From Formosa sp. (GTDB lineage: Bacteria > Bacteroidota > Bacteroidia > Flavobacteriales > Flavobacteriaceae): 56,635 nt of DNA. Numbering within the stretch: position 1 is the stretch's first letter; each line of letters begins with the position of its first letter. The stretch is from NCBI GenBank assembly GCA_002698705.1, contig NZZM01000015.1:2389-59023 (forward strand), written 5' to 3'. The notes under the pieces are model-generated. The model made no database searches and had not been told where the DNA came from. It worked only from the letters and a program-made list of their open reading frames with translations. Position numbers and translations under genes: made by a program. Positions 1-56,635 of this stretch are shown here, in pieces.

Positions 1-1141
1 AATTTACATTGTTTCTTGAAAGATTAGGAGAATCATATAATATTGTTGAGGCTTGTGATTTTCCCACCGTCTCATCACCAATTTGAATTACATCTATGTA
101 GCATTTTAGACTATTTATCATCATTTCACTGGCCGAGGCAGATCGATTTGAAGTAATAATATAAACCTTATTAAGGTTTAAGTTGTTGATAATTAAATCA
201 TTATTAAAATTATTTGTAAAATTATAATTTACATTATTACTTTGTAATTCATCATTATATTTCAAAGTTGTAAAAATTTGGTTATTAAATTGACCAGTAA
301 TCATACTTCCAAGTAAAGTGGCAGTTTGAATACTACCACCAGAGTTGTATCTAAGATCTAGAATTAGATGATCAATATTTTGTGATTTAAATTCGCCGAA
401 TACTTGATTTAATTCTTCATTATACTCATTTATAAATCCATTATACATTAAATACCCTGCTTTTTCTGGACCAACATTAATTACTGAATGAGAGTAGATT
501 GGATTTTCATTGTATTCTTCTTTTGTTAGTGAAATTATTTCATTGCTATCAATAATTTCGTCATCAGACGCAGTGTCTGTGTCATTGTCATTGTAGATTG
601 CCATATTTAAAGAATAACTATCATTATTTAAAAGAGAAGATAAATTATTAGTGGTTATTTGTACACCATTAATTTTATTGAAAATGCTACCTCTTAAAAG
701 ATTAGTATTACTTGCATTAGTATTAGGTAAGATTAATCTTACAATCCCGAAGACCTCACTACTACTTCCAGGGACTAAATAGAAATTATATTCAGCTCCG
801 TTAATTCTAGAAAGACCACTTAGTTGTTGTTCTAGTTGGTAATAATTATTTGATATGAGACTAAAGCGGTCAACAATTTGACGATCGTAAATTAGTGCTT
901 CAAATAAACTTTCTGGGTCTTCAAAAGAATCAATAAATTCTAGATATTCATTATTTGTACCAAAACGATCATTAGACAAATTATTAATTTCTGATTTGTA
1001 GAGATAAGTCGCATTCATTGAATTCCAAACAAAGTTTTTTATACTTGTATCGGAGGCTATATCGTCATCATTGTCATTGAAACAACTGAATGAAAATCCA
1101 ACCAAAACAATCATACTTATATATTTGAATTTAATTTTCAT
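1..1141 (-). CDS. S41 family peptidase lipoprotein, C-terminus truncated by window edge
   Basis: Reverse strand from ATG at 1141 reads MKIKFKYISMIVLVGFSFSCFNDNDDD (lipoprotein-like signal), then ...HLILDLRYNSGGSIQTA... and ...VYIITSNRSASASEMM..., typical S41 motifs. Absent from the ORF track because it runs off the window. Confidence 0.9.
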   Translation of the reverse strand, partial: MKIKFKYISMIVLVGFSFSCFNDNDDDIASDTSIKNFVWNSMNATYLYKSEINNLSNDRFGTNNEYLEFIDSFEDPESLFEALIYDRQIVDRFSLISNNYYQLEQQLSGLSRINGAEYNFYLVPGSSSEVFGIVRLILPNTNASNTNLLRGSIFNKINGVQITTNNLSSLLNNDSYSLNMAIYNDNDTDTASDDEIIDSNEIISLTKEEYNENPIYSHSVINVGPEKAGYLMYNGFINEYNEELNQVFGEFKSQNIDHLILDLRYNSGGSIQTATLLGSMITGQFNNQIFTTLKYNDELQSNNVNYNFTNNFNNDLIINNLNLNKVYIITSNRSASASEMMINSLKCYIDVIQIGDETVGKSQASTILYDSPNLSRNNVN

Positions 1142-1267
1142 TGTAATTAGATTTTTAAAACATCAATAATTTATAAATATTTTTAGCATACCACAATTTA
1201 CAGTATTTAATTATTATTAACTTATAAAGTTATTGGTAAATATTTTTTTTAAGTTACTTTTAAATTA

Positions 1268-1801
1268 ATGAACAAACTTAATATTATGAAAATTATTAAC
1301 ACCTTACTGTTATTATTCATTTCTTCATCCATATTTTCACAAGGTATATTTGATAAATTCTATGAAATGGATAAAGTTTCTACTATTGTAATAAATCAAA
1401 AAATGTTTAGAATGTTAGCAGAAATGAATCTTCAATCGAATAAATCTTCAGAAAACATACTGCTAGATCATGTTAAAAATTTAAAAACTTTAAAAGTTTA
1501 CACAACCACTGATATTAAAGTTTCTAAATTAATGTTAACAGATTTCCATAAACATATTAAAATTAATAACCTTGAAGAAATAATGCAAGAACAAATTAAT
1601 AGTAAAATTATTAAAATTTTTGTTGATTCTCTCAGCGATCAGCAATATGTAAATGAATTACTTATGCTAGTAAATGATGAGTCTTCAGAAACTGTTTTGT
1701 TGTCATTAACTGGAAATATTAATTTAGTGACAGCTTCGAATATTATAAAAGGCCTTGGCATAATAGCCGAAAATCAGCTTCAAGATGCATTTGGAAAATA
1801 A
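1268..1801 (+). CDS. DUF4252 domain-containing protein
   Basis: 177 aa ORF with signal peptide and FDKFYEMDKVSTIVINQKMFRML typical of DUF4252. Confidence 0.8.
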   Translation: MNKLNIMKIINTLLLLFISSSIFSQGIFDKFYEMDKVSTIVINQKMFRMLAEMNLQSNKSSENILLDHVKNLKTLKVYTTTDIKVSKLMLTDFHKHIKINNLEEIMQEQINSKIIKIFVDSLSDQQYVNELLMLVNDESSETVLLSLTGNINLVTASNIIKGLGIIAENQLQDAFGK

Positions 1802-1838
1802 AAAAATAACGATTTTGACTCACAGGCTTTTCAAATAC

Positions 1839-3182
1839 TTACAATCCAGTATAATTTGATGGTGTGATTTTTTTAAGTTCAACTTTAATTTTATCATCTA
1901 CTTCCAGAGTGTCGATAAAATTAGCAATTGAATCAGCATTTATTTTTTTATTAGTCCTTGTTAGCCCCTTAAGTGCTTCGTAGGGATTTGAAAACCCCTC
2001 TCTTCTTAAGATAGTTTGAATAGCTTCAGCGACTACAGCCCAATTTTGGTCTAAATCATTCGCTATCTTTGAATTATTCAATAATAATTTATCAAGTCCT
2101 TTCAAGGATGATTTAATGGCTATAACAGTGTGTGCATATGGAACTCCAATATTTCTTAAAACTGTACTGTCAGTCAAATCACGTTGTAACCTAGATATGG
2201 GTAGTTTTGCTGAAAGATGTTCAAAAATTGCATTTGCAATTCCTAAATTACCCTCACTATTTTCAAAATCAATAGGATTGACCTTATGAGGCATAGCAGA
2301 ACTCCCAACTTCACCTTCTTTAATTTTTTGCTTGAAGTAATCCATGGATATGTAGGTCCAAAAATCACGATTCATATCAATGATAATGGAATTTATACGC
2401 TTCAATGAATCAAAAAGAGCAGCCATATGATCGTAGTGTTCAATTTGAGTAGTAGGGAAGGAATGGATAAGACCAAACTTATTTTTAAGCAGATTGTAAG
2501 CAAATTTCTTCCAATCAACTTTAGGATAAGCCAAGTGATGAGCATTAAAGTTTCCAGTAGCTCCACCAAATTTGGCCGCATTTGGAATTTTAATTAATAC
2601 ACCTAATTGTTCCTGAAGTCTTACTTTATAAACATTTATTTCTTTTCCTAGTCGAGTTGGAGAAGCAGGTTGTCCATGTGTTCTGGCAAGCATCGGAATT
2701 GTACCCCATTCTTTAGATAGTCTATCTAATTTATCAATTATTAGTTCAAGGATTGGAATGTAGATTCTATCGTTGGCAAGCTTTATGCTTAATGGTATTG
2801 CGGTGTTATTAATATCCTGAGAAGTTAAGCCAAAATGAATAAATTCTTTAAACTGGCTGATTCCCATCAAATCAAATTTTTCTTTAATGAAATATTCCAC
2901 AGCTTTAACGTCGTGATTAGTGGTAAATTCAATATTTTTTATATTAAGAGCATCCTTGGTTGAAAAATTTTCATAAATCTCTCTCAATTGAGAGTATAAA
3001 TCTTTATTAAAGCCAGAGAGCTGTTTCAAGGGTAATTCACATAATGCAATAAAATACTCTACTTCAACAAGTACTCTGTACTTTATTAGAGCTTCTTCAG
3101 AAAAAAACTTTTCTAATTCAACTACTTTCGACCTGTAACGGCCATCTATAGGAGAAATAGCATTAAGTGTTGTTAGTGACAT
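1839..3182 (-). CDS. purB: adenylosuccinate lyase
   Basis: LTTLNAISPIDGRYRSKV, GSSAMPHKVNPIDFENSEGN signature; internal ATG at 3182 is the likely start. Confidence 0.97.
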   Translation of the reverse strand: MSLTTLNAISPIDGRYRSKVVELEKFFSEEALIKYRVLVEVEYFIALCELPLKQLSGFNKDLYSQLREIYENFSTKDALNIKNIEFTTNHDVKAVEYFIKEKFDLMGISQFKEFIHFGLTSQDINNTAIPLSIKLANDRIYIPILELIIDKLDRLSKEWGTIPMLARTHGQPASPTRLGKEINVYKVRLQEQLGVLIKIPNAAKFGGATGNFNAHHLAYPKVDWKKFAYNLLKNKFGLIHSFPTTQIEHYDHMAALFDSLKRINSIIIDMNRDFWTYISMDYFKQKIKEGEVGSSAMPHKVNPIDFENSEGNLGIANAIFEHLSAKLPISRLQRDLTDSTVLRNIGVPYAHTVIAIKSSLKGLDKLLLNNSKIANDLDQNWAVVAEAIQTILRREGFSNPYEALKGLTRTNKKINADSIANFIDTLEVDDKIKVELKKITPSNYTGL

Positions 3183-3282
3183 CAAATTCAATTCGAATTA
3201 CAAAGATATTACTTTTCAGTAAAAAATTTTAATTTTAATCTATGATTAATCTTTATTTTTGAAACTATTAACTACAAATATT

Positions 3283-4530
3283 ATGCAGTTTAAGAAGACT
3301 TTATTTTGTATTGGTTTCGTTTATCCTGAACCAAAATCTTCCGCCGCTGGAATGCGAATATTACAGCTTCTTGAGTTGTTTTTAGAGAACAACTATAAAG
3401 TTGTTTTTGGTACTACTGCTAAAAATATTAGGTATTCATTTCCTTTGGAATCTATTGGAGTTGAAGTAAAATCAATTAGCTTAAATGACTCGAGTTTTGA
3501 TGCTTTTATTCTAGAATTAAATCCTTCAATAGTTCTTTTTGACAGATTTATGACAGAAGAACAATTTGGTTGGCGAGTTTCAAAAAATTGTCCAAAAGCT
3601 TTAAGAATTTTAGATACAGAAGACCTTCACTTTTTAAGAAAATCTAGACAAGAGAATATTAAGGATAAATTTCTTTTCTCAAAAGAGTTTCTTGATACCG
3701 ATCTTGCCAAACGAGAAATTGCAAGTATTTACAGGTCGGATATAACCCTTATTATTTCTGAATTTGAATATAATATTCTAGTTTCAGAAGTCGGTATTGA
3801 TCCTGGTATTTTATTTTATATTCCTTATTTTTTCAGTTTTAAGGAGTTCAAAATTAAAAATCCTTTACCAGATTTTCATGACAGGAAAAATTTTGTATTT
3901 GTAGGTAATTTTATGCATCCTCCTAATTTAAAAGCAATTTTGTATTTAAAAAATAAAATTTGGCCTAGGATAATTCAAAAAAATCCTGAAGTTGAGCTTC
4001 ATATTTACGGTTCTTATGCTACAAAGGAACATCTGTCTCTTAGTGACAGTAAAAATAAATTTAAAGTTAAAGGGCGTATAGATGATTTATATTCTACTTT
4101 ATCTACTTACCGCTTAATGCTTGTTCCTTTGGAGTTTGGTGCTGGTCTAAAGGGAAAGGTGATTGACTCCATGAGATGTGGAACACCTTGTGCTCTTTCT
4201 AGTATAGCTGCTGAGGGTATATTTGGAAATTTTTTAGTTAATGGATTTATTGAAGACAAGTTAGAAGAATTTACATTTAAAGCGGCTAAGTTATATTCAA
4301 ATAAACATTATTGGGAAGTATCTCAAAATAATGGCTTTGAGGTCATTAAAAAACGTTTTTCTAAATCAATTTTCGTAAAACCTTTTATGCAAAAAGTTGC
4401 TTTTCTAATGACTTACACCGAGAAACATAGATTGAAAAATGTAGTAGGATTGATATTGGAACATCATAGTATGAAATCTACTAAATATCTATCTAAATGG
4501 ATAGAAGAAAAAAACAGGATTTCAAAATAA
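3283..4530 (+). CDS. glycosyltransferase (GT4/group 1-like)
   Basis: FVGNFMHPPNLKAILYL ... VPLEFGAGLKGKVIDSMRCGTPCALSSIAAEGI; ATG at 3283 preferred over the TTG at 3259. Confidence 0.85.
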   Translation: MQFKKTLFCIGFVYPEPKSSAAGMRILQLLELFLENNYKVVFGTTAKNIRYSFPLESIGVEVKSISLNDSSFDAFILELNPSIVLFDRFMTEEQFGWRVSKNCPKALRILDTEDLHFLRKSRQENIKDKFLFSKEFLDTDLAKREIASIYRSDITLIISEFEYNILVSEVGIDPGILFYIPYFFSFKEFKIKNPLPDFHDRKNFVFVGNFMHPPNLKAILYLKNKIWPRIIQKNPEVELHIYGSYATKEHLSLSDSKNKFKVKGRIDDLYSTLSTYRLMLVPLEFGAGLKGKVIDSMRCGTPCALSSIAAEGIFGNFLVNGFIEDKLEEFTFKAAKLYSNKHYWEVSQNNGFEVIKKRFSKSIFVKPFMQKVAFLMTYTEKHRLKNVVGLILEHHSMKSTKYLSKWIEEKNRISK

Positions 4531-4552
4531 TATTTAATTTTAAAGAATAAAT

Positions 4553-5323
4553 CTATCTTTTATTTCTACTAAGAATTTTATATTCTTCATAGCATTCACT
4601 TATGGCATCTAATATTTGTAGATCATTAGCTTTTTTGATAAAATCATCTGAATAATTGCACTCGCTAATTAAAAGTTCTAAGTCTATTTTATCTACATTT
4701 AAAATAGCAGTTAACATTTCTCTGTCAAAACGAGAAGCCAATAAAGTACGAATTTCATTTTCTTTCTTCATTTTTCTAAGTTTCTTCATTTGTCTTGGTT
4801 TTTTTCCAAAAATGCTGTGTAGAAAGTTTGCTGGATTGAAAATTGCTCCTAAAACTTTATTCACCATTGTTGGAGCTTTTGGACTTGACTCATAACCACT
4901 ATTTAAGCCAGAAATGCTGTAGCGAACATTTTTTTGAATAGGAATCTGTTTAATATCAATTTCTAAGTAACCTGTTAATTTAAGCCTATTTATAACAACT
5001 TCTTCTAAAGCTAATGCAAGTTCAGTTAGTTTAATGGTAGTTCTATTACCAAATCGAATCCAATCATTTGTAACTCTAACTTTTATTGATTTGTATCCTA
5101 AGAAAGATAAGTGAAGGGTATCGTTTGTTTTTGCTTGAATTTCAAATTCCCCATCAATATTGGTTGTTGTACCAGAAACTTGGTTAATGTTTACAATATT
5201 AACACCTTCCATTGCAATATCATTACCAGAATCAGTAATTTTCCCCTTGACTATAGAACTTTTTTGGCCAACAACAAGTTCCGGAATAATTAAAAGTATA
5301 CTTATAAGCAGATATTGCTTCAT
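4553..5323 (-). CDS. carboxypeptidase-like regulatory domain-containing protein
   Basis: Signal peptide then VKGKITDSGNDIAMEGVNIVNINQVSGTTTNIDGEFEI... (CarboxypepD_reg-like). Confidence 0.85.
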   Translation of the reverse strand: MKQYLLISILLIIPELVVGQKSSIVKGKITDSGNDIAMEGVNIVNINQVSGTTTNIDGEFEIQAKTNDTLHLSFLGYKSIKVRVTNDWIRFGNRTTIKLTELALALEEVVINRLKLTGYLEIDIKQIPIQKNVRYSISGLNSGYESSPKAPTMVNKVLGAIFNPANFLHSIFGKKPRQMKKLRKMKKENEIRTLLASRFDREMLTAILNVDKIDLELLISECNYSDDFIKKANDLQILDAISECYEEYKILSRNKR

Positions 5324-5413
5324 ATAATAATTAAAGTTATTAAAATTAATGAACTGAGATTACAAACCAAATATTATTCAAAATTTTGTCTAAATATTAA
5401 CAAATAAAAATTA

Positions 5414-7156
5414 TTATCTTCTGCTTCTTCTTGGTCTTGAACTACCTGCTCCACGTTTAAAATCTGAACTTCTTCGTTTCCGACCTTTAGTGAAATGTCC
5501 ACGTGCTTTTTTACCGTCGTTTCTTCTTTTCCCATTTCGTCTTTGACGACTGCGGTCTTGCTTTTCCGTGATTTCAACATTTACGTAGCGGCCATTTTGT
5601 TTAAAGTCACTAAAAAATTCTATCACTTTTGGCATATGAACTGTTTCTGTGTTGAAAAATGAAAAACTATCTTTCACGTCAACCTTAAATACAGCGTCTT
5701 GCCCAAGTTTAAGACTGTCTCTAAGAAAGTCTTTTAGCTTCATCCAATCATAACCATCTTTTTTACCAATATTTATAAAAAATCTTGCAGAGTTATCAGT
5801 TGCATTTTTTTCTAAAAAGTTGTCATTTCCTTTTGGAACGTTCAGATTTTTCGCTTTTTCATAATAATTGTAAAAGCGTGTAAATTCTACAGAAAAGAAT
5901 TTTTTGATAAGGTCCTCTTTTGAAACATTCTCAAATAACGCATTGATTTCCTCTAAATAGTTGTCAATTTTATGATTTATTTCCGTTTCGTGAATTTTAT
6001 GCGCCAATGCCTTAAGTTGAACCTCACATATGTCCATTCCTTGGGGAATTTCTTTTTTCACAAACTTTTTTTGAATCATTTTTTCAATAGACTTTATTTT
6101 GCGTTGTTCACTTTTGGTAATGATGACCATAGATAATCCTGTCTTTCCAGCACGCCCTGTTCGGCCACTGCGGTGTGTGTATGTTTCAATTTCATCTGGT
6201 AATTGGTAGTTAATGACATGAGTGATATCGTCAACATCAATACCACGCGCTGCCACATCCGTAGCGACCAACATTTGAATTTGTTTATTTCGGAAAGACT
6301 TCATTACCAAGTCACGTTGATTTTGACTTAAATCCCCGTGCAATGCCCCTGCATTGTACCCATCTTCAATAAGTTTTTCGGCCACTTTTTGGGTATCTCT
6401 TTTTGTTCTACAAAAAATTACAGCAAATATATTTGGGTTGGCATCCGCTAAGCGCTTCAGGGCAGGATAACGATCTCTTGAACCTACCAAATAAAATTCA
6501 TGTGAAACATTCTTACTTCCAATGTTTCTGTGTCCTACTGTGATTTCCGTTGGATTACACATGAATTTTTTTGCGATTATTGAAACCTCTTTGGGCATGG
6601 TAGCAGAAAATAACCAAGTTGATTTTTGTTCTGGAGTATGAGAGAGAATGGATTTTATATCCTCAAAAAAGCCCATATTAAGCATTTCATCAGCCTCGTC
6701 CAATACAGCGTAATCTATTTTTGAAATATCGACCAATCGCCTGTTGATCATATCCTTCATACGTCCAGGCGTCGCTACGATTATTTGTGCACCTCTCTTA
6801 ACATTTTTTGCCTGCTCTGTAATGCTTGCGCCTCCGTAAATAGCCGTGACATTCAATCCCTTGCAATATTTTCCATAGAGTTTTATCTCATTTGTGATTT
6901 GAAGACATAGTTCTCTTGTTGGTGATAAAATTAAACCTTGGGTTGTTCGATTTTCAATGTTGATTTTTTGAAGCATTGGGAATCCAAAAGCTGCAGTTTT
7001 CCCTGTTCCTGTCTGGGCTAGTGCCACAAGATCACATTCTTTAGAGATAAGTGTTGGAATTGCTTTTTCTTGAACTTCGCTTGGTGTTTCAAAGCCAAGA
7101 TCTGCTATGGCCTGTAGCAAATGGGCTTCAAGACCTAATGTTTGGAATTTATTCAT
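5414..7156 (-). CDS. DEAD/DEAH box RNA helicase with basic C-terminal tail
   Basis: AQTGTGKTAAFGFP, VLDEADEML, SATMP, HRSGRTGRAGKTG motifs; Arg/Lys-rich C-terminus. Confidence 0.97.
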   Translation of the reverse strand: MNKFQTLGLEAHLLQAIADLGFETPSEVQEKAIPTLISKECDLVALAQTGTGKTAAFGFPMLQKINIENRTTQGLILSPTRELCLQITNEIKLYGKYCKGLNVTAIYGGASITEQAKNVKRGAQIIVATPGRMKDMINRRLVDISKIDYAVLDEADEMLNMGFFEDIKSILSHTPEQKSTWLFSATMPKEVSIIAKKFMCNPTEITVGHRNIGSKNVSHEFYLVGSRDRYPALKRLADANPNIFAVIFCRTKRDTQKVAEKLIEDGYNAGALHGDLSQNQRDLVMKSFRNKQIQMLVATDVAARGIDVDDITHVINYQLPDEIETYTHRSGRTGRAGKTGLSMVIITKSEQRKIKSIEKMIQKKFVKKEIPQGMDICEVQLKALAHKIHETEINHKIDNYLEEINALFENVSKEDLIKKFFSVEFTRFYNYYEKAKNLNVPKGNDNFLEKNATDNSARFFINIGKKDGYDWMKLKDFLRDSLKLGQDAVFKVDVKDSFSFFNTETVHMPKVIEFFSDFKQNGRYVNVEITEKQDRSRQRRNGKRRNDGKKARGHFTKGRKRRSSDFKRGAGSSRPRRSRR

Positions 7157-7258
7157 TCGTATACTAATTTCGATATGCGTTTGTCGTGTTGTCTCAGAAG
7201 CGTATCGAATTTTATACCTAATGCCCCTTACATCACACCCTCACCCTGAAGGTTTGCG

Positions 7259-7266
7259 GCAAAGGT
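7259..7266 (-). promoter_or_regulatory. candidate Bacteroidota -7 element TACCTTTG upstream of the DEAD-box helicase
   Basis: Reverse strand TACCTTTG matches TAnnTTTG; implies a leader of about 95-100 nt. Confidence 0.5.
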
Positions 7267-7269
7267 ACA

Positions 7270-7863
7270 TTAATTAATTAAGTTTGTTTTGGCCTGAAAG
7301 AAATCAATTAACTGGGTAACAGCACGTCCTCTGTGCCCAATCTTGTTTTTCTCATTTAAAGACAATTGCGCGAAAGTTTTTGAATTCCCTAAAGGTTTGA
7401 AAATTGGATCATAACCAAACCCTTCAGAACCCATAACATTTTCTGTAATCTCCCCTTTGCAAATCCCTTGAAAAGTTATTAGTTTACCTTTAAAATGCAT
7501 TGCAATGACCGTTTTAAATTGTGCTTTTCGATTGGCTTTATCTTTTAATTTATATAGTAATTTTTGGATGTTATCCTTCGTATTTTTTTCAGGACCGGCA
7601 TAACGTGCAGAATACACTCCAGGTTCCCCATTTAAAATTTCAACTTCTAATCCAGTATCTTCAGCAAAGCAATCTAAATTGTATTTGTTCTTGACATAAT
7701 TGGCTTTTTGAATGGCATTTCCTTCTATGGTATTTTGAGTTTCAGGAATTTCTTCGTTACATTCAATGTCTTTTAAACTAATGAGTTTAATTCTTTTTGG
7801 GAGTTGTGCTTGAACTTCATAAAGCTTATTGGGATTATTGGTGGCAAAAACGATTTCAATCAT
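7270..7863 (-). CDS. rdgB: non-canonical purine NTP diphosphatase (RdgB/HAM1)
   Basis: IVFATNNPNKLYEVQ, FAEDTGLEVEILNGEPGVYSARYAG, SEGFGYDPIF. Confidence 0.95.
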   Translation of the reverse strand: MIEIVFATNNPNKLYEVQAQLPKRIKLISLKDIECNEEIPETQNTIEGNAIQKANYVKNKYNLDCFAEDTGLEVEILNGEPGVYSARYAGPEKNTKDNIQKLLYKLKDKANRKAQFKTVIAMHFKGKLITFQGICKGEITENVMGSEGFGYDPIFKPLGNSKTFAQLSLNEKNKIGHRGRAVTQLIDFFQAKTNLIN

Positions 7864-7871
7864 GCCTTCTT

Positions 7872-8345
7872 TTATTGGTGGTGATAGGGTTCATTTTTTA
7901 GTATACTCATTCCTCTGTACAATTGCTCAACAACAAATAAACGAATCATTTGATGTGAAAAAGTCATTTTTGAAAACGAAATTTTACCATGTGCATTTTT
8001 GTAAACCTCATCAGAAAATCCATAAGGTCCGCCGATGGCTAGTACAATTTGCTTTAATCCAGAGTTCATTTGTTTTTGTAAAAACTTAGAAAATTCAATA
8101 GAGTCATAATCTTTTCCTTTTTCATCTAACAAAAACAAGCGATCTGTGGCGTTTATATTGCCTAGAATCAATTGGCCCTCTTTTTCTTTTTGTTGAATCA
8201 TACTAAGATTTTTGGCATGCTTTAAATCTGGAATAATTTCTATTGAAAACGTGATGTAATATCGAAGTCTAGATTCGTATTTTTGAATCAATTCTTTCAA
8301 CGCTTTTGCATCTGTTTTCCCTAAGACTAATAATTTGATTTTCAC
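7872..8345 (-). CDS. rlmH: 23S rRNA (pseudouridine(1915)-N(3))-methyltransferase RlmH
   Basis: LAIGGPYGFSDEVY, SFSKMTFSHQMIRLFVVEQLYRGMSILKNEPYHHQ. Confidence 0.97.
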   Translation of the reverse strand: MKIKLLVLGKTDAKALKELIQKYESRLRYYITFSIEIIPDLKHAKNLSMIQQKEKEGQLILGNINATDRLFLLDEKGKDYDSIEFSKFLQKQMNSGLKQIVLAIGGPYGFSDEVYKNAHGKISFSKMTFSHQMIRLFVVEQLYRGMSILKNEPYHHQ

Positions 8346-8427
8346 ATGGCAAAGTTAATCATAAAATAGATTTTATTTTTATATTTTTGAGAATTCAAAT
8401 TATTACATTCGCATTAAACAAAATTAT

Positions 8428-9288
8428 ATGATCAGTTCAATAGCTTTTAAAAATGATATAGAACGAATTATAGTCAATGCTATTCGCGAAGATGTAGGGG
8501 AAGGCGATCACAGTTCTCTAGCATGTATTCCAAAAAATGCTTTAGGAAAAGCCCGGCTTATTGTAAAGGATAAAGGGGTTTTAGCTGGGGTGAGTTTTGC
8601 CACAAGCGTGTTTAAATACGTCGACCCTAAGCTACAACTTAAGGTTTTAATCAAAGACGGTACCGCTGTAACATTTGGTGATATTGCTTTTGAGGTAATG
8701 GGCTCTCAGCGATCTATTTTGAAGTCAGAGCGTTTGGTGCTTAATGCTATGCAACGTATGAGTGCTATTGCTACAAAGACAAATATTTATGTTAAGTTGT
8801 TAAAGGGAACAAATACTAGAATATTAGACACTCGAAAGACAACTCCTGGAATTAGAGCTTTGGAAAAATGGGCTGTTTCTATAGGTGGAGGGTTCAACCA
8901 TCGATTTGGTCTTTACGATATGATAATGATAAAGGATAACCACATCGATTATGCAGGTGGAGTTAATCAGGCTCTTGAAAACACATTACTCTATTTAAAA
9001 GAAAATGATTTATCACTTAAAGTAATTATTGAGGCACGTAATATCGAAGAAATAAAATTGATTTTAAAGCATGGAGGTGCTGATCGTATTTTAATAGATA
9101 ATTTTGGAATACAAGCCACTAAAATGGCAGTTTCAATTATTGGAAATCAGTGTCAAATAGAATCCTCAGGAGGTATAAATGAAGTTACTTTACGTCATTA
9201 TGCTGAATGTGGAGTTGATTTTATTTCCTCAGGGGCATTGACACATTCAGTTCATAATTTAGATTTAAGTTTAAAAGTATTCAAATGA
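8428..9288 (+). CDS. nadC: carboxylating nicotinate-nucleotide diphosphorylase
   Basis: DVGEGDHSSLACIP, LDTRKTTPGIRALEKWAV, IESSGGINEVTLRHYAECGVDFISSGALTHS. Confidence 0.97.
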   Translation: MISSIAFKNDIERIIVNAIREDVGEGDHSSLACIPKNALGKARLIVKDKGVLAGVSFATSVFKYVDPKLQLKVLIKDGTAVTFGDIAFEVMGSQRSILKSERLVLNAMQRMSAIATKTNIYVKLLKGTNTRILDTRKTTPGIRALEKWAVSIGGGFNHRFGLYDMIMIKDNHIDYAGGVNQALENTLLYLKENDLSLKVIIEARNIEEIKLILKHGGADRILIDNFGIQATKMAVSIIGNQCQIESSGGINEVTLRHYAECGVDFISSGALTHSVHNLDLSLKVFK

Positions 9289-10220
9289 GCCAAAACATTG
9301 AAAATAAATTGAATAAAATTCCTTTGGTCAAATGGGTAGTACAACTGTTTAAATCCATTCAACTTCCAGGTCTTGAGGGCTTGTCTTTATATGATTTGTT
9401 TGAAATGTATATTTTAGGAATTATTAATGGTGCACTTAGCATACGAGCCAGTGCGGTAGCCTATAGTTTCTTTATTGCTATTTTCCCCTTTTTGTTATTT
9501 ATTATTATACTTATACCGTATATACCAATTGAGAGCTTTAAATATGAATTTCTCAATTTTCTTGATGCTTCACTCCCTCCAAACACCTCAGATTTTTTTA
9601 ATCAAAATATTTTTGAAAACATCAATAAAAATAGTTCTGTTGGGTTCTTGTCTTCTGTTTTTATAGTTTCTATGTTGTTGATGTCTAACGGGGTAAATGC
9701 AGTTTTTTCTAGTTTTGAAAATTCATACCATCAAAAATTAAATAGAAATTTCATCAACCAATATCTACATGCTTTCGGCGTTTCTATTATTTTGGTTCTC
9801 ATACTTATTTCAACCATAGCTGGTGTTGGATTTTTAGAAATTTATATAGTGCATCCTATATACCAGAGTCTGAATATGACTGATACAGTTTCAGAATTAG
9901 AATGGATAAATACTTTAAAATTTTTATTTTTTATTTTAATGATTTATTTAGGCACTGCTGTCCTTTACTTTTTTGGCACAAAAGACGGTAGATTATCTCG
10001 GTTTTTCTCAATTGGTGCCTTCTTGACCACTTTTTTGGTTATTTTAAACTCTTACCTTTTTGGAATTTATATTGAGAACTTCTCAACTTATAATCAACTT
10101 TACGGATCTATTGGAGCCCTTTTAATTCTTCTTTTTTACTTCTGGCTCAATGCCATTATTTTATTGCTAGGATTTGAATTAAATGCTTCTCTGCAACGCC
10201 TAAAACACTCATGTCAGTAG
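9285..10220 (+). CDS. YihY/virulence factor BrkB family membrane protein
   Basis: RASAVAYSFFIAIFPFLLF and multi-TM organisation. Confidence 0.92.
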   Translation: MSQNIENKLNKIPLVKWVVQLFKSIQLPGLEGLSLYDLFEMYILGIINGALSIRASAVAYSFFIAIFPFLLFIIILIPYIPIESFKYEFLNFLDASLPPNTSDFFNQNIFENINKNSSVGFLSSVFIVSMLLMSNGVNAVFSSFENSYHQKLNRNFINQYLHAFGVSIILVLILISTIAGVGFLEIYIVHPIYQSLNMTDTVSELEWINTLKFLFFILMIYLGTAVLYFFGTKDGRLSRFFSIGAFLTTFLVILNSYLFGIYIENFSTYNQLYGSIGALLILLFYFWLNAIILLLGFELNASLQRLKHSCQ

Positions 10221-12676
10221 GACATCAATATTTTGTAGATGTGATTTTACCGCTCCCGTTGGAACGAAACTTCACCTATGCGATTACCAAAGCTGAGTCA
10301 GAATTTATAAAGCCTGGTTTTCGGCTTACGGTTCCTTTTGGAAAAAATAAGATTTATACAAGTATTGCATTAAAACTTCACAGCAAAGTGCCTACTTCAT
10401 ATGAAGTGAAGTCCATTAACAGTATTTTGGATCCTGCCCCCCTGGTAAATGTCTTTCAATTTAGGTTATGGGACTGGATATCCGAATACTACATGTGTAG
10501 CCTTGGAGAGGTTATGAGCGCAGCCATTCCAAGTGCATTTCTTTTGCAAAGTGAAACATTCGTTGCGCTTGTTCCCAGCGCAAATGTCAATACTATTCAA
10601 CTAACTGATGATCAATATTTAATATTAGAAGCCTTAAAACAAACATCAAGATTAAAAATTGAGGATATTCAGAAAATCATCAATAAAAAGAATATTTTTT
10701 CTGTATTAAATCCATTAATGAATGCTAAGATCTTGACAACCTCTCAAAGTCTTAAAGAAAAGTTTAAACCAAAATTAGAAAGATGCGTTCGAATTTCTAA
10801 GCGTTACTCTGGCCATGATGCCTTGTCTAAAATTGAAAAGGAATTAAAAAGAGCTAAAAAGCTAAGTGCCATTGTTTTGGGCTATTTTTCCTTGGTAAGT
10901 CATAAAAGCCAAATTACCGTATCTGATTTAAAAACCCAGACTAATGCTACTTCCTCTCAAATTAAATCTCTGATTGATAAAGAGGTTTTTGAAGCTTATT
11001 TTATTGAAGTTGATCGTATTAAATTTGAAAATTCCAAAAACCAACAAGACATTGTTTTAAGTCCAGAGCAGTCAATCGCTTTTGATGCTATTAATCAAAA
11101 TTTAAAAGAGAAATCTGTTTGTCTTTTTCATGGCGTTACTTCATCTGGAAAAACGGAAATCTATATCAAAAAAATTGAAAGTGTCTTACGTCAAGGTAAG
11201 CAAGCTTTATATTTAGTACCTGAAATTGCCCTGACTTCTCAATTGGTTTTTCGTCTCAAGAAATTTTTTGGATCTCTAGTCGTGGTATACCACTCTCGCT
11301 TCAGTCCTAATGAACGGGTAGAAATATGGCAGAAAGTGTTAAAAAATCCTGAACAGGCAAGAGTTGTAATTGGTGCTCGTTCATCCTTGTTACTTCCATT
11401 TTCTAATTTGGGTTTGATTGTAGTTGATGAAGAGCACGAACCTTCATATAAGCAATTTGACCCATCGCCGCGCTACCATGCGCGAGACACTGCCATTGTG
11501 CTGGCAAATTTTTTTAAGGCAAAAACAATTTTAGGTTCTGCTACGCCGAGTATTGAGAGTTACTACAATGCTACCATTCATAAAAAATATGGTTATGTAC
11601 CTTTAAATAAGCGTTATAACAATGTCACATTACCTAGCATTGAGTTGGTTGATTTAAAGGATAAATACAAGCGAAAACGAATGAAAGGTCATTTTAGTGA
11701 CCGTCTAATTTTTGAAATTAAAGAGACTTTAGATTCGGGGTGTCAAGTTATTTTATTTCAAAATAGACGTGGTTATGCACCAGTTGTATCTTGCAATAGT
11801 TGTGGTCATGTACCTCAATGCTCTAATTGTGATGTCAGTTTAACCTTTCACCAACAAAGTAAACAATTGCGATGTCATTATTGCAGCTACACCATAGGGG
11901 TACAACCAAGTTGTATGCTCTGTGGAGGCCTAGACATAAACCACAAAGGGTTTGGAACTGAACAAATTCAAGAAGAGGCACAAGCTTTATTCCCAAGTGC
12001 CTCGATTGCGCGTATGGATTTTGACACGACACGAGGAAAATATAGCTATGATCAAATCATTGACCGTTTTGAAAGAAAAGACATTGATATTTTGGTTGGG
12101 ACTCAAATGTTAACCAAAGGCTTGGATTTTAGGTATGTTAACCTTGTTGGAGTATTAAATGCTGATCAGCTAACTAATTTCCCAGATTTTAGATCTCACG
12201 AGAGAAGCTTTCAACTTTTACAACAAGTTTCAGGTCGTGCTGGTAGAACTAATATTAGAGGGAAAGTGTTAATTCAGACTTACAATACTGATCACAACAT
12301 TTTAAAACATGTTTCTTCTAATAATTATAAAAAAATGTTTGAAGAACAGATATATCAACGTCGTATTTATAAATATCCCCCATATTGTAGATTAATAAAG
12401 ATAACTTTAAAGCATCGTGATTTTAACCTTATTAATGTTAGTTCTGAATGGTTAAAGAAGTCTCTTTTTCAAGTATTTGGAAATAATGTTTTAGGTCCAG
12501 AATTTGCTATAGTACCACGTATAAGAAATCTTTACAATAAAAATATTATAATTAAAATTCCTCAAACAAATTCTTTGTTGGAGACTAAGAAAATTATAAG
12601 CAAAATAAAAAATAGTTTTATTAGTACAAGTTCTTTTAGATCAGTCCGATTTGTTATAAATATTGATTGCTACTGA
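10211..12676 (+). CDS. priA: primosomal protein N' (replication restart helicase PriA)
   Basis: FHGVTSSGKTEIYI, VVDEEHEPSYKQFDPSPRYHARDTAI, zinc-binding CNSCGHVPQCSNCDVSLTFH...CHYC. Confidence 0.98.
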   Translation: MSVGHQYFVDVILPLPLERNFTYAITKAESEFIKPGFRLTVPFGKNKIYTSIALKLHSKVPTSYEVKSINSILDPAPLVNVFQFRLWDWISEYYMCSLGEVMSAAIPSAFLLQSETFVALVPSANVNTIQLTDDQYLILEALKQTSRLKIEDIQKIINKKNIFSVLNPLMNAKILTTSQSLKEKFKPKLERCVRISKRYSGHDALSKIEKELKRAKKLSAIVLGYFSLVSHKSQITVSDLKTQTNATSSQIKSLIDKEVFEAYFIEVDRIKFENSKNQQDIVLSPEQSIAFDAINQNLKEKSVCLFHGVTSSGKTEIYIKKIESVLRQGKQALYLVPEIALTSQLVFRLKKFFGSLVVVYHSRFSPNERVEIWQKVLKNPEQARVVIGARSSLLLPFSNLGLIVVDEEHEPSYKQFDPSPRYHARDTAIVLANFFKAKTILGSATPSIESYYNATIHKKYGYVPLNKRYNNVTLPSIELVDLKDKYKRKRMKGHFSDRLIFEIKETLDSGCQVILFQNRRGYAPVVSCNSCGHVPQCSNCDVSLTFHQQSKQLRCHYCSYTIGVQPSCMLCGGLDINHKGFGTEQIQEEAQALFPSASIARMDFDTTRGKYSYDQIIDRFERKDIDILVGTQMLTKGLDFRYVNLVGVLNADQLTNFPDFRSHERSFQLLQQVSGRAGRTNIRGKVLIQTYNTDHNILKHVSSNNYKKMFEEQIYQRRIYKYPPYCRLIKITLKHRDFNLINVSSEWLKKSLFQVFGNNVLGPEFAIVPRIRNLYNKNIIIKIPQTNSLLETKKIISKIKNSFISTSSFRSVRFVINIDCY

Positions 12677-12683
12677 AAGGTAT

Positions 12684-13400
12684 TTAGCTCTGGGATTCAA
12701 GTGCATCTGTCAAATGGTTTTTCTTATTTCTGCTCAAGGGAATTTTAAAATTATCAATTTCTACAAATCGACTGTTATAACGTTCTATTTTTTTAAGATT
12801 TATAATATAAGATTTGTGAATTCTTAGGAATTTACCTTTTGGTAAATCATTCTCAAATGCTTTCATTGTTGATAGTATTACATAGCTGCCGTTTGATGTT
12901 ATGAGCTTTACATAGTCTCCTAAAGCCTCAATCCATTTTATATCTTTGATAAAAACTTTTCTTTTTTTGAGGTTACTTTTCACAAAAATGTGTTGATTTT
13001 CTTTTACTTGTTTATTTGTGTTATTAAGAAGGTTTAACTTAGTTAAAACCTTGTCAACACTCTTATTAAAAAGAATATTTTCTATCGGTTTTGAAAGAAA
13101 ATCAACAACTCCATAGCTGTATGATTTGAACGCAAAACTTGTGTTTTTTGAAGTAATTATGATTTCTGGAACTGAAATATTAGATGCATCTAAAATATCA
13201 AGAAATTCAAAACCATTAATTTTTGTTATTTCGATTTCTAAAAAAATCAAATCTACATCCGTATTCATTAGAAATTCATTTGCTTCAATGCAAGAACTAA
13301 ATTCGGCCAACAAATTAATCGAATGATGATCGTTTGATTTTTTTACAGTATCCATTCTCTGCAGAGCGTTGGAATCTATAACAATAGAGTCAAGAATCAT
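12684..13400 (-). CDS. LytTR-family response regulator with atypical receiver domain
   Basis: C-terminal LytTR domain (KDIKWIEALGDYVKLITSNGSYVILSTMKAFENDLP...FLRIHKSYIINLKKI); receiver-like N-terminus with DLIFLEIEITKINGFEFLD. Confidence 0.9.
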   Translation of the reverse strand: MILDSIVIDSNALQRMDTVKKSNDHHSINLLAEFSSCIEANEFLMNTDVDLIFLEIEITKINGFEFLDILDASNISVPEIIITSKNTSFAFKSYSYGVVDFLSKPIENILFNKSVDKVLTKLNLLNNTNKQVKENQHIFVKSNLKKRKVFIKDIKWIEALGDYVKLITSNGSYVILSTMKAFENDLPKGKFLRIHKSYIINLKKIERYNSRFVEIDNFKIPLSRNKKNHLTDALESQS

Positions 13401-13521
13401 ATTATTTGGGTTTGTTAAATTCTTAATGGACTAGCCTGCAATATTAAGTAAATTAATCGATAAAAACCAACAAAATACGTTAAAATGCATTTTATTGTAA
13501 ATTTTTAAAATATAATTTGTG

Positions 13522-13552
13522 TTGTCAGTACCGTAATATTTAATTATATTTG
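13522..13552 (+). promoter_or_regulatory. candidate Bacteroidota promoter of the rpsF operon (TTG-N20-TATATTTG)
   Basis: TTG at 13522-13524, TATATTTG at 13545-13552, ATG at 13575. Confidence 0.6.
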
Positions 13553-13574
13553 CACCCATTTTAAAAAACAATTT

Positions 13575-13913
13575 ATGAATAACTATGAAACTGTTTTCAT
13601 CTTAAATCCCGTTTTATCTGATGTGCAGATAAAGGAAACAGTAAAGAAATACGAAGATTTTCTTGTTTCTAAAGGAGCCAAGATGGTATCAAAAGAGGAC
13701 TGGGGGCTAAAAAAGTTAGCTTATCCCATTCAAAATAAGAAAAGTGGTTTTTACCATTTATTTGAATTTACATGTTCTGGAGATCTGATAACTTCTTTGG
13801 AAATTGAATTTAGACGTGACGAACGTTTCATGCGTTATCTAACTGTCAAGTTAGATAAACATGCCATATCGTGGGCAGAAAGAAGAAGAGAGAAACTTAA
13901 GTTAAAAGCATAA
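13575..13913 (+). CDS. rpsF: 30S ribosomal protein S6
   Basis: NNYETVFILNPVLSDVQIKETVKKYEDFL. Confidence 0.98.
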   Translation: MNNYETVFILNPVLSDVQIKETVKKYEDFLVSKGAKMVSKEDWGLKKLAYPIQNKKSGFYHLFEFTCSGDLITSLEIEFRRDERFMRYLTVKLDKHAISWAERRREKLKLKA

Positions 13914-13916
13914 TAT

Positions 13917-14210
13917 ATGTCAATCGAACAACAAGCAAAAGCAAAAAAAGGAGGAGAAATTCGATATTTAACTCCTTTAAATATAGAAACTAACAAGGCA
14001 AAAAAATATTGCCGTTTTAAAAAATCAGGAATAAAATATATAGACTATAAAGATCCTGATTTTCTATTGAAATTTGTTAATGAGCAAGGGAAATTGTTAC
14101 CTAGGCGTTTAACAGGAACCTCACTTAAGTATCAAAGAAAAGTTTCTGTTGCCGTAAAAAGAGCTAGACATTTGGCATTAATGCCTTACGTTGCTGATTT
14201 ACTAAAATAA
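13917..14210 (+). CDS. rpsR: 30S ribosomal protein S18
   Basis: [61 protein letters not shown]. Confidence 0.98.
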
Positions 14211-14223
14211 AATTGTTACAACT

Positions 14224-14676
14224 ATGGAATTAATATTAAAACAAGATGTTGAAGGATTAGGTTTTAAAGACGACCTTGTAACTGTAAAAAATGGTTACGG
14301 TAGAAATTTTTTAATCCCTGCTGGTCGTGCTATAATCGCTACAACTTCTGCAAAGAAAGTACGTGATGAAAATTTAAAGCAACGTGTATTTAAAGAAAAG
14401 AAAATGATAGCAGATGCTCAAAAAGTAGCTGAATCTATCAAAGTATTGGAGCTTAAAATCACGGCTAAAGTTGGTAGTGGCGACAAACTCTTCGGATCGG
14501 TTAACAACATTGATGTAGCGGCTGCACTAGATAAAGCAGGACAAAGCATTGAAAAAAAGTTTATCACTGTTACAGGTGGTAATGTAAAGCGTTTGGGTAA
14601 ATATAATGCACAGATTCGATTGCATCGCGATGTGAACGTAGAACTGCCTTTTGAAATTATTGCTGAAAAAGTATAA
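14224..14676 (+). CDS. rplI: 50S ribosomal protein L9
   Basis: MELILKQDVEGLGFKDDLVTVKNGYGRNFLIPAGRAI. Confidence 0.98.
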   Translation: MELILKQDVEGLGFKDDLVTVKNGYGRNFLIPAGRAIIATTSAKKVRDENLKQRVFKEKKMIADAQKVAESIKVLELKITAKVGSGDKLFGSVNNIDVAAALDKAGQSIEKKFITVTGGNVKRLGKYNAQIRLHRDVNVELPFEIIAEKV

Positions 14677-14700
14677 ACATCAAATTCAAGTTTATAATTT

Positions 14701-14732
14701 AAAAGGCCTGTTCACTCGACAGGCCTTTTTTT
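14701..14732 (+). terminator. Rho-independent terminator after rplI
   Basis: AAAAGGCCTGT-TCACTCG-ACAGGCCTTTT followed by T-run. Confidence 0.92.
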
Positions 14733-14743
14733 AAGTAAAAAAC

Positions 14744-15214
14744 ATGAAATATAGAAGACTCAGCAAAGAACAATTTGAAGCATTACACAAAGAATTTATT
14801 AATTTTTTGGCGACACAATCTATTACTGCAGCTGAATGGGAAGTACTAAAGTCCCAGAAACCAGAAGTTGTTGAAGCCGAAATTGATATTTTTAGTGATT
14901 TAGTATGGGAAGGTGTTTTGGAGAAAGTTTTATTTTTAGAAAATATCGCACCCCAACACATGTATTTATTTCATGTTAAAGAAAATACTATCGCCTTGAT
15001 TGGGCTAAAACTTAACATTAAAACTGTAGATTTAACTACAAAAGCAGGCTTCTCTTGGCTGCGTGAGAACTTGATGTCTGATAACGTAGAAATTTTTGAT
15101 GCTGAAAAACAAATTAATGACGATAAAAAGATACAGATTTTTGAATTGATAGAAAATGGTGCGCAGATTACTAAGGGTGAATTGTTTAAGTATTTTGAGC
15201 AACTCATTGGTTAG
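14744..15214 (+). CDS. DUF6495 family protein
   Basis: MKYRRLSKEQFEALHKEFINFLATQSITAAEWE..., between rplI and hisS. Confidence 0.7.
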   Translation: MKYRRLSKEQFEALHKEFINFLATQSITAAEWEVLKSQKPEVVEAEIDIFSDLVWEGVLEKVLFLENIAPQHMYLFHVKENTIALIGLKLNIKTVDLTTKAGFSWLRENLMSDNVEIFDAEKQINDDKKIQIFELIENGAQITKGELFKYFEQLIG

Positions 15215-15253
15215 CATCTTAAAAAAACAGATATTTGTTAATAAACAAGCGTT

Positions 15254-16639
15254 ATGGCCTCTAAACCACGCAATTCTAAAGGAACGCGAGATTTCAACTC
15301 GCAACAAATTGCCAAGCGCGACTATATATTTAACACCATAAAGTCAAATTTTAAGCGCTTCGGTTTTGCACCTATCGAAACCCCCAGTTTTGAGCTCTCG
15401 GAAACTCTCTTAGGAAAATACGGAGAAGAAGGCGATCGTCTAATTTTTAAAATTATAAACTCTGGTGAAAAAGTTAAAAAAGCGGATTTAAAAGCTCTTG
15501 AAGACAATCAACTTGCACGCTTTTCGAATTCACTTTCTGAAAAAGCATTGCGTTACGATTTAACAGTCCCGTTTGCCCGTTATGTTGCTCAATACCAGAA
15601 CGACATTACCTTTCCTTTTAAACGTTATCAAATTCAACCTGTTTGGCGTGCCGATCGTCCTCAAAAGGGGCGCTTCCAAGAATTTTTTCAATGTGATGCC
15701 GATGCAGTAGGTTCGGATTCCCTTTGGCAGGAAGTAGAATTTATCCAGTTGTATGATGCTGTTTTCACAGACTTAAAATTAAATGGGGTCAGTATAAAAA
15801 TTAACAATAGAAAAGTTTTAGCAGCCATTGCAGAACGCATTGGCGCCCAAGACAAGCTCATAGATTTTACTGTGGCGTTAGACAAGCTAGATAAAATAGG
15901 GGCTGAAAAAGTTAAAGAAGAGATGCTATCTAAAGGTATTTCATCTGATGGTATCGCTTTGTTAACCCCTCTTTTAAAGATTTCAGGGGATTTCAAAGCA
16001 CAGCTAAAAGCCTTGAGTAGTCTATTTAGAACTTCTCAGATTGGTATGGAAGGGCTTTGCGAGCTAGAGTTTATAGCCGATAAAATCAATGATTTGGGAC
16101 TCCAATCAACCACTTTAAAATTAGATATTACTCTAGCACGTGGGTTAAACTACTACACCGGGGCTATTTTTGAGGTTTCTGCCCCTGACACTGTTGTCTT
16201 GGGGTCAATAGGTGGAGGAGGGCGTTACGACGATTTGACCAGTATTTTTGGACTCAAGGACTTGAGCGGAGTTGGTATTAGTTTTGGCCTTGATAGAATT
16301 GCACTAGTTTTGGAAGAATTGAAACTTTTCCCAGAGAATAATAGCCAAACAACTCAAGTTTTGTTTGCCAATTTTGGGTCTAAGGAAAGTCTATACTCAT
16401 ACAAAGCCATTCAATCTTTACGATCTGATGGCATTGTTGCCGAGCTCTACCCGGATGCACTAAAGCTAAAAAAACAAATCACATACGCCAATAAACGCGA
16501 TATTCCATATGTGGTTTTGGTAGGTAATCAAGAAATGACCTCAAGCACTTATACCCTAAAAAACATGTTGGATGGCAGTCAAAAGACATTGGACTTTAAA
16601 TCTCTAGTTTCACAATTGAATAAAGAGAAAAACCCTTGA
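15254..16639 (+). CDS. hisS: histidyl-tRNA synthetase
   Basis: KGTRDFNSQQIAKRDYIF, YDLTVPFARYVAQ, LARGLNYYTGAIFEV, GGGGRYDDLTSIFG. Confidence 0.98.
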   Translation: MASKPRNSKGTRDFNSQQIAKRDYIFNTIKSNFKRFGFAPIETPSFELSETLLGKYGEEGDRLIFKIINSGEKVKKADLKALEDNQLARFSNSLSEKALRYDLTVPFARYVAQYQNDITFPFKRYQIQPVWRADRPQKGRFQEFFQCDADAVGSDSLWQEVEFIQLYDAVFTDLKLNGVSIKINNRKVLAAIAERIGAQDKLIDFTVALDKLDKIGAEKVKEEMLSKGISSDGIALLTPLLKISGDFKAQLKALSSLFRTSQIGMEGLCELEFIADKINDLGLQSTTLKLDITLARGLNYYTGAIFEVSAPDTVVLGSIGGGGRYDDLTSIFGLKDLSGVGISFGLDRIALVLEELKLFPENNSQTTQVLFANFGSKESLYSYKAIQSLRSDGIVAELYPDALKLKKQITYANKRDIPYVVLVGNQEMTSSTYTLKNMLDGSQKTLDFKSLVSQLNKEKNP

Positions 16640-16656
16640 AATGCAAGGGTTTAAAA
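16630..16656 (+). terminator. hairpin terminator overlapping the hisS stop codon
   Basis: AAACCCTTG-AAATG-CAAGGGTTT, 9-bp perfect stem at 16630-16652. Confidence 0.6.
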
Positions 16657-16657
16657 G

Positions 16658-16731
16658 TAGCGTGGGGGAGATTTGAACTCCCGACCTCCGGGTTATGAAT
16701 CCGACGCTCTAACCAACTGAGCTACCACGCC
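16658..16731 (-). tRNA. tRNA-Met (anticodon CAT), elongator type
   Basis: Reverse strand GGCGTGGTAGCTCAGTTGGTTAGAGCGTCGGATTCATAACCCGGAGGTCGGGAGTTCAAATCTCCCCCACGCTA folds as cloverleaf; loop TTCATAA; T-arm GGGAG-TTCAAAT-CTCCC. Confidence 0.95.
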
Positions 16732-16858
16732 ATAAATGATGGCTGCAAATATAGAAACAAATTCCTGTGCTTTCAAAATAAATCCTTTGTAAAAAATATT
16801 TTTTTTCTCATTAAAACTAGTAAATTATTGTATATATTGAAAATCTAATTTACAGTAT

Positions 16859-17245
16859 ATGAATAACAAAATTAAATATGAAATAGAATTCCCGATTCAA
16901 GCCTCACCACAACTACTTTATAACTATATATCTACTCCCTCTGGTCTTTCAGAATGGTTCGCTGATAATGTAAATTCAAGAGGTGAATTGTTCACTTTTA
17001 TTTGGGATGATTCTGAGGAGCAAGCAAAATTAATTACAAAAAAAAGCCCTGAGCGAATCAAGTTTAAATGGTCAGAAAGTTCCAACGACGCTAGTTTTTT
17101 TGAACTTCGAATAGAAGTAGATCCAATAACTAAAGATGTTTCAATTATAGTTACTGATTTTTCCGATGAAGATGAGTTAGAGGAATCTAAAATGCTGTGG
17201 GAAAATCAAATCGCAAGTTTAAAGCAAATTCTTGGTTCTCGCTAA
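16859..17245 (+). CDS. START-like/AHSA1-like domain-containing protein
   Basis: EIEFPIQASPQLLYNYISTPSGLSEWFADNVNSRGELFTFIWDDSEEQA. Confidence 0.85.
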   Translation: MNNKIKYEIEFPIQASPQLLYNYISTPSGLSEWFADNVNSRGELFTFIWDDSEEQAKLITKKSPERIKFKWSESSNDASFFELRIEVDPITKDVSIIVTDFSDEDELEESKMLWENQIASLKQILGSR

Positions 17246-17291
17246 TTAAATTTTATTTTGATATAAAATACTATTTCAGTTTACAAAATCA

Positions 17292-18134
17292 ATGATTAAT
17301 ATTAATGGAACTTTACTAGAAGATGCAAATGCTAATTTATCTTTAGAAAATAGGGGTTTCACTTATGGAGATGCTATTTTTGAGACTATTAAGGTAAACA
17401 AAAGGCCTCTTTTCTGGGAAGCGCATTATTTTCGATTAATGGCTTCAATGCGTATTATGCGCATGAAAATTCCTATGAAATTTACTCCAGAATTTTTAGA
17501 AGCTGAAATAATGGATTTAATTGCTACTAAAATTTCAAAAGTAAAATCTCATCGAGTCAAACTATCAGTTTACAGAGTTTCGGGTGGTTATTATACCCCA
17601 GATAATAATTCTATTGAATATTCTATTTCAATGAGCCCTTTAGATAATTTTTTATATGCACATACTCCAGATAATTATGAAATAGATTTATTTAAGAATT
17701 ATCAAATATCACCTAATTTATTGTCGACAATTAAAACAAATAATAAGGCTTTAAATGTCATTGGTAGTATATATGCAAAAGAAAATAATTTCAATAATTG
17801 TTTATTGCTAAATACTAATAAAAACGTTATCGAAGCTCTCAACGGAAATATATTTTTAGTTAAAAATAATATAATCAAAACACCACCACTGTTAGACGGT
17901 TGTATGAAAGGAATAATTCGTGGTAAATTAATTGAAATAATAAATAAAACCTCTAATTATGAGTTAAATGAAAAATCTATTTCACCTTTTGAACTCCAAA
18001 AGGCTGATGAAATTTTTATAACAAACGTAATTTCAGGTATTATTCCTGTCACAAAATTTCGAAAAAAAGAATACAAAACAGAAACCTCTAAATTATTATT
18101 AGATAAGTTAAATATTAAAATTCGATTAGTTTAA
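17292..18134 (+). CDS. class IV aminotransferase (PLP fold type IV)
   Basis: ENRGFTYGDAIFETIKV; ...IKTNNKALNVIGSIYAKENNFNNCLLLNTNKNVIEA. Confidence 0.92.
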   Translation: MININGTLLEDANANLSLENRGFTYGDAIFETIKVNKRPLFWEAHYFRLMASMRIMRMKIPMKFTPEFLEAEIMDLIATKISKVKSHRVKLSVYRVSGGYYTPDNNSIEYSISMSPLDNFLYAHTPDNYEIDLFKNYQISPNLLSTIKTNNKALNVIGSIYAKENNFNNCLLLNTNKNVIEALNGNIFLVKNNIIKTPPLLDGCMKGIIRGKLIEIINKTSNYELNEKSISPFELQKADEIFITNVISGIIPVTKFRKKEYKTETSKLLLDKLNIKIRLV

Positions 18135-18682
18135 TTTTGAGATGGTTGATCTGGAGCATTTGACCACAGGCTATATTCTCCTCCAAGGTCTATCATTCTA
18201 TTTTTCCAAATGGTTTTATATGAAACTTGAAAAATATCTTTTTTGTAGTTATTTTCAGAAAGAATCCAGGAATTTGAATCAAGTTCTAAATTTAATTGAT
18301 TAGCATCCCACCCTGAATAACCTAGAAAAAAACGAATATCATTTTTATTTATCTTTTGATCTCTAGATAATTTTAAAATAATTTCAAAATTACCACTCCA
18401 GTACAGACCTTCTGATATTTTAATGCTTTCTGGTATAAGTTTTGGAATTTTATGAACGAAATATAAGTTATCTTGTTGCACTGGACCTCCATGGTAAATT
18501 GGTAAATTGGATTTAATTACGGGTATTAGGTCTTTAAGTTCAAAATTTAATGGTTTGTTAATTATAAATCCAATGGAGCCTTCATTATTATCATCTACTA
18601 GAAGTATTATTGAACGACTAAATTGTAAATCAGGAATAATTGACGGATCTGAAATTAGTATTTTACCTTTTTTTGTAGTCAC
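18131..18682 (-). CDS. YqgE/AlgH family protein
   Basis: GKILISDPSIIPDLQFSRSIILLVDDNNEGSIGFIINKPL; FFLGYSGWDANQLNLEL. Confidence 0.95.
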   Translation of the reverse strand: MTTKKGKILISDPSIIPDLQFSRSIILLVDDNNEGSIGFIINKPLNFELKDLIPVIKSNLPIYHGGPVQQDNLYFVHKIPKLIPESIKISEGLYWSGNFEIILKLSRDQKINKNDIRFFLGYSGWDANQLNLELDSNSWILSENNYKKDIFQVSYKTIWKNRMIDLGGEYSLWSNAPDQPSQN

Positions 18683-18732
18683 AATCTAATTATATTTAAT
18701 TGAAAGATTAATTAAATGTAATGATTTAATTT

Positions 18733-19689
18733 TTAAAGCATATTTGCATTTTTTTCAAATGTGAAGCCGTTCAAAAAAGACTTGGCATCCATTTGTTTTT
18801 TTCCTGGAAATTTGAAGTGATTCAAATAAATGTATCCGTTATTAATACAAATTTTAATGGAAGTCTTATTAGTAATTATAGTTCCAATATTATTTGCATG
18901 CTGTATTTTTTCATATTCAACCTCATAAATTTTTATATTTAATTTATAGGAACCATTTATTAGTAATGCCCAAGCGCCAGGGTAAGGATTCAAACCTCGA
19001 ACGAGATTTTGAATTTCTTCACCACTTTTTGACCAGTCAATTTTACAATTGTCTTTATTAAGTTTATAAGCTGTTTTATGTTCTTTTTGGTCTGACTGAA
19101 TACTTGTTTTAACACTTCCGTTCTTAATGAGATTTATGGTTTTTAAAATCAAATTTCTACCTTTTTCCATGAGTTTTTCGTGTAATATGCCAGCAGTGTC
19201 TCTTTCCAATATGGGAACCTTAGATTGTAAGATAATGGCCCCAGTATCAATTTTTTCATCAATGTAAAAAGTCGTTACACCTGTTTCGTTTTCTCCATTT
19301 ATAAGTGCCCAATTTATTGGAGCTGCACCTCTATACTGTGGTAACAGTGATGCATGTAAATTAAAGGTGCCTAAAGTAGGTATTTCCCAAACCACCTTAG
19401 GAAGCATCCTAAAGGCTACAACCACTTGTAAATCGCATTTTAGTGCGATGAGTTGGGCTATAAAATCTGTAGATTTGAGATTGGTTGGTTGCAAGACATG
19501 CAAGCCCTGTTCTTGCGCATAATATTTTACTGCGGATTGCTTTAATTTTTGACCACGTCCTGCGGGCCGGTCCGGAGCAGTAATGACTCCAACTATATTA
19601 TAACCTTCTTTAATAAGCCCTTTAAGCATGTGAACCGCAAAGAAGGGAGTTCCCATAAAAACAATTCTAATATTTTTTGTGGCTGTCAT
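18733..19689 (-). CDS. fmt: methionyl-tRNA formyltransferase
   Basis: RIVFMGTPFFAVHML; NLHASLLPQYRGAAPINWALINGENETGVTTF. Confidence 0.98.
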   Translation of the reverse strand: MTATKNIRIVFMGTPFFAVHMLKGLIKEGYNIVGVITAPDRPAGRGQKLKQSAVKYYAQEQGLHVLQPTNLKSTDFIAQLIALKCDLQVVVAFRMLPKVVWEIPTLGTFNLHASLLPQYRGAAPINWALINGENETGVTTFYIDEKIDTGAIILQSKVPILERDTAGILHEKLMEKGRNLILKTINLIKNGSVKTSIQSDQKEHKTAYKLNKDNCKIDWSKSGEEIQNLVRGLNPYPGAWALLINGSYKLNIKIYEVEYEKIQHANNIGTIITNKTSIKICINNGYIYLNHFKFPGKKQMDAKSFLNGFTFEKNANML

Positions 19690-21581
19690 AAAATTTGGTA
19701 CAAATTTGAATTTGTGAGTTTAATTTTTTGGTTCTCTACTAAGTACTGCAATATTTTAATTATTCTCTCATCTTCTAAATTACAAATTTTGACTAAATCT
19801 TTGGTGCTCAATGGCACTTTTTCAATGGCTTCAAGTATATGTCTTATTTCATTTTGAGAGAATTTATTTGTCATGATGCCATTCTCAGTACAGACATTGC
19901 ATATCCCGCATGGTATTGATACCTTTTCATCAAAATAGTTTAGAAGTTGAAGACTTTTACAAGCAGAATTATTTTCCATGTATTTAAATACTGCATTTAA
20001 TTTTTTTAGTTTTATTTTATTTTGAATTAAAACCGGTTTTGAAATTCTGTGAATTGTTTTTTCGTCTTCTCTAGGAACCAGAAATGTAATTTGTGTGTCA
20101 GCATCACTGTTTTTAAAATCCATAACTTTCACGGATTTAAGACGTTTTAATACCTCCAAAACAGTAGATGTTTTAAGCTCTGTTTTAATTGCAATTTTTT
20201 CTATATCAATAGTGGTTGGTTGAACAAAGATTCCTTCGTAGGTTCGAAGTATGACATTTGTTACATTTTTTTCTACAGTATCCTTTTCAAACAATGACTG
20301 AAGTGTGTTGTTGGATATTAAAAATTGAATAGTTAATTTATTTTTAAGAACCGTTTCAAAGATCAATACACCATAACTTTGTAAAGTTTTAAGCGCATTA
20401 AAAGTTTTAAGTTTGGAAAGCTTATGAATTTTACAAAAATTATCAAAATACAATCCCTGTCTTTGATCATTATATTCACCATAGCCAATTTGGAAGTGAA
20501 TACACAATTTCTTGTAAATTAACTTTAAAAAAGAAATATTAGGTAGTAGATTTTCAAAACGAGTTTTCATATTGGTCACATTACTGGGGCCTGTTATCAA
20601 ATAGGCAAAAGCCTTATCTCCATTTCGGCCTGCCCTTCCAGATTCTTGAAAATAAGCTTCAAGGCTTTCAGGAATGGTTAGATGTATCACCACTTCAACA
20701 TTACTTTTATCGATTCCCATACCAAAAGCATTAGTCGCTATCATGACGCTAAATTTGTTATCGATCCAATCTAAATACATAAGTTCTTTTTTCTTGAAAC
20801 TCATACCGCCATGGTAGTAACCACAGGAAATTCCTTCAAGTTCTAAAGTTTTTGCTAGTTGTTCTGTTTCAATACGGCTCCTGACATATACAATAGCACT
20901 GCTTTTGATCTTTTTTAAAATGGAGATGGCTTTGTATTTAGGATCTTCTAAGGCAATTGAATTGTAAGATAAGTTTGACCTGAAAAATGAGCTCTTATAC
21001 ACTTTGTGGTTCAAAAAATCTAACTGTTCAGTAACGTCCTTGATCACATGTTTTGTAGCAGTTGCCGTCAATGCGATGACGTTTGTTTCTGGACACAATG
21101 TTCGCAGTATTTTGATGTTCCTGTAAGCTGGTCTAAAGTCATGTCCCCATTGACTGATACAATGGGCCTCATCAACAGCAATTAAGCTTACTTTCATGGA
21201 TTTAATACGCGTTTGGACCAATCTATTATCAAGGCGTTCAGGAGAGATATATAAAAATTTATAATTTCCAAAAACACAGTTATCTAGCATTCGCTCTAGT
21301 TCGCTGTAATGATTGACATTAGTTAAGGCCATGGCTTTTATGCCCTTTTGATTTAGCGATGCGACTTGATCCTGCATTAATGCAATAAGTGGAGAAATCA
21401 CAATACAAATACCTTCTTTGATTAGGGCTGGAACTTGAAAACAAATAGACTTTCCACCCCCGGTTGGTAAAAGTGCTAAGCAATCCTCATTTTCTAAAGC
21501 TGCTTTAATAATTTTTTTCTGATTTAGTCTAAAGCCAGTATGACCCCAGTATTTCTCTAAAATTTGAAGCGGGTGCAACAT
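19686..21581 (-). CDS. recQ: ATP-dependent DNA helicase RecQ family
   Basis: LLPTGGGKSICFQVPAL, DEAHCISQWGHDFRPAY, QESGRAGRNG, Zn motif PCGICNVC. Confidence 0.96.
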   Translation of the reverse strand: MLHPLQILEKYWGHTGFRLNQKKIIKAALENEDCLALLPTGGGKSICFQVPALIKEGICIVISPLIALMQDQVASLNQKGIKAMALTNVNHYSELERMLDNCVFGNYKFLYISPERLDNRLVQTRIKSMKVSLIAVDEAHCISQWGHDFRPAYRNIKILRTLCPETNVIALTATATKHVIKDVTEQLDFLNHKVYKSSFFRSNLSYNSIALEDPKYKAISILKKIKSSAIVYVRSRIETEQLAKTLELEGISCGYYHGGMSFKKKELMYLDWIDNKFSVMIATNAFGMGIDKSNVEVVIHLTIPESLEAYFQESGRAGRNGDKAFAYLITGPSNVTNMKTRFENLLPNISFLKLIYKKLCIHFQIGYGEYNDQRQGLYFDNFCKIHKLSKLKTFNALKTLQSYGVLIFETVLKNKLTIQFLISNNTLQSLFEKDTVEKNVTNVILRTYEGIFVQPTTIDIEKIAIKTELKTSTVLEVLKRLKSVKVMDFKNSDADTQITFLVPREDEKTIHRISKPVLIQNKIKLKKLNAVFKYMENNSACKSLQLLNYFDEKVSIPCGICNVCTENGIMTNKFSQNEIRHILEAIEKVPLSTKDLVKICNLEDERIIKILQYLVENQKIKLTNSNLYQIL

Positions 21582-21586
21582 CGTAT

Positions 21587-22132
21587 TTAAATATTCTTTA
21601 AAATGAAATCTACACGATTTTCTACAGTAGAATGTGGCACCTCTACTAACTTATAATCAAAGCGTTTATACCATTTTGTAAGGTATTTGTGAATTTCTGT
21701 CGCTTGTTCAAAAGTTTCATAGCGCTCATTATCCTGAATGTATATATCTTTCCAAGGCGTTAATATAAAAACTTTATCATATTTGTGTTTTTTACAATTT
21801 TCAATAAATTCCATCGAGTAATCGGAGTCAATATAATCTAAATATGCGACCACATCAGGTAATCCTCTATCAAAAAAAACCAAAGGGCTGTCTGCAGTAT
21901 CTGCTTCAATAAATTGTTTTTTCCGTGCTTCCAAAAGTTGCTTGCTAAACAAATCAGGGTCTTTCAAAAATAATTGATCTATTCCCTTGTTTTGTGCTTT
22001 TAAAGTAATTTCTCTAGAAATTTCTTCCATACAAACATGACCTTTGTTTTTTAATTTATCAATAATTGAAGTTTTACCAGAAGCTGGGCTACCAATAATC
22101 GCTATTTTTTTTGCTTTTGAACTTAAAGTCAT
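21587..22132 (-). CDS. AAA family ATPase / P-loop kinase-like
   Basis: KIAIIGSPASGKTSIIDKLKNKGHVCMEEISREI; FFDRGLPDVVAYLDY. Confidence 0.85.
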   Translation of the reverse strand: MTLSSKAKKIAIIGSPASGKTSIIDKLKNKGHVCMEEISREITLKAQNKGIDQLFLKDPDLFSKQLLEARKKQFIEADTADSPLVFFDRGLPDVVAYLDYIDSDYSMEFIENCKKHKYDKVFILTPWKDIYIQDNERYETFEQATEIHKYLTKWYKRFDYKLVEVPHSTVENRVDFILKNI

Positions 22133-22202
22133 GTTAATTGTAAAATTCGTGATTTAAAAGTTAAATAAAAAATTATCACTTGATGTATATTTGTATTTAT
22201 AA

Positions 22203-22502
22203 ATGACCACAATGCAATCTAACTATCCAAATGAATTTTACGATAAATTACGAGAAAAATTATACGAAACAAGTAATTGGCCTTCAGTCTATCTTTTTAA
22301 ATTTATAGTTGATTCAGATCCTTCTAAAATTATAAAAATTCAACAGAACTTCGATAACATGAAGGCTGAAATTAAAAGTATTGTTTCAAAAAATGGTAAA
22401 TATACTAGTGTTTCTGTCCAAGTTAAAATAGAAAGTCCTGAAATTGTTATAAGTAAATATAAAAAAATCGGTAATGAGGTTGATGGTGTCATTTCACTAT
22501 GA
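22203..22502 (+). CDS. DUF493 family protein
   Basis: YDKLREKLYETSNWPSVYLFKFIVDSDPSKI... YTSVSVQVKIESPEIVISKYKKI. Confidence 0.85.
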   Translation: MTTMQSNYPNEFYDKLREKLYETSNWPSVYLFKFIVDSDPSKIIKIQQNFDNMKAEIKSIVSKNGKYTSVSVQVKIESPEIVISKYKKIGNEVDGVISL

Positions 22503-22569
22503 TCCTTCTAATAAAGTCAGTTTAATAGTTAATTTTTTGTATTTTGCAGCTTAAACTAATAAAATTTAA

Positions 22570-23214
22570 ATGTCATTAACAATAGAGCATATAGAATACA
22601 ACACAGAGCGTGAACACTTAATTATTCCTGAATACGGAAGACACATTCAAAAAATGATTAATCACGCCATAGCACAGGAATCAAAAGATGAGCGTAATAA
22701 GCTTGCCAAAGCCATTATTTCAGTAATGGGTAATATGCAACCACATTTGAGAGATGTCCCTGATTTTCAACACAAGCTTTGGGATCAACTGTTTATAATG
22801 TCAAAATTTAAATTAGATGCTGATTCTCCTTTTGAAAAACCTTCAGAAGAAATATTACGTCTTAGTCCAGATCCACTTGCATATCCACAGAATTATCCAA
22901 AATATCGTTTTTATGGAAATAATATTAAAACAATGATTGATGCAGCATCTTCCTGGGAAGATGGAGACATGAAAACAGCTCTAATTTTCACAATAGCTAA
23001 TCACATGAAAAAATCATTCTTGAGCTGGAATAAGGATACTGTTGAGGATATTGTTATACTTAACCATCTTTTTGAGTTATCAAATGGGAAAATTGATATT
23101 AGAAATACTAGCGAAAAACTTACTGATTCTTCCCAGCTTTTAAAAATGCAGCGAAAGACCAATAATTATAAGAGCAATTACAAGAAAAATAACAGAAATC
23201 GTAAGCGATATTAA
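22570..23214 (+). CDS. DUF4290 domain-containing protein
   Basis: IEYNTEREHLIIPEYGRHIQKMINHAIAQESKDERNKLAKAIISVMGNMQPHLRD. Confidence 0.9.
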   Translation: MSLTIEHIEYNTEREHLIIPEYGRHIQKMINHAIAQESKDERNKLAKAIISVMGNMQPHLRDVPDFQHKLWDQLFIMSKFKLDADSPFEKPSEEILRLSPDPLAYPQNYPKYRFYGNNIKTMIDAASSWEDGDMKTALIFTIANHMKKSFLSWNKDTVEDIVILNHLFELSNGKIDIRNTSEKLTDSSQLLKMQRKTNNYKSNYKKNNRNRKRY

Positions 23215-23247
23215 CCTTTTACTTAATAAAAATTAAATTTTAATCCA

Positions 23248-24561
23248 TTGAAGTCATTTAAAATTGAAGGTGGACATAAATTAAGAGGTTCAATTCAACC
23301 TCAGGGTGCAAAAAATGAAGCTCTCCAGATTTTATGTGCTGTACTCTTAACTAAAGAAAAGATCACTATTAACAACATCCCAGACATCATTGATGTCAAT
23401 AAACTTATTCGATTGTTGGGTAAATTAGGAGTAAAAGTAGAAAAGCACTCAGATAACTCTTACACTTTTCAAGCAGATGCTGTCGATTTAGACTATTTGG
23501 AAACTCCCGCATTTAAAGTTGACGGGGCAGGCTTAAGAGGCTCCATCATGATTGTTGGTCCATTATTAGCTCGTTTTGGTAAGGGCTATATTCCTAAGCC
23601 GGGTGGGGATAAAATTGGCCGCCGTCGTTTGGATACCCATTTTGAAGGATTCATAAAATTGGGTGCTGATTTTAGGTACAACAAGGAGGATCATTTTTAT
23701 GGGGTTGAAGCCAAAAGATTAAAGGGTACTTTTATGCTTCTTGATGAAGCATCTGTTACCGGTACTGCAAATATTGTAATGGCTTCTGTTTTAGCTGAAG
23801 GCACTACAACAATTTACAATGCTGCTTGCGAACCTTATCTCCAGCAACTTTGTAAAATGCTTAATAGAATGGGCGCTCAAATAAGTGGGATTGGTTCTAA
23901 TCTATTAACAATTAATGGAGTAGATGTTTTAGGTGGTACTTCCCACACTATGTTACCAGATATGATAGAGATTGGAAGTTGGATTGGCCTTGCTGCGATG
24001 ACTCGCAGTGAACTCACTATTAAGAATGTTAGCTGGGAAGATCTTGGTGTAATTCCTAATGTATTTAGAAAGTTGGGTATTACAATAGAACGGAGAGAGG
24101 ACGATATTTTTATACCAGCACACATCAATGGATATCAAGTCCAAAATTACATTGATGGTTCAATATTAACCTTATCTGATGCACCATGGCCTGGATTCAC
24201 TCCTGATTTACTCAGTATTATTTTGGTCGTTGCTACTCAGGCTAGAGGCAGTGTCTTAATCCATCAAAAAATGTTTGAAAGTCGTCTATTTTTTGTAGAT
24301 AAATTGATTGATATGGGTGCCAAAATAATTTTGTGTGATCCTCACAGAGCTTCTGTTATTGGACATGATTTTAAATCTCAACTCAAATCGACTACAATGA
24401 CTTCACCAGACATTAGAGCCGGTGTGTCGCTTTTAATTGCTGCGCTTTCGGCAAATGGAACTTCAACTATTCACAATATTGAACAGATTGACAGGGGCTA
24501 TCAAAATATTGATATACGCCTTAAAGCGATTGGTGCAAAGATTAAGCGCATCGAAATCTGA
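23248..24561 (+). CDS. murA: UDP-N-acetylglucosamine 1-carboxyvinyltransferase
   Basis: FKIEGGHKLRGSIQPQGAKNEALQILCAVLLT; MTSPDIRAGVSLLIAAL. Confidence 0.98.
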   Translation: MKSFKIEGGHKLRGSIQPQGAKNEALQILCAVLLTKEKITINNIPDIIDVNKLIRLLGKLGVKVEKHSDNSYTFQADAVDLDYLETPAFKVDGAGLRGSIMIVGPLLARFGKGYIPKPGGDKIGRRRLDTHFEGFIKLGADFRYNKEDHFYGVEAKRLKGTFMLLDEASVTGTANIVMASVLAEGTTTIYNAACEPYLQQLCKMLNRMGAQISGIGSNLLTINGVDVLGGTSHTMLPDMIEIGSWIGLAAMTRSELTIKNVSWEDLGVIPNVFRKLGITIERREDDIFIPAHINGYQVQNYIDGSILTLSDAPWPGFTPDLLSIILVVATQARGSVLIHQKMFESRLFFVDKLIDMGAKIILCDPHRASVIGHDFKSQLKSTTMTSPDIRAGVSLLIAALSANGTSTIHNIEQIDRGYQNIDIRLKAIGAKIKRIEI

Positions 24562-24576
24562 TGATTTTAATATCAA

Positions 24577-25875
24577 TTATCTATTCAACGCTAATTTATA
24601 AGTTTCCAAACAGCGTTCTCTTGCAAATTTGTGATCTACAATAGGTTTTACATAATTAAATTCTTGATATTCAGGAACCCATTTTTTAATATAGACGTGG
24701 TCCTTGTCAAATTTTGCAATTTGTGTGGTTGGATTAAAAATCCTGAAGTATGGTGCTGCGTCTACTCCACAACCTGCAACCCATTGCCAGTTACTTATAT
24801 TACTTGACAGTTCAAAATCATGTAATTTTTGAGCGAAGTAAGCCTCGCCCCAACGCCAATCTATGAGCAAATGTTTACATAAAAAACTTCCAACCAGCAT
24901 TCTAACCCGGTTGTGCATAAAACCGGTTTGGTTCAGTTCTCGCATACCAGCGTCAACTAGAGGATATCCAGTTTCACCTTGACACCATTTCTCAAACTCT
25001 TCTTTATTATTTCGCCATTGAATAGCTTCGTATTGAGGCTTAAAACTTTTGGTGACTGTATAAGGGAAATGCCATAAAATCTGCATAAAAAACTCACGCC
25101 ATATGAGTTCTTTTAAAAATGTAATGTTGGAGCTTTTCAAAGCTTTTTTCACAACACTGCGTATACTGATTGTCCCAAACCTAAGATGGGGCCCCAGTCT
25201 GGAAGTTCCTGCAACTGAGGGTATATTTCTTCTTTCTTCATACAAATTAATTAATTGTTTGTCCATTTTAAAGGGGGCAATTTTTAATTTTGATGTGGTA
25301 AACCCCATTGCATCTAAAGTTACCCATTGGTTGAGGTTCATTTTAGAAAGGTGCTTTAGTAAATCTTCTGAAGGGTAAGCCTCAATACATTTTTCAGTAA
25401 AAGCGCCAAGCCACTTCTTTGAATAAGGGGTGTATACTTTATAGGGCATACCATCATCTTTTGTAACTTCATTTCTTTCAAAAATCACTTGGTCTTTAAA
25501 GGATTTAAATCCAATACTTTTTTGATTTAATAAACTTTTAACTGCTTCATCTCTTCCAATAGCATAGGGCTCATAGTCGTGGTTCGTATATACAAATTCG
25601 ATAGGAAAATCAGAAATCAACTTTTTAAAAATCTGCACTGGACGCCCATAATAAGTATTTATTTTTTGATTTTTTTCAAGGGAATCGTTAAGGCTTTTTA
25701 ATTGGTTGTGTATAAAATTTACACGTGCGTCATCTTTTGGAAGCTTATCTAAGATTTCTGAATCAAAAATAAATATGGGAAGTACATTCTTATAGTTTTT
25801 TAAGATTTTAAAAAGACCATGGTTATCATAAAGTCTTAAATCTCTGCGAAACCAGAATATTGCATTGGACTTCAT
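24577..25875 (-). CDS. phr: deoxyribodipyrimidine photolyase (class I CPD type)
   Basis: AIFWFRRDLRLYDNHGLF; GETGYPLVDAGMRELNQTGFMHNRVRMLVGSFLCKHLLIDWRWGEAYFAQKLHDFELSSNISNWQWVAGCGVDAAPYFRIFNP. Confidence 0.97.
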   Translation of the reverse strand: MKSNAIFWFRRDLRLYDNHGLFKILKNYKNVLPIFIFDSEILDKLPKDDARVNFIHNQLKSLNDSLEKNQKINTYYGRPVQIFKKLISDFPIEFVYTNHDYEPYAIGRDEAVKSLLNQKSIGFKSFKDQVIFERNEVTKDDGMPYKVYTPYSKKWLGAFTEKCIEAYPSEDLLKHLSKMNLNQWVTLDAMGFTTSKLKIAPFKMDKQLINLYEERRNIPSVAGTSRLGPHLRFGTISIRSVVKKALKSSNITFLKELIWREFFMQILWHFPYTVTKSFKPQYEAIQWRNNKEEFEKWCQGETGYPLVDAGMRELNQTGFMHNRVRMLVGSFLCKHLLIDWRWGEAYFAQKLHDFELSSNISNWQWVAGCGVDAAPYFRIFNPTTQIAKFDKDHVYIKKWVPEYQEFNYVKPIVDHKFARERCLETYKLALNR

Positions 25876-26339
25876 ATTTTAAATTCTCCAAAAATTTCAA
25901 TCAGCTTGTCATGACGGTAATCAAATATCTCTTTCAATTTAGGTTTAATTATGATTGGATGGACTAACTGACCAATTAAGCCAAATGGTATTTTATAGTC
26001 GATGATGTCTTCCATTTCAACACCTCCATCAATTGGTCTAATAAAATGCTTGTGATGCCAAAGCGCATAAGGTCCAAACCTTTGTTCATCAACGAAATAT
26101 TTATTTTCTTGAACGTGAGTAATTTCAGTTACCCATTTTGTTTTTATACCAAATAAAGGAGTTACTATATATTGAATAATTTGTCCTGGATACATTTTGC
26201 GATCGGCTCCAGATAAAATATTAAAACCCATATACTCAGGAGTTATGGTCTTGAGATTTATGGGAGATGATAAAAAATCCCAAGCTTTATTTACTGATAT
26301 TGGTAATTTTTGTTTTGATTGTAAATTGTAAATTTTCAT
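25872..26339 (-). CDS. SRPBCC family protein
   Basis: KLPISVNKAWDFLSSPINLKTITPEYMGFNIL; follows photolyase gene with 4-nt overlap. Confidence 0.88.
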   Translation of the reverse strand: MKIYNLQSKQKLPISVNKAWDFLSSPINLKTITPEYMGFNILSGADRKMYPGQIIQYIVTPLFGIKTKWVTEITHVQENKYFVDEQRFGPYALWHHKHFIRPIDGGVEMEDIIDYKIPFGLIGQLVHPIIIKPKLKEIFDYRHDKLIEIFGEFKI

Positions 26340-26801
26340 TTAGTTAAATATAGCTATATATAGGTTTAGCGAGGTTGCAAGTATTAGCCATGCGCAATAT
26401 GGTAGTACAAAAAATCGCATATTTTTTAATAATCCTTTGAAAGCAATAAAAAAGTAAAACATAAGAACACTTAGCATTGTTATATTTAATAAGCCAAATA
26501 ATATCATATGTTTATTCATAAAAATATAATTCCAAGAAATATTTAAGACTAGGTGTAAAATATACAAAGCTATTAACTTTTGTAATTTAATATTTTGATA
26601 CAAAAAAGTCATAAACACTGAGAAAAACACCATAACAGAAGTCCAAGCTGCTCCAAAAACCCATCCCGCTGGCTCCCATGGAGCTCTGACTAAGCTAGAA
26701 TACCATTGAGATGTTGGTCCATTATTCATTAAAAATATTCCTAATAGAAGCGCTCCTAAGTTTAGGAATAAAAAAACCAAAAATGTGAAGCTAAACCTCA
26801 T
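26340..26801 (-). CDS. tspO: TspO/MBR family protein
   Basis: RAPWEPAGWVFGAAWTSVMVFFSVF; AWLILATSLNLYIAIFN. Confidence 0.9.
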   Translation of the reverse strand: MRFSFTFLVFLFLNLGALLLGIFLMNNGPTSQWYSSLVRAPWEPAGWVFGAAWTSVMVFFSVFMTFLYQNIKLQKLIALYILHLVLNISWNYIFMNKHMILFGLLNITMLSVLMFYFFIAFKGLLKNMRFFVLPYCAWLILATSLNLYIAIFN

Positions 26802-26969
26802 TTAAACAGTTATTTTATCAATTTCTTCTAGAATTTGTTGGGCTAGAGCATATTTTTCATCACTGGCAGTACGATTTGTTGATGAGAGATCGTGCCATTC
26901 GGACATTAATTTTTTATATTGGTCTTGTAATTTCTCAACTGTAGTTTTCCTTTTAAATAATTTAAACAT
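26802..26969 (-). CDS. small protein, Lacal_2735-like family (55 aa)
   Basis: Not in ORF track. Reverse strand reads MFKLFKRKTTVEKLQDQYKKLMSEWHDLSSTNRTASDEKYALAQQILEEIDKITV*; abuts genes on both sides. Confidence 0.85.
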   Translation of the reverse strand: MFKLFKRKTTVEKLQDQYKKLMSEWHDLSSTNRTASDEKYALAQQILEEIDKITV

Positions 26970-26971
26970 AC

Positions 26972-27523
26972 CTATTTAATTAATTTGGTTATTTTACTAC
27001 TTGTAGGGCGCGTTAGTGAATAAAAATAATCAATAAATTCACCTTGTTTACCAACTATGTATTTTTGAAAATTCCATTTAACAGATGTTGTTTTCACTCC
27101 ATTTAAGTTTTTGTCAGTAAGCCATTGATAGAGTGGATGTTGATTTTTTCCCTTGACATCAATTTTTTCTGACATTATGAAACTAACCCCATAATTTTCT
27201 TCACAGAATGATTTTATTTGTTGATTTGAGCCTGTTTCTTGTTGGCCAAATTGATTGCATGGAACACCAATAACCATTAATTTACCTTTATAATTATCAT
27301 AAAGTCTTTGTAAACCATCATATTGATTAGTAAAACCACATTCGGAAGCAACATTTACAAAAAGTATAAATTGCCCCTTGTAAGCCTTAAGATTAATCGG
27401 AGTACCATCTAAACTATTAATTTTAATATCGTAAAGGTTCATTTTCTTAGAATTATCTACTTCCAATGGTAAAGTACCAATTAGTAATAAAGATGTTAAT
27501 AATACATTTATGATTTTCATCAT
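26972..27523 (-). CDS. glutathione peroxidase
   Basis: ILFVNVASECGFTNQYDGLQRLY, PCNQFGQQETGSNQQI; start probably ATGATG at 27523/27520. Confidence 0.95.
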   Translation of the reverse strand: MMKIINVLLTSLLLIGTLPLEVDNSKKMNLYDIKINSLDGTPINLKAYKGQFILFVNVASECGFTNQYDGLQRLYDNYKGKLMVIGVPCNQFGQQETGSNQQIKSFCEENYGVSFIMSEKIDVKGKNQHPLYQWLTDKNLNGVKTTSVKWNFQKYIVGKQGEFIDYFYSLTRPTSSKITKLIK

Positions 27524-28206
27524 TAAATTTTTAAGGATACAATTCCACAATCCAATTTAAATATTTGTCCAGATATTGACTTTGATTCTTCAGATATAAG
27601 ATATCTAGCCATACTTGCGACTTCACTTGGAGCTAAAAACTTTTTTAATGGATGCCTTTGTATAGTATTCTCTATCATTCTTTCGTTCCTGAGAAGTTTT
27701 GCTGCCAAATCAGTTTCTGTAATTGTTGGAGCGATAGCATTAACTCTGATGTTTGGTGCCAAGTCTGCAGCGACAGACTTGGTTAGACCTTCAACAGCTG
27801 ATTTTGCTGTTGCAATACTGGCGTGAAATGGCATACCTAGGGAGGTTGCCACAGTGCTAAATAACACAATTGAGCCAGAATCACTTTGAGACAATGCAGG
27901 GGTATAGGCTTGTATGGCCTTAACAGCGCCCATTACATTGATTTCAAAATCATTTCTAAAATCTTCTAAACTCAATCTTTTGAAGGGTTTTAGATTGATA
28001 CTGCCTGGGCAGTAAATCAATCCATCTGCTTGATTAATTTCGGGTAGAGCACTTGTAGTGACATCGCAACTATGATGCGTTAGATTTGCATTTGAATAAT
28101 CTGGTGTATTACGACTTATATTAATAACCTGGTGTTTTGGCAATAATGTATCAACAATAGCTTTGCCGATTCCACGACTACCTCCAATGATAATAATTTT
28201 TTTCAT
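27523..28206 (-). CDS. SDR family oxidoreductase
   Basis: KKIIIIGGSRGIGKAIVD ... VRVNAIAPTITETDLA. Confidence 0.95.
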   Translation of the reverse strand: MKKIIIIGGSRGIGKAIVDTLLPKHQVINISRNTPDYSNANLTHHSCDVTTSALPEINQADGLIYCPGSINLKPFKRLSLEDFRNDFEINVMGAVKAIQAYTPALSQSDSGSIVLFSTVATSLGMPFHASIATAKSAVEGLTKSVAADLAPNIRVNAIAPTITETDLAAKLLRNERMIENTIQRHPLKKFLAPSEVASMARYLISEESKSISGQIFKLDCGIVSLKI

Positions 28207-28427
28207 GACGTTAGGGGTCTTCCTTTGAGACGTTTTTCAATTTTTTGCTTGACAATTGTGAGCTCTTTCATTAATTCCATTAATTCAGGTTTTTTATTAG
28301 CTTTATAAACTTCGTTAATTTCAAGTATAATTGATTTCACCTCTCTAGATGCTTCTATTCTCTCACTAGTGTTTTTGAACTTCAATTTCTTTTCTAGGAA
28401 AACTTGTCCTTTTTTTTCAGCTGACAT
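28203..28427 (-). CDS. small hypothetical protein, 74 aa
   Basis: Overlaps SDR by 4 nt and starts 5 nt after folE; highly charged, helix-rich sequence. Confidence 0.75.
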   Translation of the reverse strand: MSAEKKGQVFLEKKLKFKNTSERIEASREVKSIILEINEVYKANKKPELMELMKELTIVKQKIEKRLKGRPLTS

Positions 28428-28432
28428 AATTT

Positions 28433-29119
28433 TTAATTTAAATAATTATTAAACTCTGTAATTTTTTCTGGATTATTGAATACACCACTGTAAAATGAAG
28501 TTACAGTAGCTGAAGATTCGTCTTTAATGCCTCTAGACGAAACACACAAGTGCTTAGCATCAATGATAACAGCCACATCATCTGTCCCTAATATTTTTTT
28601 TAAATCTTCTCCAATTTGATTTGTTAAACGCTCTTGTACTTGCGGTCGTTTCGCGAAATATTGTACTATCCTATTAAGTTTTGAAAGTCCAATAACCTTA
28701 CCGGACGAAACATAGGCAACATGAGCTTTTCCCATGATGGGTACAAAATGGTGTTCACAGTTTGAGTAAAAAGTTATATTTTTTTCCACCAACATTTGGT
28801 TGTACTGATATTTATTGTCAAATAATGCTATTTTTGGCTTGTTTTTTGGATTTAGACCTGAAAAAATTTCATCAATATACATTTTGGCTACTCGATCAGG
28901 TGTCCCTTTTAAGGAATCGTCATTAAGGTCAAGCCCCATTACATCCATTATTTCTTCAAAAAGCATTGAAATTTTATTCTTTTTCTCTTCATCACTTAAA
29001 GCAAATGCATTTTTTTTAAGGGGTGTTTCTAAGCTGGTGCAAAGGTGGTCGTCACCAATTTCGTGATGAGAATAATTGTTTGGGTTAACGAATTTTTGTT
29101 TAATGATATTATTTGACAT
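28433..29119 (-). CDS. folE: GTP cyclohydrolase I
   Basis: FYSNCEHHFVPIMGKAHVAYV; GLSKLNRIVQYFAKRPQVQERLTNQI; probable start MSNNIIKQKF at 29119. Confidence 0.97.
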   Translation of the reverse strand: MSNNIIKQKFVNPNNYSHHEIGDDHLCTSLETPLKKNAFALSDEEKKNKISMLFEEIMDVMGLDLNDDSLKGTPDRVAKMYIDEIFSGLNPKNKPKIALFDNKYQYNQMLVEKNITFYSNCEHHFVPIMGKAHVAYVSSGKVIGLSKLNRIVQYFAKRPQVQERLTNQIGEDLKKILGTDDVAVIIDAKHLCVSSRGIKDESSATVTSFYSGVFNNPEKITEFNNYLN

Positions 29120-29126
29120 AGATTTT

Positions 29127-29399
29127 TTAACGTTTTGATATTTTATTGTTGGAAATTGCATTTTGTCTGGAGCATTTGAAGCGACCAGATTCAAAAGATC
29201 TTAACTTTTGATGCTTTGTTTTACGACCTTGAACTCTAGCACGCCAAAGTCTAAAACTTTTTGGATGCATCTGATTTCTCATAAGAGATATAACCTGTTG
29301 TTCTGATAATCCAAACTGAAATTCTATAGCATCGAATGTAGTACGATCTTCCCAAGCCATTTCTATAATTCTGTCAATATCAATTAAATTTAAGCTCAT
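29127..29399 (-). CDS. DUF2805 (TIGR03643-like) family protein
   Basis: IDRIIEMAWEDRTTFDAIEFQFGLSEQQVISLMRNQMHPKSFRLWRARVQGRKTKH. Confidence 0.9.
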   Translation of the reverse strand: MSLNLIDIDRIIEMAWEDRTTFDAIEFQFGLSEQQVISLMRNQMHPKSFRLWRARVQGRKTKHQKLRSFESGRFKCSRQNAISNNKISKR

Positions 29400-29824
29400 A
29401 ACTGTGGAAGAATGTATTGTTTATCGAATTTTATTTTTTCAGCCAATAAATTTTCAAAGAAATTTTTATTTTCTTTAAAAGTCTTTGAGTTTTCAAATTG
29501 AATAAATCGACCTTGAGCGTGTATACTAGTGAAATCAGTTTTGTAAAAAACTAACTGGTAGAAAGGAATTGCCCATGTGAAGTTTTTTAGACCTTTGTTA
29601 ATACGGATTAGAATTCCTTTTTTTCGCAACTCTATATTTGCATAATTTAAATCTGAAATAATGTTAATAATGTAACTGAGATTTGGGCTAAGCTGTTTTA
29701 TTATCATTCTTTTTGATCCAACCCCACCTCTTTTTAATGACTCCAAAAGTCTGTAGGGTTTACCAACAAAATTTTCAAGTGTTTTTTTATGATTTTTATC
29801 GTAAAGTGTGGTATCTAGAATCAA
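29396..29824 (-). CDS. hypothetical protein, 142 aa (TTG start)
   Basis: MILDTTLYDKNHKKTLENFVGKPYRLLESLKRGGVGSKRMIIKQLSPNLSY...; start codon reads TTG; overlaps DUF2805 gene by 4 nt. Confidence 0.8.
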   Translation of the reverse strand: MILDTTLYDKNHKKTLENFVGKPYRLLESLKRGGVGSKRMIIKQLSPNLSYIINIISDLNYANIELRKKGILIRINKGLKNFTWAIPFYQLVFYKTDFTSIHAQGRFIQFENSKTFKENKNFFENLLAEKIKFDKQYILPQL

Positions 29825-29841
29825 ATTAATATCATTTTATT

Positions 29842-29899
29842 CAAACTTAACTAATGTACTTGCATTAATACATAGAATTAAAAAAACATTAACATTTTT
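29842..29899 (-). promoter_or_regulatory. candidate promoter/operator: 27-bp element (29873-29899), 23-nt spacer, -7 box TAAGTTTG (29842-29849)
   Basis: + strand TAGAATTAAAAAAACATTAACATTTTT; reverse-strand TAAGTTTG fits TAnnTTTG; same layout at 35443-35500. Confidence 0.7.
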
Positions 29900-29909
29900 A
29901 ATGTTTTTT
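29881..29909. repeat. AT-rich inverted repeat, 12-bp arms
   Basis: AAAAAACATTAA-CATTT-TTAATGTTTTTT. Confidence 0.85.
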
Positions 29910-29931
29910 TAACAGAGTATTTAAACCTTTA

Positions 29932-31401
29932 TTATTTTAAGTTTTCAATAAAAGATGCTGAAGTTTCAAGTAACCTCTTCTTCTTTTCTGTATCCATTTT
30001 TTCGAAAGAACTAACCAACATTCTCATTCTTGGATTCTTTTTAAAAAATTCTTTGTGGTTATTTATGAAATTCCAAAATAATGCGTCCCAAATTAGACAC
30101 CAATCAGCTTTTTTGTAATCGCTCATTTTTAGGATGTAACTACTACCGCTTATATAGGGTTTTGTTGACATGAGACCTCCATCTGAAAATTGACTCATCC
30201 CATAAACATTTGGAACCATAACCCAATCATAGCTGTCGATTGAAAGCTCCATAAACCAGCGATATACTTCATCTGGATCAATTTCACACAAAAGCATCAA
30301 ATTACCAATAATCATCAATCTTTCAATGTGGTGGATGTATCCGGTTTTTGTAATTTTTTTTACAGAATCGTCAAATGGCTCAATTCCAGTGCTACCGTTG
30401 TAGAAACTTGCTGGCATTTTCCTCTTAAAGTTCCAAAAATTCTTGGTACGCTCTTCTGTACCTTTTGTAATATAGACACCTCTAATAAATTCTCTCCAGC
30501 CAATGATTTGCCGAATGAATCCTTCTGTTGAATTGATTGGTATATTGTGCTTTTTTGCGTAGTCTACGGAGATTTGAACGACATAATTTGGATCTAGCAA
30601 TCCGACGTTCATAAGTGGAGACAATAAACTGTGGTGCAGTTTAGTTTCATTTTTAAGCAATGCATCTTCGTAGGTCCCAAACTCTTCAAACCTCGTTTTT
30701 AAAAACTCTCTAAACCATTTTTTTGAAGACTCAAAATCATGTGGGTAGTTTGGTTTATTTGGTAATTCACCACAATTATCTGGGTAGTTTTTTTCAACAT
30801 AAATCAGTGCTTCTTCAAAATAAGTGCTTTCTGCAGGGCGCTTTATTTTTGGTGTTTGTTTTCCTTTTGGATATTTCTCCCTATTGTATTTATCATAAGT
30901 CCATTCACCGCCCTCAGGCGATCCGTGTTGCATCAGAAGTCCCATTTCTTGGCGTTGATTTTTGTAAAAAGAGGTTTGGAAGAATTTTTTCTTATCCGAT
31001 CTAAAAAATGGATTTAATTCTTCATTACCCAGCAGAAATAAGGGATTTTTAAATAATCTAAGCTCAATAGCTTTTTTTCTACAAGCATTTTTTAATCTCT
31101 TATTAAGCCAATTATCATTTGGATCATATACATTAATTTTTTTGATCTCACTGCTTAAGTTTTTAATCAGTATTCTGACATCACTCTCAATTTTTGTTGA
31201 GTCAATATATTCAGTATTGTAGTGTTCTCTTAGATAGTTTTCATAGTATTTCATACTCATTCTGTGAAATAGAATTTTCTGCTTGTGAAAATTAAAATGT
31301 TTAAAAAAAAGATATTCCTCAACTAATATGATTCTTTTGGAAGCTTGAAGTAAATCTGAATTTTCAAAAAGTTGATTGGGAAATATTAATGTTAGTTCCA
31401 T
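29932..31401 (-). CDS. cryptochrome/photolyase family protein (DPRP / FeS-BCP-type)
   Basis: ELTLIFPNQLF; EGGEWTYDKYNREKYPKG; TKTGYIHHIERLMIIGNLMLL; PNVYGMSQFSDGGLMSTKPYISGSSYILKMSDY. Confidence 0.93.
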   Translation of the reverse strand: MELTLIFPNQLFENSDLLQASKRIILVEEYLFFKHFNFHKQKILFHRMSMKYYENYLREHYNTEYIDSTKIESDVRILIKNLSSEIKKINVYDPNDNWLNKRLKNACRKKAIELRLFKNPLFLLGNEELNPFFRSDKKKFFQTSFYKNQRQEMGLLMQHGSPEGGEWTYDKYNREKYPKGKQTPKIKRPAESTYFEEALIYVEKNYPDNCGELPNKPNYPHDFESSKKWFREFLKTRFEEFGTYEDALLKNETKLHHSLLSPLMNVGLLDPNYVVQISVDYAKKHNIPINSTEGFIRQIIGWREFIRGVYITKGTEERTKNFWNFKRKMPASFYNGSTGIEPFDDSVKKITKTGYIHHIERLMIIGNLMLLCEIDPDEVYRWFMELSIDSYDWVMVPNVYGMSQFSDGGLMSTKPYISGSSYILKMSDYKKADWCLIWDALFWNFINNHKEFFKKNPRMRMLVSSFEKMDTEKKKRLLETSASFIENLK

Positions 31402-31409
31402 AGTCGTTG

Positions 31410-32705
31410 TTATTTAAGCCAATGGTTTCTGAAAAGCTTGTCACCATCATACATTTCTGCCTGTCTTTTAAGGTTAAAGGTGCGATCCCTAGGATCGTTA
31501 CCAACTCCGGAAACGTACATCCAATTACCATAATTGCTGTGTACATCATAGTCTAATAACATGCTTTCAAAATACGCTGCACCAATGCGCCAGTCAATTT
31601 TTAAAGTTTTTGCGAAGAAAGAAGCTACATTTTGACGTCCACGATTGCTCATCCATCCTGTATTTTTTAATTCAATCATGTTCGCATTTACAAAATCATC
31701 TGCCGTTCTTCCATCAGTCCATTCCTTTACAAATTTTGAATTTTCAGTCCAATTGTAAGTGATGTTTAAAATTCCTTCAAGTTTAAAAATTGCATTTTCG
31801 TGTTTGAGAGAAATGAATTTAAAAAAGTCACGCCAAATCAATTCGAAAAATAACCAATAAGTAGATTGATTTGCATAAAATTGCTGCTCAAAATCCTTGA
31901 TTTTCCAGTAAATTTGTCTAGCAGACAAACTACCATTTGCCAGCCATGGAGAAAATTTAGAACTGTAGTTTTCTCCCAAAAGGCCATTGCGTGTTTTTTT
32001 ATAGACACCCAGTGATTGAGTCTTGAAAAAATAATAGTCTAAGCGTTTTTCAGCTGATGTAGAGCCACCTTTAAAAGGACATGCGGTTCGAAGATCTACA
32101 TCAAAATCTTCAAACCCCAATTGTTCCAATGTTGGCAATTTAAAATCTATTTCAACTTTTGAACAAATCTTTTGAGGCTGAACAGAAACTAAAGGTCTAA
32201 CCGACGATTTTCTTTCTAATTGTTTTCTAAATTGTGTAAAAACCTTTGGGGTTTCGCTGTAGTGGAATGTCACATCATCGGGATGAAATAAAAATTGATC
32301 ATAACATCCATGAACGATTACATCCGAGGGTAAACATTTCTTTACAGAATTAATTCTTCTAATCTCTTCATCTGTCCATTCTTTTTGGTGGTATACTGCT
32401 TTCACACCATATGTATTTACCAATTTGCTGATTTGGTCTTTTAAAACAGAATTAAACACTAAAAGGCTTATATTTAGCGCATCAAGTTCTGATTTTAAAT
32501 CTTTTAGAGTGTCAAGTAAAAATTTAGCTCTGAATTTTTCAGTTTTTTTAAAACCAAATTGTGTTTTATTGAACTGCTTTGGAATTAAAAAATAAATTCC
32601 TATGACACGCTCTGAGTTCTTCATAGCTTTATTGAGTACAGAGTTGTCCTGAACTCTTAAATTGTCTGTGAACCAGACGATGGATGTGCTTTGTTTCTGC
32701 TGCAT
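31410..32705 (-). CDS. DASH-type cryptochrome
   Basis: [101 protein letters not shown]. Confidence 0.97.
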
Positions 32706-32815
32706 TTTTTACTACAATATTTTACAAACTCCCAATTTCTTTCCCATTTTTTTCTCCATGAAAATGGACGTTTACAAACCACACAAGTCTTAATAGGTAG
32801 TTGTGATTTTTTCAA
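32657..32815 (-). CDS. DUF2256 family small Cys-rich protein (52 aa, TTG start)
   Basis: Not in ORF track. Reverse strand: M(TTG)[51 protein letters not shown]. Overlaps CRY-DASH start by 49 nt. Confidence 0.93.
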
Positions 32816-32819
32816 AGCT

Positions 32820-33458
32820 CTAAATTTTGGAGTTCAAGTTTTTTTTAGGGCGCTGGTATTCCAATCGGGCTTTGAGTTTTGGCAGTGTGTACCCGTCTAA
32901 ACCATTAATGGCAACAATATCACCCTTTGACAAGTTGACAAAACCATCGTCTTCCAACAAATTTTCACGAACGAATAAATCTTTTATTTCTCCAATTAGT
33001 TGTATGCAATCATTACTCTTAATAAGATATTCTTCACAGTAAGTAAGCCCAATTTGAATGGGTGAATTTTTGACAAAAGGGGCGTGCCATCCATTTTTGT
33101 ATTCTTCTTCTAAATTGGTGATTTCAAATTCTGAAACCTCCTTGTCGTATTTTGCTGAAGTATGATGAGCATCTTTGATAATTGGTGAATGAATATGATT
33201 AATAGTGAATTGACCGGTTTCTTTAATATTTTCATAAGTGTTTCTAGGAACATCTGTCGATGGCCTGAAAACGACACCCAGTAGAGGTGGGTTTGATCCG
33301 AAGTGAGTTACTGAACTAAAGACTGCAACATTTGACGTACCGGCATTGGATTTGGTTCCGATCAAGTTAGCAGATTTAAAGCCTGAACAACTATTTATTA
33401 AATTTATTTTATAAATATTTTTTAATTCATCAACATCTTTTCTATTAAAATGTATCAT
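32820..33458 (-). CDS. flavin reductase family protein
   Basis: [53 protein letters not shown]-like motif [11 protein letters not shown]. Confidence 0.92.
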
Positions 33459-34768
33459 ATGTATTTTTTGTATTTATTGATTTTAATCGAATTTGCATTT
33501 AGATCAAACATTAAATTATATAATCCAAAAAAAGTTCTATTCATATATATGAAATGTTTTGATCCTCGGGAGTTATTAAACTTCCTAAGCTCTGTGTTTT
33601 TACTATAACTCTCCGCGATGGCTCCAATTTTTCCAAAAAACTCAGGATCTGAAAAATCAAATACTGTACTTTGAAAAGGCAAAGTAGTAACATTCAAAAG
33701 TTCATGAAACATATCGATGAAAAAACTTGTTTCCTCAGGTGTGTCATACGCTGTTAGGATTTCTAATTCATAGAGTTTTTCAGTGAATAGTTTAGGGTTG
33801 TCCATTATTGATTTATCGGTCAATTCAAAATAGGGTATGTAAAATTCTTTTGGAATGGTTTTGATGCAACCAAAATCTAAAGCAATAAGCTGTGTTTCGT
33901 CGTTGATTAGAAAATTTCCAGGGTGGGGGTCGGCATTAACTTTGCGTAAGTTGTGGATTTGATGCATGTAGAAGTCCCAGAGTGCTTGTCCCAACTGATT
34001 CGATTTTTTTATATCATTGTTGTATTTGACAAACTCAGACAAATGCACCCCTTTCATATAATCCATTGTGAGAATTCTATTAGAGGAAAGCTGAGTGTAG
34101 TAGTTGGGAAATAAAATATTTGGAATGTGAGCGCAAGCATTGGCAATTTCCTGACTTTGTTCAATTTCTAGACAATAATTTGTTTCTTCAGTAAGTTTAT
34201 CTTCTACTTCTTTGAAATACTTGTCCGCTCCTCTAGACTTGATATTAAACATTCTTAGAGCGATGGGTTTTACGAGTGCTAAATCAGATTTAATACTGTC
34301 TGCTACTCCAGGATACTGAATTTTAACAGCTAATGCTTTACCGTTTTTTTTTGCTCTGTGAACTTGGCCAATACTAGCGGCATTTACCGAATTAGAGTCA
34401 AATTCGTCAAAAACGGCTTCTGGCTCTTTACCTAAATATTTTTTGAATGTTTTTGTGACTAGTGGAGAAGATAGGGGTGGAACAGAAAATTGCGCAAGAG
34501 AAAATTTTTCAACATAAGCACGTGGCAGTAGATTTTTTTCCATGCTTAGCATTTGAGCAACTTTCAAAGCACTGCCTTTAAGCTGTTTTAGAGTGTCATA
34601 AATATCTTCTGCATTGTTTTTGTTAAGGTTTTGCTTTGCAACTTCTTCGGATTTACTGATTTTTTCTCCGTAGTACTTTATGTAGTTAACTCCAACCTTT
34701 GCACCGGTAGATACTAATTTGGATGCACGTTGTAGTTTTGAGGTTGGAATTCTATCGATAGATTTCAT
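33455..34768 (-). CDS. ABC1/AarF/UbiB-family atypical kinase
   Basis: VNAASIGQVHRAKKNGKALAVKIQYPG; VNADPHPGNFLINDETQLIALDFGCIK. Confidence 0.95.
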   Translation of the reverse strand: MKSIDRIPTSKLQRASKLVSTGAKVGVNYIKYYGEKISKSEEVAKQNLNKNNAEDIYDTLKQLKGSALKVAQMLSMEKNLLPRAYVEKFSLAQFSVPPLSSPLVTKTFKKYLGKEPEAVFDEFDSNSVNAASIGQVHRAKKNGKALAVKIQYPGVADSIKSDLALVKPIALRMFNIKSRGADKYFKEVEDKLTEETNYCLEIEQSQEIANACAHIPNILFPNYYTQLSSNRILTMDYMKGVHLSEFVKYNNDIKKSNQLGQALWDFYMHQIHNLRKVNADPHPGNFLINDETQLIALDFGCIKTIPKEFYIPYFELTDKSIMDNPKLFTEKLYELEILTAYDTPEETSFFIDMFHELLNVTTLPFQSTVFDFSDPEFFGKIGAIAESYSKNTELRKFNNSRGSKHFIYMNRTFFGLYNLMFDLNANSIKINKYKKYI

Positions 34769-35424
34769 TAACGCATGTTAATTTTTTCTTTGAACAAGAA
34801 CTTACCAAAATCAATTACGCTTTTAAGAGGTTTGGTGTTTGCTAGTTCAAAACTCGCTGCAATAGATTTTTCAATAAAAAGATCTGTTTTTTCAAAATCT
34901 GCAGAATCGTCGTCAATCCAAAACTTAAGCGTTGCAAGCATTTGAATCCAATAGGATTCATTAACAACTCTGTCTTTGATGTCATCTAACTGTTTGTTAT
35001 TTAAATTAAATCCTCCTAAGTCAAGTTCATCGACGAAGTCCAAAAACTTTTTGCGAAGTGGTTTAAGTTTTTTCATTTTGCTAAGTCCTGTCATTTCCGC
35101 TTGTAGTGATTTAGAAACATAACTACGATTGGCGGTCAAATTGCCAAAAAATGTGAAATAAAAACTCAACAATTGATTCATAGCGTCGTAATTCTTGTAT
35201 TCTTTACTTTTTTTAAGTGTTTTTGTGGTATTGTTGAAGAAACTTTCATAAACGGCTGAATCTAAGGCTTCAAAAGATCCAAAAAAGCGGTAAAATTGAG
35301 ATTCATCAAAATGGTTAGCTTTTGCAAAATTATAAACGCTTTCTGGAGTTTTATTATTTTCTAGCACAAAATCCATGTACATAGTTATTAATTTGTCTTT
35401 ACTTAATTTTATTTTGTCTGACAT
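34768..35424 (-). CDS. TetR-family-like regulator (weak HTH)
   Basis: Overlaps ABC1 gene by 1 nt; N-terminus KDKLITMYMDFVLENNKTPESVYNFAKANHFDESQFYRFFGSFEALDSAVYESFF resembles TetR_N. Confidence 0.8.
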   Translation of the reverse strand: MSDKIKLSKDKLITMYMDFVLENNKTPESVYNFAKANHFDESQFYRFFGSFEALDSAVYESFFNNTTKTLKKSKEYKNYDAMNQLLSFYFTFFGNLTANRSYVSKSLQAEMTGLSKMKKLKPLRKKFLDFVDELDLGGFNLNNKQLDDIKDRVVNESYWIQMLATLKFWIDDDSADFEKTDLFIEKSIAASFELANTKPLKSVIDFGKFLFKEKINMR

Positions 35425-35442
35425 AACAGTAAGTTGTTTTCA

Positions 35443-35500
35443 CAAAAATAAAACTTGTTACATATATAAATTCTAGAATTAAATAAACATTAACATTTTT
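35443..35500 (-). promoter_or_regulatory. candidate promoter/operator: 27-bp element (35474-35500), 23-nt spacer, -7 box TATTTTTG (35443-35450)
   Basis: + strand TAGAATTAAATAAACATTAACATTTTT differs at 1 of 27 positions from 29873-29899. Confidence 0.7.
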
Positions 35501-35706
35501 TATCTACAAAATTAGTTTTAACCTAAATTAAAAAATCCAAATAAGTGGACATTTGTTTTGTAAATACTATAATTTGTTGTGCTTTTATAATGAGAAGTGC
35601 ATAAATATATTATATTAAATATAAACTTTATATAAAATTTATAATAATCTCAAAATCAATACTTTAAGTATATATTATAATAAATATCTATCGCTACTTT
35701 TTTTAT

Positions 35707-37086
35707 TTATCCAAGCCATTTAAAGGCTTTTTTTAGAAGTTTTAATTTATTTTTATAAGGGGCATAACGTAATGGAATGTCAAGCCAATTGGCCTTCATG
35801 GTTATACCTTTTTTGTGTGTAAAAGTTTCATAACCAAATTGTCCATGGTAGGCTCCAATACCGCTTTCTCCGACTCCACCAAAGGGCAATCTTGGATTTC
35901 CAAAATGAATCATTGTATCGTTTATTGCACCTCCACCAAATCTGTATTTCGTAATAATAGAATTACAAAACCTTTTGTCTTTTGAAAAAATATAAAAACC
36001 CAAAGGTTTTTCAAAAGAACTAATAATTAATTTAATATCTTTTTCGTTGTCGTAATTCAGAATTGGTAAAATGGGGCCAAATATTTCTCCCGCCATGATT
36101 TTGGAATCTAATCCTGGATTATTCACCAATGTTGGAGCTAAATAATTGTCTTTGGTATTACTATTTCCTCCAAGTAGAATCTCAGCATCATTTAGCATGT
36201 CTTTCAGGCGTTGTAAATTTTGCATATTAATAATTCGGGGGTAATTTGGGGATATCTCAGGATTGACTCCATAAGCTTTTAAAATTTCTAATTTTAAATA
36301 TTTAATAAGATCCGATTTAATCTGATTTTTTGCCAAAACATAGTCTGGAGCAATACATGTTTGACCTGCATTTAAAAATTTACCCCACACCAAACGTTTA
36401 GCAGTTAATTTCAAATCTGCCGTTTCGTCAACAATACAAGGGTTTTTACCTCCCAATTCGAGGGTTACAGGGGTTAAATGTGCTGCTGCAGCTTTTGCTA
36501 CAATTTTTCCGACAGCTACACTTCCTGTAAAAAAAATATAATCCCAACGTTCTTTCAAAAGTGCAGTGGTCTCTGGAACTCCACCTAGTTCAACACAGAC
36601 GTGCTCTTCTTCAAAAATATCTGACAAAATTTTTTTAATGATTTCAGCTGTGTTGGAGCTAATTTCGCTAGGTTTTAAGACCACTGTATTACCTGCAGCA
36701 ATAGCTGTAATGATTGGTCCAATAGCCAGTTGAAATGGATAATTCCATGGAGCTATAACTAAAACAGTACCATATGGCTCATAGTAAATGTAATCTTTTG
36801 ATGGAAAATTAAGTTTTGATGAACGTACTTTTTTAGGTTTGGACCATTTTGAAAGATTTTTGAGAACATTGTTAATTTCTGAAATTAGAATACCTAACTC
36901 ACTCATATAAGCTTCAAATTTCGGTTTCTTTAAATCTTTGTATAATACAAGATTGATAGCATCTTCATTATTAATAATACTTTTCTTGAGGCGTTTAAGT
37001 TTTGCCTTAATGAAATTTATATCGCGTGTTTTACCAGTTTCGAAAAACCTTTTTTGAAGCTGTATGATTTGTTTAGGGTCTTTCAT
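35707..37086 (-). CDS. aldehyde dehydrogenase family protein
   Basis: VLVIAPWNYPFQLAIGPIITAIAAGNTVVLKPSE; VTLELGGKNPCIVDETAD; GQTCIAPDYVL. Confidence 0.96.
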   Translation of the reverse strand: MKDPKQIIQLQKRFFETGKTRDINFIKAKLKRLKKSIINNEDAINLVLYKDLKKPKFEAYMSELGILISEINNVLKNLSKWSKPKKVRSSKLNFPSKDYIYYEPYGTVLVIAPWNYPFQLAIGPIITAIAAGNTVVLKPSEISSNTAEIIKKILSDIFEEEHVCVELGGVPETTALLKERWDYIFFTGSVAVGKIVAKAAAAHLTPVTLELGGKNPCIVDETADLKLTAKRLVWGKFLNAGQTCIAPDYVLAKNQIKSDLIKYLKLEILKAYGVNPEISPNYPRIINMQNLQRLKDMLNDAEILLGGNSNTKDNYLAPTLVNNPGLDSKIMAGEIFGPILPILNYDNEKDIKLIISSFEKPLGFYIFSKDKRFCNSIITKYRFGGGAINDTMIHFGNPRLPFGGVGESGIGAYHGQFGYETFTHKKGITMKANWLDIPLRYAPYKNKLKLLKKAFKWLG

Positions 37087-37793
37087 TATGCATTTTTTTT
37101 AAAACATTTATTCCATAAAACGTCTTCTGGAGGATTTGATTCAATTTTAATCAATTTTTTTGAAATAGGATGTTTGAATTCGATACTTTTTGCGTGAAGG
37201 TGAATACCCCCGTTTTTGTTACTTCTGTGAAAACCATATTTTAAATCTCCTTTAACAGGAGATCCTATATATGACAATTGACATCTAATTTGATGTGATC
37301 TCCCTGTTTCTAAGTTAATTTCCATGTGTAAATATGTTTGAAATTCTTTTAATATTCTATAATGCAAAACCGCTTTTTTACTATTATTAATTTCTTTTTT
37401 GTAAGCTTTTGAGGTGTTAGTTTTTGAATTTTTTTTTAACCAGTGAATTAAAGTATCTCTTGATTTAATTGGTTTATTTTTAACAATAGCCCAATAAATT
37501 TTATGGATACGCTTTTCTTGAAACAAAAGATTCATTCTTTTCAAAGCTTTGGAGGTCTTTGCAAAGATAATTACCCCAGAGGTTGGACGGTCTAAGCGAT
37601 GAATTACTCCTAAAAATACAGACCCAGGCTTATTATGCTTATACTTTATGTATGACTTTAAAATTTCTAAAAGTGATTTATCATTTGTTTTGTCTCCTTG
37701 AACAATATCCCCGACACGTTTATTAACTACAATTAGGTGATTGTCCTCGTAGAGCAATTGTACATTGTGTTCATCTGTAACAATTCGTGACAT
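37086..37793 (-). CDS. RluA family pseudouridine synthase
   Basis: LYEDNHLIVVNKRVGDIVQGD; GVIHRLDRPTSGVIIFAKTSKA; GRSHQIRCQLSYIGSPVKGD. Confidence 0.96.
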   Translation of the reverse strand: MSRIVTDEHNVQLLYEDNHLIVVNKRVGDIVQGDKTNDKSLLEILKSYIKYKHNKPGSVFLGVIHRLDRPTSGVIIFAKTSKALKRMNLLFQEKRIHKIYWAIVKNKPIKSRDTLIHWLKKNSKTNTSKAYKKEINNSKKAVLHYRILKEFQTYLHMEINLETGRSHQIRCQLSYIGSPVKGDLKYGFHRSNKNGGIHLHAKSIEFKHPISKKLIKIESNPPEDVLWNKCFKKNA

Positions 37794-37796
37794 TTA

Positions 37797-38612
37797 CTAG
37801 TATTGTTCCTCATCATTTGGAAATTCAGAGGTTTTTATATCAGAAATATATTTACCAATAGCATTTGTCATAGATTCGAAAAGATTCATGTAACGCCTTA
37901 AAAACCGCGGATTAAATTCATAAGTCATACCAAGCATATCGTGTAACACAAGTACTTGGCCGTCAACTCCACTACCTGCTCCAATCCCAATAACTGGAAT
38001 TTGCAATTGAGTTGCAACTTTTTTAGCCAGCTCAGCAGGAATTTTTTCAAGTACAATTGCGAAGCATCCTAAACTTTCCAAAAGTTTTGCATCCTTTAAA
38101 AGTTTTTCAGCCTCCTCGTCTTGTTTAGCGCGAACTGTATATGCACCAAATTTATATATCGATTGAGGGGTCAAACCTAGATGACCCATAACAGGTATGC
38201 CTGCATTAAGAATTTTCTTTATGGAATCTTTAATTTCTTTGCCTCCTTCTAATTTTACTGCGTGACCACCACTTTCCTTCATAATTCTTATTGCAGATCG
38301 TAATGCCTCTTTAGAGTCACTTTGATATGTTCCAAAGGGCAAATCAACCACGACAAGAGATCGCTCAATTCCCCGAATAACTGAAGAAGCATGGTAAATC
38401 ATTTGATCTAAAGTTATGGGGAGTGTGGTTTCATGACCAGCCATCACATTACTGGCTGAGTCACCAACAAGAATTACATCAATTCCTGCTCCGTCTACAA
38501 TTTTAGCCATTGTATAGTCATAAGCAGTGAGCATAGATATTTTCTCACCAACAGTTTTCATCTCTACCAATGATTTGACAGTTATACGTTTATATTCTTT
38601 AGAGTTTGACAT
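37797..38612 (-). CDS. panB: 3-methyl-2-oxobutanoate hydroxymethyltransferase
   Basis: [75 protein letters not shown]. Confidence 0.98.
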
Positions 38613-38659
38613 TTTAATATAAATTTTTGTAAAAATAGTAAAAAAAGAACTGAACTAAC

Positions 38660-38700
38660 ATGACACCTTGTCATATTTCCTGCCATGGCACAATGATTGC
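38660..38700 (+). promoter_or_regulatory. candidate sigma-54 promoter of dnaK (TGGCAC-N5-TTGC at 38686-38700) with upstream inverted repeat ATGACA-CCT-TGTCAT (38660-38674)
   Basis: GG-N10-GC spacing exact; inverted repeat 11 nt upstream; dnaK ATG at 38741. Confidence 0.7.
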
Positions 38701-38740
38701 CTTTTCAATAGCATAATGAAAAAATTTAATACAAAAAATT

Positions 38741-40645
38741 ATGAGTAAAATTATAGGAATTGATCTTGGTACAACAAACTCTTGCGTATCTGTTATGGAG
38801 GGAAACGAACCTGTTGTAATTACTAATACAGAAGGACGTAGAACAACCCCATCTGTTATTGCATTTGTTGAAGGAGGAGAAATAAAAGTTGGTGATCCTG
38901 CTAAAAGACAAGCAGTTACAAATCCTGAAAAAACGGTATATTCTATAAAGCGCTTTATGGGAAACAAGTTTACGGAATCTAAAAAAGAATCCGGTCGTGT
39001 TCCCTACAAAGTAGTCAAAGGAGACAACAACACACCTCGTGTTGATATTGATGGACGTCTATATACCCCACAGGAATTGTCAGCAATGATCCTTCAGAAA
39101 ATGAAAAAGACTGCTGAAGAATTTTTAGATCAGGAAGTTACTGAAGCTGTAGTGACAGTACCTGCTTATTTTAATGATGCACAGCGTCAAGCAACAAAAG
39201 AAGCTGGTGAGATTGCAGGTTTAAAAGTTCGAAGAATTATAAATGAGCCTACCGCTGCAGCCCTGGCCTATGGAATGGATAAAAAGGGAAAAGATCAAAC
39301 TATCGTTGTATTTGATTTCGGAGGCGGGACACATGATGTCTCTATTCTAGAACTTGGTGATGGTGTTTTTGAAGTTTTGGCAACAGATGGTGATACTCAT
39401 CTTGGAGGAGATGATGTTGATGAGAAAATTATCAATTGGTTGGCAGAAGAATTTAAAAAAGATGAAAATATGGATTTGAGACAGGATCCAATGGCACTTC
39501 AGCGTTTGAAAGAAGCTGCTGAAAAAGCCAAAATAGAGCTATCATCCTCGTCTCAAACGGAAATTAATTTACCCTATGTTACTGCCACAGCAAGCGGACC
39601 TAAACATTTGGTTCGTACTTTGTCACGTTCAAAATTTGAACAATTAATTGATGATTTAGTAAAAAGAACCATCAAACCATGTCAAACTGCTTTGAAGGCT
39701 GCGGGTATTTCTAAAAGTGATATTGATGAAATTATTTTAGTTGGTGGTTCAACTCGAATTCCTGCAGTTCAGGAAGCTGTTGAGAAATTTTTTGGTAAAA
39801 AACCAAACAAAGGGGTAAATCCTGATGAGGTGGTTGCCGTAGGTGCTGCTATTCAAGGTGGAGTTTTAACTGGAGATGTTAAGGATGTATTATTGTTAGA
39901 TGTTACTCCTTTATCACTTGGAATTGAAACCATGGGAAATGTTATGACTAAGTTGATTGATGCGAATACGACTATTCCAACAAAAAAATCACAAGTTTTT
40001 TCTACAGCGGCTGACAACCAACCATCAGTAGAGATTCATGTTCTTCAAGGGGAACGTGCTATGGCGGCAGATAATAATACCATCGGACGCTTTCATTTAG
40101 ATGGTATTCCTCCGGCGCAAAGAGGTACGCCTCAGATTGAAGTTACTTTTGATATTGATGCCAATGGAATTATTAAGGTTTCTGCAACAGATAAAGCAAC
40201 TAATAAGTCTCAGGATATTCGAATCGAAGCTTCTTCTGGGTTAACAGAAGATGAAATTGAGCAAATGAAACGTGATGCAGAAGCTAATTCGGATGCTGAT
40301 GCCAAAGCAAAAGAAACAGCAGATAAACTTAACAGCGCAGATGCGATGATTTTTCAAACAGAAAAACAATTAAGTGAATTTGGAGACAAACTTTCTGAGG
40401 ATAAAAAGAAGCCAATCGAGGCAGCTTTAGAAGAATTAAAGAAAGCCTTTGAAAGTAAGGACGTTGCAGTTATTGAACCTGCATTAGAGAAAATTAATGA
40501 AGCATGGAAAGTGGCCAGTGAAGAAATGTATAAAGCGCAACAGGCATCTCAAACTAATGATGCTCCAGGTCCAGATGGCGGGTCAGAGTCTGCTAAATCA
40601 GAAGGCGATAATGTTGAAGATGTAGATTTTGAAGAAGTGAAATAA
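38741..40645 (+). CDS. dnaK: molecular chaperone DnaK
   Basis: [64 protein letters not shown]. Confidence 0.99.
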
Positions 40646-40664
40646 ATAAACCTAATTGTAAATT

Positions 40665-40699
40665 AAAAAGCGTAATCCAAATAGGATTACGCTTTTTTT
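40665..40699. terminator. bidirectional terminator between dnaK and blh
   Basis: AAAAAGCGTAATCC-AAATA-GGATTACGCTTTTT, 14-bp stem, T/A-runs on both sides, convergent genes. Confidence 0.93.
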
Positions 40700-40700
40700 A

Positions 40701-41603
40701 TTACTTTTCTTTAAAACTACGTTTTTTTTTTGAAAACATTTCGAGCATAACAATGGCATGTGGAAAAGTAACAGCTGCAATGAATGCAAAAAATAAGCTA
40801 TGGAAGTGTTTTTCGTCCTTAAAGATCAAAAATAAAATAAAAATCCCTAAGATTGACACCAACCAAAATGGTAGCGCATCTTTGGTATACTTTAAAATAT
40901 TACTCTTATTAAAACTTCCGTAAATAAAAGATATCTGATCTACAAGTGATGGAATACTATGCCATATTATAAAGTAAATAGTAAACCCCCAAATAAGAGA
41001 TGAGGCATTGAAAATAATTGACAATACTAGAATTAAAAATATCTCTTTTAAAAAAGATTTTATATCAATAATTTTTTTGTAGATGGCTACAGAGGATATT
41101 AATGATAAAATCACAATTAAGATGGAAATTACTTCTGTGGTATATATGTTTATTATTTTAAATCCAGTTATGTCATAAATAATTCCAATAACAGATTTTA
41201 TATTGAAATAAAAAACTAAATACAGAATTAACAGCCCGTAGCTAAAAAAGAAAACCCTTTTAAGTCTTTCATTTAGATTATTCATTTTGTTTTCCCAATG
41301 TTGCTCTCCAAAATGATAGCTACTGAAAACCACAAACAACAACAAAGCTAGTCCCGGAACAAAATAAAAAACAATAATCGCTAAACTTACAACAAAAAGA
41401 TAGGTTAAAAGTACTTTTACAAAGTTGTCTTTAGGAGCATTTGATAGGCGTTTTATTATTAAGATATCATTTGAACCATGAATCATTCCAAATGAAAAGA
41501 TTAATACGAAACCCAAAACAAGCTCAAAGCTCTTTGGAAGTAGTGATGTAATCCATAATCCAAAGAAGCTGGAGACTATTGAGAATCCATAAATAATTTT
41601 CAT
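40701..41603 (-). CDS. blh: Brp/Blh family beta-carotene 15,15'-dioxygenase
   Basis: FSFGMIHGSNDILII, YHFGEQHWE, IIWHSIPSLVDQI, TFPHAIVMLEMF; divergent neighbour of proteorhodopsin. Confidence 0.95.
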   Translation of the reverse strand: MKIIYGFSIVSSFFGLWITSLLPKSFELVLGFVLIFSFGMIHGSNDILIIKRLSNAPKDNFVKVLLTYLFVVSLAIIVFYFVPGLALLLFVVFSSYHFGEQHWENKMNNLNERLKRVFFFSYGLLILYLVFYFNIKSVIGIIYDITGFKIINIYTTEVISILIVILSLISSVAIYKKIIDIKSFLKEIFLILVLSIIFNASSLIWGFTIYFIIWHSIPSLVDQISFIYGSFNKSNILKYTKDALPFWLVSILGIFILFLIFKDEKHFHSLFFAFIAAVTFPHAIVMLEMFSKKKRSFKEK

Positions 41604-41673
41604 AAAAAATTGTTAAATAATCATTCAGAAGTCAAAAAAAAGAGTTAAAAATAAATGTTTGACTAAAAAATTG

Positions 41674-41695
41674 TACATTTGTTTAAACAAAACTA
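41674..41695. promoter_or_regulatory. opposed -7 boxes TACATTTG (+, 41674-41681) and TAGTTTTG (-, 41688-41695) enclosing 14-bp palindrome TTTGTTTAAACAAA (41678-41691)
   Basis: Direct reading of the 108-bp blh/proteorhodopsin intergenic region. Confidence 0.55.
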
Positions 41696-41711
41696 ACAAA
41701 AATTAGAAAAG

Positions 41712-42425
41712 ATGACAAATTTATTCTTACCACTTGCAGGAGATGTTAATGATCCTGTAAACTTTACATTCTTCATTGGGTGTATGGCTATGATGGCAGC
41801 TTCTGCCTTCTTTTTCTTATCATTAAACCAATTTGACAAAAAATGGAGAAATTCAGTTTTAGTATCTGGTTTAATTACTTTCATTGCAGCAGTTCACTAC
41901 TATTACATGCGTGACGCCGCCATGGCAGGTGACCTTACTAATGTAACTGCTTTCCGTTATGTTGATTGGATTTTAACTGTACCTTTAATGTGCGTTGAAT
42001 TTTATCTAATACTTAAAGTAGCTGGAGCAACTAAGTCTCTAATGTGGAAATTAATAGCATTATCTACTGTAATGCTTGTTGCAGGTTACATTGGTGAAAC
42101 TGGTGATAGCGCTGTTATGTGGGGTACAATTTCAGGTATAGCATATTTTATAATTGCATACATGATTTGGTTTGGTGAAGCAAAAGCTTTAGCCGTATCC
42201 GCTGGTGGTGATGTTCTGCAGGCTCACAAATACCTTTGCTGGTTTGTACTAGTAGGTTGGGCTATATACCCACTTGGATATATGGATGGAACTACAGGTT
42301 GGTATGATGCACTTCCTACAGAAGGATTGCTTGATATCAATGTGTGGTATAACATTGCTGATGCTATAAACAAAATTGGATTTGGTTTAGTTGTATATGC
42401 ACTAGCATGTAAGAAAACAGCTTAA
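41712..42425 (+). CDS. proteorhodopsin (light-driven proton pump type, DTE motif)
   Basis: RYVDWILTVPLMCVEFYLIL (D-T-E triad, Met at tuning position), retinal lysine NIADAINKIGFGLVVY. Confidence 0.98.
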   Translation: MTNLFLPLAGDVNDPVNFTFFIGCMAMMAASAFFFLSLNQFDKKWRNSVLVSGLITFIAAVHYYYMRDAAMAGDLTNVTAFRYVDWILTVPLMCVEFYLILKVAGATKSLMWKLIALSTVMLVAGYIGETGDSAVMWGTISGIAYFIIAYMIWFGEAKALAVSAGGDVLQAHKYLCWFVLVGWAIYPLGYMDGTTGWYDALPTEGLLDINVWYNIADAINKIGFGLVVYALACKKTA

Positions 42426-42446
42426 AGCACTTCTTGATTTAATATT

Positions 42447-42479
42447 AAAAACGCAATCCACGGATTGCGTTTTTTTTTT
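42447..42479 (+). terminator. terminator 1 after proteorhodopsin
   Basis: AAAACGCAATC-CACG-GATTGCGTTTT followed by T-run. Confidence 0.93.
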
Positions 42480-42498
42480 AGACTAATTTTAACTAAAG

Positions 42499-42519
42499 CG
42501 GCTGATGAGCCGTTTTTTT
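42499..42519 (+). terminator. terminator-like hairpin 2 after proteorhodopsin
   Basis: CGGCT-GATG-AGCCG followed by TTTTTTT. Confidence 0.75.
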
Positions 42520-42553
42520 CTTTTTTGTATTTTTGTGATAAACCCTATCAATA

Positions 42554-42973
42554 ATGCAGTTCTCTAAAAAACAATTAATCCAAAAGGCAAATGCAGTTTG
42601 TAAAGGCAATTTAATGGAAACTCTGTCCATCGAATTTGTTGATGCTACTCAAGATTCTATAGTAGCTAAAATGCCAGTAACTCCAAAAGTATACCAACCA
42701 GATGGTGTACTTCACGGGGGTGCTACGTTGGCTCTGGCAGAAACCGTTGGTAGTTTTGCAGCGCATTTTTTTTTGGATACTAAATCTTACATTGTTAGAG
42801 GAATTGATATTTCAGCTCAACATGTTAAGAGCGTTAAAGATGGATATATTTATGCCACTGCAAAGTGCCTACACAAAGGACGAACTACTCAAGTCTTCAG
42901 TATCCGTGTTACTAACGAGAATGAGGAACTTATATCCTTATGTAAATTAACAACCATTAGGCTTCCAAAATGA
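42554..42973 (+). CDS. hotdog-fold PaaI-type thioesterase (possible DHNA-CoA thioesterase)
   Basis: PDGVLHGGATLALAETVGSFAA; first gene of menaquinone cluster. Confidence 0.88.
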   Translation: MQFSKKQLIQKANAVCKGNLMETLSIEFVDATQDSIVAKMPVTPKVYQPDGVLHGGATLALAETVGSFAAHFFLDTKSYIVRGIDISAQHVKSVKDGYIYATAKCLHKGRTTQVFSIRVTNENEELISLCKLTTIRLPK

Positions 42974-44043
42974 TTACAAAGCCTAAACCTTCAATTTTTG
43001 AAAGAATCAAGACACAGATTCATGGTCGAAAGCCATTTGTATTATATTCGGAGTTTAATCAAAATGTAATAAAAGCATTGTTACAAACTGATTCAAACTG
43101 CTATCAAACTTCAAGATTTAACGAATCTGGTTTTGTTTTCGCTCCTTTTGATTTAAAAAATCAGCCCACTTATATTATTCCAAAATCTTTTTCTGAGTCT
43201 TTGGAATTCAATTTAGAAAGTAAATCAGCTTCTTTTTTATCTTCTCAAAATTCTAAATCGAATGCAGAAGTTCATATAAATCTAATCAAAAAAGCTATTA
43301 AGTCCATCAAAGAAACAGAGTTGGAAAAAGTAGTTTTAGCTCGGATCGGTGAAATAGAATTTCTAAACATAAACATTTTAGACATGTTTTGTACTGTAGC
43401 CAAAGCCTATCCTGAGGCTTACACTTATTTTTGGTTTCACCCAAAAACAGGGGTGTGGATGGGTGCTTCACCTGAGACACTTTTGAATATTGAAGGCCAT
43501 AAGCTTCAATCCGCTGCCATAGCGGGTACGCAAATATTTAAAGACTCAACAGAAATAAAATGGGATGTTAAAAATTTTGAAGAGCAAACCATTGTAACAA
43601 ATTATCTAAAAAAGACTTTAAGCAAGTATTTAAAATGTGTAAATATCTCTAAGTCTAAAACAATCAGAGCGGGTAAATTATTACATTTAAAAACTTTATT
43701 ATCAGGAACCTTAAAGTCCATTCCAAACGGATTTAAAGATCTCCTTCACGATGTACATCCAACCCCAGCTGTATGCGGAACCCCCAAAAAAGCAGCGATG
43801 GCTTTTATAAGAGACTATGAGCCTATTGATCGCAGTTATTATTCGGGATTTTTAGGTGAAATTAGATACCATTCTAACCCAGAATTTCAGTACGCTGATT
43901 TAGTTGTTAATTTACGTTGTATGCAGTTGTATGAAAAAACAGCTAGACTATATGCAGGTGGTGGCATTACTAATAAATCAATTCCTGAAAATGAATGGGA
44001 GGAAACTGAGGCTAAGATTCAAACCCTAAAATTCGTATTTTAA
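42970..44043 (+). CDS. menF: isochorismate synthase / chorismate-binding protein
   Basis: ELEKVVLARIGEIEFL, VHPTPAVCGTPKKAAMAFIRDYEPIDRSYYSGFLGEI, LYAGGGIT. Confidence 0.93.
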   Translation: MITKPKPSIFERIKTQIHGRKPFVLYSEFNQNVIKALLQTDSNCYQTSRFNESGFVFAPFDLKNQPTYIIPKSFSESLEFNLESKSASFLSSQNSKSNAEVHINLIKKAIKSIKETELEKVVLARIGEIEFLNINILDMFCTVAKAYPEAYTYFWFHPKTGVWMGASPETLLNIEGHKLQSAAIAGTQIFKDSTEIKWDVKNFEEQTIVTNYLKKTLSKYLKCVNISKSKTIRAGKLLHLKTLLSGTLKSIPNGFKDLLHDVHPTPAVCGTPKKAAMAFIRDYEPIDRSYYSGFLGEIRYHSNPEFQYADLVVNLRCMQLYEKTARLYAGGGITNKSIPENEWEETEAKIQTLKFVF

Positions 44044-44104
44044 GCCTCAAAATTTATATTTTCGCTAAGTTTTAAATATGTAAGATTAATAACTTTGGGA
44101 CCTA

Positions 44105-45790
44105 ATGATTTATCCAAAACAACCTTTGGCACAATACCTCATTCAACTTTGTAAATTAAAGGAAATTAAGCACATTGTGATCTCTCCGGGAAGCCGAAAC
44201 GCCCCTTTAATTATCGGATTTGCAAACGACCTTTTTTTTAAGTGTTACAGTATTGTTGATGAGCGTTCTGCTGGTTTTTTTGCCTTGGGTATTGCACAAC
44301 AAACTTCAGAAGCTGTTGCTGTTGTTTGTACTTCAGGAAGCGCCCTTTTAAATTACTACCCTGCCGTAGCTGAAGCGTTCTATACAGGTATTCCCTTGGT
44401 TGTTATTTCTGCAGATCGTCCAGAAAACCTTATTAATATAGGAGATGGCCAAACTATTATCCAGCCTAAAGCTTTTGGAGCACATGTTCTTTTCGAAGCC
44501 AATTTAAAAATCCTAACGAAAAAGTATTTCAACAGTTTAAAATCCGTTGAAATTAAAGCTCAAAAATTAATTTTGAAGGCCCTGAATACTAGCTTGGCTA
44601 AAATGGGACCAGTTCACATTAATATTCCTTTTGAGGAGCCGTTATATGAAACTGATACTGCCTTGGATTTGATACAAATTCAGACTAAAAGTTTAAAAAA
44701 AACAGCATCAATAAAAATAAGTTCTGCAAATTTTAAGATTTGGCAAAAGGCAAAACGAAAGCTTATTCTTGTAGGAGTAAATCCACCAAATACAATAGAA
44801 GGTGAAATCATTGAAAAACTAGCAAATGACCCCTCTGTCATTGTACTTACAGAAACGACTTCGAACTTACATCACCCTAGATTTTTCCCTTTTATTGATC
44901 AATTGATTACACCCTTAGATGCTTCAGGATTTAAAATGCTTCAACCAGATTTATTATTAACTTTTGGTGGTTTGATTATTTCAAAAAGAATCAAAGCATT
45001 TTTAAGAAATTATAAGCCAATTCAACACTGGCATGTGGATCCTTATAATGCCAACGATACGTTTTTTAGTCTTACAAAACATTTCAAATGTCAACCAAGT
45101 TTCTTTTTGAATCAATTGTATAAATCAACTTATTTGATAACAAGCCATTATTTTAAATTTTGGCAAGCCGTAAAATATAAGCGCCTCAAAGCTCATAAAT
45201 CTTATTTAAGATCTATGCCATTTTGTGATTTCAAAGCTTTTGAGTTGATTTCAAAGGCCATTCCAAACTTTTATATGGTACAATCCGCAAATAGTTCTGT
45301 CATCCGTTATTTGCAGTTGTTTGAATTTGATAGTTCTATTACCTTATATTGTAATAGAGGCACCAGTGGTATAGATGGCTCAATAAGCACAGCAGTTGGC
45401 GCTTCTGTTGTTTCAAAACTTCCAACTTTACTTATATCCGGTGACTTGAGCTTTTTTTATGACGTTAATGGGTTATGGAATAATTATATTCCAAATAATT
45501 TTAAAATGATTATTATCAACAATGATGGCGGTGGTATTTTTAGGATTTTACCTGGAAATGACAACTCAAAACTCTTTAAGACCTATTTTGAAACTAAACA
45601 CGGAAGAAGTGCCAAGGTTTTGGCAAAAGATTTCGGATTTGATTACTATGCTGCAAGTTCGGTTGAAAGCTTAACAAAAGCATTAACAATATTTTTTGAG
45701 ACTTCAAACTCACCTCAGCTGTTAGAGATTTTTACACCTTCCAAAGAAAACAGTGAAATTTTATTGGCCTACTTTGATGCACTTAAATAA
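44105..45790 (+). CDS. menD: SEPHCHC synthase (MenD)
   Basis: KHIVISPGSRNAPLIIGF, SADRPENLINIGDGQTIIQ, NRGTSGIDGSISTAVGA, NNDGGGIFRILPG. Confidence 0.97.
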   Translation: MIYPKQPLAQYLIQLCKLKEIKHIVISPGSRNAPLIIGFANDLFFKCYSIVDERSAGFFALGIAQQTSEAVAVVCTSGSALLNYYPAVAEAFYTGIPLVVISADRPENLINIGDGQTIIQPKAFGAHVLFEANLKILTKKYFNSLKSVEIKAQKLILKALNTSLAKMGPVHINIPFEEPLYETDTALDLIQIQTKSLKKTASIKISSANFKIWQKAKRKLILVGVNPPNTIEGEIIEKLANDPSVIVLTETTSNLHHPRFFPFIDQLITPLDASGFKMLQPDLLLTFGGLIISKRIKAFLRNYKPIQHWHVDPYNANDTFFSLTKHFKCQPSFFLNQLYKSTYLITSHYFKFWQAVKYKRLKAHKSYLRSMPFCDFKAFELISKAIPNFYMVQSANSSVIRYLQLFEFDSSITLYCNRGTSGIDGSISTAVGASVVSKLPTLLISGDLSFFYDVNGLWNNYIPNNFKMIIINNDGGGIFRILPGNDNSKLFKTYFETKHGRSAKVLAKDFGFDYYAASSVESLTKALTIFFETSNSPQLLEIFTPSKENSEILLAYFDALK

Positions 45791-45920
45791 TTTTAAAAAA
45801 AGTTTGTCTTTATAGTTTTTAAGAGAATAAATTTTCTTATTCTTAAAATTGATACATACTTTAACTTTCAGAAGGCTTTTTGAAAGTAATTATTAGACCG
45901 AATATTCTTACCTTTGCATC

Positions 45921-46751
45921 ATGATTGAAATAGGTTGTTTTAACACACTAAAGATACTTCGCGATACAGAACCTGGTTTATTTTTGGGTGATGATGAAGA
46001 TAATGAGGTTTTATTGCCTAACCGTTATGTTCCAGATAAATTTCAATTAGATGATATGATTGAAGTTTTTATTTACTTAGACAACGATGAGCGCTTAGTT
46101 GCAGTTACAGACAAGCCATATATTAAAAAGGGTGATTTTGCTCTATTACGATGCAACGCCGTTAATGAATATGGAGCATTTTTAGATTGGGGTATGGTCA
46201 AAGAATTATTTTGTCCGTTCAAAGAGCAATCATTTAAAATGAAAAAAGGAGGTTGGTATTTGGTTCATTGCTATTTAGACGATATAACAGATCGATTAGT
46301 AGCTTCTAGCAAAACAAACCGCTTTCTTGATAACTCTGAACTCAGTATCGAACTATATGATGAAGTGGACTTAATTGTCTCTCATCCTTCTGAACTAGGC
46401 ATGAATGTCATTATCAATAACTGTCATTTGGGTCTGATTTTCAAAGATGCAATCTTTAAAGATTTAAGTATTGGTGATAAACTAAAAGGTATTGTAAAAA
46501 AAATACGGCCAGGTAATAAAATTGATATTAGCCTTCAGAAATTGGGTTATAGAAATATTGAACCCACTGCCAAGGAACTATTAGACCTGATAAGAGATCA
46601 CAACGGGTTTTTGAATGTTACTGACAAATCAGCTCCAGAGGCCATAATGTCGGTTGCTCAAATGAGTAAAAAAAGTTTTAAAAAAGCAGTAGGTGCATTA
46701 TACAAAAAGCGACTTATAAGCTTGAAATCTGATGGAATTTATTTAAAATAA
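45921..46751 (+). CDS. CvfB-like S1 RNA-binding domain protein
   Basis: LRDTEPGLFLGDDEDNEVLLPNRYVP; C-terminal winged-helix-like MSKKSFKKAVGALYKKRLISL. Confidence 0.88.
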   Translation: MIEIGCFNTLKILRDTEPGLFLGDDEDNEVLLPNRYVPDKFQLDDMIEVFIYLDNDERLVAVTDKPYIKKGDFALLRCNAVNEYGAFLDWGMVKELFCPFKEQSFKMKKGGWYLVHCYLDDITDRLVASSKTNRFLDNSELSIELYDEVDLIVSHPSELGMNVIINNCHLGLIFKDAIFKDLSIGDKLKGIVKKIRPGNKIDISLQKLGYRNIEPTAKELLDLIRDHNGFLNVTDKSAPEAIMSVAQMSKKSFKKAVGALYKKRLISLKSDGIYLK

Positions 46752-46755
46752 AGTT

Positions 46756-47595
46756 ATGAGTACTATCAACTGGAAAACAGCCCTTAATTTTGAGGACATT
46801 ACATACAAAAAATGTGAAGGTGTGGCTCGAATTTCTTTCAATAGACCCGATGTCCGTAATGCTTTCAGACCCCAAACAACCTCAGAGTTGTTAAAAGCTT
46901 TTCAAGACGCAAACGAAGACACCTCTATTGGAGTTGTTTTGTTAAGTAGTGAAGGTCCTTCATCAAAAGACGGCATATATTCTTTTTGCAGTGGAGGAGA
47001 TCAAAAATCACGTGGTGATGAGGGTTATATTGGTAAGGATGGATATGAGCGATTAAATATTTTAGAGGTACAACGTCTAATTCGTTTTATGCCGAAAGTA
47101 GTTATTGCAGTGGTTCCTGGCTGGGCTGTTGGTGGTGGACATAGTTTACATGTTGTTTGTGATCTTACTCTTGCCAGTAAAGAACATGCAATTTTTAAGC
47201 AAACCGATGCTGATGTGACAAGTTTTGACGGTGGTTATGGCTCAGCCTATTTAGCCAAAATGATTGGACAAAAGAAAGCTCGAGAAGTATTTTTTTTAGG
47301 GAGAAATTACAATGCGCAAGAGGCCTATGAAATGGGTATGGTCAATGCAGTTATTCCACATGCTGACTTAGAAGCTACTGCCTTCGAATGGGCACAAGAA
47401 ATTTTACAAAAATCTCCAATCTCTATTAAAATGCTAAAGTTTGCTATGAATTTAACAGATGATGGGATGGTTGGTCAACAAGTTTTTGCTGGTGAAGCTA
47501 CACGATTAGCTTACATGACAGAAGAGGCTAAAGAAGGACGCGATGCGTTTTTGGAAAAACGGCCTCCCAATTTTAATAAAAAATGGATTCCTTAA
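46756..47595 (+). CDS. menB: 1,4-dihydroxy-2-naphthoyl-CoA synthase
   Basis: YKKCEGVARISFNRPDVRNAFRPQT, FCSGGDQKSRG, VPGWAVGGGHSLHVVCDLTLAS, RPPNFNKKWIP. Confidence 0.97.
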   Translation: MSTINWKTALNFEDITYKKCEGVARISFNRPDVRNAFRPQTTSELLKAFQDANEDTSIGVVLLSSEGPSSKDGIYSFCSGGDQKSRGDEGYIGKDGYERLNILEVQRLIRFMPKVVIAVVPGWAVGGGHSLHVVCDLTLASKEHAIFKQTDADVTSFDGGYGSAYLAKMIGQKKAREVFFLGRNYNAQEAYEMGMVNAVIPHADLEATAFEWAQEILQKSPISIKMLKFAMNLTDDGMVGQQVFAGEATRLAYMTEEAKEGRDAFLEKRPPNFNKKWIP

Positions 47596-47596
47596 A

Positions 47597-48520
47597 ATGA
47601 CTGCTTTAAAAACTTGGATATCGGCTTCTCGACTTAGGACCTTACCGCTCTCAACTTCTGGCGCTTTAGTAGGATCAAGCTACGCTTATTTTTTAGGCTT
47701 TTTTGATGGTTTTATTTTTATACTTATTACTTTAACCACTTTAAGTTTTCAAATATTATCCAATCTGGCAAATGATTACGGTGATGGTATCAGGGGTACC
47801 GATAACCCTTCTCGTATTGGTCCTGAAAGGGCAATTCAGAGTGGAGCAGTTTCCCCAAAGCAAATGCGACTTGCAATTATATTAAATGCTTTTATAAGTA
47901 CTGGTTTAGTTATAGCATTAATCTGGCTTTCTTTTGGAGTTGAGCATTTGGTTAAATCTATAATCTTTTTGCTTTTAGGAGGGCTTTCAATTTGGGCGGC
48001 AATTTCTTACACTATAGGGAATACTGCTTACGGGTATAGAGCACTGGGAGATTTAATGGTATTTTTGTTTTTTGGTTTACTTAGTGTTTTTGGAACCTTC
48101 TTTCTGTTTTCAAAGCAAATTGACATTCGGCTTTTGTTGCCTGCTTCCGCTGTAGGATTTTTAAGTACAGCTGTTTTGAATCTAAATAATATGCGAGATT
48201 TGAAATCAGATAAAAACTCACAAAAATACACACTTGCGGGATATATGGGACGTAAAAATTCTAAGGTATACCATTTTGCATTGATTTTATCGGCTATTAT
48301 TCTTATGATTGTATTTCAACTTATCATGTCTTTTTCAAATTTAATGCTTTTCAGTTGGGTTGCTTTTGCTCCATTATTGTTCCACTTGAAAATTGTCTAT
48401 GGCATTAAAAATCCGAAGCGATTTGATCCACATCTCAAGTTGGTAGCCTTATCAACATTTGTAATGTCTCTATTGTTTGCTTCTGTACTAGTGATTGAAC
48501 AATTACGACAATTTCTTTAA
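47597..48520 (+). CDS. menA: 1,4-dihydroxy-2-naphthoate polyprenyltransferase
   Basis: ISASRLRTLPLSTSGALVGSSYA, NLANDYGDGIRGTD; ATG at 47597 just after menB stop. Confidence 0.96.
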   Translation: MTALKTWISASRLRTLPLSTSGALVGSSYAYFLGFFDGFIFILITLTTLSFQILSNLANDYGDGIRGTDNPSRIGPERAIQSGAVSPKQMRLAIILNAFISTGLVIALIWLSFGVEHLVKSIIFLLLGGLSIWAAISYTIGNTAYGYRALGDLMVFLFFGLLSVFGTFFLFSKQIDIRLLLPASAVGFLSTAVLNLNNMRDLKSDKNSQKYTLAGYMGRKNSKVYHFALILSAIILMIVFQLIMSFSNLMLFSWVAFAPLLFHLKIVYGIKNPKRFDPHLKLVALSTFVMSLLFASVLVIEQLRQFL

Positions 48521-48526
48521 GTTAAG

Positions 48527-49561
48527 ATGAAGGCTACATTCCTCAAATACCAACTACAATTTAAACAAGACAGTGTTACCTCTAGAGGGGTGCTAAGCTA
48601 TAAAGATACATGGTTTCTTAAAATTCAGGATTTCAATCAAGTAGGAATTGGGGAATGTGGGATGTTTAGAGGGTTGAGTTATGATGACCGGCCTGAATTC
48701 GAAGATAAATTAGACTGGGTTTGTAAAAATATTAAATTGGGTTTAGAAGTCTTACTTGAAGAATTATCAGAATTCCCAGCCATTCAATTTGGCCTAGAAA
48801 CCGCCTTTTTAGATTTTAATGCTAATAAATCTTTTGTTTTATTCCCTTCAAAATTTACTAAAGGGCAAGATGATATCCCAATCAACGGTTTGGTTTGGAT
48901 GGGAAATAAAGACTTTATGAAAAAACAAATTTATTCAAAATTAAATGAAGGATTTGGCTGTATTAAAATCAAGGTAGGTGCTTTAGATTTTGAAACTGAA
49001 TTAGCATTACTTAAATTAATCAGAAAAGAATACAATGCTAGTACTATAGAAGTTCGAGTAGACGCTAATGGTGCTTTTTCAACTAATGAAGCATTAGAAA
49101 AATTAAAACGTTTATCAGATTTTGAATTACATTCTATAGAGCAGCCTATCGCCAGTGGACAATATGAAGCTATGGCTGAGCTCTGTAGTAACAGCCCTTT
49201 GCCTATTGCTTTAGACGAGGAGCTTATTGGTGTGATTGATGTAACAAAAAAGGGTAAATTACTACAAACTATTAAGCCTCAGTACATAATACTTAAGCCA
49301 TCCTTAGTTGGAGGTTTTTCTGGTACTATGTCATGGATTGATTTAGCAGAATCCCATTCAGTAGGGTGGTGGGTAACAAGTGCATTAGAGAGTAATATTG
49401 GTTTAAATGCTATTGCACAATGGACATACCAATTAAATATTCAGTGTCCGCAAGGACTAGGCACCGGATCTTTGTTTACAAATAATATGGTTTCTCCCTT
49501 GCAAATAATAAACGGAAGGTTGTTTTACAAACCTTCAAATAAATGGAATTTAAAATTTTAA
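48527..49561 (+). CDS. menC: o-succinylbenzoate synthase
   Basis: CIKIKVGALDFETELALLKLIRKEY, VRVDANGAFSTNEAL, SIEQPIASGQ, PIALDEELIG. Confidence 0.95.
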   Translation: MKATFLKYQLQFKQDSVTSRGVLSYKDTWFLKIQDFNQVGIGECGMFRGLSYDDRPEFEDKLDWVCKNIKLGLEVLLEELSEFPAIQFGLETAFLDFNANKSFVLFPSKFTKGQDDIPINGLVWMGNKDFMKKQIYSKLNEGFGCIKIKVGALDFETELALLKLIRKEYNASTIEVRVDANGAFSTNEALEKLKRLSDFELHSIEQPIASGQYEAMAELCSNSPLPIALDEELIGVIDVTKKGKLLQTIKPQYIILKPSLVGGFSGTMSWIDLAESHSVGWWVTSALESNIGLNAIAQWTYQLNIQCPQGLGTGSLFTNNMVSPLQIINGRLFYKPSNKWNLKF

Positions 49562-49564
49562 ATT

Positions 49565-50497
49565 ATGTATATAAAACAGGCTTTTAAAGGCGAAAACGAT
49601 TGGTGGACATATCTTGTTGGAGTAGTTATTATTGGAATTGCGATGGTTGTTGGATCAGTTCCCCACGCAATAGCAATATTTTCAATAGGAATCTCTGATG
49701 ATAATAAACTTAATTCAATGCAAGACCCTTATGAATTATTAGGAATGCTTGATTCAAACCTCAACTTATTTTTAATGCTACTTTCATTTGCTGTTGGTTT
49801 ATTAGCTATTTTTTTTGTTGTAAAGTTTATACATCATCAGACTTTAAAGAGTTTAACAACGTCTAGGAATAGAATAGATTGGAATCGATTTTGGTTTGCA
49901 TTTTTTTTGTGGGGAAGTATAGTAGTTATTATGATAGGAGTTGATTATTTTATTAACCCAGGTAATTTTATTTTCAATTTTAAATTAGTACCCTTTTTAA
50001 TATTATTTGTCATCTCTATTATTTTTATTCCTTTACAAACTAGCTGCGAAGAGTATTTATTTAGGGGATATTTGATGCAGGGTCTAGGTATATTATCAAA
50101 AAACCGTTGGTTTCCCTTGATTTTTACTTCAATTTTGTTCGGTGCTTTACATATTGCAAATCCAGAAATTGACAAATTAGGTAACATTCTTTTGGTCCAT
50201 TACATTGGAACAGGTTTTCTTCTTGGAATAATGACACTTATGGATGAGGGTCTTGAGTTGTCATTGGGATTTCATGCTGCAAATAATTTAGTAGCTTGTC
50301 TGCTGTTAACAGCTGATTGGACTGTTTTTCAAACTAACTCCATTTTGAAAGATATCTCTAGTCCTGAACTTATTTCCTTAGGTGAAATATTTGTTCCAAT
50401 TTTTATTATATATCCTTTTGTTCTTTATGTTCTTTCAAAAAAGTATAATTGGTCAAATTGGGGAGAAAAATTATTTGGTAGAGTAACGGATAATTAA
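49565..50497 (+). CDS. CPBP family intramembrane metalloprotease
   Basis: TSCEEYLFRGYLMQGLG, FTSILFGALHIANPE, GFHAANN. Confidence 0.93.
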   Translation: MYIKQAFKGENDWWTYLVGVVIIGIAMVVGSVPHAIAIFSIGISDDNKLNSMQDPYELLGMLDSNLNLFLMLLSFAVGLLAIFFVVKFIHHQTLKSLTTSRNRIDWNRFWFAFFLWGSIVVIMIGVDYFINPGNFIFNFKLVPFLILFVISIIFIPLQTSCEEYLFRGYLMQGLGILSKNRWFPLIFTSILFGALHIANPEIDKLGNILLVHYIGTGFLLGIMTLMDEGLELSLGFHAANNLVACLLLTADWTVFQTNSILKDISSPELISLGEIFVPIFIIYPFVLYVLSKKYNWSNWGEKLFGRVTDN

Positions 50498-50501
50498 ATT
50501 T

Positions 50502-51572
50502 TTGATTTGCACTAATAATTTGAAAAGTTTACATCCATCATTCCGGCTAAACGGGCAAAAATTTAATGCTATGTCTATTAAAGCATTAGCATCATTTTTT
50601 ATAAAAAACGGAACTGATAATGAGGTTTGTTTGGGTGATTTTATTAAAAAATGGATTGATGATAGTGAAAATATTTTAATTAATACTTCAGGAACAATTT
50701 CAGTACCCAAACTTCTTCCTTTTTCAAAATCTTCTTTTGTAAATTCTGCTAAATCAACGGGAACTTATTTTGATTTGAAGCCTGGAGATTCAGCACTTTG
50801 TTGCTTACCTTTTTCATTTATTGCAGGCAAAATGATGTTTATTCGAGCTTGGGTTTTAGGCTTAAAATTGGATATTATTGAGCCTTCATCAACACCATTA
50901 ATAACCATATCATCGAAGAGATATGATTTTTCTGCAATGGTTCCGCTACAACTTCAAAATTCAATCTCTCACATTAGCAATATAAAAATTCTTTTGGTCG
51001 GCGGTGCCCCTTTATCAAAAAGCCTTGCATCCAAAATATATGGCCAAAAATCTTGTGTTTACGAAACTTTTGGAATGACTGAGACTCTCACTCACATAGC
51101 TGTAAAAAATATTTCTTCAGGTGAGTCATCTTTCAGTATTCTTCCAAATATTTCTATCTCACAAGACTCACGTGGATGTTTAATTGTTTCCGCACCTGAT
51201 CTAAGCGTCCATAATTTACATACTAATGATATAGTAAATAAAATTTCTGACTATAAATTCTTATGGTTAGGACGCTATGACAATGTTATTAATTCTGGAG
51301 GAATTAAAATTCAACCTGAAATTCTTGAAAAACATATCGAAGGTCAGATTAAAAACAGATTTTTTATTACATCAATACCAGATAATAAAATTAACGAAAA
51401 AGTAATTTTAATTGTTGAAGGTAAAACTCAAAAATTTGATCTTAAATGGAATTCAATAAATCCTTTGATGCGACCCAAGGAAATTTATTTTACTAAAAAA
51501 TTTTTTGAAAATAAATCTGGAAAAATTCAACGGAAAAAGACACTTTATTCTCTAAACCTGTATAACTCCTAG
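50502..51572 (+). CDS. menE: AMP-binding o-succinylbenzoate-CoA ligase (MenE-like)
   Basis: LINTSGTISVPKLLPFSKSSFVNSA, VYETFGMTETLTHIA, NSGGIKIQPEILE; start near 50502 uncertain. Confidence 0.9.
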   Translation: MICTNNLKSLHPSFRLNGQKFNAMSIKALASFFIKNGTDNEVCLGDFIKKWIDDSENILINTSGTISVPKLLPFSKSSFVNSAKSTGTYFDLKPGDSALCCLPFSFIAGKMMFIRAWVLGLKLDIIEPSSTPLITISSKRYDFSAMVPLQLQNSISHISNIKILLVGGAPLSKSLASKIYGQKSCVYETFGMTETLTHIAVKNISSGESSFSILPNISISQDSRGCLIVSAPDLSVHNLHTNDIVNKISDYKFLWLGRYDNVINSGGIKIQPEILEKHIEGQIKNRFFITSIPDNKINEKVILIVEGKTQKFDLKWNSINPLMRPKEIYFTKKFFENKSGKIQRKKTLYSLNLYNS

Positions 51573-53180
51573 ATTGAACTTTTTTTCAATAGGTGCATTA
51601 TTAGCTGCTTCAATACCCATACTTAGCCAATTTCGTGTTTCCAGAGGGTCAATAATAGCGTCAGTCCATAGTCTAGCTGCGGAATAATATGGCGATATCT
51701 GAGCCTCATATTTTTCTTTTATATTGGAAAGAATCTCTAGTTCTTGTTGTTCTGTTATTTTTTGACCTTGTTTTTCGAGTGATGCTTTTTCGATTTGCAA
51801 CAATACTTTGGAGGCGCTAGAACCGCTCATTACAGCTAGTTCTGCAGTAGGCCATGCTATGATTAATCTAGGGTCATAAGCTTTTCCACACATAGCATAA
51901 TTACCAGCTCCATAACTATTACCAATAATAATAGTAAACTTGGGAACGACTGAGTTACTTACAGCACTAACCATCTTGGCGCCGTCCTTAATAATTCCAT
52001 TATGTTCACTTTTACTTCCAACCATGAATCCAGTTACGTCTTGTAAGAATACTAAAGGTATTTTTTTTTGATTACAATTTGCTATGAACCGAGTGGCTTT
52101 ATCAGCACTATCGTTATAAATTACTCCTCCAAATTGCATTTCACCACTTTTAGTTTTTACTAATTTTCTTTGATTAGCTACAATACCAACAGCCCAACCT
52201 TCTATTCGAGCATAGCCTGTAATAATTGTTTTTCCAAAATCAGCTTTATATTCTTCAAACTCGGAGTTATCTACTAAGCGTGTTATAATATCATAGCTGT
52301 CATATTTGTCAGCTCTTGAATATGGTAAAATCCCATAAATTTCATCAGGATTTTTTTTAGGTTCTATTGAACTTGTTCTATTAAAACCTGCATTTTCACC
52401 AATTCCAATTTTATCAATAATTCTCTTTATTTTATCAAGAGCATCTTTATCACTCCTAGCTTTGTAATCAGTTACACCACTGATTTCACAATGAGTAGTA
52501 GCACCGCCGAGGCTTTCATTGTCAATATTCTCACCGATAGCTGCTTTAACCAAATAGCTACCAGCAAGAAAAATACTAGCAGTTTTATCCACAATAATTG
52601 CCTCATCGCTCATTATAGGTAAATATGCACCACCAGCCACACAACTACCCATTATTGCAGATATTTGGGTAATTCCCATACTACTCATTGTTGCATTGTT
52701 TCTAAAAATCCTTCCAAAATGTTCTTTATCGGGAAAAATCTCGTCTTGCATTGGTAGGTATACTCCAGCCGAATCTACTAAATAAATAATTGGAAGTTTG
52801 TTTTCAATAGCAATCTCCTGAGCTCTTAAATTCTTTTTGGCCGTTATTGGGAACCAAGCACCAGCTTTTACAGTCGCATCATTTGCAACAACAATACATT
52901 GCCGCCCAGAGATATAGCCAATTTTTACAATCACCCCTGCTGATGGACATCCACCATGTTTTGAGTACATTTCGTAGCCAGCAAATGCTCCAATCTCAAT
53001 AGCTCTTGCGTTTGTATCTAAAAGGTAATTAATACGCTCTCGGGCTGTAAGTTTACCTTTGTTTTGCTGATTTTTAATTTTTGCAGCTCCACCACCAAGT
53101 TTAACTTTTAAGAAGCGTTTACGTAATTCTGCTAAAAGTAGTTTATTGCGGTCTTCGTTTTTATTAAAGTTTATATTCAT
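51552..53180 (-). CDS. acyl-CoA carboxylase beta subunit (carboxyltransferase)
   Basis: GKLTARERINYLLD, IYLVDSAGVYLPMQDEIFPDKEHFGRIFRN, QDVTGFMVG; start MNINFNKNEDR. Confidence 0.95.
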   Translation of the reverse strand: MNINFNKNEDRNKLLLAELRKRFLKVKLGGGAAKIKNQQNKGKLTARERINYLLDTNARAIEIGAFAGYEMYSKHGGCPSAGVIVKIGYISGRQCIVVANDATVKAGAWFPITAKKNLRAQEIAIENKLPIIYLVDSAGVYLPMQDEIFPDKEHFGRIFRNNATMSSMGITQISAIMGSCVAGGAYLPIMSDEAIIVDKTASIFLAGSYLVKAAIGENIDNESLGGATTHCEISGVTDYKARSDKDALDKIKRIIDKIGIGENAGFNRTSSIEPKKNPDEIYGILPYSRADKYDSYDIITRLVDNSEFEEYKADFGKTIITGYARIEGWAVGIVANQRKLVKTKSGEMQFGGVIYNDSADKATRFIANCNQKKIPLVFLQDVTGFMVGSKSEHNGIIKDGAKMVSAVSNSVVPKFTIIIGNSYGAGNYAMCGKAYDPRLIIAWPTAELAVMSGSSASKVLLQIEKASLEKQGQKITEQQELEILSNIKEKYEAQISPYYSAARLWTDAIIDPLETRNWLSMGIEAANNAPIEKKFNLGVIQV

Positions 53181-53293
53181 AAGTTGTAAACTTTGCAACA
53201 AAAGTAGTAAATATCTTCTGTTCAATGATTTAGTTTAACTAAGAATTACAATTCTATTTTTAAACTATTAAATGACTAATATTTTTTTTAAAA

Positions 53294-54409
53294 CTAATCA
53301 TCAAGTAGGGGTCTTTCAATTATTTCTGTACCAATTTCTAGTTTTGAATTTCCAGATGATATTTTAATTATATCCTTATCAATTTTTTTAAATTCATTAG
53401 TACTATCATTATATCGATTAACCGAAGTTCTTAATGCTACCCCTAATCTATCGTGATTATCTTTATAAGTGTTTAAATGGTTTGATAATTTACCGATATT
53501 TTTAAGGATATCTTTAATAGAATTTTCCACCTTTAAATTGAGAAGTGCTTTGTTTGTTACTTGGAGCATTGGAAATAAGCTCATTGGAGATACGATCATA
53601 ACTTTTTTAGTATAAGCATAGGAAACAAGATCTCTTGAGTTAATTTTTAAAGATCCGACTCTGCTATTTAGTAAATCTTGGTATAAACCATCAGCTGGAA
53701 TAAACATATAAGCGTAATCAGTTGTATTTTCGTTAGGTCTAATATACTTAGCTGTTTCATCAATCCTATTTTTTACATCTGATTTAAACTTTTTTTCTAA
53801 ATCTTCCAATTCATTTTTATTTGAACATTCAATCATTTTATTATAATTGTCAAGAGAGAATTTAGCATCAATTGGAATAATATAATCACCCACTCTTACT
53901 ATAGCGTCTACTGCTTCGTTATTTTGAAACGAATATTGCATCTGAAAAAGTTCTGGAGCTAGTATATTAGCAAGTAAATTTTCCAGTTGAATTTCTCCAA
54001 GAATACCTCTTTGTTTTTGATTGCCAAGTATTTTTTCTAGAGTTTTCATTTGATTGGCAAAGTTTAAAACTTGTTCATTTGTTCCTTTAATTTTTTCCAA
54101 TTCAGAAGTAACGTCTTTTATGACTTTATTTGATTCCTTAAACTGTTGTGTGATGTTTGAGTTAGATGTCTTATTGAAATCAATAATTTGTTTGTTGATA
54201 TCCATTAGCTTGGATTCAATTTCTGTTCTACTTTCTTTAGAATTGGCATCTATTTCCTTACGTATATCTTGTATCTGAGTGCTGAGGACATTCGAAAATT
54301 GAATTAAATCGTTTGTAGATGTTGAATTTGTGTTCTTCTTTGAAGTGTATAGAAAATAAAGAAGTCCCAATATTACAACACATAAAAAGCAAATTAGTAT
54401 TTCAATCAT
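53294..54409 (-). CDS. rmuC: DNA recombination protein RmuC
   Basis: QKQRGILGEIQLENLLANILAP, IPIDAKFSLDNYNKM, YAYMFIPADGLYQDLL. Confidence 0.94.
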   Translation of the reverse strand: MIEILICFLCVVILGLLYFLYTSKKNTNSTSTNDLIQFSNVLSTQIQDIRKEIDANSKESRTEIESKLMDINKQIIDFNKTSNSNITQQFKESNKVIKDVTSELEKIKGTNEQVLNFANQMKTLEKILGNQKQRGILGEIQLENLLANILAPELFQMQYSFQNNEAVDAIVRVGDYIIPIDAKFSLDNYNKMIECSNKNELEDLEKKFKSDVKNRIDETAKYIRPNENTTDYAYMFIPADGLYQDLLNSRVGSLKINSRDLVSYAYTKKVMIVSPMSLFPMLQVTNKALLNLKVENSIKDILKNIGKLSNHLNTYKDNHDRLGVALRTSVNRYNDSTNEFKKIDKDIIKISSGNSKLEIGTEIIERPLLDD

Positions 54410-54564
54410 TTTAGAATATGTTTTAAGTAATAAATTAAAGCTTTCGGATCCTAATCTCCCAGTTTTTTCAAATTTAATAAAAAAGACTGATTTTATTTAC
54501 TGTTAATTAATTTTATAAAACTTAATTTATTCACGATATTTGAAATTCAATTTATAAGAAAAAA

Positions 54565-54741
54565 ATGAATAAAAATACTGTATTGGCTTGGGCAACATAT
54601 ATCATGATTTTTGTGGGTCTAGGATTAATTGCTCTAGGCGCCTTTCGTTACAATGAAATCGCAGGCTGGGGCTTTGCAGCTGTTGGTATTGGTTTTTTTG
54701 CTATTGCATGGGTTTTTAATGCTCTAAAAGGTAGGGTTTAA
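54565..54741 (+). CDS. CAL67264-like small membrane protein (58 aa)
   Basis: Not in ORF track. [58 protein letters not shown]; stop overlaps ettA start (TAATG). Confidence 0.9.
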
Positions 54742-56432
54742 TGAGTGACGATAAAAAAATCATTTTTTCTATGAATGGGGTTACTAAAACATTTCAAAGT
54801 GCCAATACCCCAGTTCTAAAGAACATTTATCTTAGTTTCTTTTATGGTGCAAAAATTGGTATTTTAGGACTTAATGGATCAGGAAAATCTACCTTGCTTA
54901 AAATCATTGCAGGAGTTGATCAAAACTACCAAGGCGATGTAATCTTTTCAAAAGACTATTCTGTTGGCTATCTACAACAAGAACCAGTATTAGATCCTGA
55001 TAAAACAGTTTTAGATGTCGTTAAAGAGGGTGTAGGTGACATTGTTGCAATATTGGATGAATACAATAAAATCAACGATATGTTTGGCTTGGAGGAAGTT
55101 TACTCCGATGCAGAGCACATGGAAAAACTAATGAATCGTCAAGCGGAATTACAAGATAAGATAGAAGCTTCTAATGCTTGGGAATTAGATACAAAATTAG
55201 AAATTGCAATGGATGCTTTACGCACACCTGAGAGTGATAAAAAAATCGCGATACTCTCTGGTGGTGAACGGCGAAGAGTTGCATTATGTCGTTTATTGTT
55301 ACAAGAACCGGATGTTTTGCTTTTGGACGAACCTACAAACCACTTGGATGCTGAATCTGTACACTGGTTGGAACATCATCTAGCCCAATATAAAGGCACT
55401 GTAATTGCAGTTACTCACGATCGATATTTCTTAGACAATGTAGCAGGCTGGATTTTAGAACTTGACAGAGGTGAAGGGATTCCATGGAAAGGAAATTATT
55501 CTTCATGGTTGGACCAAAAATCCAAGCGTTTAGCTAAAGAAAATAAAACAGCTTCTAAACGTCAAAAAATCTTAGAGCGGGAATTAGACTGGGTTCGTCA
55601 AGGGGCGAAAGGACGTCAGACCAAACAAAAAGCCCGTTTGAAAAATTACGATAAATTGCTAAACCAGGATCAAAAACATTTGGATGAAAAGCTAGAGATT
55701 TATATACCTAATGGTCCGCGTTTGGGTGCAAATGTTATTCAATCTAACAGAGTTAGTAAGGCTTATGGCGAAAAGTTACTATATGACAATTTGAATTTTA
55801 AACTCCCTCAAGCCGGTATTGTCGGCGTGATTGGTCCTAATGGTGCTGGTAAAACCACAATATTTAGAATGATTCAGGGGGAAGAAATGCCTGATGGAGG
55901 TACATTTTCAGTCGGAGAAACCGCCAAAATCGCATATGTAGATCAAAGCCACTCTAATATTAATCTTGAAAAAACAATTTGGCAGAATTTTAGTGATGAA
56001 CAGGATTTAATTATGATGGGAGGCCGTCAGGTAAATTCTCGTGCCTATTTAAGTCGTTTTAATTTTTCTGGTAGTGAGCAAAACAAAAAAGTAAAATTAT
56101 TATCTGGAGGCGAACGTAACCGCTTACATTTGGCAATGACCTTAAAAGAAGAAGGCAATGTTTTACTATTGGATGAGCCAACTAATGATTTAGATGTGAA
56201 TACATTGAGAGCTTTAGAAGAAGGTCTTGTGAATTTCGCAGGTTGTGCTGTTGTCATCAGTCACGATCGTTGGTTTTTAGACCGAATCTGTACTCATATT
56301 TTGGCTTTTGAAGGCAACTCTGAAGTCTATTTTTTTGAAGGTAGCTTTAGTGAATATGAAGTCAATAAACGTAATAGACTAGGTGGGGACTTGATACCTA
56401 AACGAATCAAGTATAAAAAGTTAATGCGCTAA
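54741..56432 (+). CDS. ettA: energy-dependent translational throttle protein EttA (ABC-F)
   Basis: Two ABC domains: [14 protein letters not shown] / [15 protein letters not shown] and [14 protein letters not shown] / [15 protein letters not shown]. Confidence 0.96.
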
Positions 56433-56437
56433 AAGAT

Positions 56438-56635
56438 TTAATCCTCTATTGATTCCTCTTCAACCTTTTCCTTTTTCTTAGTACCCTTTTTGTAAATTGG
56501 CAATAGATAAGATAAGTTGTAACTAAAACCCGTTCCAATTTTAGTACTATCGTAAGTGCGTCCAAACCCAGGAATATAAAGGGTTTCAAAGTTATTTAAA
56601 TTGGTATCGGCTATACGTACTTTGAGTTGAACACT
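56438..56635 (-). CDS. C-terminus of an outer-membrane-like protein, truncated by window edge
   Basis: Reverse strand reads ...SVQLKVRIADTNLNNFETLYIPGFGRTYDSTKIGTGFSYNLSYLLPIYKKGTKKKEKVEEESIED*; beta-strand-like, family unassigned. Confidence 0.65.
   Translation of the reverse strand, partial: SVQLKVRIADTNLNNFETLYIPGFGRTYDSTKIGTGFSYNLSYLLPIYKKGTKKKEKVEEESIED

Follow-up and report, generated by a model that had tools for sequence, protein, structure and literature searches.

The photolyase gene and its neighbours

The window, a stretch of 56,635 nucleotides from Formosa sp. (contig NZZM01000015.1), carries a photolyase gene within a row of genes that all lie on one strand (Table 1). In order, the row encodes a TetR-type regulator, a UbiB-like protein, a flavin reductase-like protein, a DASH cryptochrome, the photolyase, a 142-residue protein, a DUF2805 protein and GTP cyclohydrolase I. 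It continues with a 74-residue protein, an SDR, glutathione-peroxidase-like, TspO-like and SRPBCC-like proteins and a class I-like photolyase, the names glutathione-peroxidase-like and SRPBCC-like being our own reading of the sequence. A 27-base element, TGTTAAANAAANNNTAAAAATGTTAAT, with two direct copies of TGTTAA, separates the photolyase from the next gene. It occurs once per genome in 9 of the 11 genomes of the genus, whichever of the two photolyase types described below lies upstream, and the reversed control gave none. The element is possibly a promoter or operator for the downstream genes.

Table 1. Features of the photolyase locus, in coordinates of the window
Feature	Position	Strand	Basis or remark
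Cluster-less prokaryotic (6-4) photolyase homologue	29932..31401	-	489 aa, ATG start; Pfam and PDB matches, predicted fold
DASH-family cryptochrome, directly upstream	31410..32705	-	TIGR02765, 475 bits; 8 bases between ORFs
Flavin reductase-like, ABC1/UbiB-type kinase-like and TetR-type regulator genes, upstream in row	32820..35424	-	Family matches
Conserved intergenic element TGTTAAANAAANNNTAAAAATGTTAAT, just downstream of photolyase stop codon	29888..29914	-	Comparison across genus
142-aa conserved protein, next gene downstream	29396..29824	-	No Pfam match; kept across genus
DUF2805/TIGR03643 protein	29127..29399	-	Near photolyases in many loci
GTP cyclohydrolase I, same row	28433..29194	-	Family match
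74-aa conserved protein in row	28203..28427	-	No Pfam match; kept with photolyase across genus
Second photolyase at end of row, class I-like; family resemblance suggests CPD type	24577..25875	-	Family match
Pro342 codon, site of PhrB cluster ligand C350	30376..30378	-	Pro in 100% of 119 cluster-less relatives
His358, counterpart of catalytic His366 of PhrB	30328..30330	-	Alignment; role from PMC4619345
Tyr416, counterpart of lesion-binding Tyr424 of PhrB	30154..30156	-	Alignment; role from PMC4619345
Tyr422, counterpart of Tyr430 of PhrB	30136..30138	-	Alignment; PMC4619345
K430-I437, shortened loop replacing C438/C441/C454, includes conserved Trp434	30091..30114	-	PhrB alignment
W434-x3-W438-D439	30085..30102	-	100% in 119 cluster-less relatives; packing role inferred

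Family and predicted fold

The protein matches the Pfam families DPRP (PF04244, 1.2e-47) and FAD_binding_7 (5.4e-07), both above the Pfam cut-off. Among solved structures, PhrB of Agrobacterium (5KCM/4DJA, about 1e-72) and other prokaryotic (6-4) photolyases are matched over nearly the full length. The AlphaFold model, for which plasmid-derived rows were left out of the input alignment, has a pLDDT of 93.3. The sole stretch near 70 is the lesion loop (residues 401-420), and the region of the former cluster is well ordered, with 94-97 for residues 421-450 and 97 for residues 431-440. When the model was used as a Foldseek query, the top matches were all prokaryotic (6-4) photolyases (4DJA: TM 0.93, rmsd 2.5 Å), followed by a class II CPD enzyme at TM 0.59. 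The first-pass annotation had named the protein an FeS-BCP-type photolyase and proposed structure prediction as a check. The family and the fold were confirmed, the latter as PhrB-like with high confidence, but the FeS-BCP label does not hold for a protein with none of the four Cys ligands. Alignment and predicted fold place it among the prokaryotic (6-4) photolyase homologues but outside the FeS-BCPs.

Absence of the cluster ligands

In the alignment with PhrB, P342, K430, a gap and L436 take up the ligand sites C350, C438, C441 and C454 in turn, and the loop from the C438 to the C454 position is a net 10 residues shorter. The CxxC pair and the upstream Cys are indeed missing, as had been noticed from the letters, and no alignment placed four Cys at the ligand sites. 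With none of four ligands and a predicted fold that matches PhrB with high confidence, the earlier description as a cluster-less variant is upheld; the cluster-less state is well supported. PhrB (FeS-BCP) otherwise resembles the protein in its fold and in the repair residues of the FAD domain, and the two are about 31% identical from end to end. The window protein differs from it in the missing ligands, the shorter loop, the replacements W342 to Y and Y391 to F, and the residues of the antenna pocket. SePhrB of Synechococcus elongatus (8IJY), an enzyme with an 8-HDF antenna, also has the same fold but, in contrast to the window protein, possesses the cluster ligands (PMC9178010).

Repair residues, electron path and packing

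In PhrB, mutagenesis established the roles of His366 (proton donor), Tyr424 (lesion binding) and further repair residues (PMC4619345), and Asp179 and Asp254 are the aspartates of the Mg site (PMC12082625). The equivalents of His366, Leu370, Tyr424, Tyr430, Trp390, Asp179 and Asp254 show 100% conservation across the cluster-less sequences. Two positions of the electron path are altered. Tyr391 is replaced by Phe, which PhrB tolerates at this site (PMC5887102). Trp342 is replaced by Tyr, as in 90% of the cluster-less clade; some 4-Cys proteins have Tyr there too, so the change is not specific to loss of the cluster. Trp342 is essential for photoreduction in PhrB, and with Tyr in its place the reaction could be slower or follow another path.

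PhrB without its cluster is insoluble (PMC4619345), which suggests that loss of the cluster needs compensation. At the former cluster site, the Asp two residues after the Pro that replaces C350 is present in 100% of the 119 cluster-less sequences. We infer that P342/D344 and W434/W438/D439 pack the space left vacant by the cluster. In the deeper cluster-less branches, the position of Trp438 is occupied by Val or Ile.

Distribution and age of the cluster-less clade

Among the aligned rows that cover all four ligand sites, 120 have no Cys and 38 have all four, with no intermediates (the fragments L016 and L028 are left out of this count). Additional rows, among which one gene occurs twice, gave the same picture, 33 with no Cys and 11 with four. 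A photolyase tree built without the cluster columns separates the two types by a single branch (SH-aLRT 99), equivalent to one change. The all-or-none pattern and the single branch argue that loss of the ligands is an old character of the clade, acquired on one deep branch, and not a recent event in the genome of the window. The cluster-less clade is large and centred on Bacteroidota, with a PxD and WxxxWD signature of its own. Members were also found in Runella, Lacihabitans and Algoriphagus, whose habitats are not limited to the open sea.

Exchange of the two types in one slot

Of 11 genomes in the genus of the window, six have the 4-Cys enzyme and four the 0-Cys enzyme (the genome of the window, G001, G007 and G010). 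Both types occupy the same slot of a conserved row of about 14 genes; in G010 only the upstream side and the N-terminal part of the photolyase are covered, and in G001 the TetR and UbiB matches are missing from the row. Between the types, the photolyases are 30-31% identical and the neighbours about 58-88%. The break in similarity lies near the gene ends, and the 27-base element after the stop codon is identical in both types. Occupation of the same slot by such dissimilar photolyases, between far more similar neighbours, points to replacement of a single gene by horizontal transfer and suggests that the types are functionally equivalent. On a tree of the flanking genes the type changes about four times (3-4 in bootstraps) versus once on the photolyase tree, which argues that transfer and replacement took place more than once in the family. 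The 0-Cys and 4-Cys versions thus appear to be interchangeable. A second candidate swap was found between L174 (4-Cys) and L042, L054, L063 and L083 (0-Cys), which have another gene order in common around the slot. An in-place swap was sought in two other mixed genera (g229 and g47) and was absent, the types lying in different neighbourhoods. On a Vibrio plasmid, genes for cry-DASH, a 4-Cys photolyase and an SDR follow one another.

At a further locus (L030, 4998-6464), the photolyase groups with that of the window, the flanking genes take a basal position in the genus, and there is no cry-DASH match, a pattern that hints at another exchange of the photolyase gene between lineages.

No genome with both types was found in surveys of the phylum (0 of 297, 7.3 expected under independence) and of the order (0 of 398, 13.0 expected), although the P values (1e-4 and 1e-7) overstate the exclusion, since classes were assigned by score, scoring covered only the best 3-5 candidates in each genome, and shared ancestry was ignored. 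A second, divergent cluster-less photolyase (38%) is present in G010, with genes for a dihydroxy-acid dehydratase and a HemG-like flavodoxin as neighbours (L170 1-4000, G010:C119). This copy (L028/L170) was rejected as a case of co-occurrence; it lies on a 4.1-kb contig whose gene content looks foreign to the bin.

Proposed function and its alternatives

The reading that we consider very probable is that of a working FAD-dependent, cluster-less (6-4) photolyase, with protein packing in place of the cluster and horizontal transfer as the means of slot exchange. Its observed foundations are the family, the absent ligands, the kept repair residues, the all-or-none pattern across the clade and the slot swap. 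To these it would add activity, the type of lesion, the packing role of the Trp, Pro and Asp residues and the direction of the swap. Blue light would reduce FAD through the aromatic chain F383-W382-Y334 (Y391-W390-W342 in PhrB), and the reduced FAD would then donate an electron to the (6-4) photoproduct, with His358 acting as the proton donor during repair. Packing by P342/D344 and W434/W438/D439 would take the place of the [4Fe-4S] cluster and thereby make the fold independent of iron. Cluster-less and 4-Cys genes would have replaced one another in the same operon slot by horizontal transfer.

An altered repair or signalling function had been suggested at first. The repair residues are invariant in the clade, the region at the cluster site is ordered in the AlphaFold model, and congeners hold a 4-Cys (6-4)-type photolyase in the same slot; the suggestion is therefore unsupported. 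Its specific forms differ in weight. One is a shift of the clade to CPD repair, or to dual CPD/(6-4) repair; CPD repair has been suggested for the cluster-less Phr2 of Synechococcus from UV-B versus UV-C survival (PMC9426592). Such a shift is unlikely here, given that the equivalents of His366 and Tyr424 are fully conserved, that the row, with its class I-like photolyase and its DASH cryptochrome, would have no need of another CPD enzyme, and that the protein is a one-for-one stand-in for the 4-Cys (6-4)-type enzyme of its congeners. The kept residues and the slot swap speak against CPD repair in the present clade without deciding the matter. A blue-light receptor, that is, a cryptochrome-like regulator without repair activity, would fit the TetR-type regulator in the row and the regulatory role of the related CryB of R. 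sphaeroides (stated in PMC9178010). We regard this as very unlikely: the lesion-binding and proton-donor residues are all kept, the alignment reveals no C-terminal extension relative to PhrB, and CryB itself has the cluster, so that cluster loss is no pointer to signalling.

There is little to recommend the retention of a cluster or other metal through non-Cys or shifted ligands, which we hold to be highly improbable. Cys435, the one shifted Cys that had been noticed earlier, has acidic residues close by and aligns with A453 of PhrB, one residue ahead of the ligand C454. However, the position is Cys in only 17% of the cluster-less relatives (Gln in 55%) and is thus not a conserved ligand; neither Cys nor His residues form a conserved replacement set there, and the loop is shortened by 10 residues. 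That the ligands are missing through an error of sequencing or assembly, a frameshift or decay of the gene can practically be dismissed, even though the sequence comes from a draft assembly of 48 contigs with 83% completeness: the reading frame is intact and no CxxC is encoded in any frame of the gene, so that no frameshift hides the motif; the comparison with an 85% identical congener (dN 0.08, dS 1.0; dN/dS about 0.08) indicates purifying selection and no decay; and the same state recurs in well over 100 other genomes, single-contig ones included.

The antenna pocket

In the Caulobacter enzyme, DMRL is held by D11, S35, E38 and W53 (PMC12082625). None of these residues is present in the window protein, where N9, E29, F32 and R47 occupy the corresponding positions; across the cluster-less clade these sites are H/N, E (93%), F (96%) and R (99%). 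The W53 site is variable among the 4-Cys members themselves (F in 76%), so D11 and E38 carry the weight of the argument. A pocket remodelled in this way makes it improbable that DMRL, bound in the known manner, serves as the second chromophore. Residues E29, F32, F33, H46 and R47 are nearly fixed in the cluster-less Bacteroidota clade, and the antennas of subgroup M, a published group without the four Cys, are described as undetermined (PMC9178010). We put forward only tentatively, as a possibility with the odds against it, that the clade binds an antenna new to the family and that the enzyme is an iron-free drop-in module repeatedly exchanged with the 4-Cys version through one operon slot.

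Relation to known cluster-less photolyases

PromaPL of Prochlorococcus marinus is described as a cluster-less prokaryotic (6-4) photolyase (Ma et al. 2019, as cited in PMC9178010), members of subgroup M are likewise without the four Cys (PMC9178010), and several orthologues without ligands are noted in PMC12082625. By published description, PromaPL and subgroup M belong to the same family and stand apart from the 4-Cys members, as do the proteins found here. The present clade differs in its centre on Bacteroidota and its own conserved PxD and WxxxWD. Ma et al. reportedly found that Mg stimulates (6-4) repair by PromaPL and suggested that iron limitation had led to the loss of the cluster. Because cluster-less members have already been published, the cluster-less reading is right but of limited novelty; the present analysis adds that, within a single genus, it is exchanged with the 4-Cys enzyme in the same slot. 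What the [4Fe-4S] cluster does in prokaryotic (6-4) photolyases is still described as elusive (PMC12082625). The presence of either version in the same slot among close relatives, with nearly constant surroundings, amounts to a natural paired experiment on the contribution of the cluster and makes its role directly testable. It also argues against equating loss of the cluster with loss of repair.

A search for a counterpart of PromaPL gave no match in the phage collection and no picocyanobacterium among the plasmid matches listed. A cluster-less photolyase, 43% identical, lies on a viral-classed contig (L228 1-5171, IMGVR_UViG_3300006481_000154), where it adjoins genes resembling T4-type phage replication genes. 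This lead had no match in 50,697 phage records, and the contig may be a chimera, since the ORF at 2750-3418 looks like a fusion. Another cluster-less photolyase, on an 83-kb IMG/VR contig (L231 3001-4398), differs in its loop (GSGDDDWVELWNACYY) and has Ile where PhrB has Trp390. A deep-branching cluster-less homologue (L144 186-1634, G099) has Leu, Thr, a gap and Ala in place of the four ligands and Phe in place of Trp390, and its photoreduction is possibly altered.
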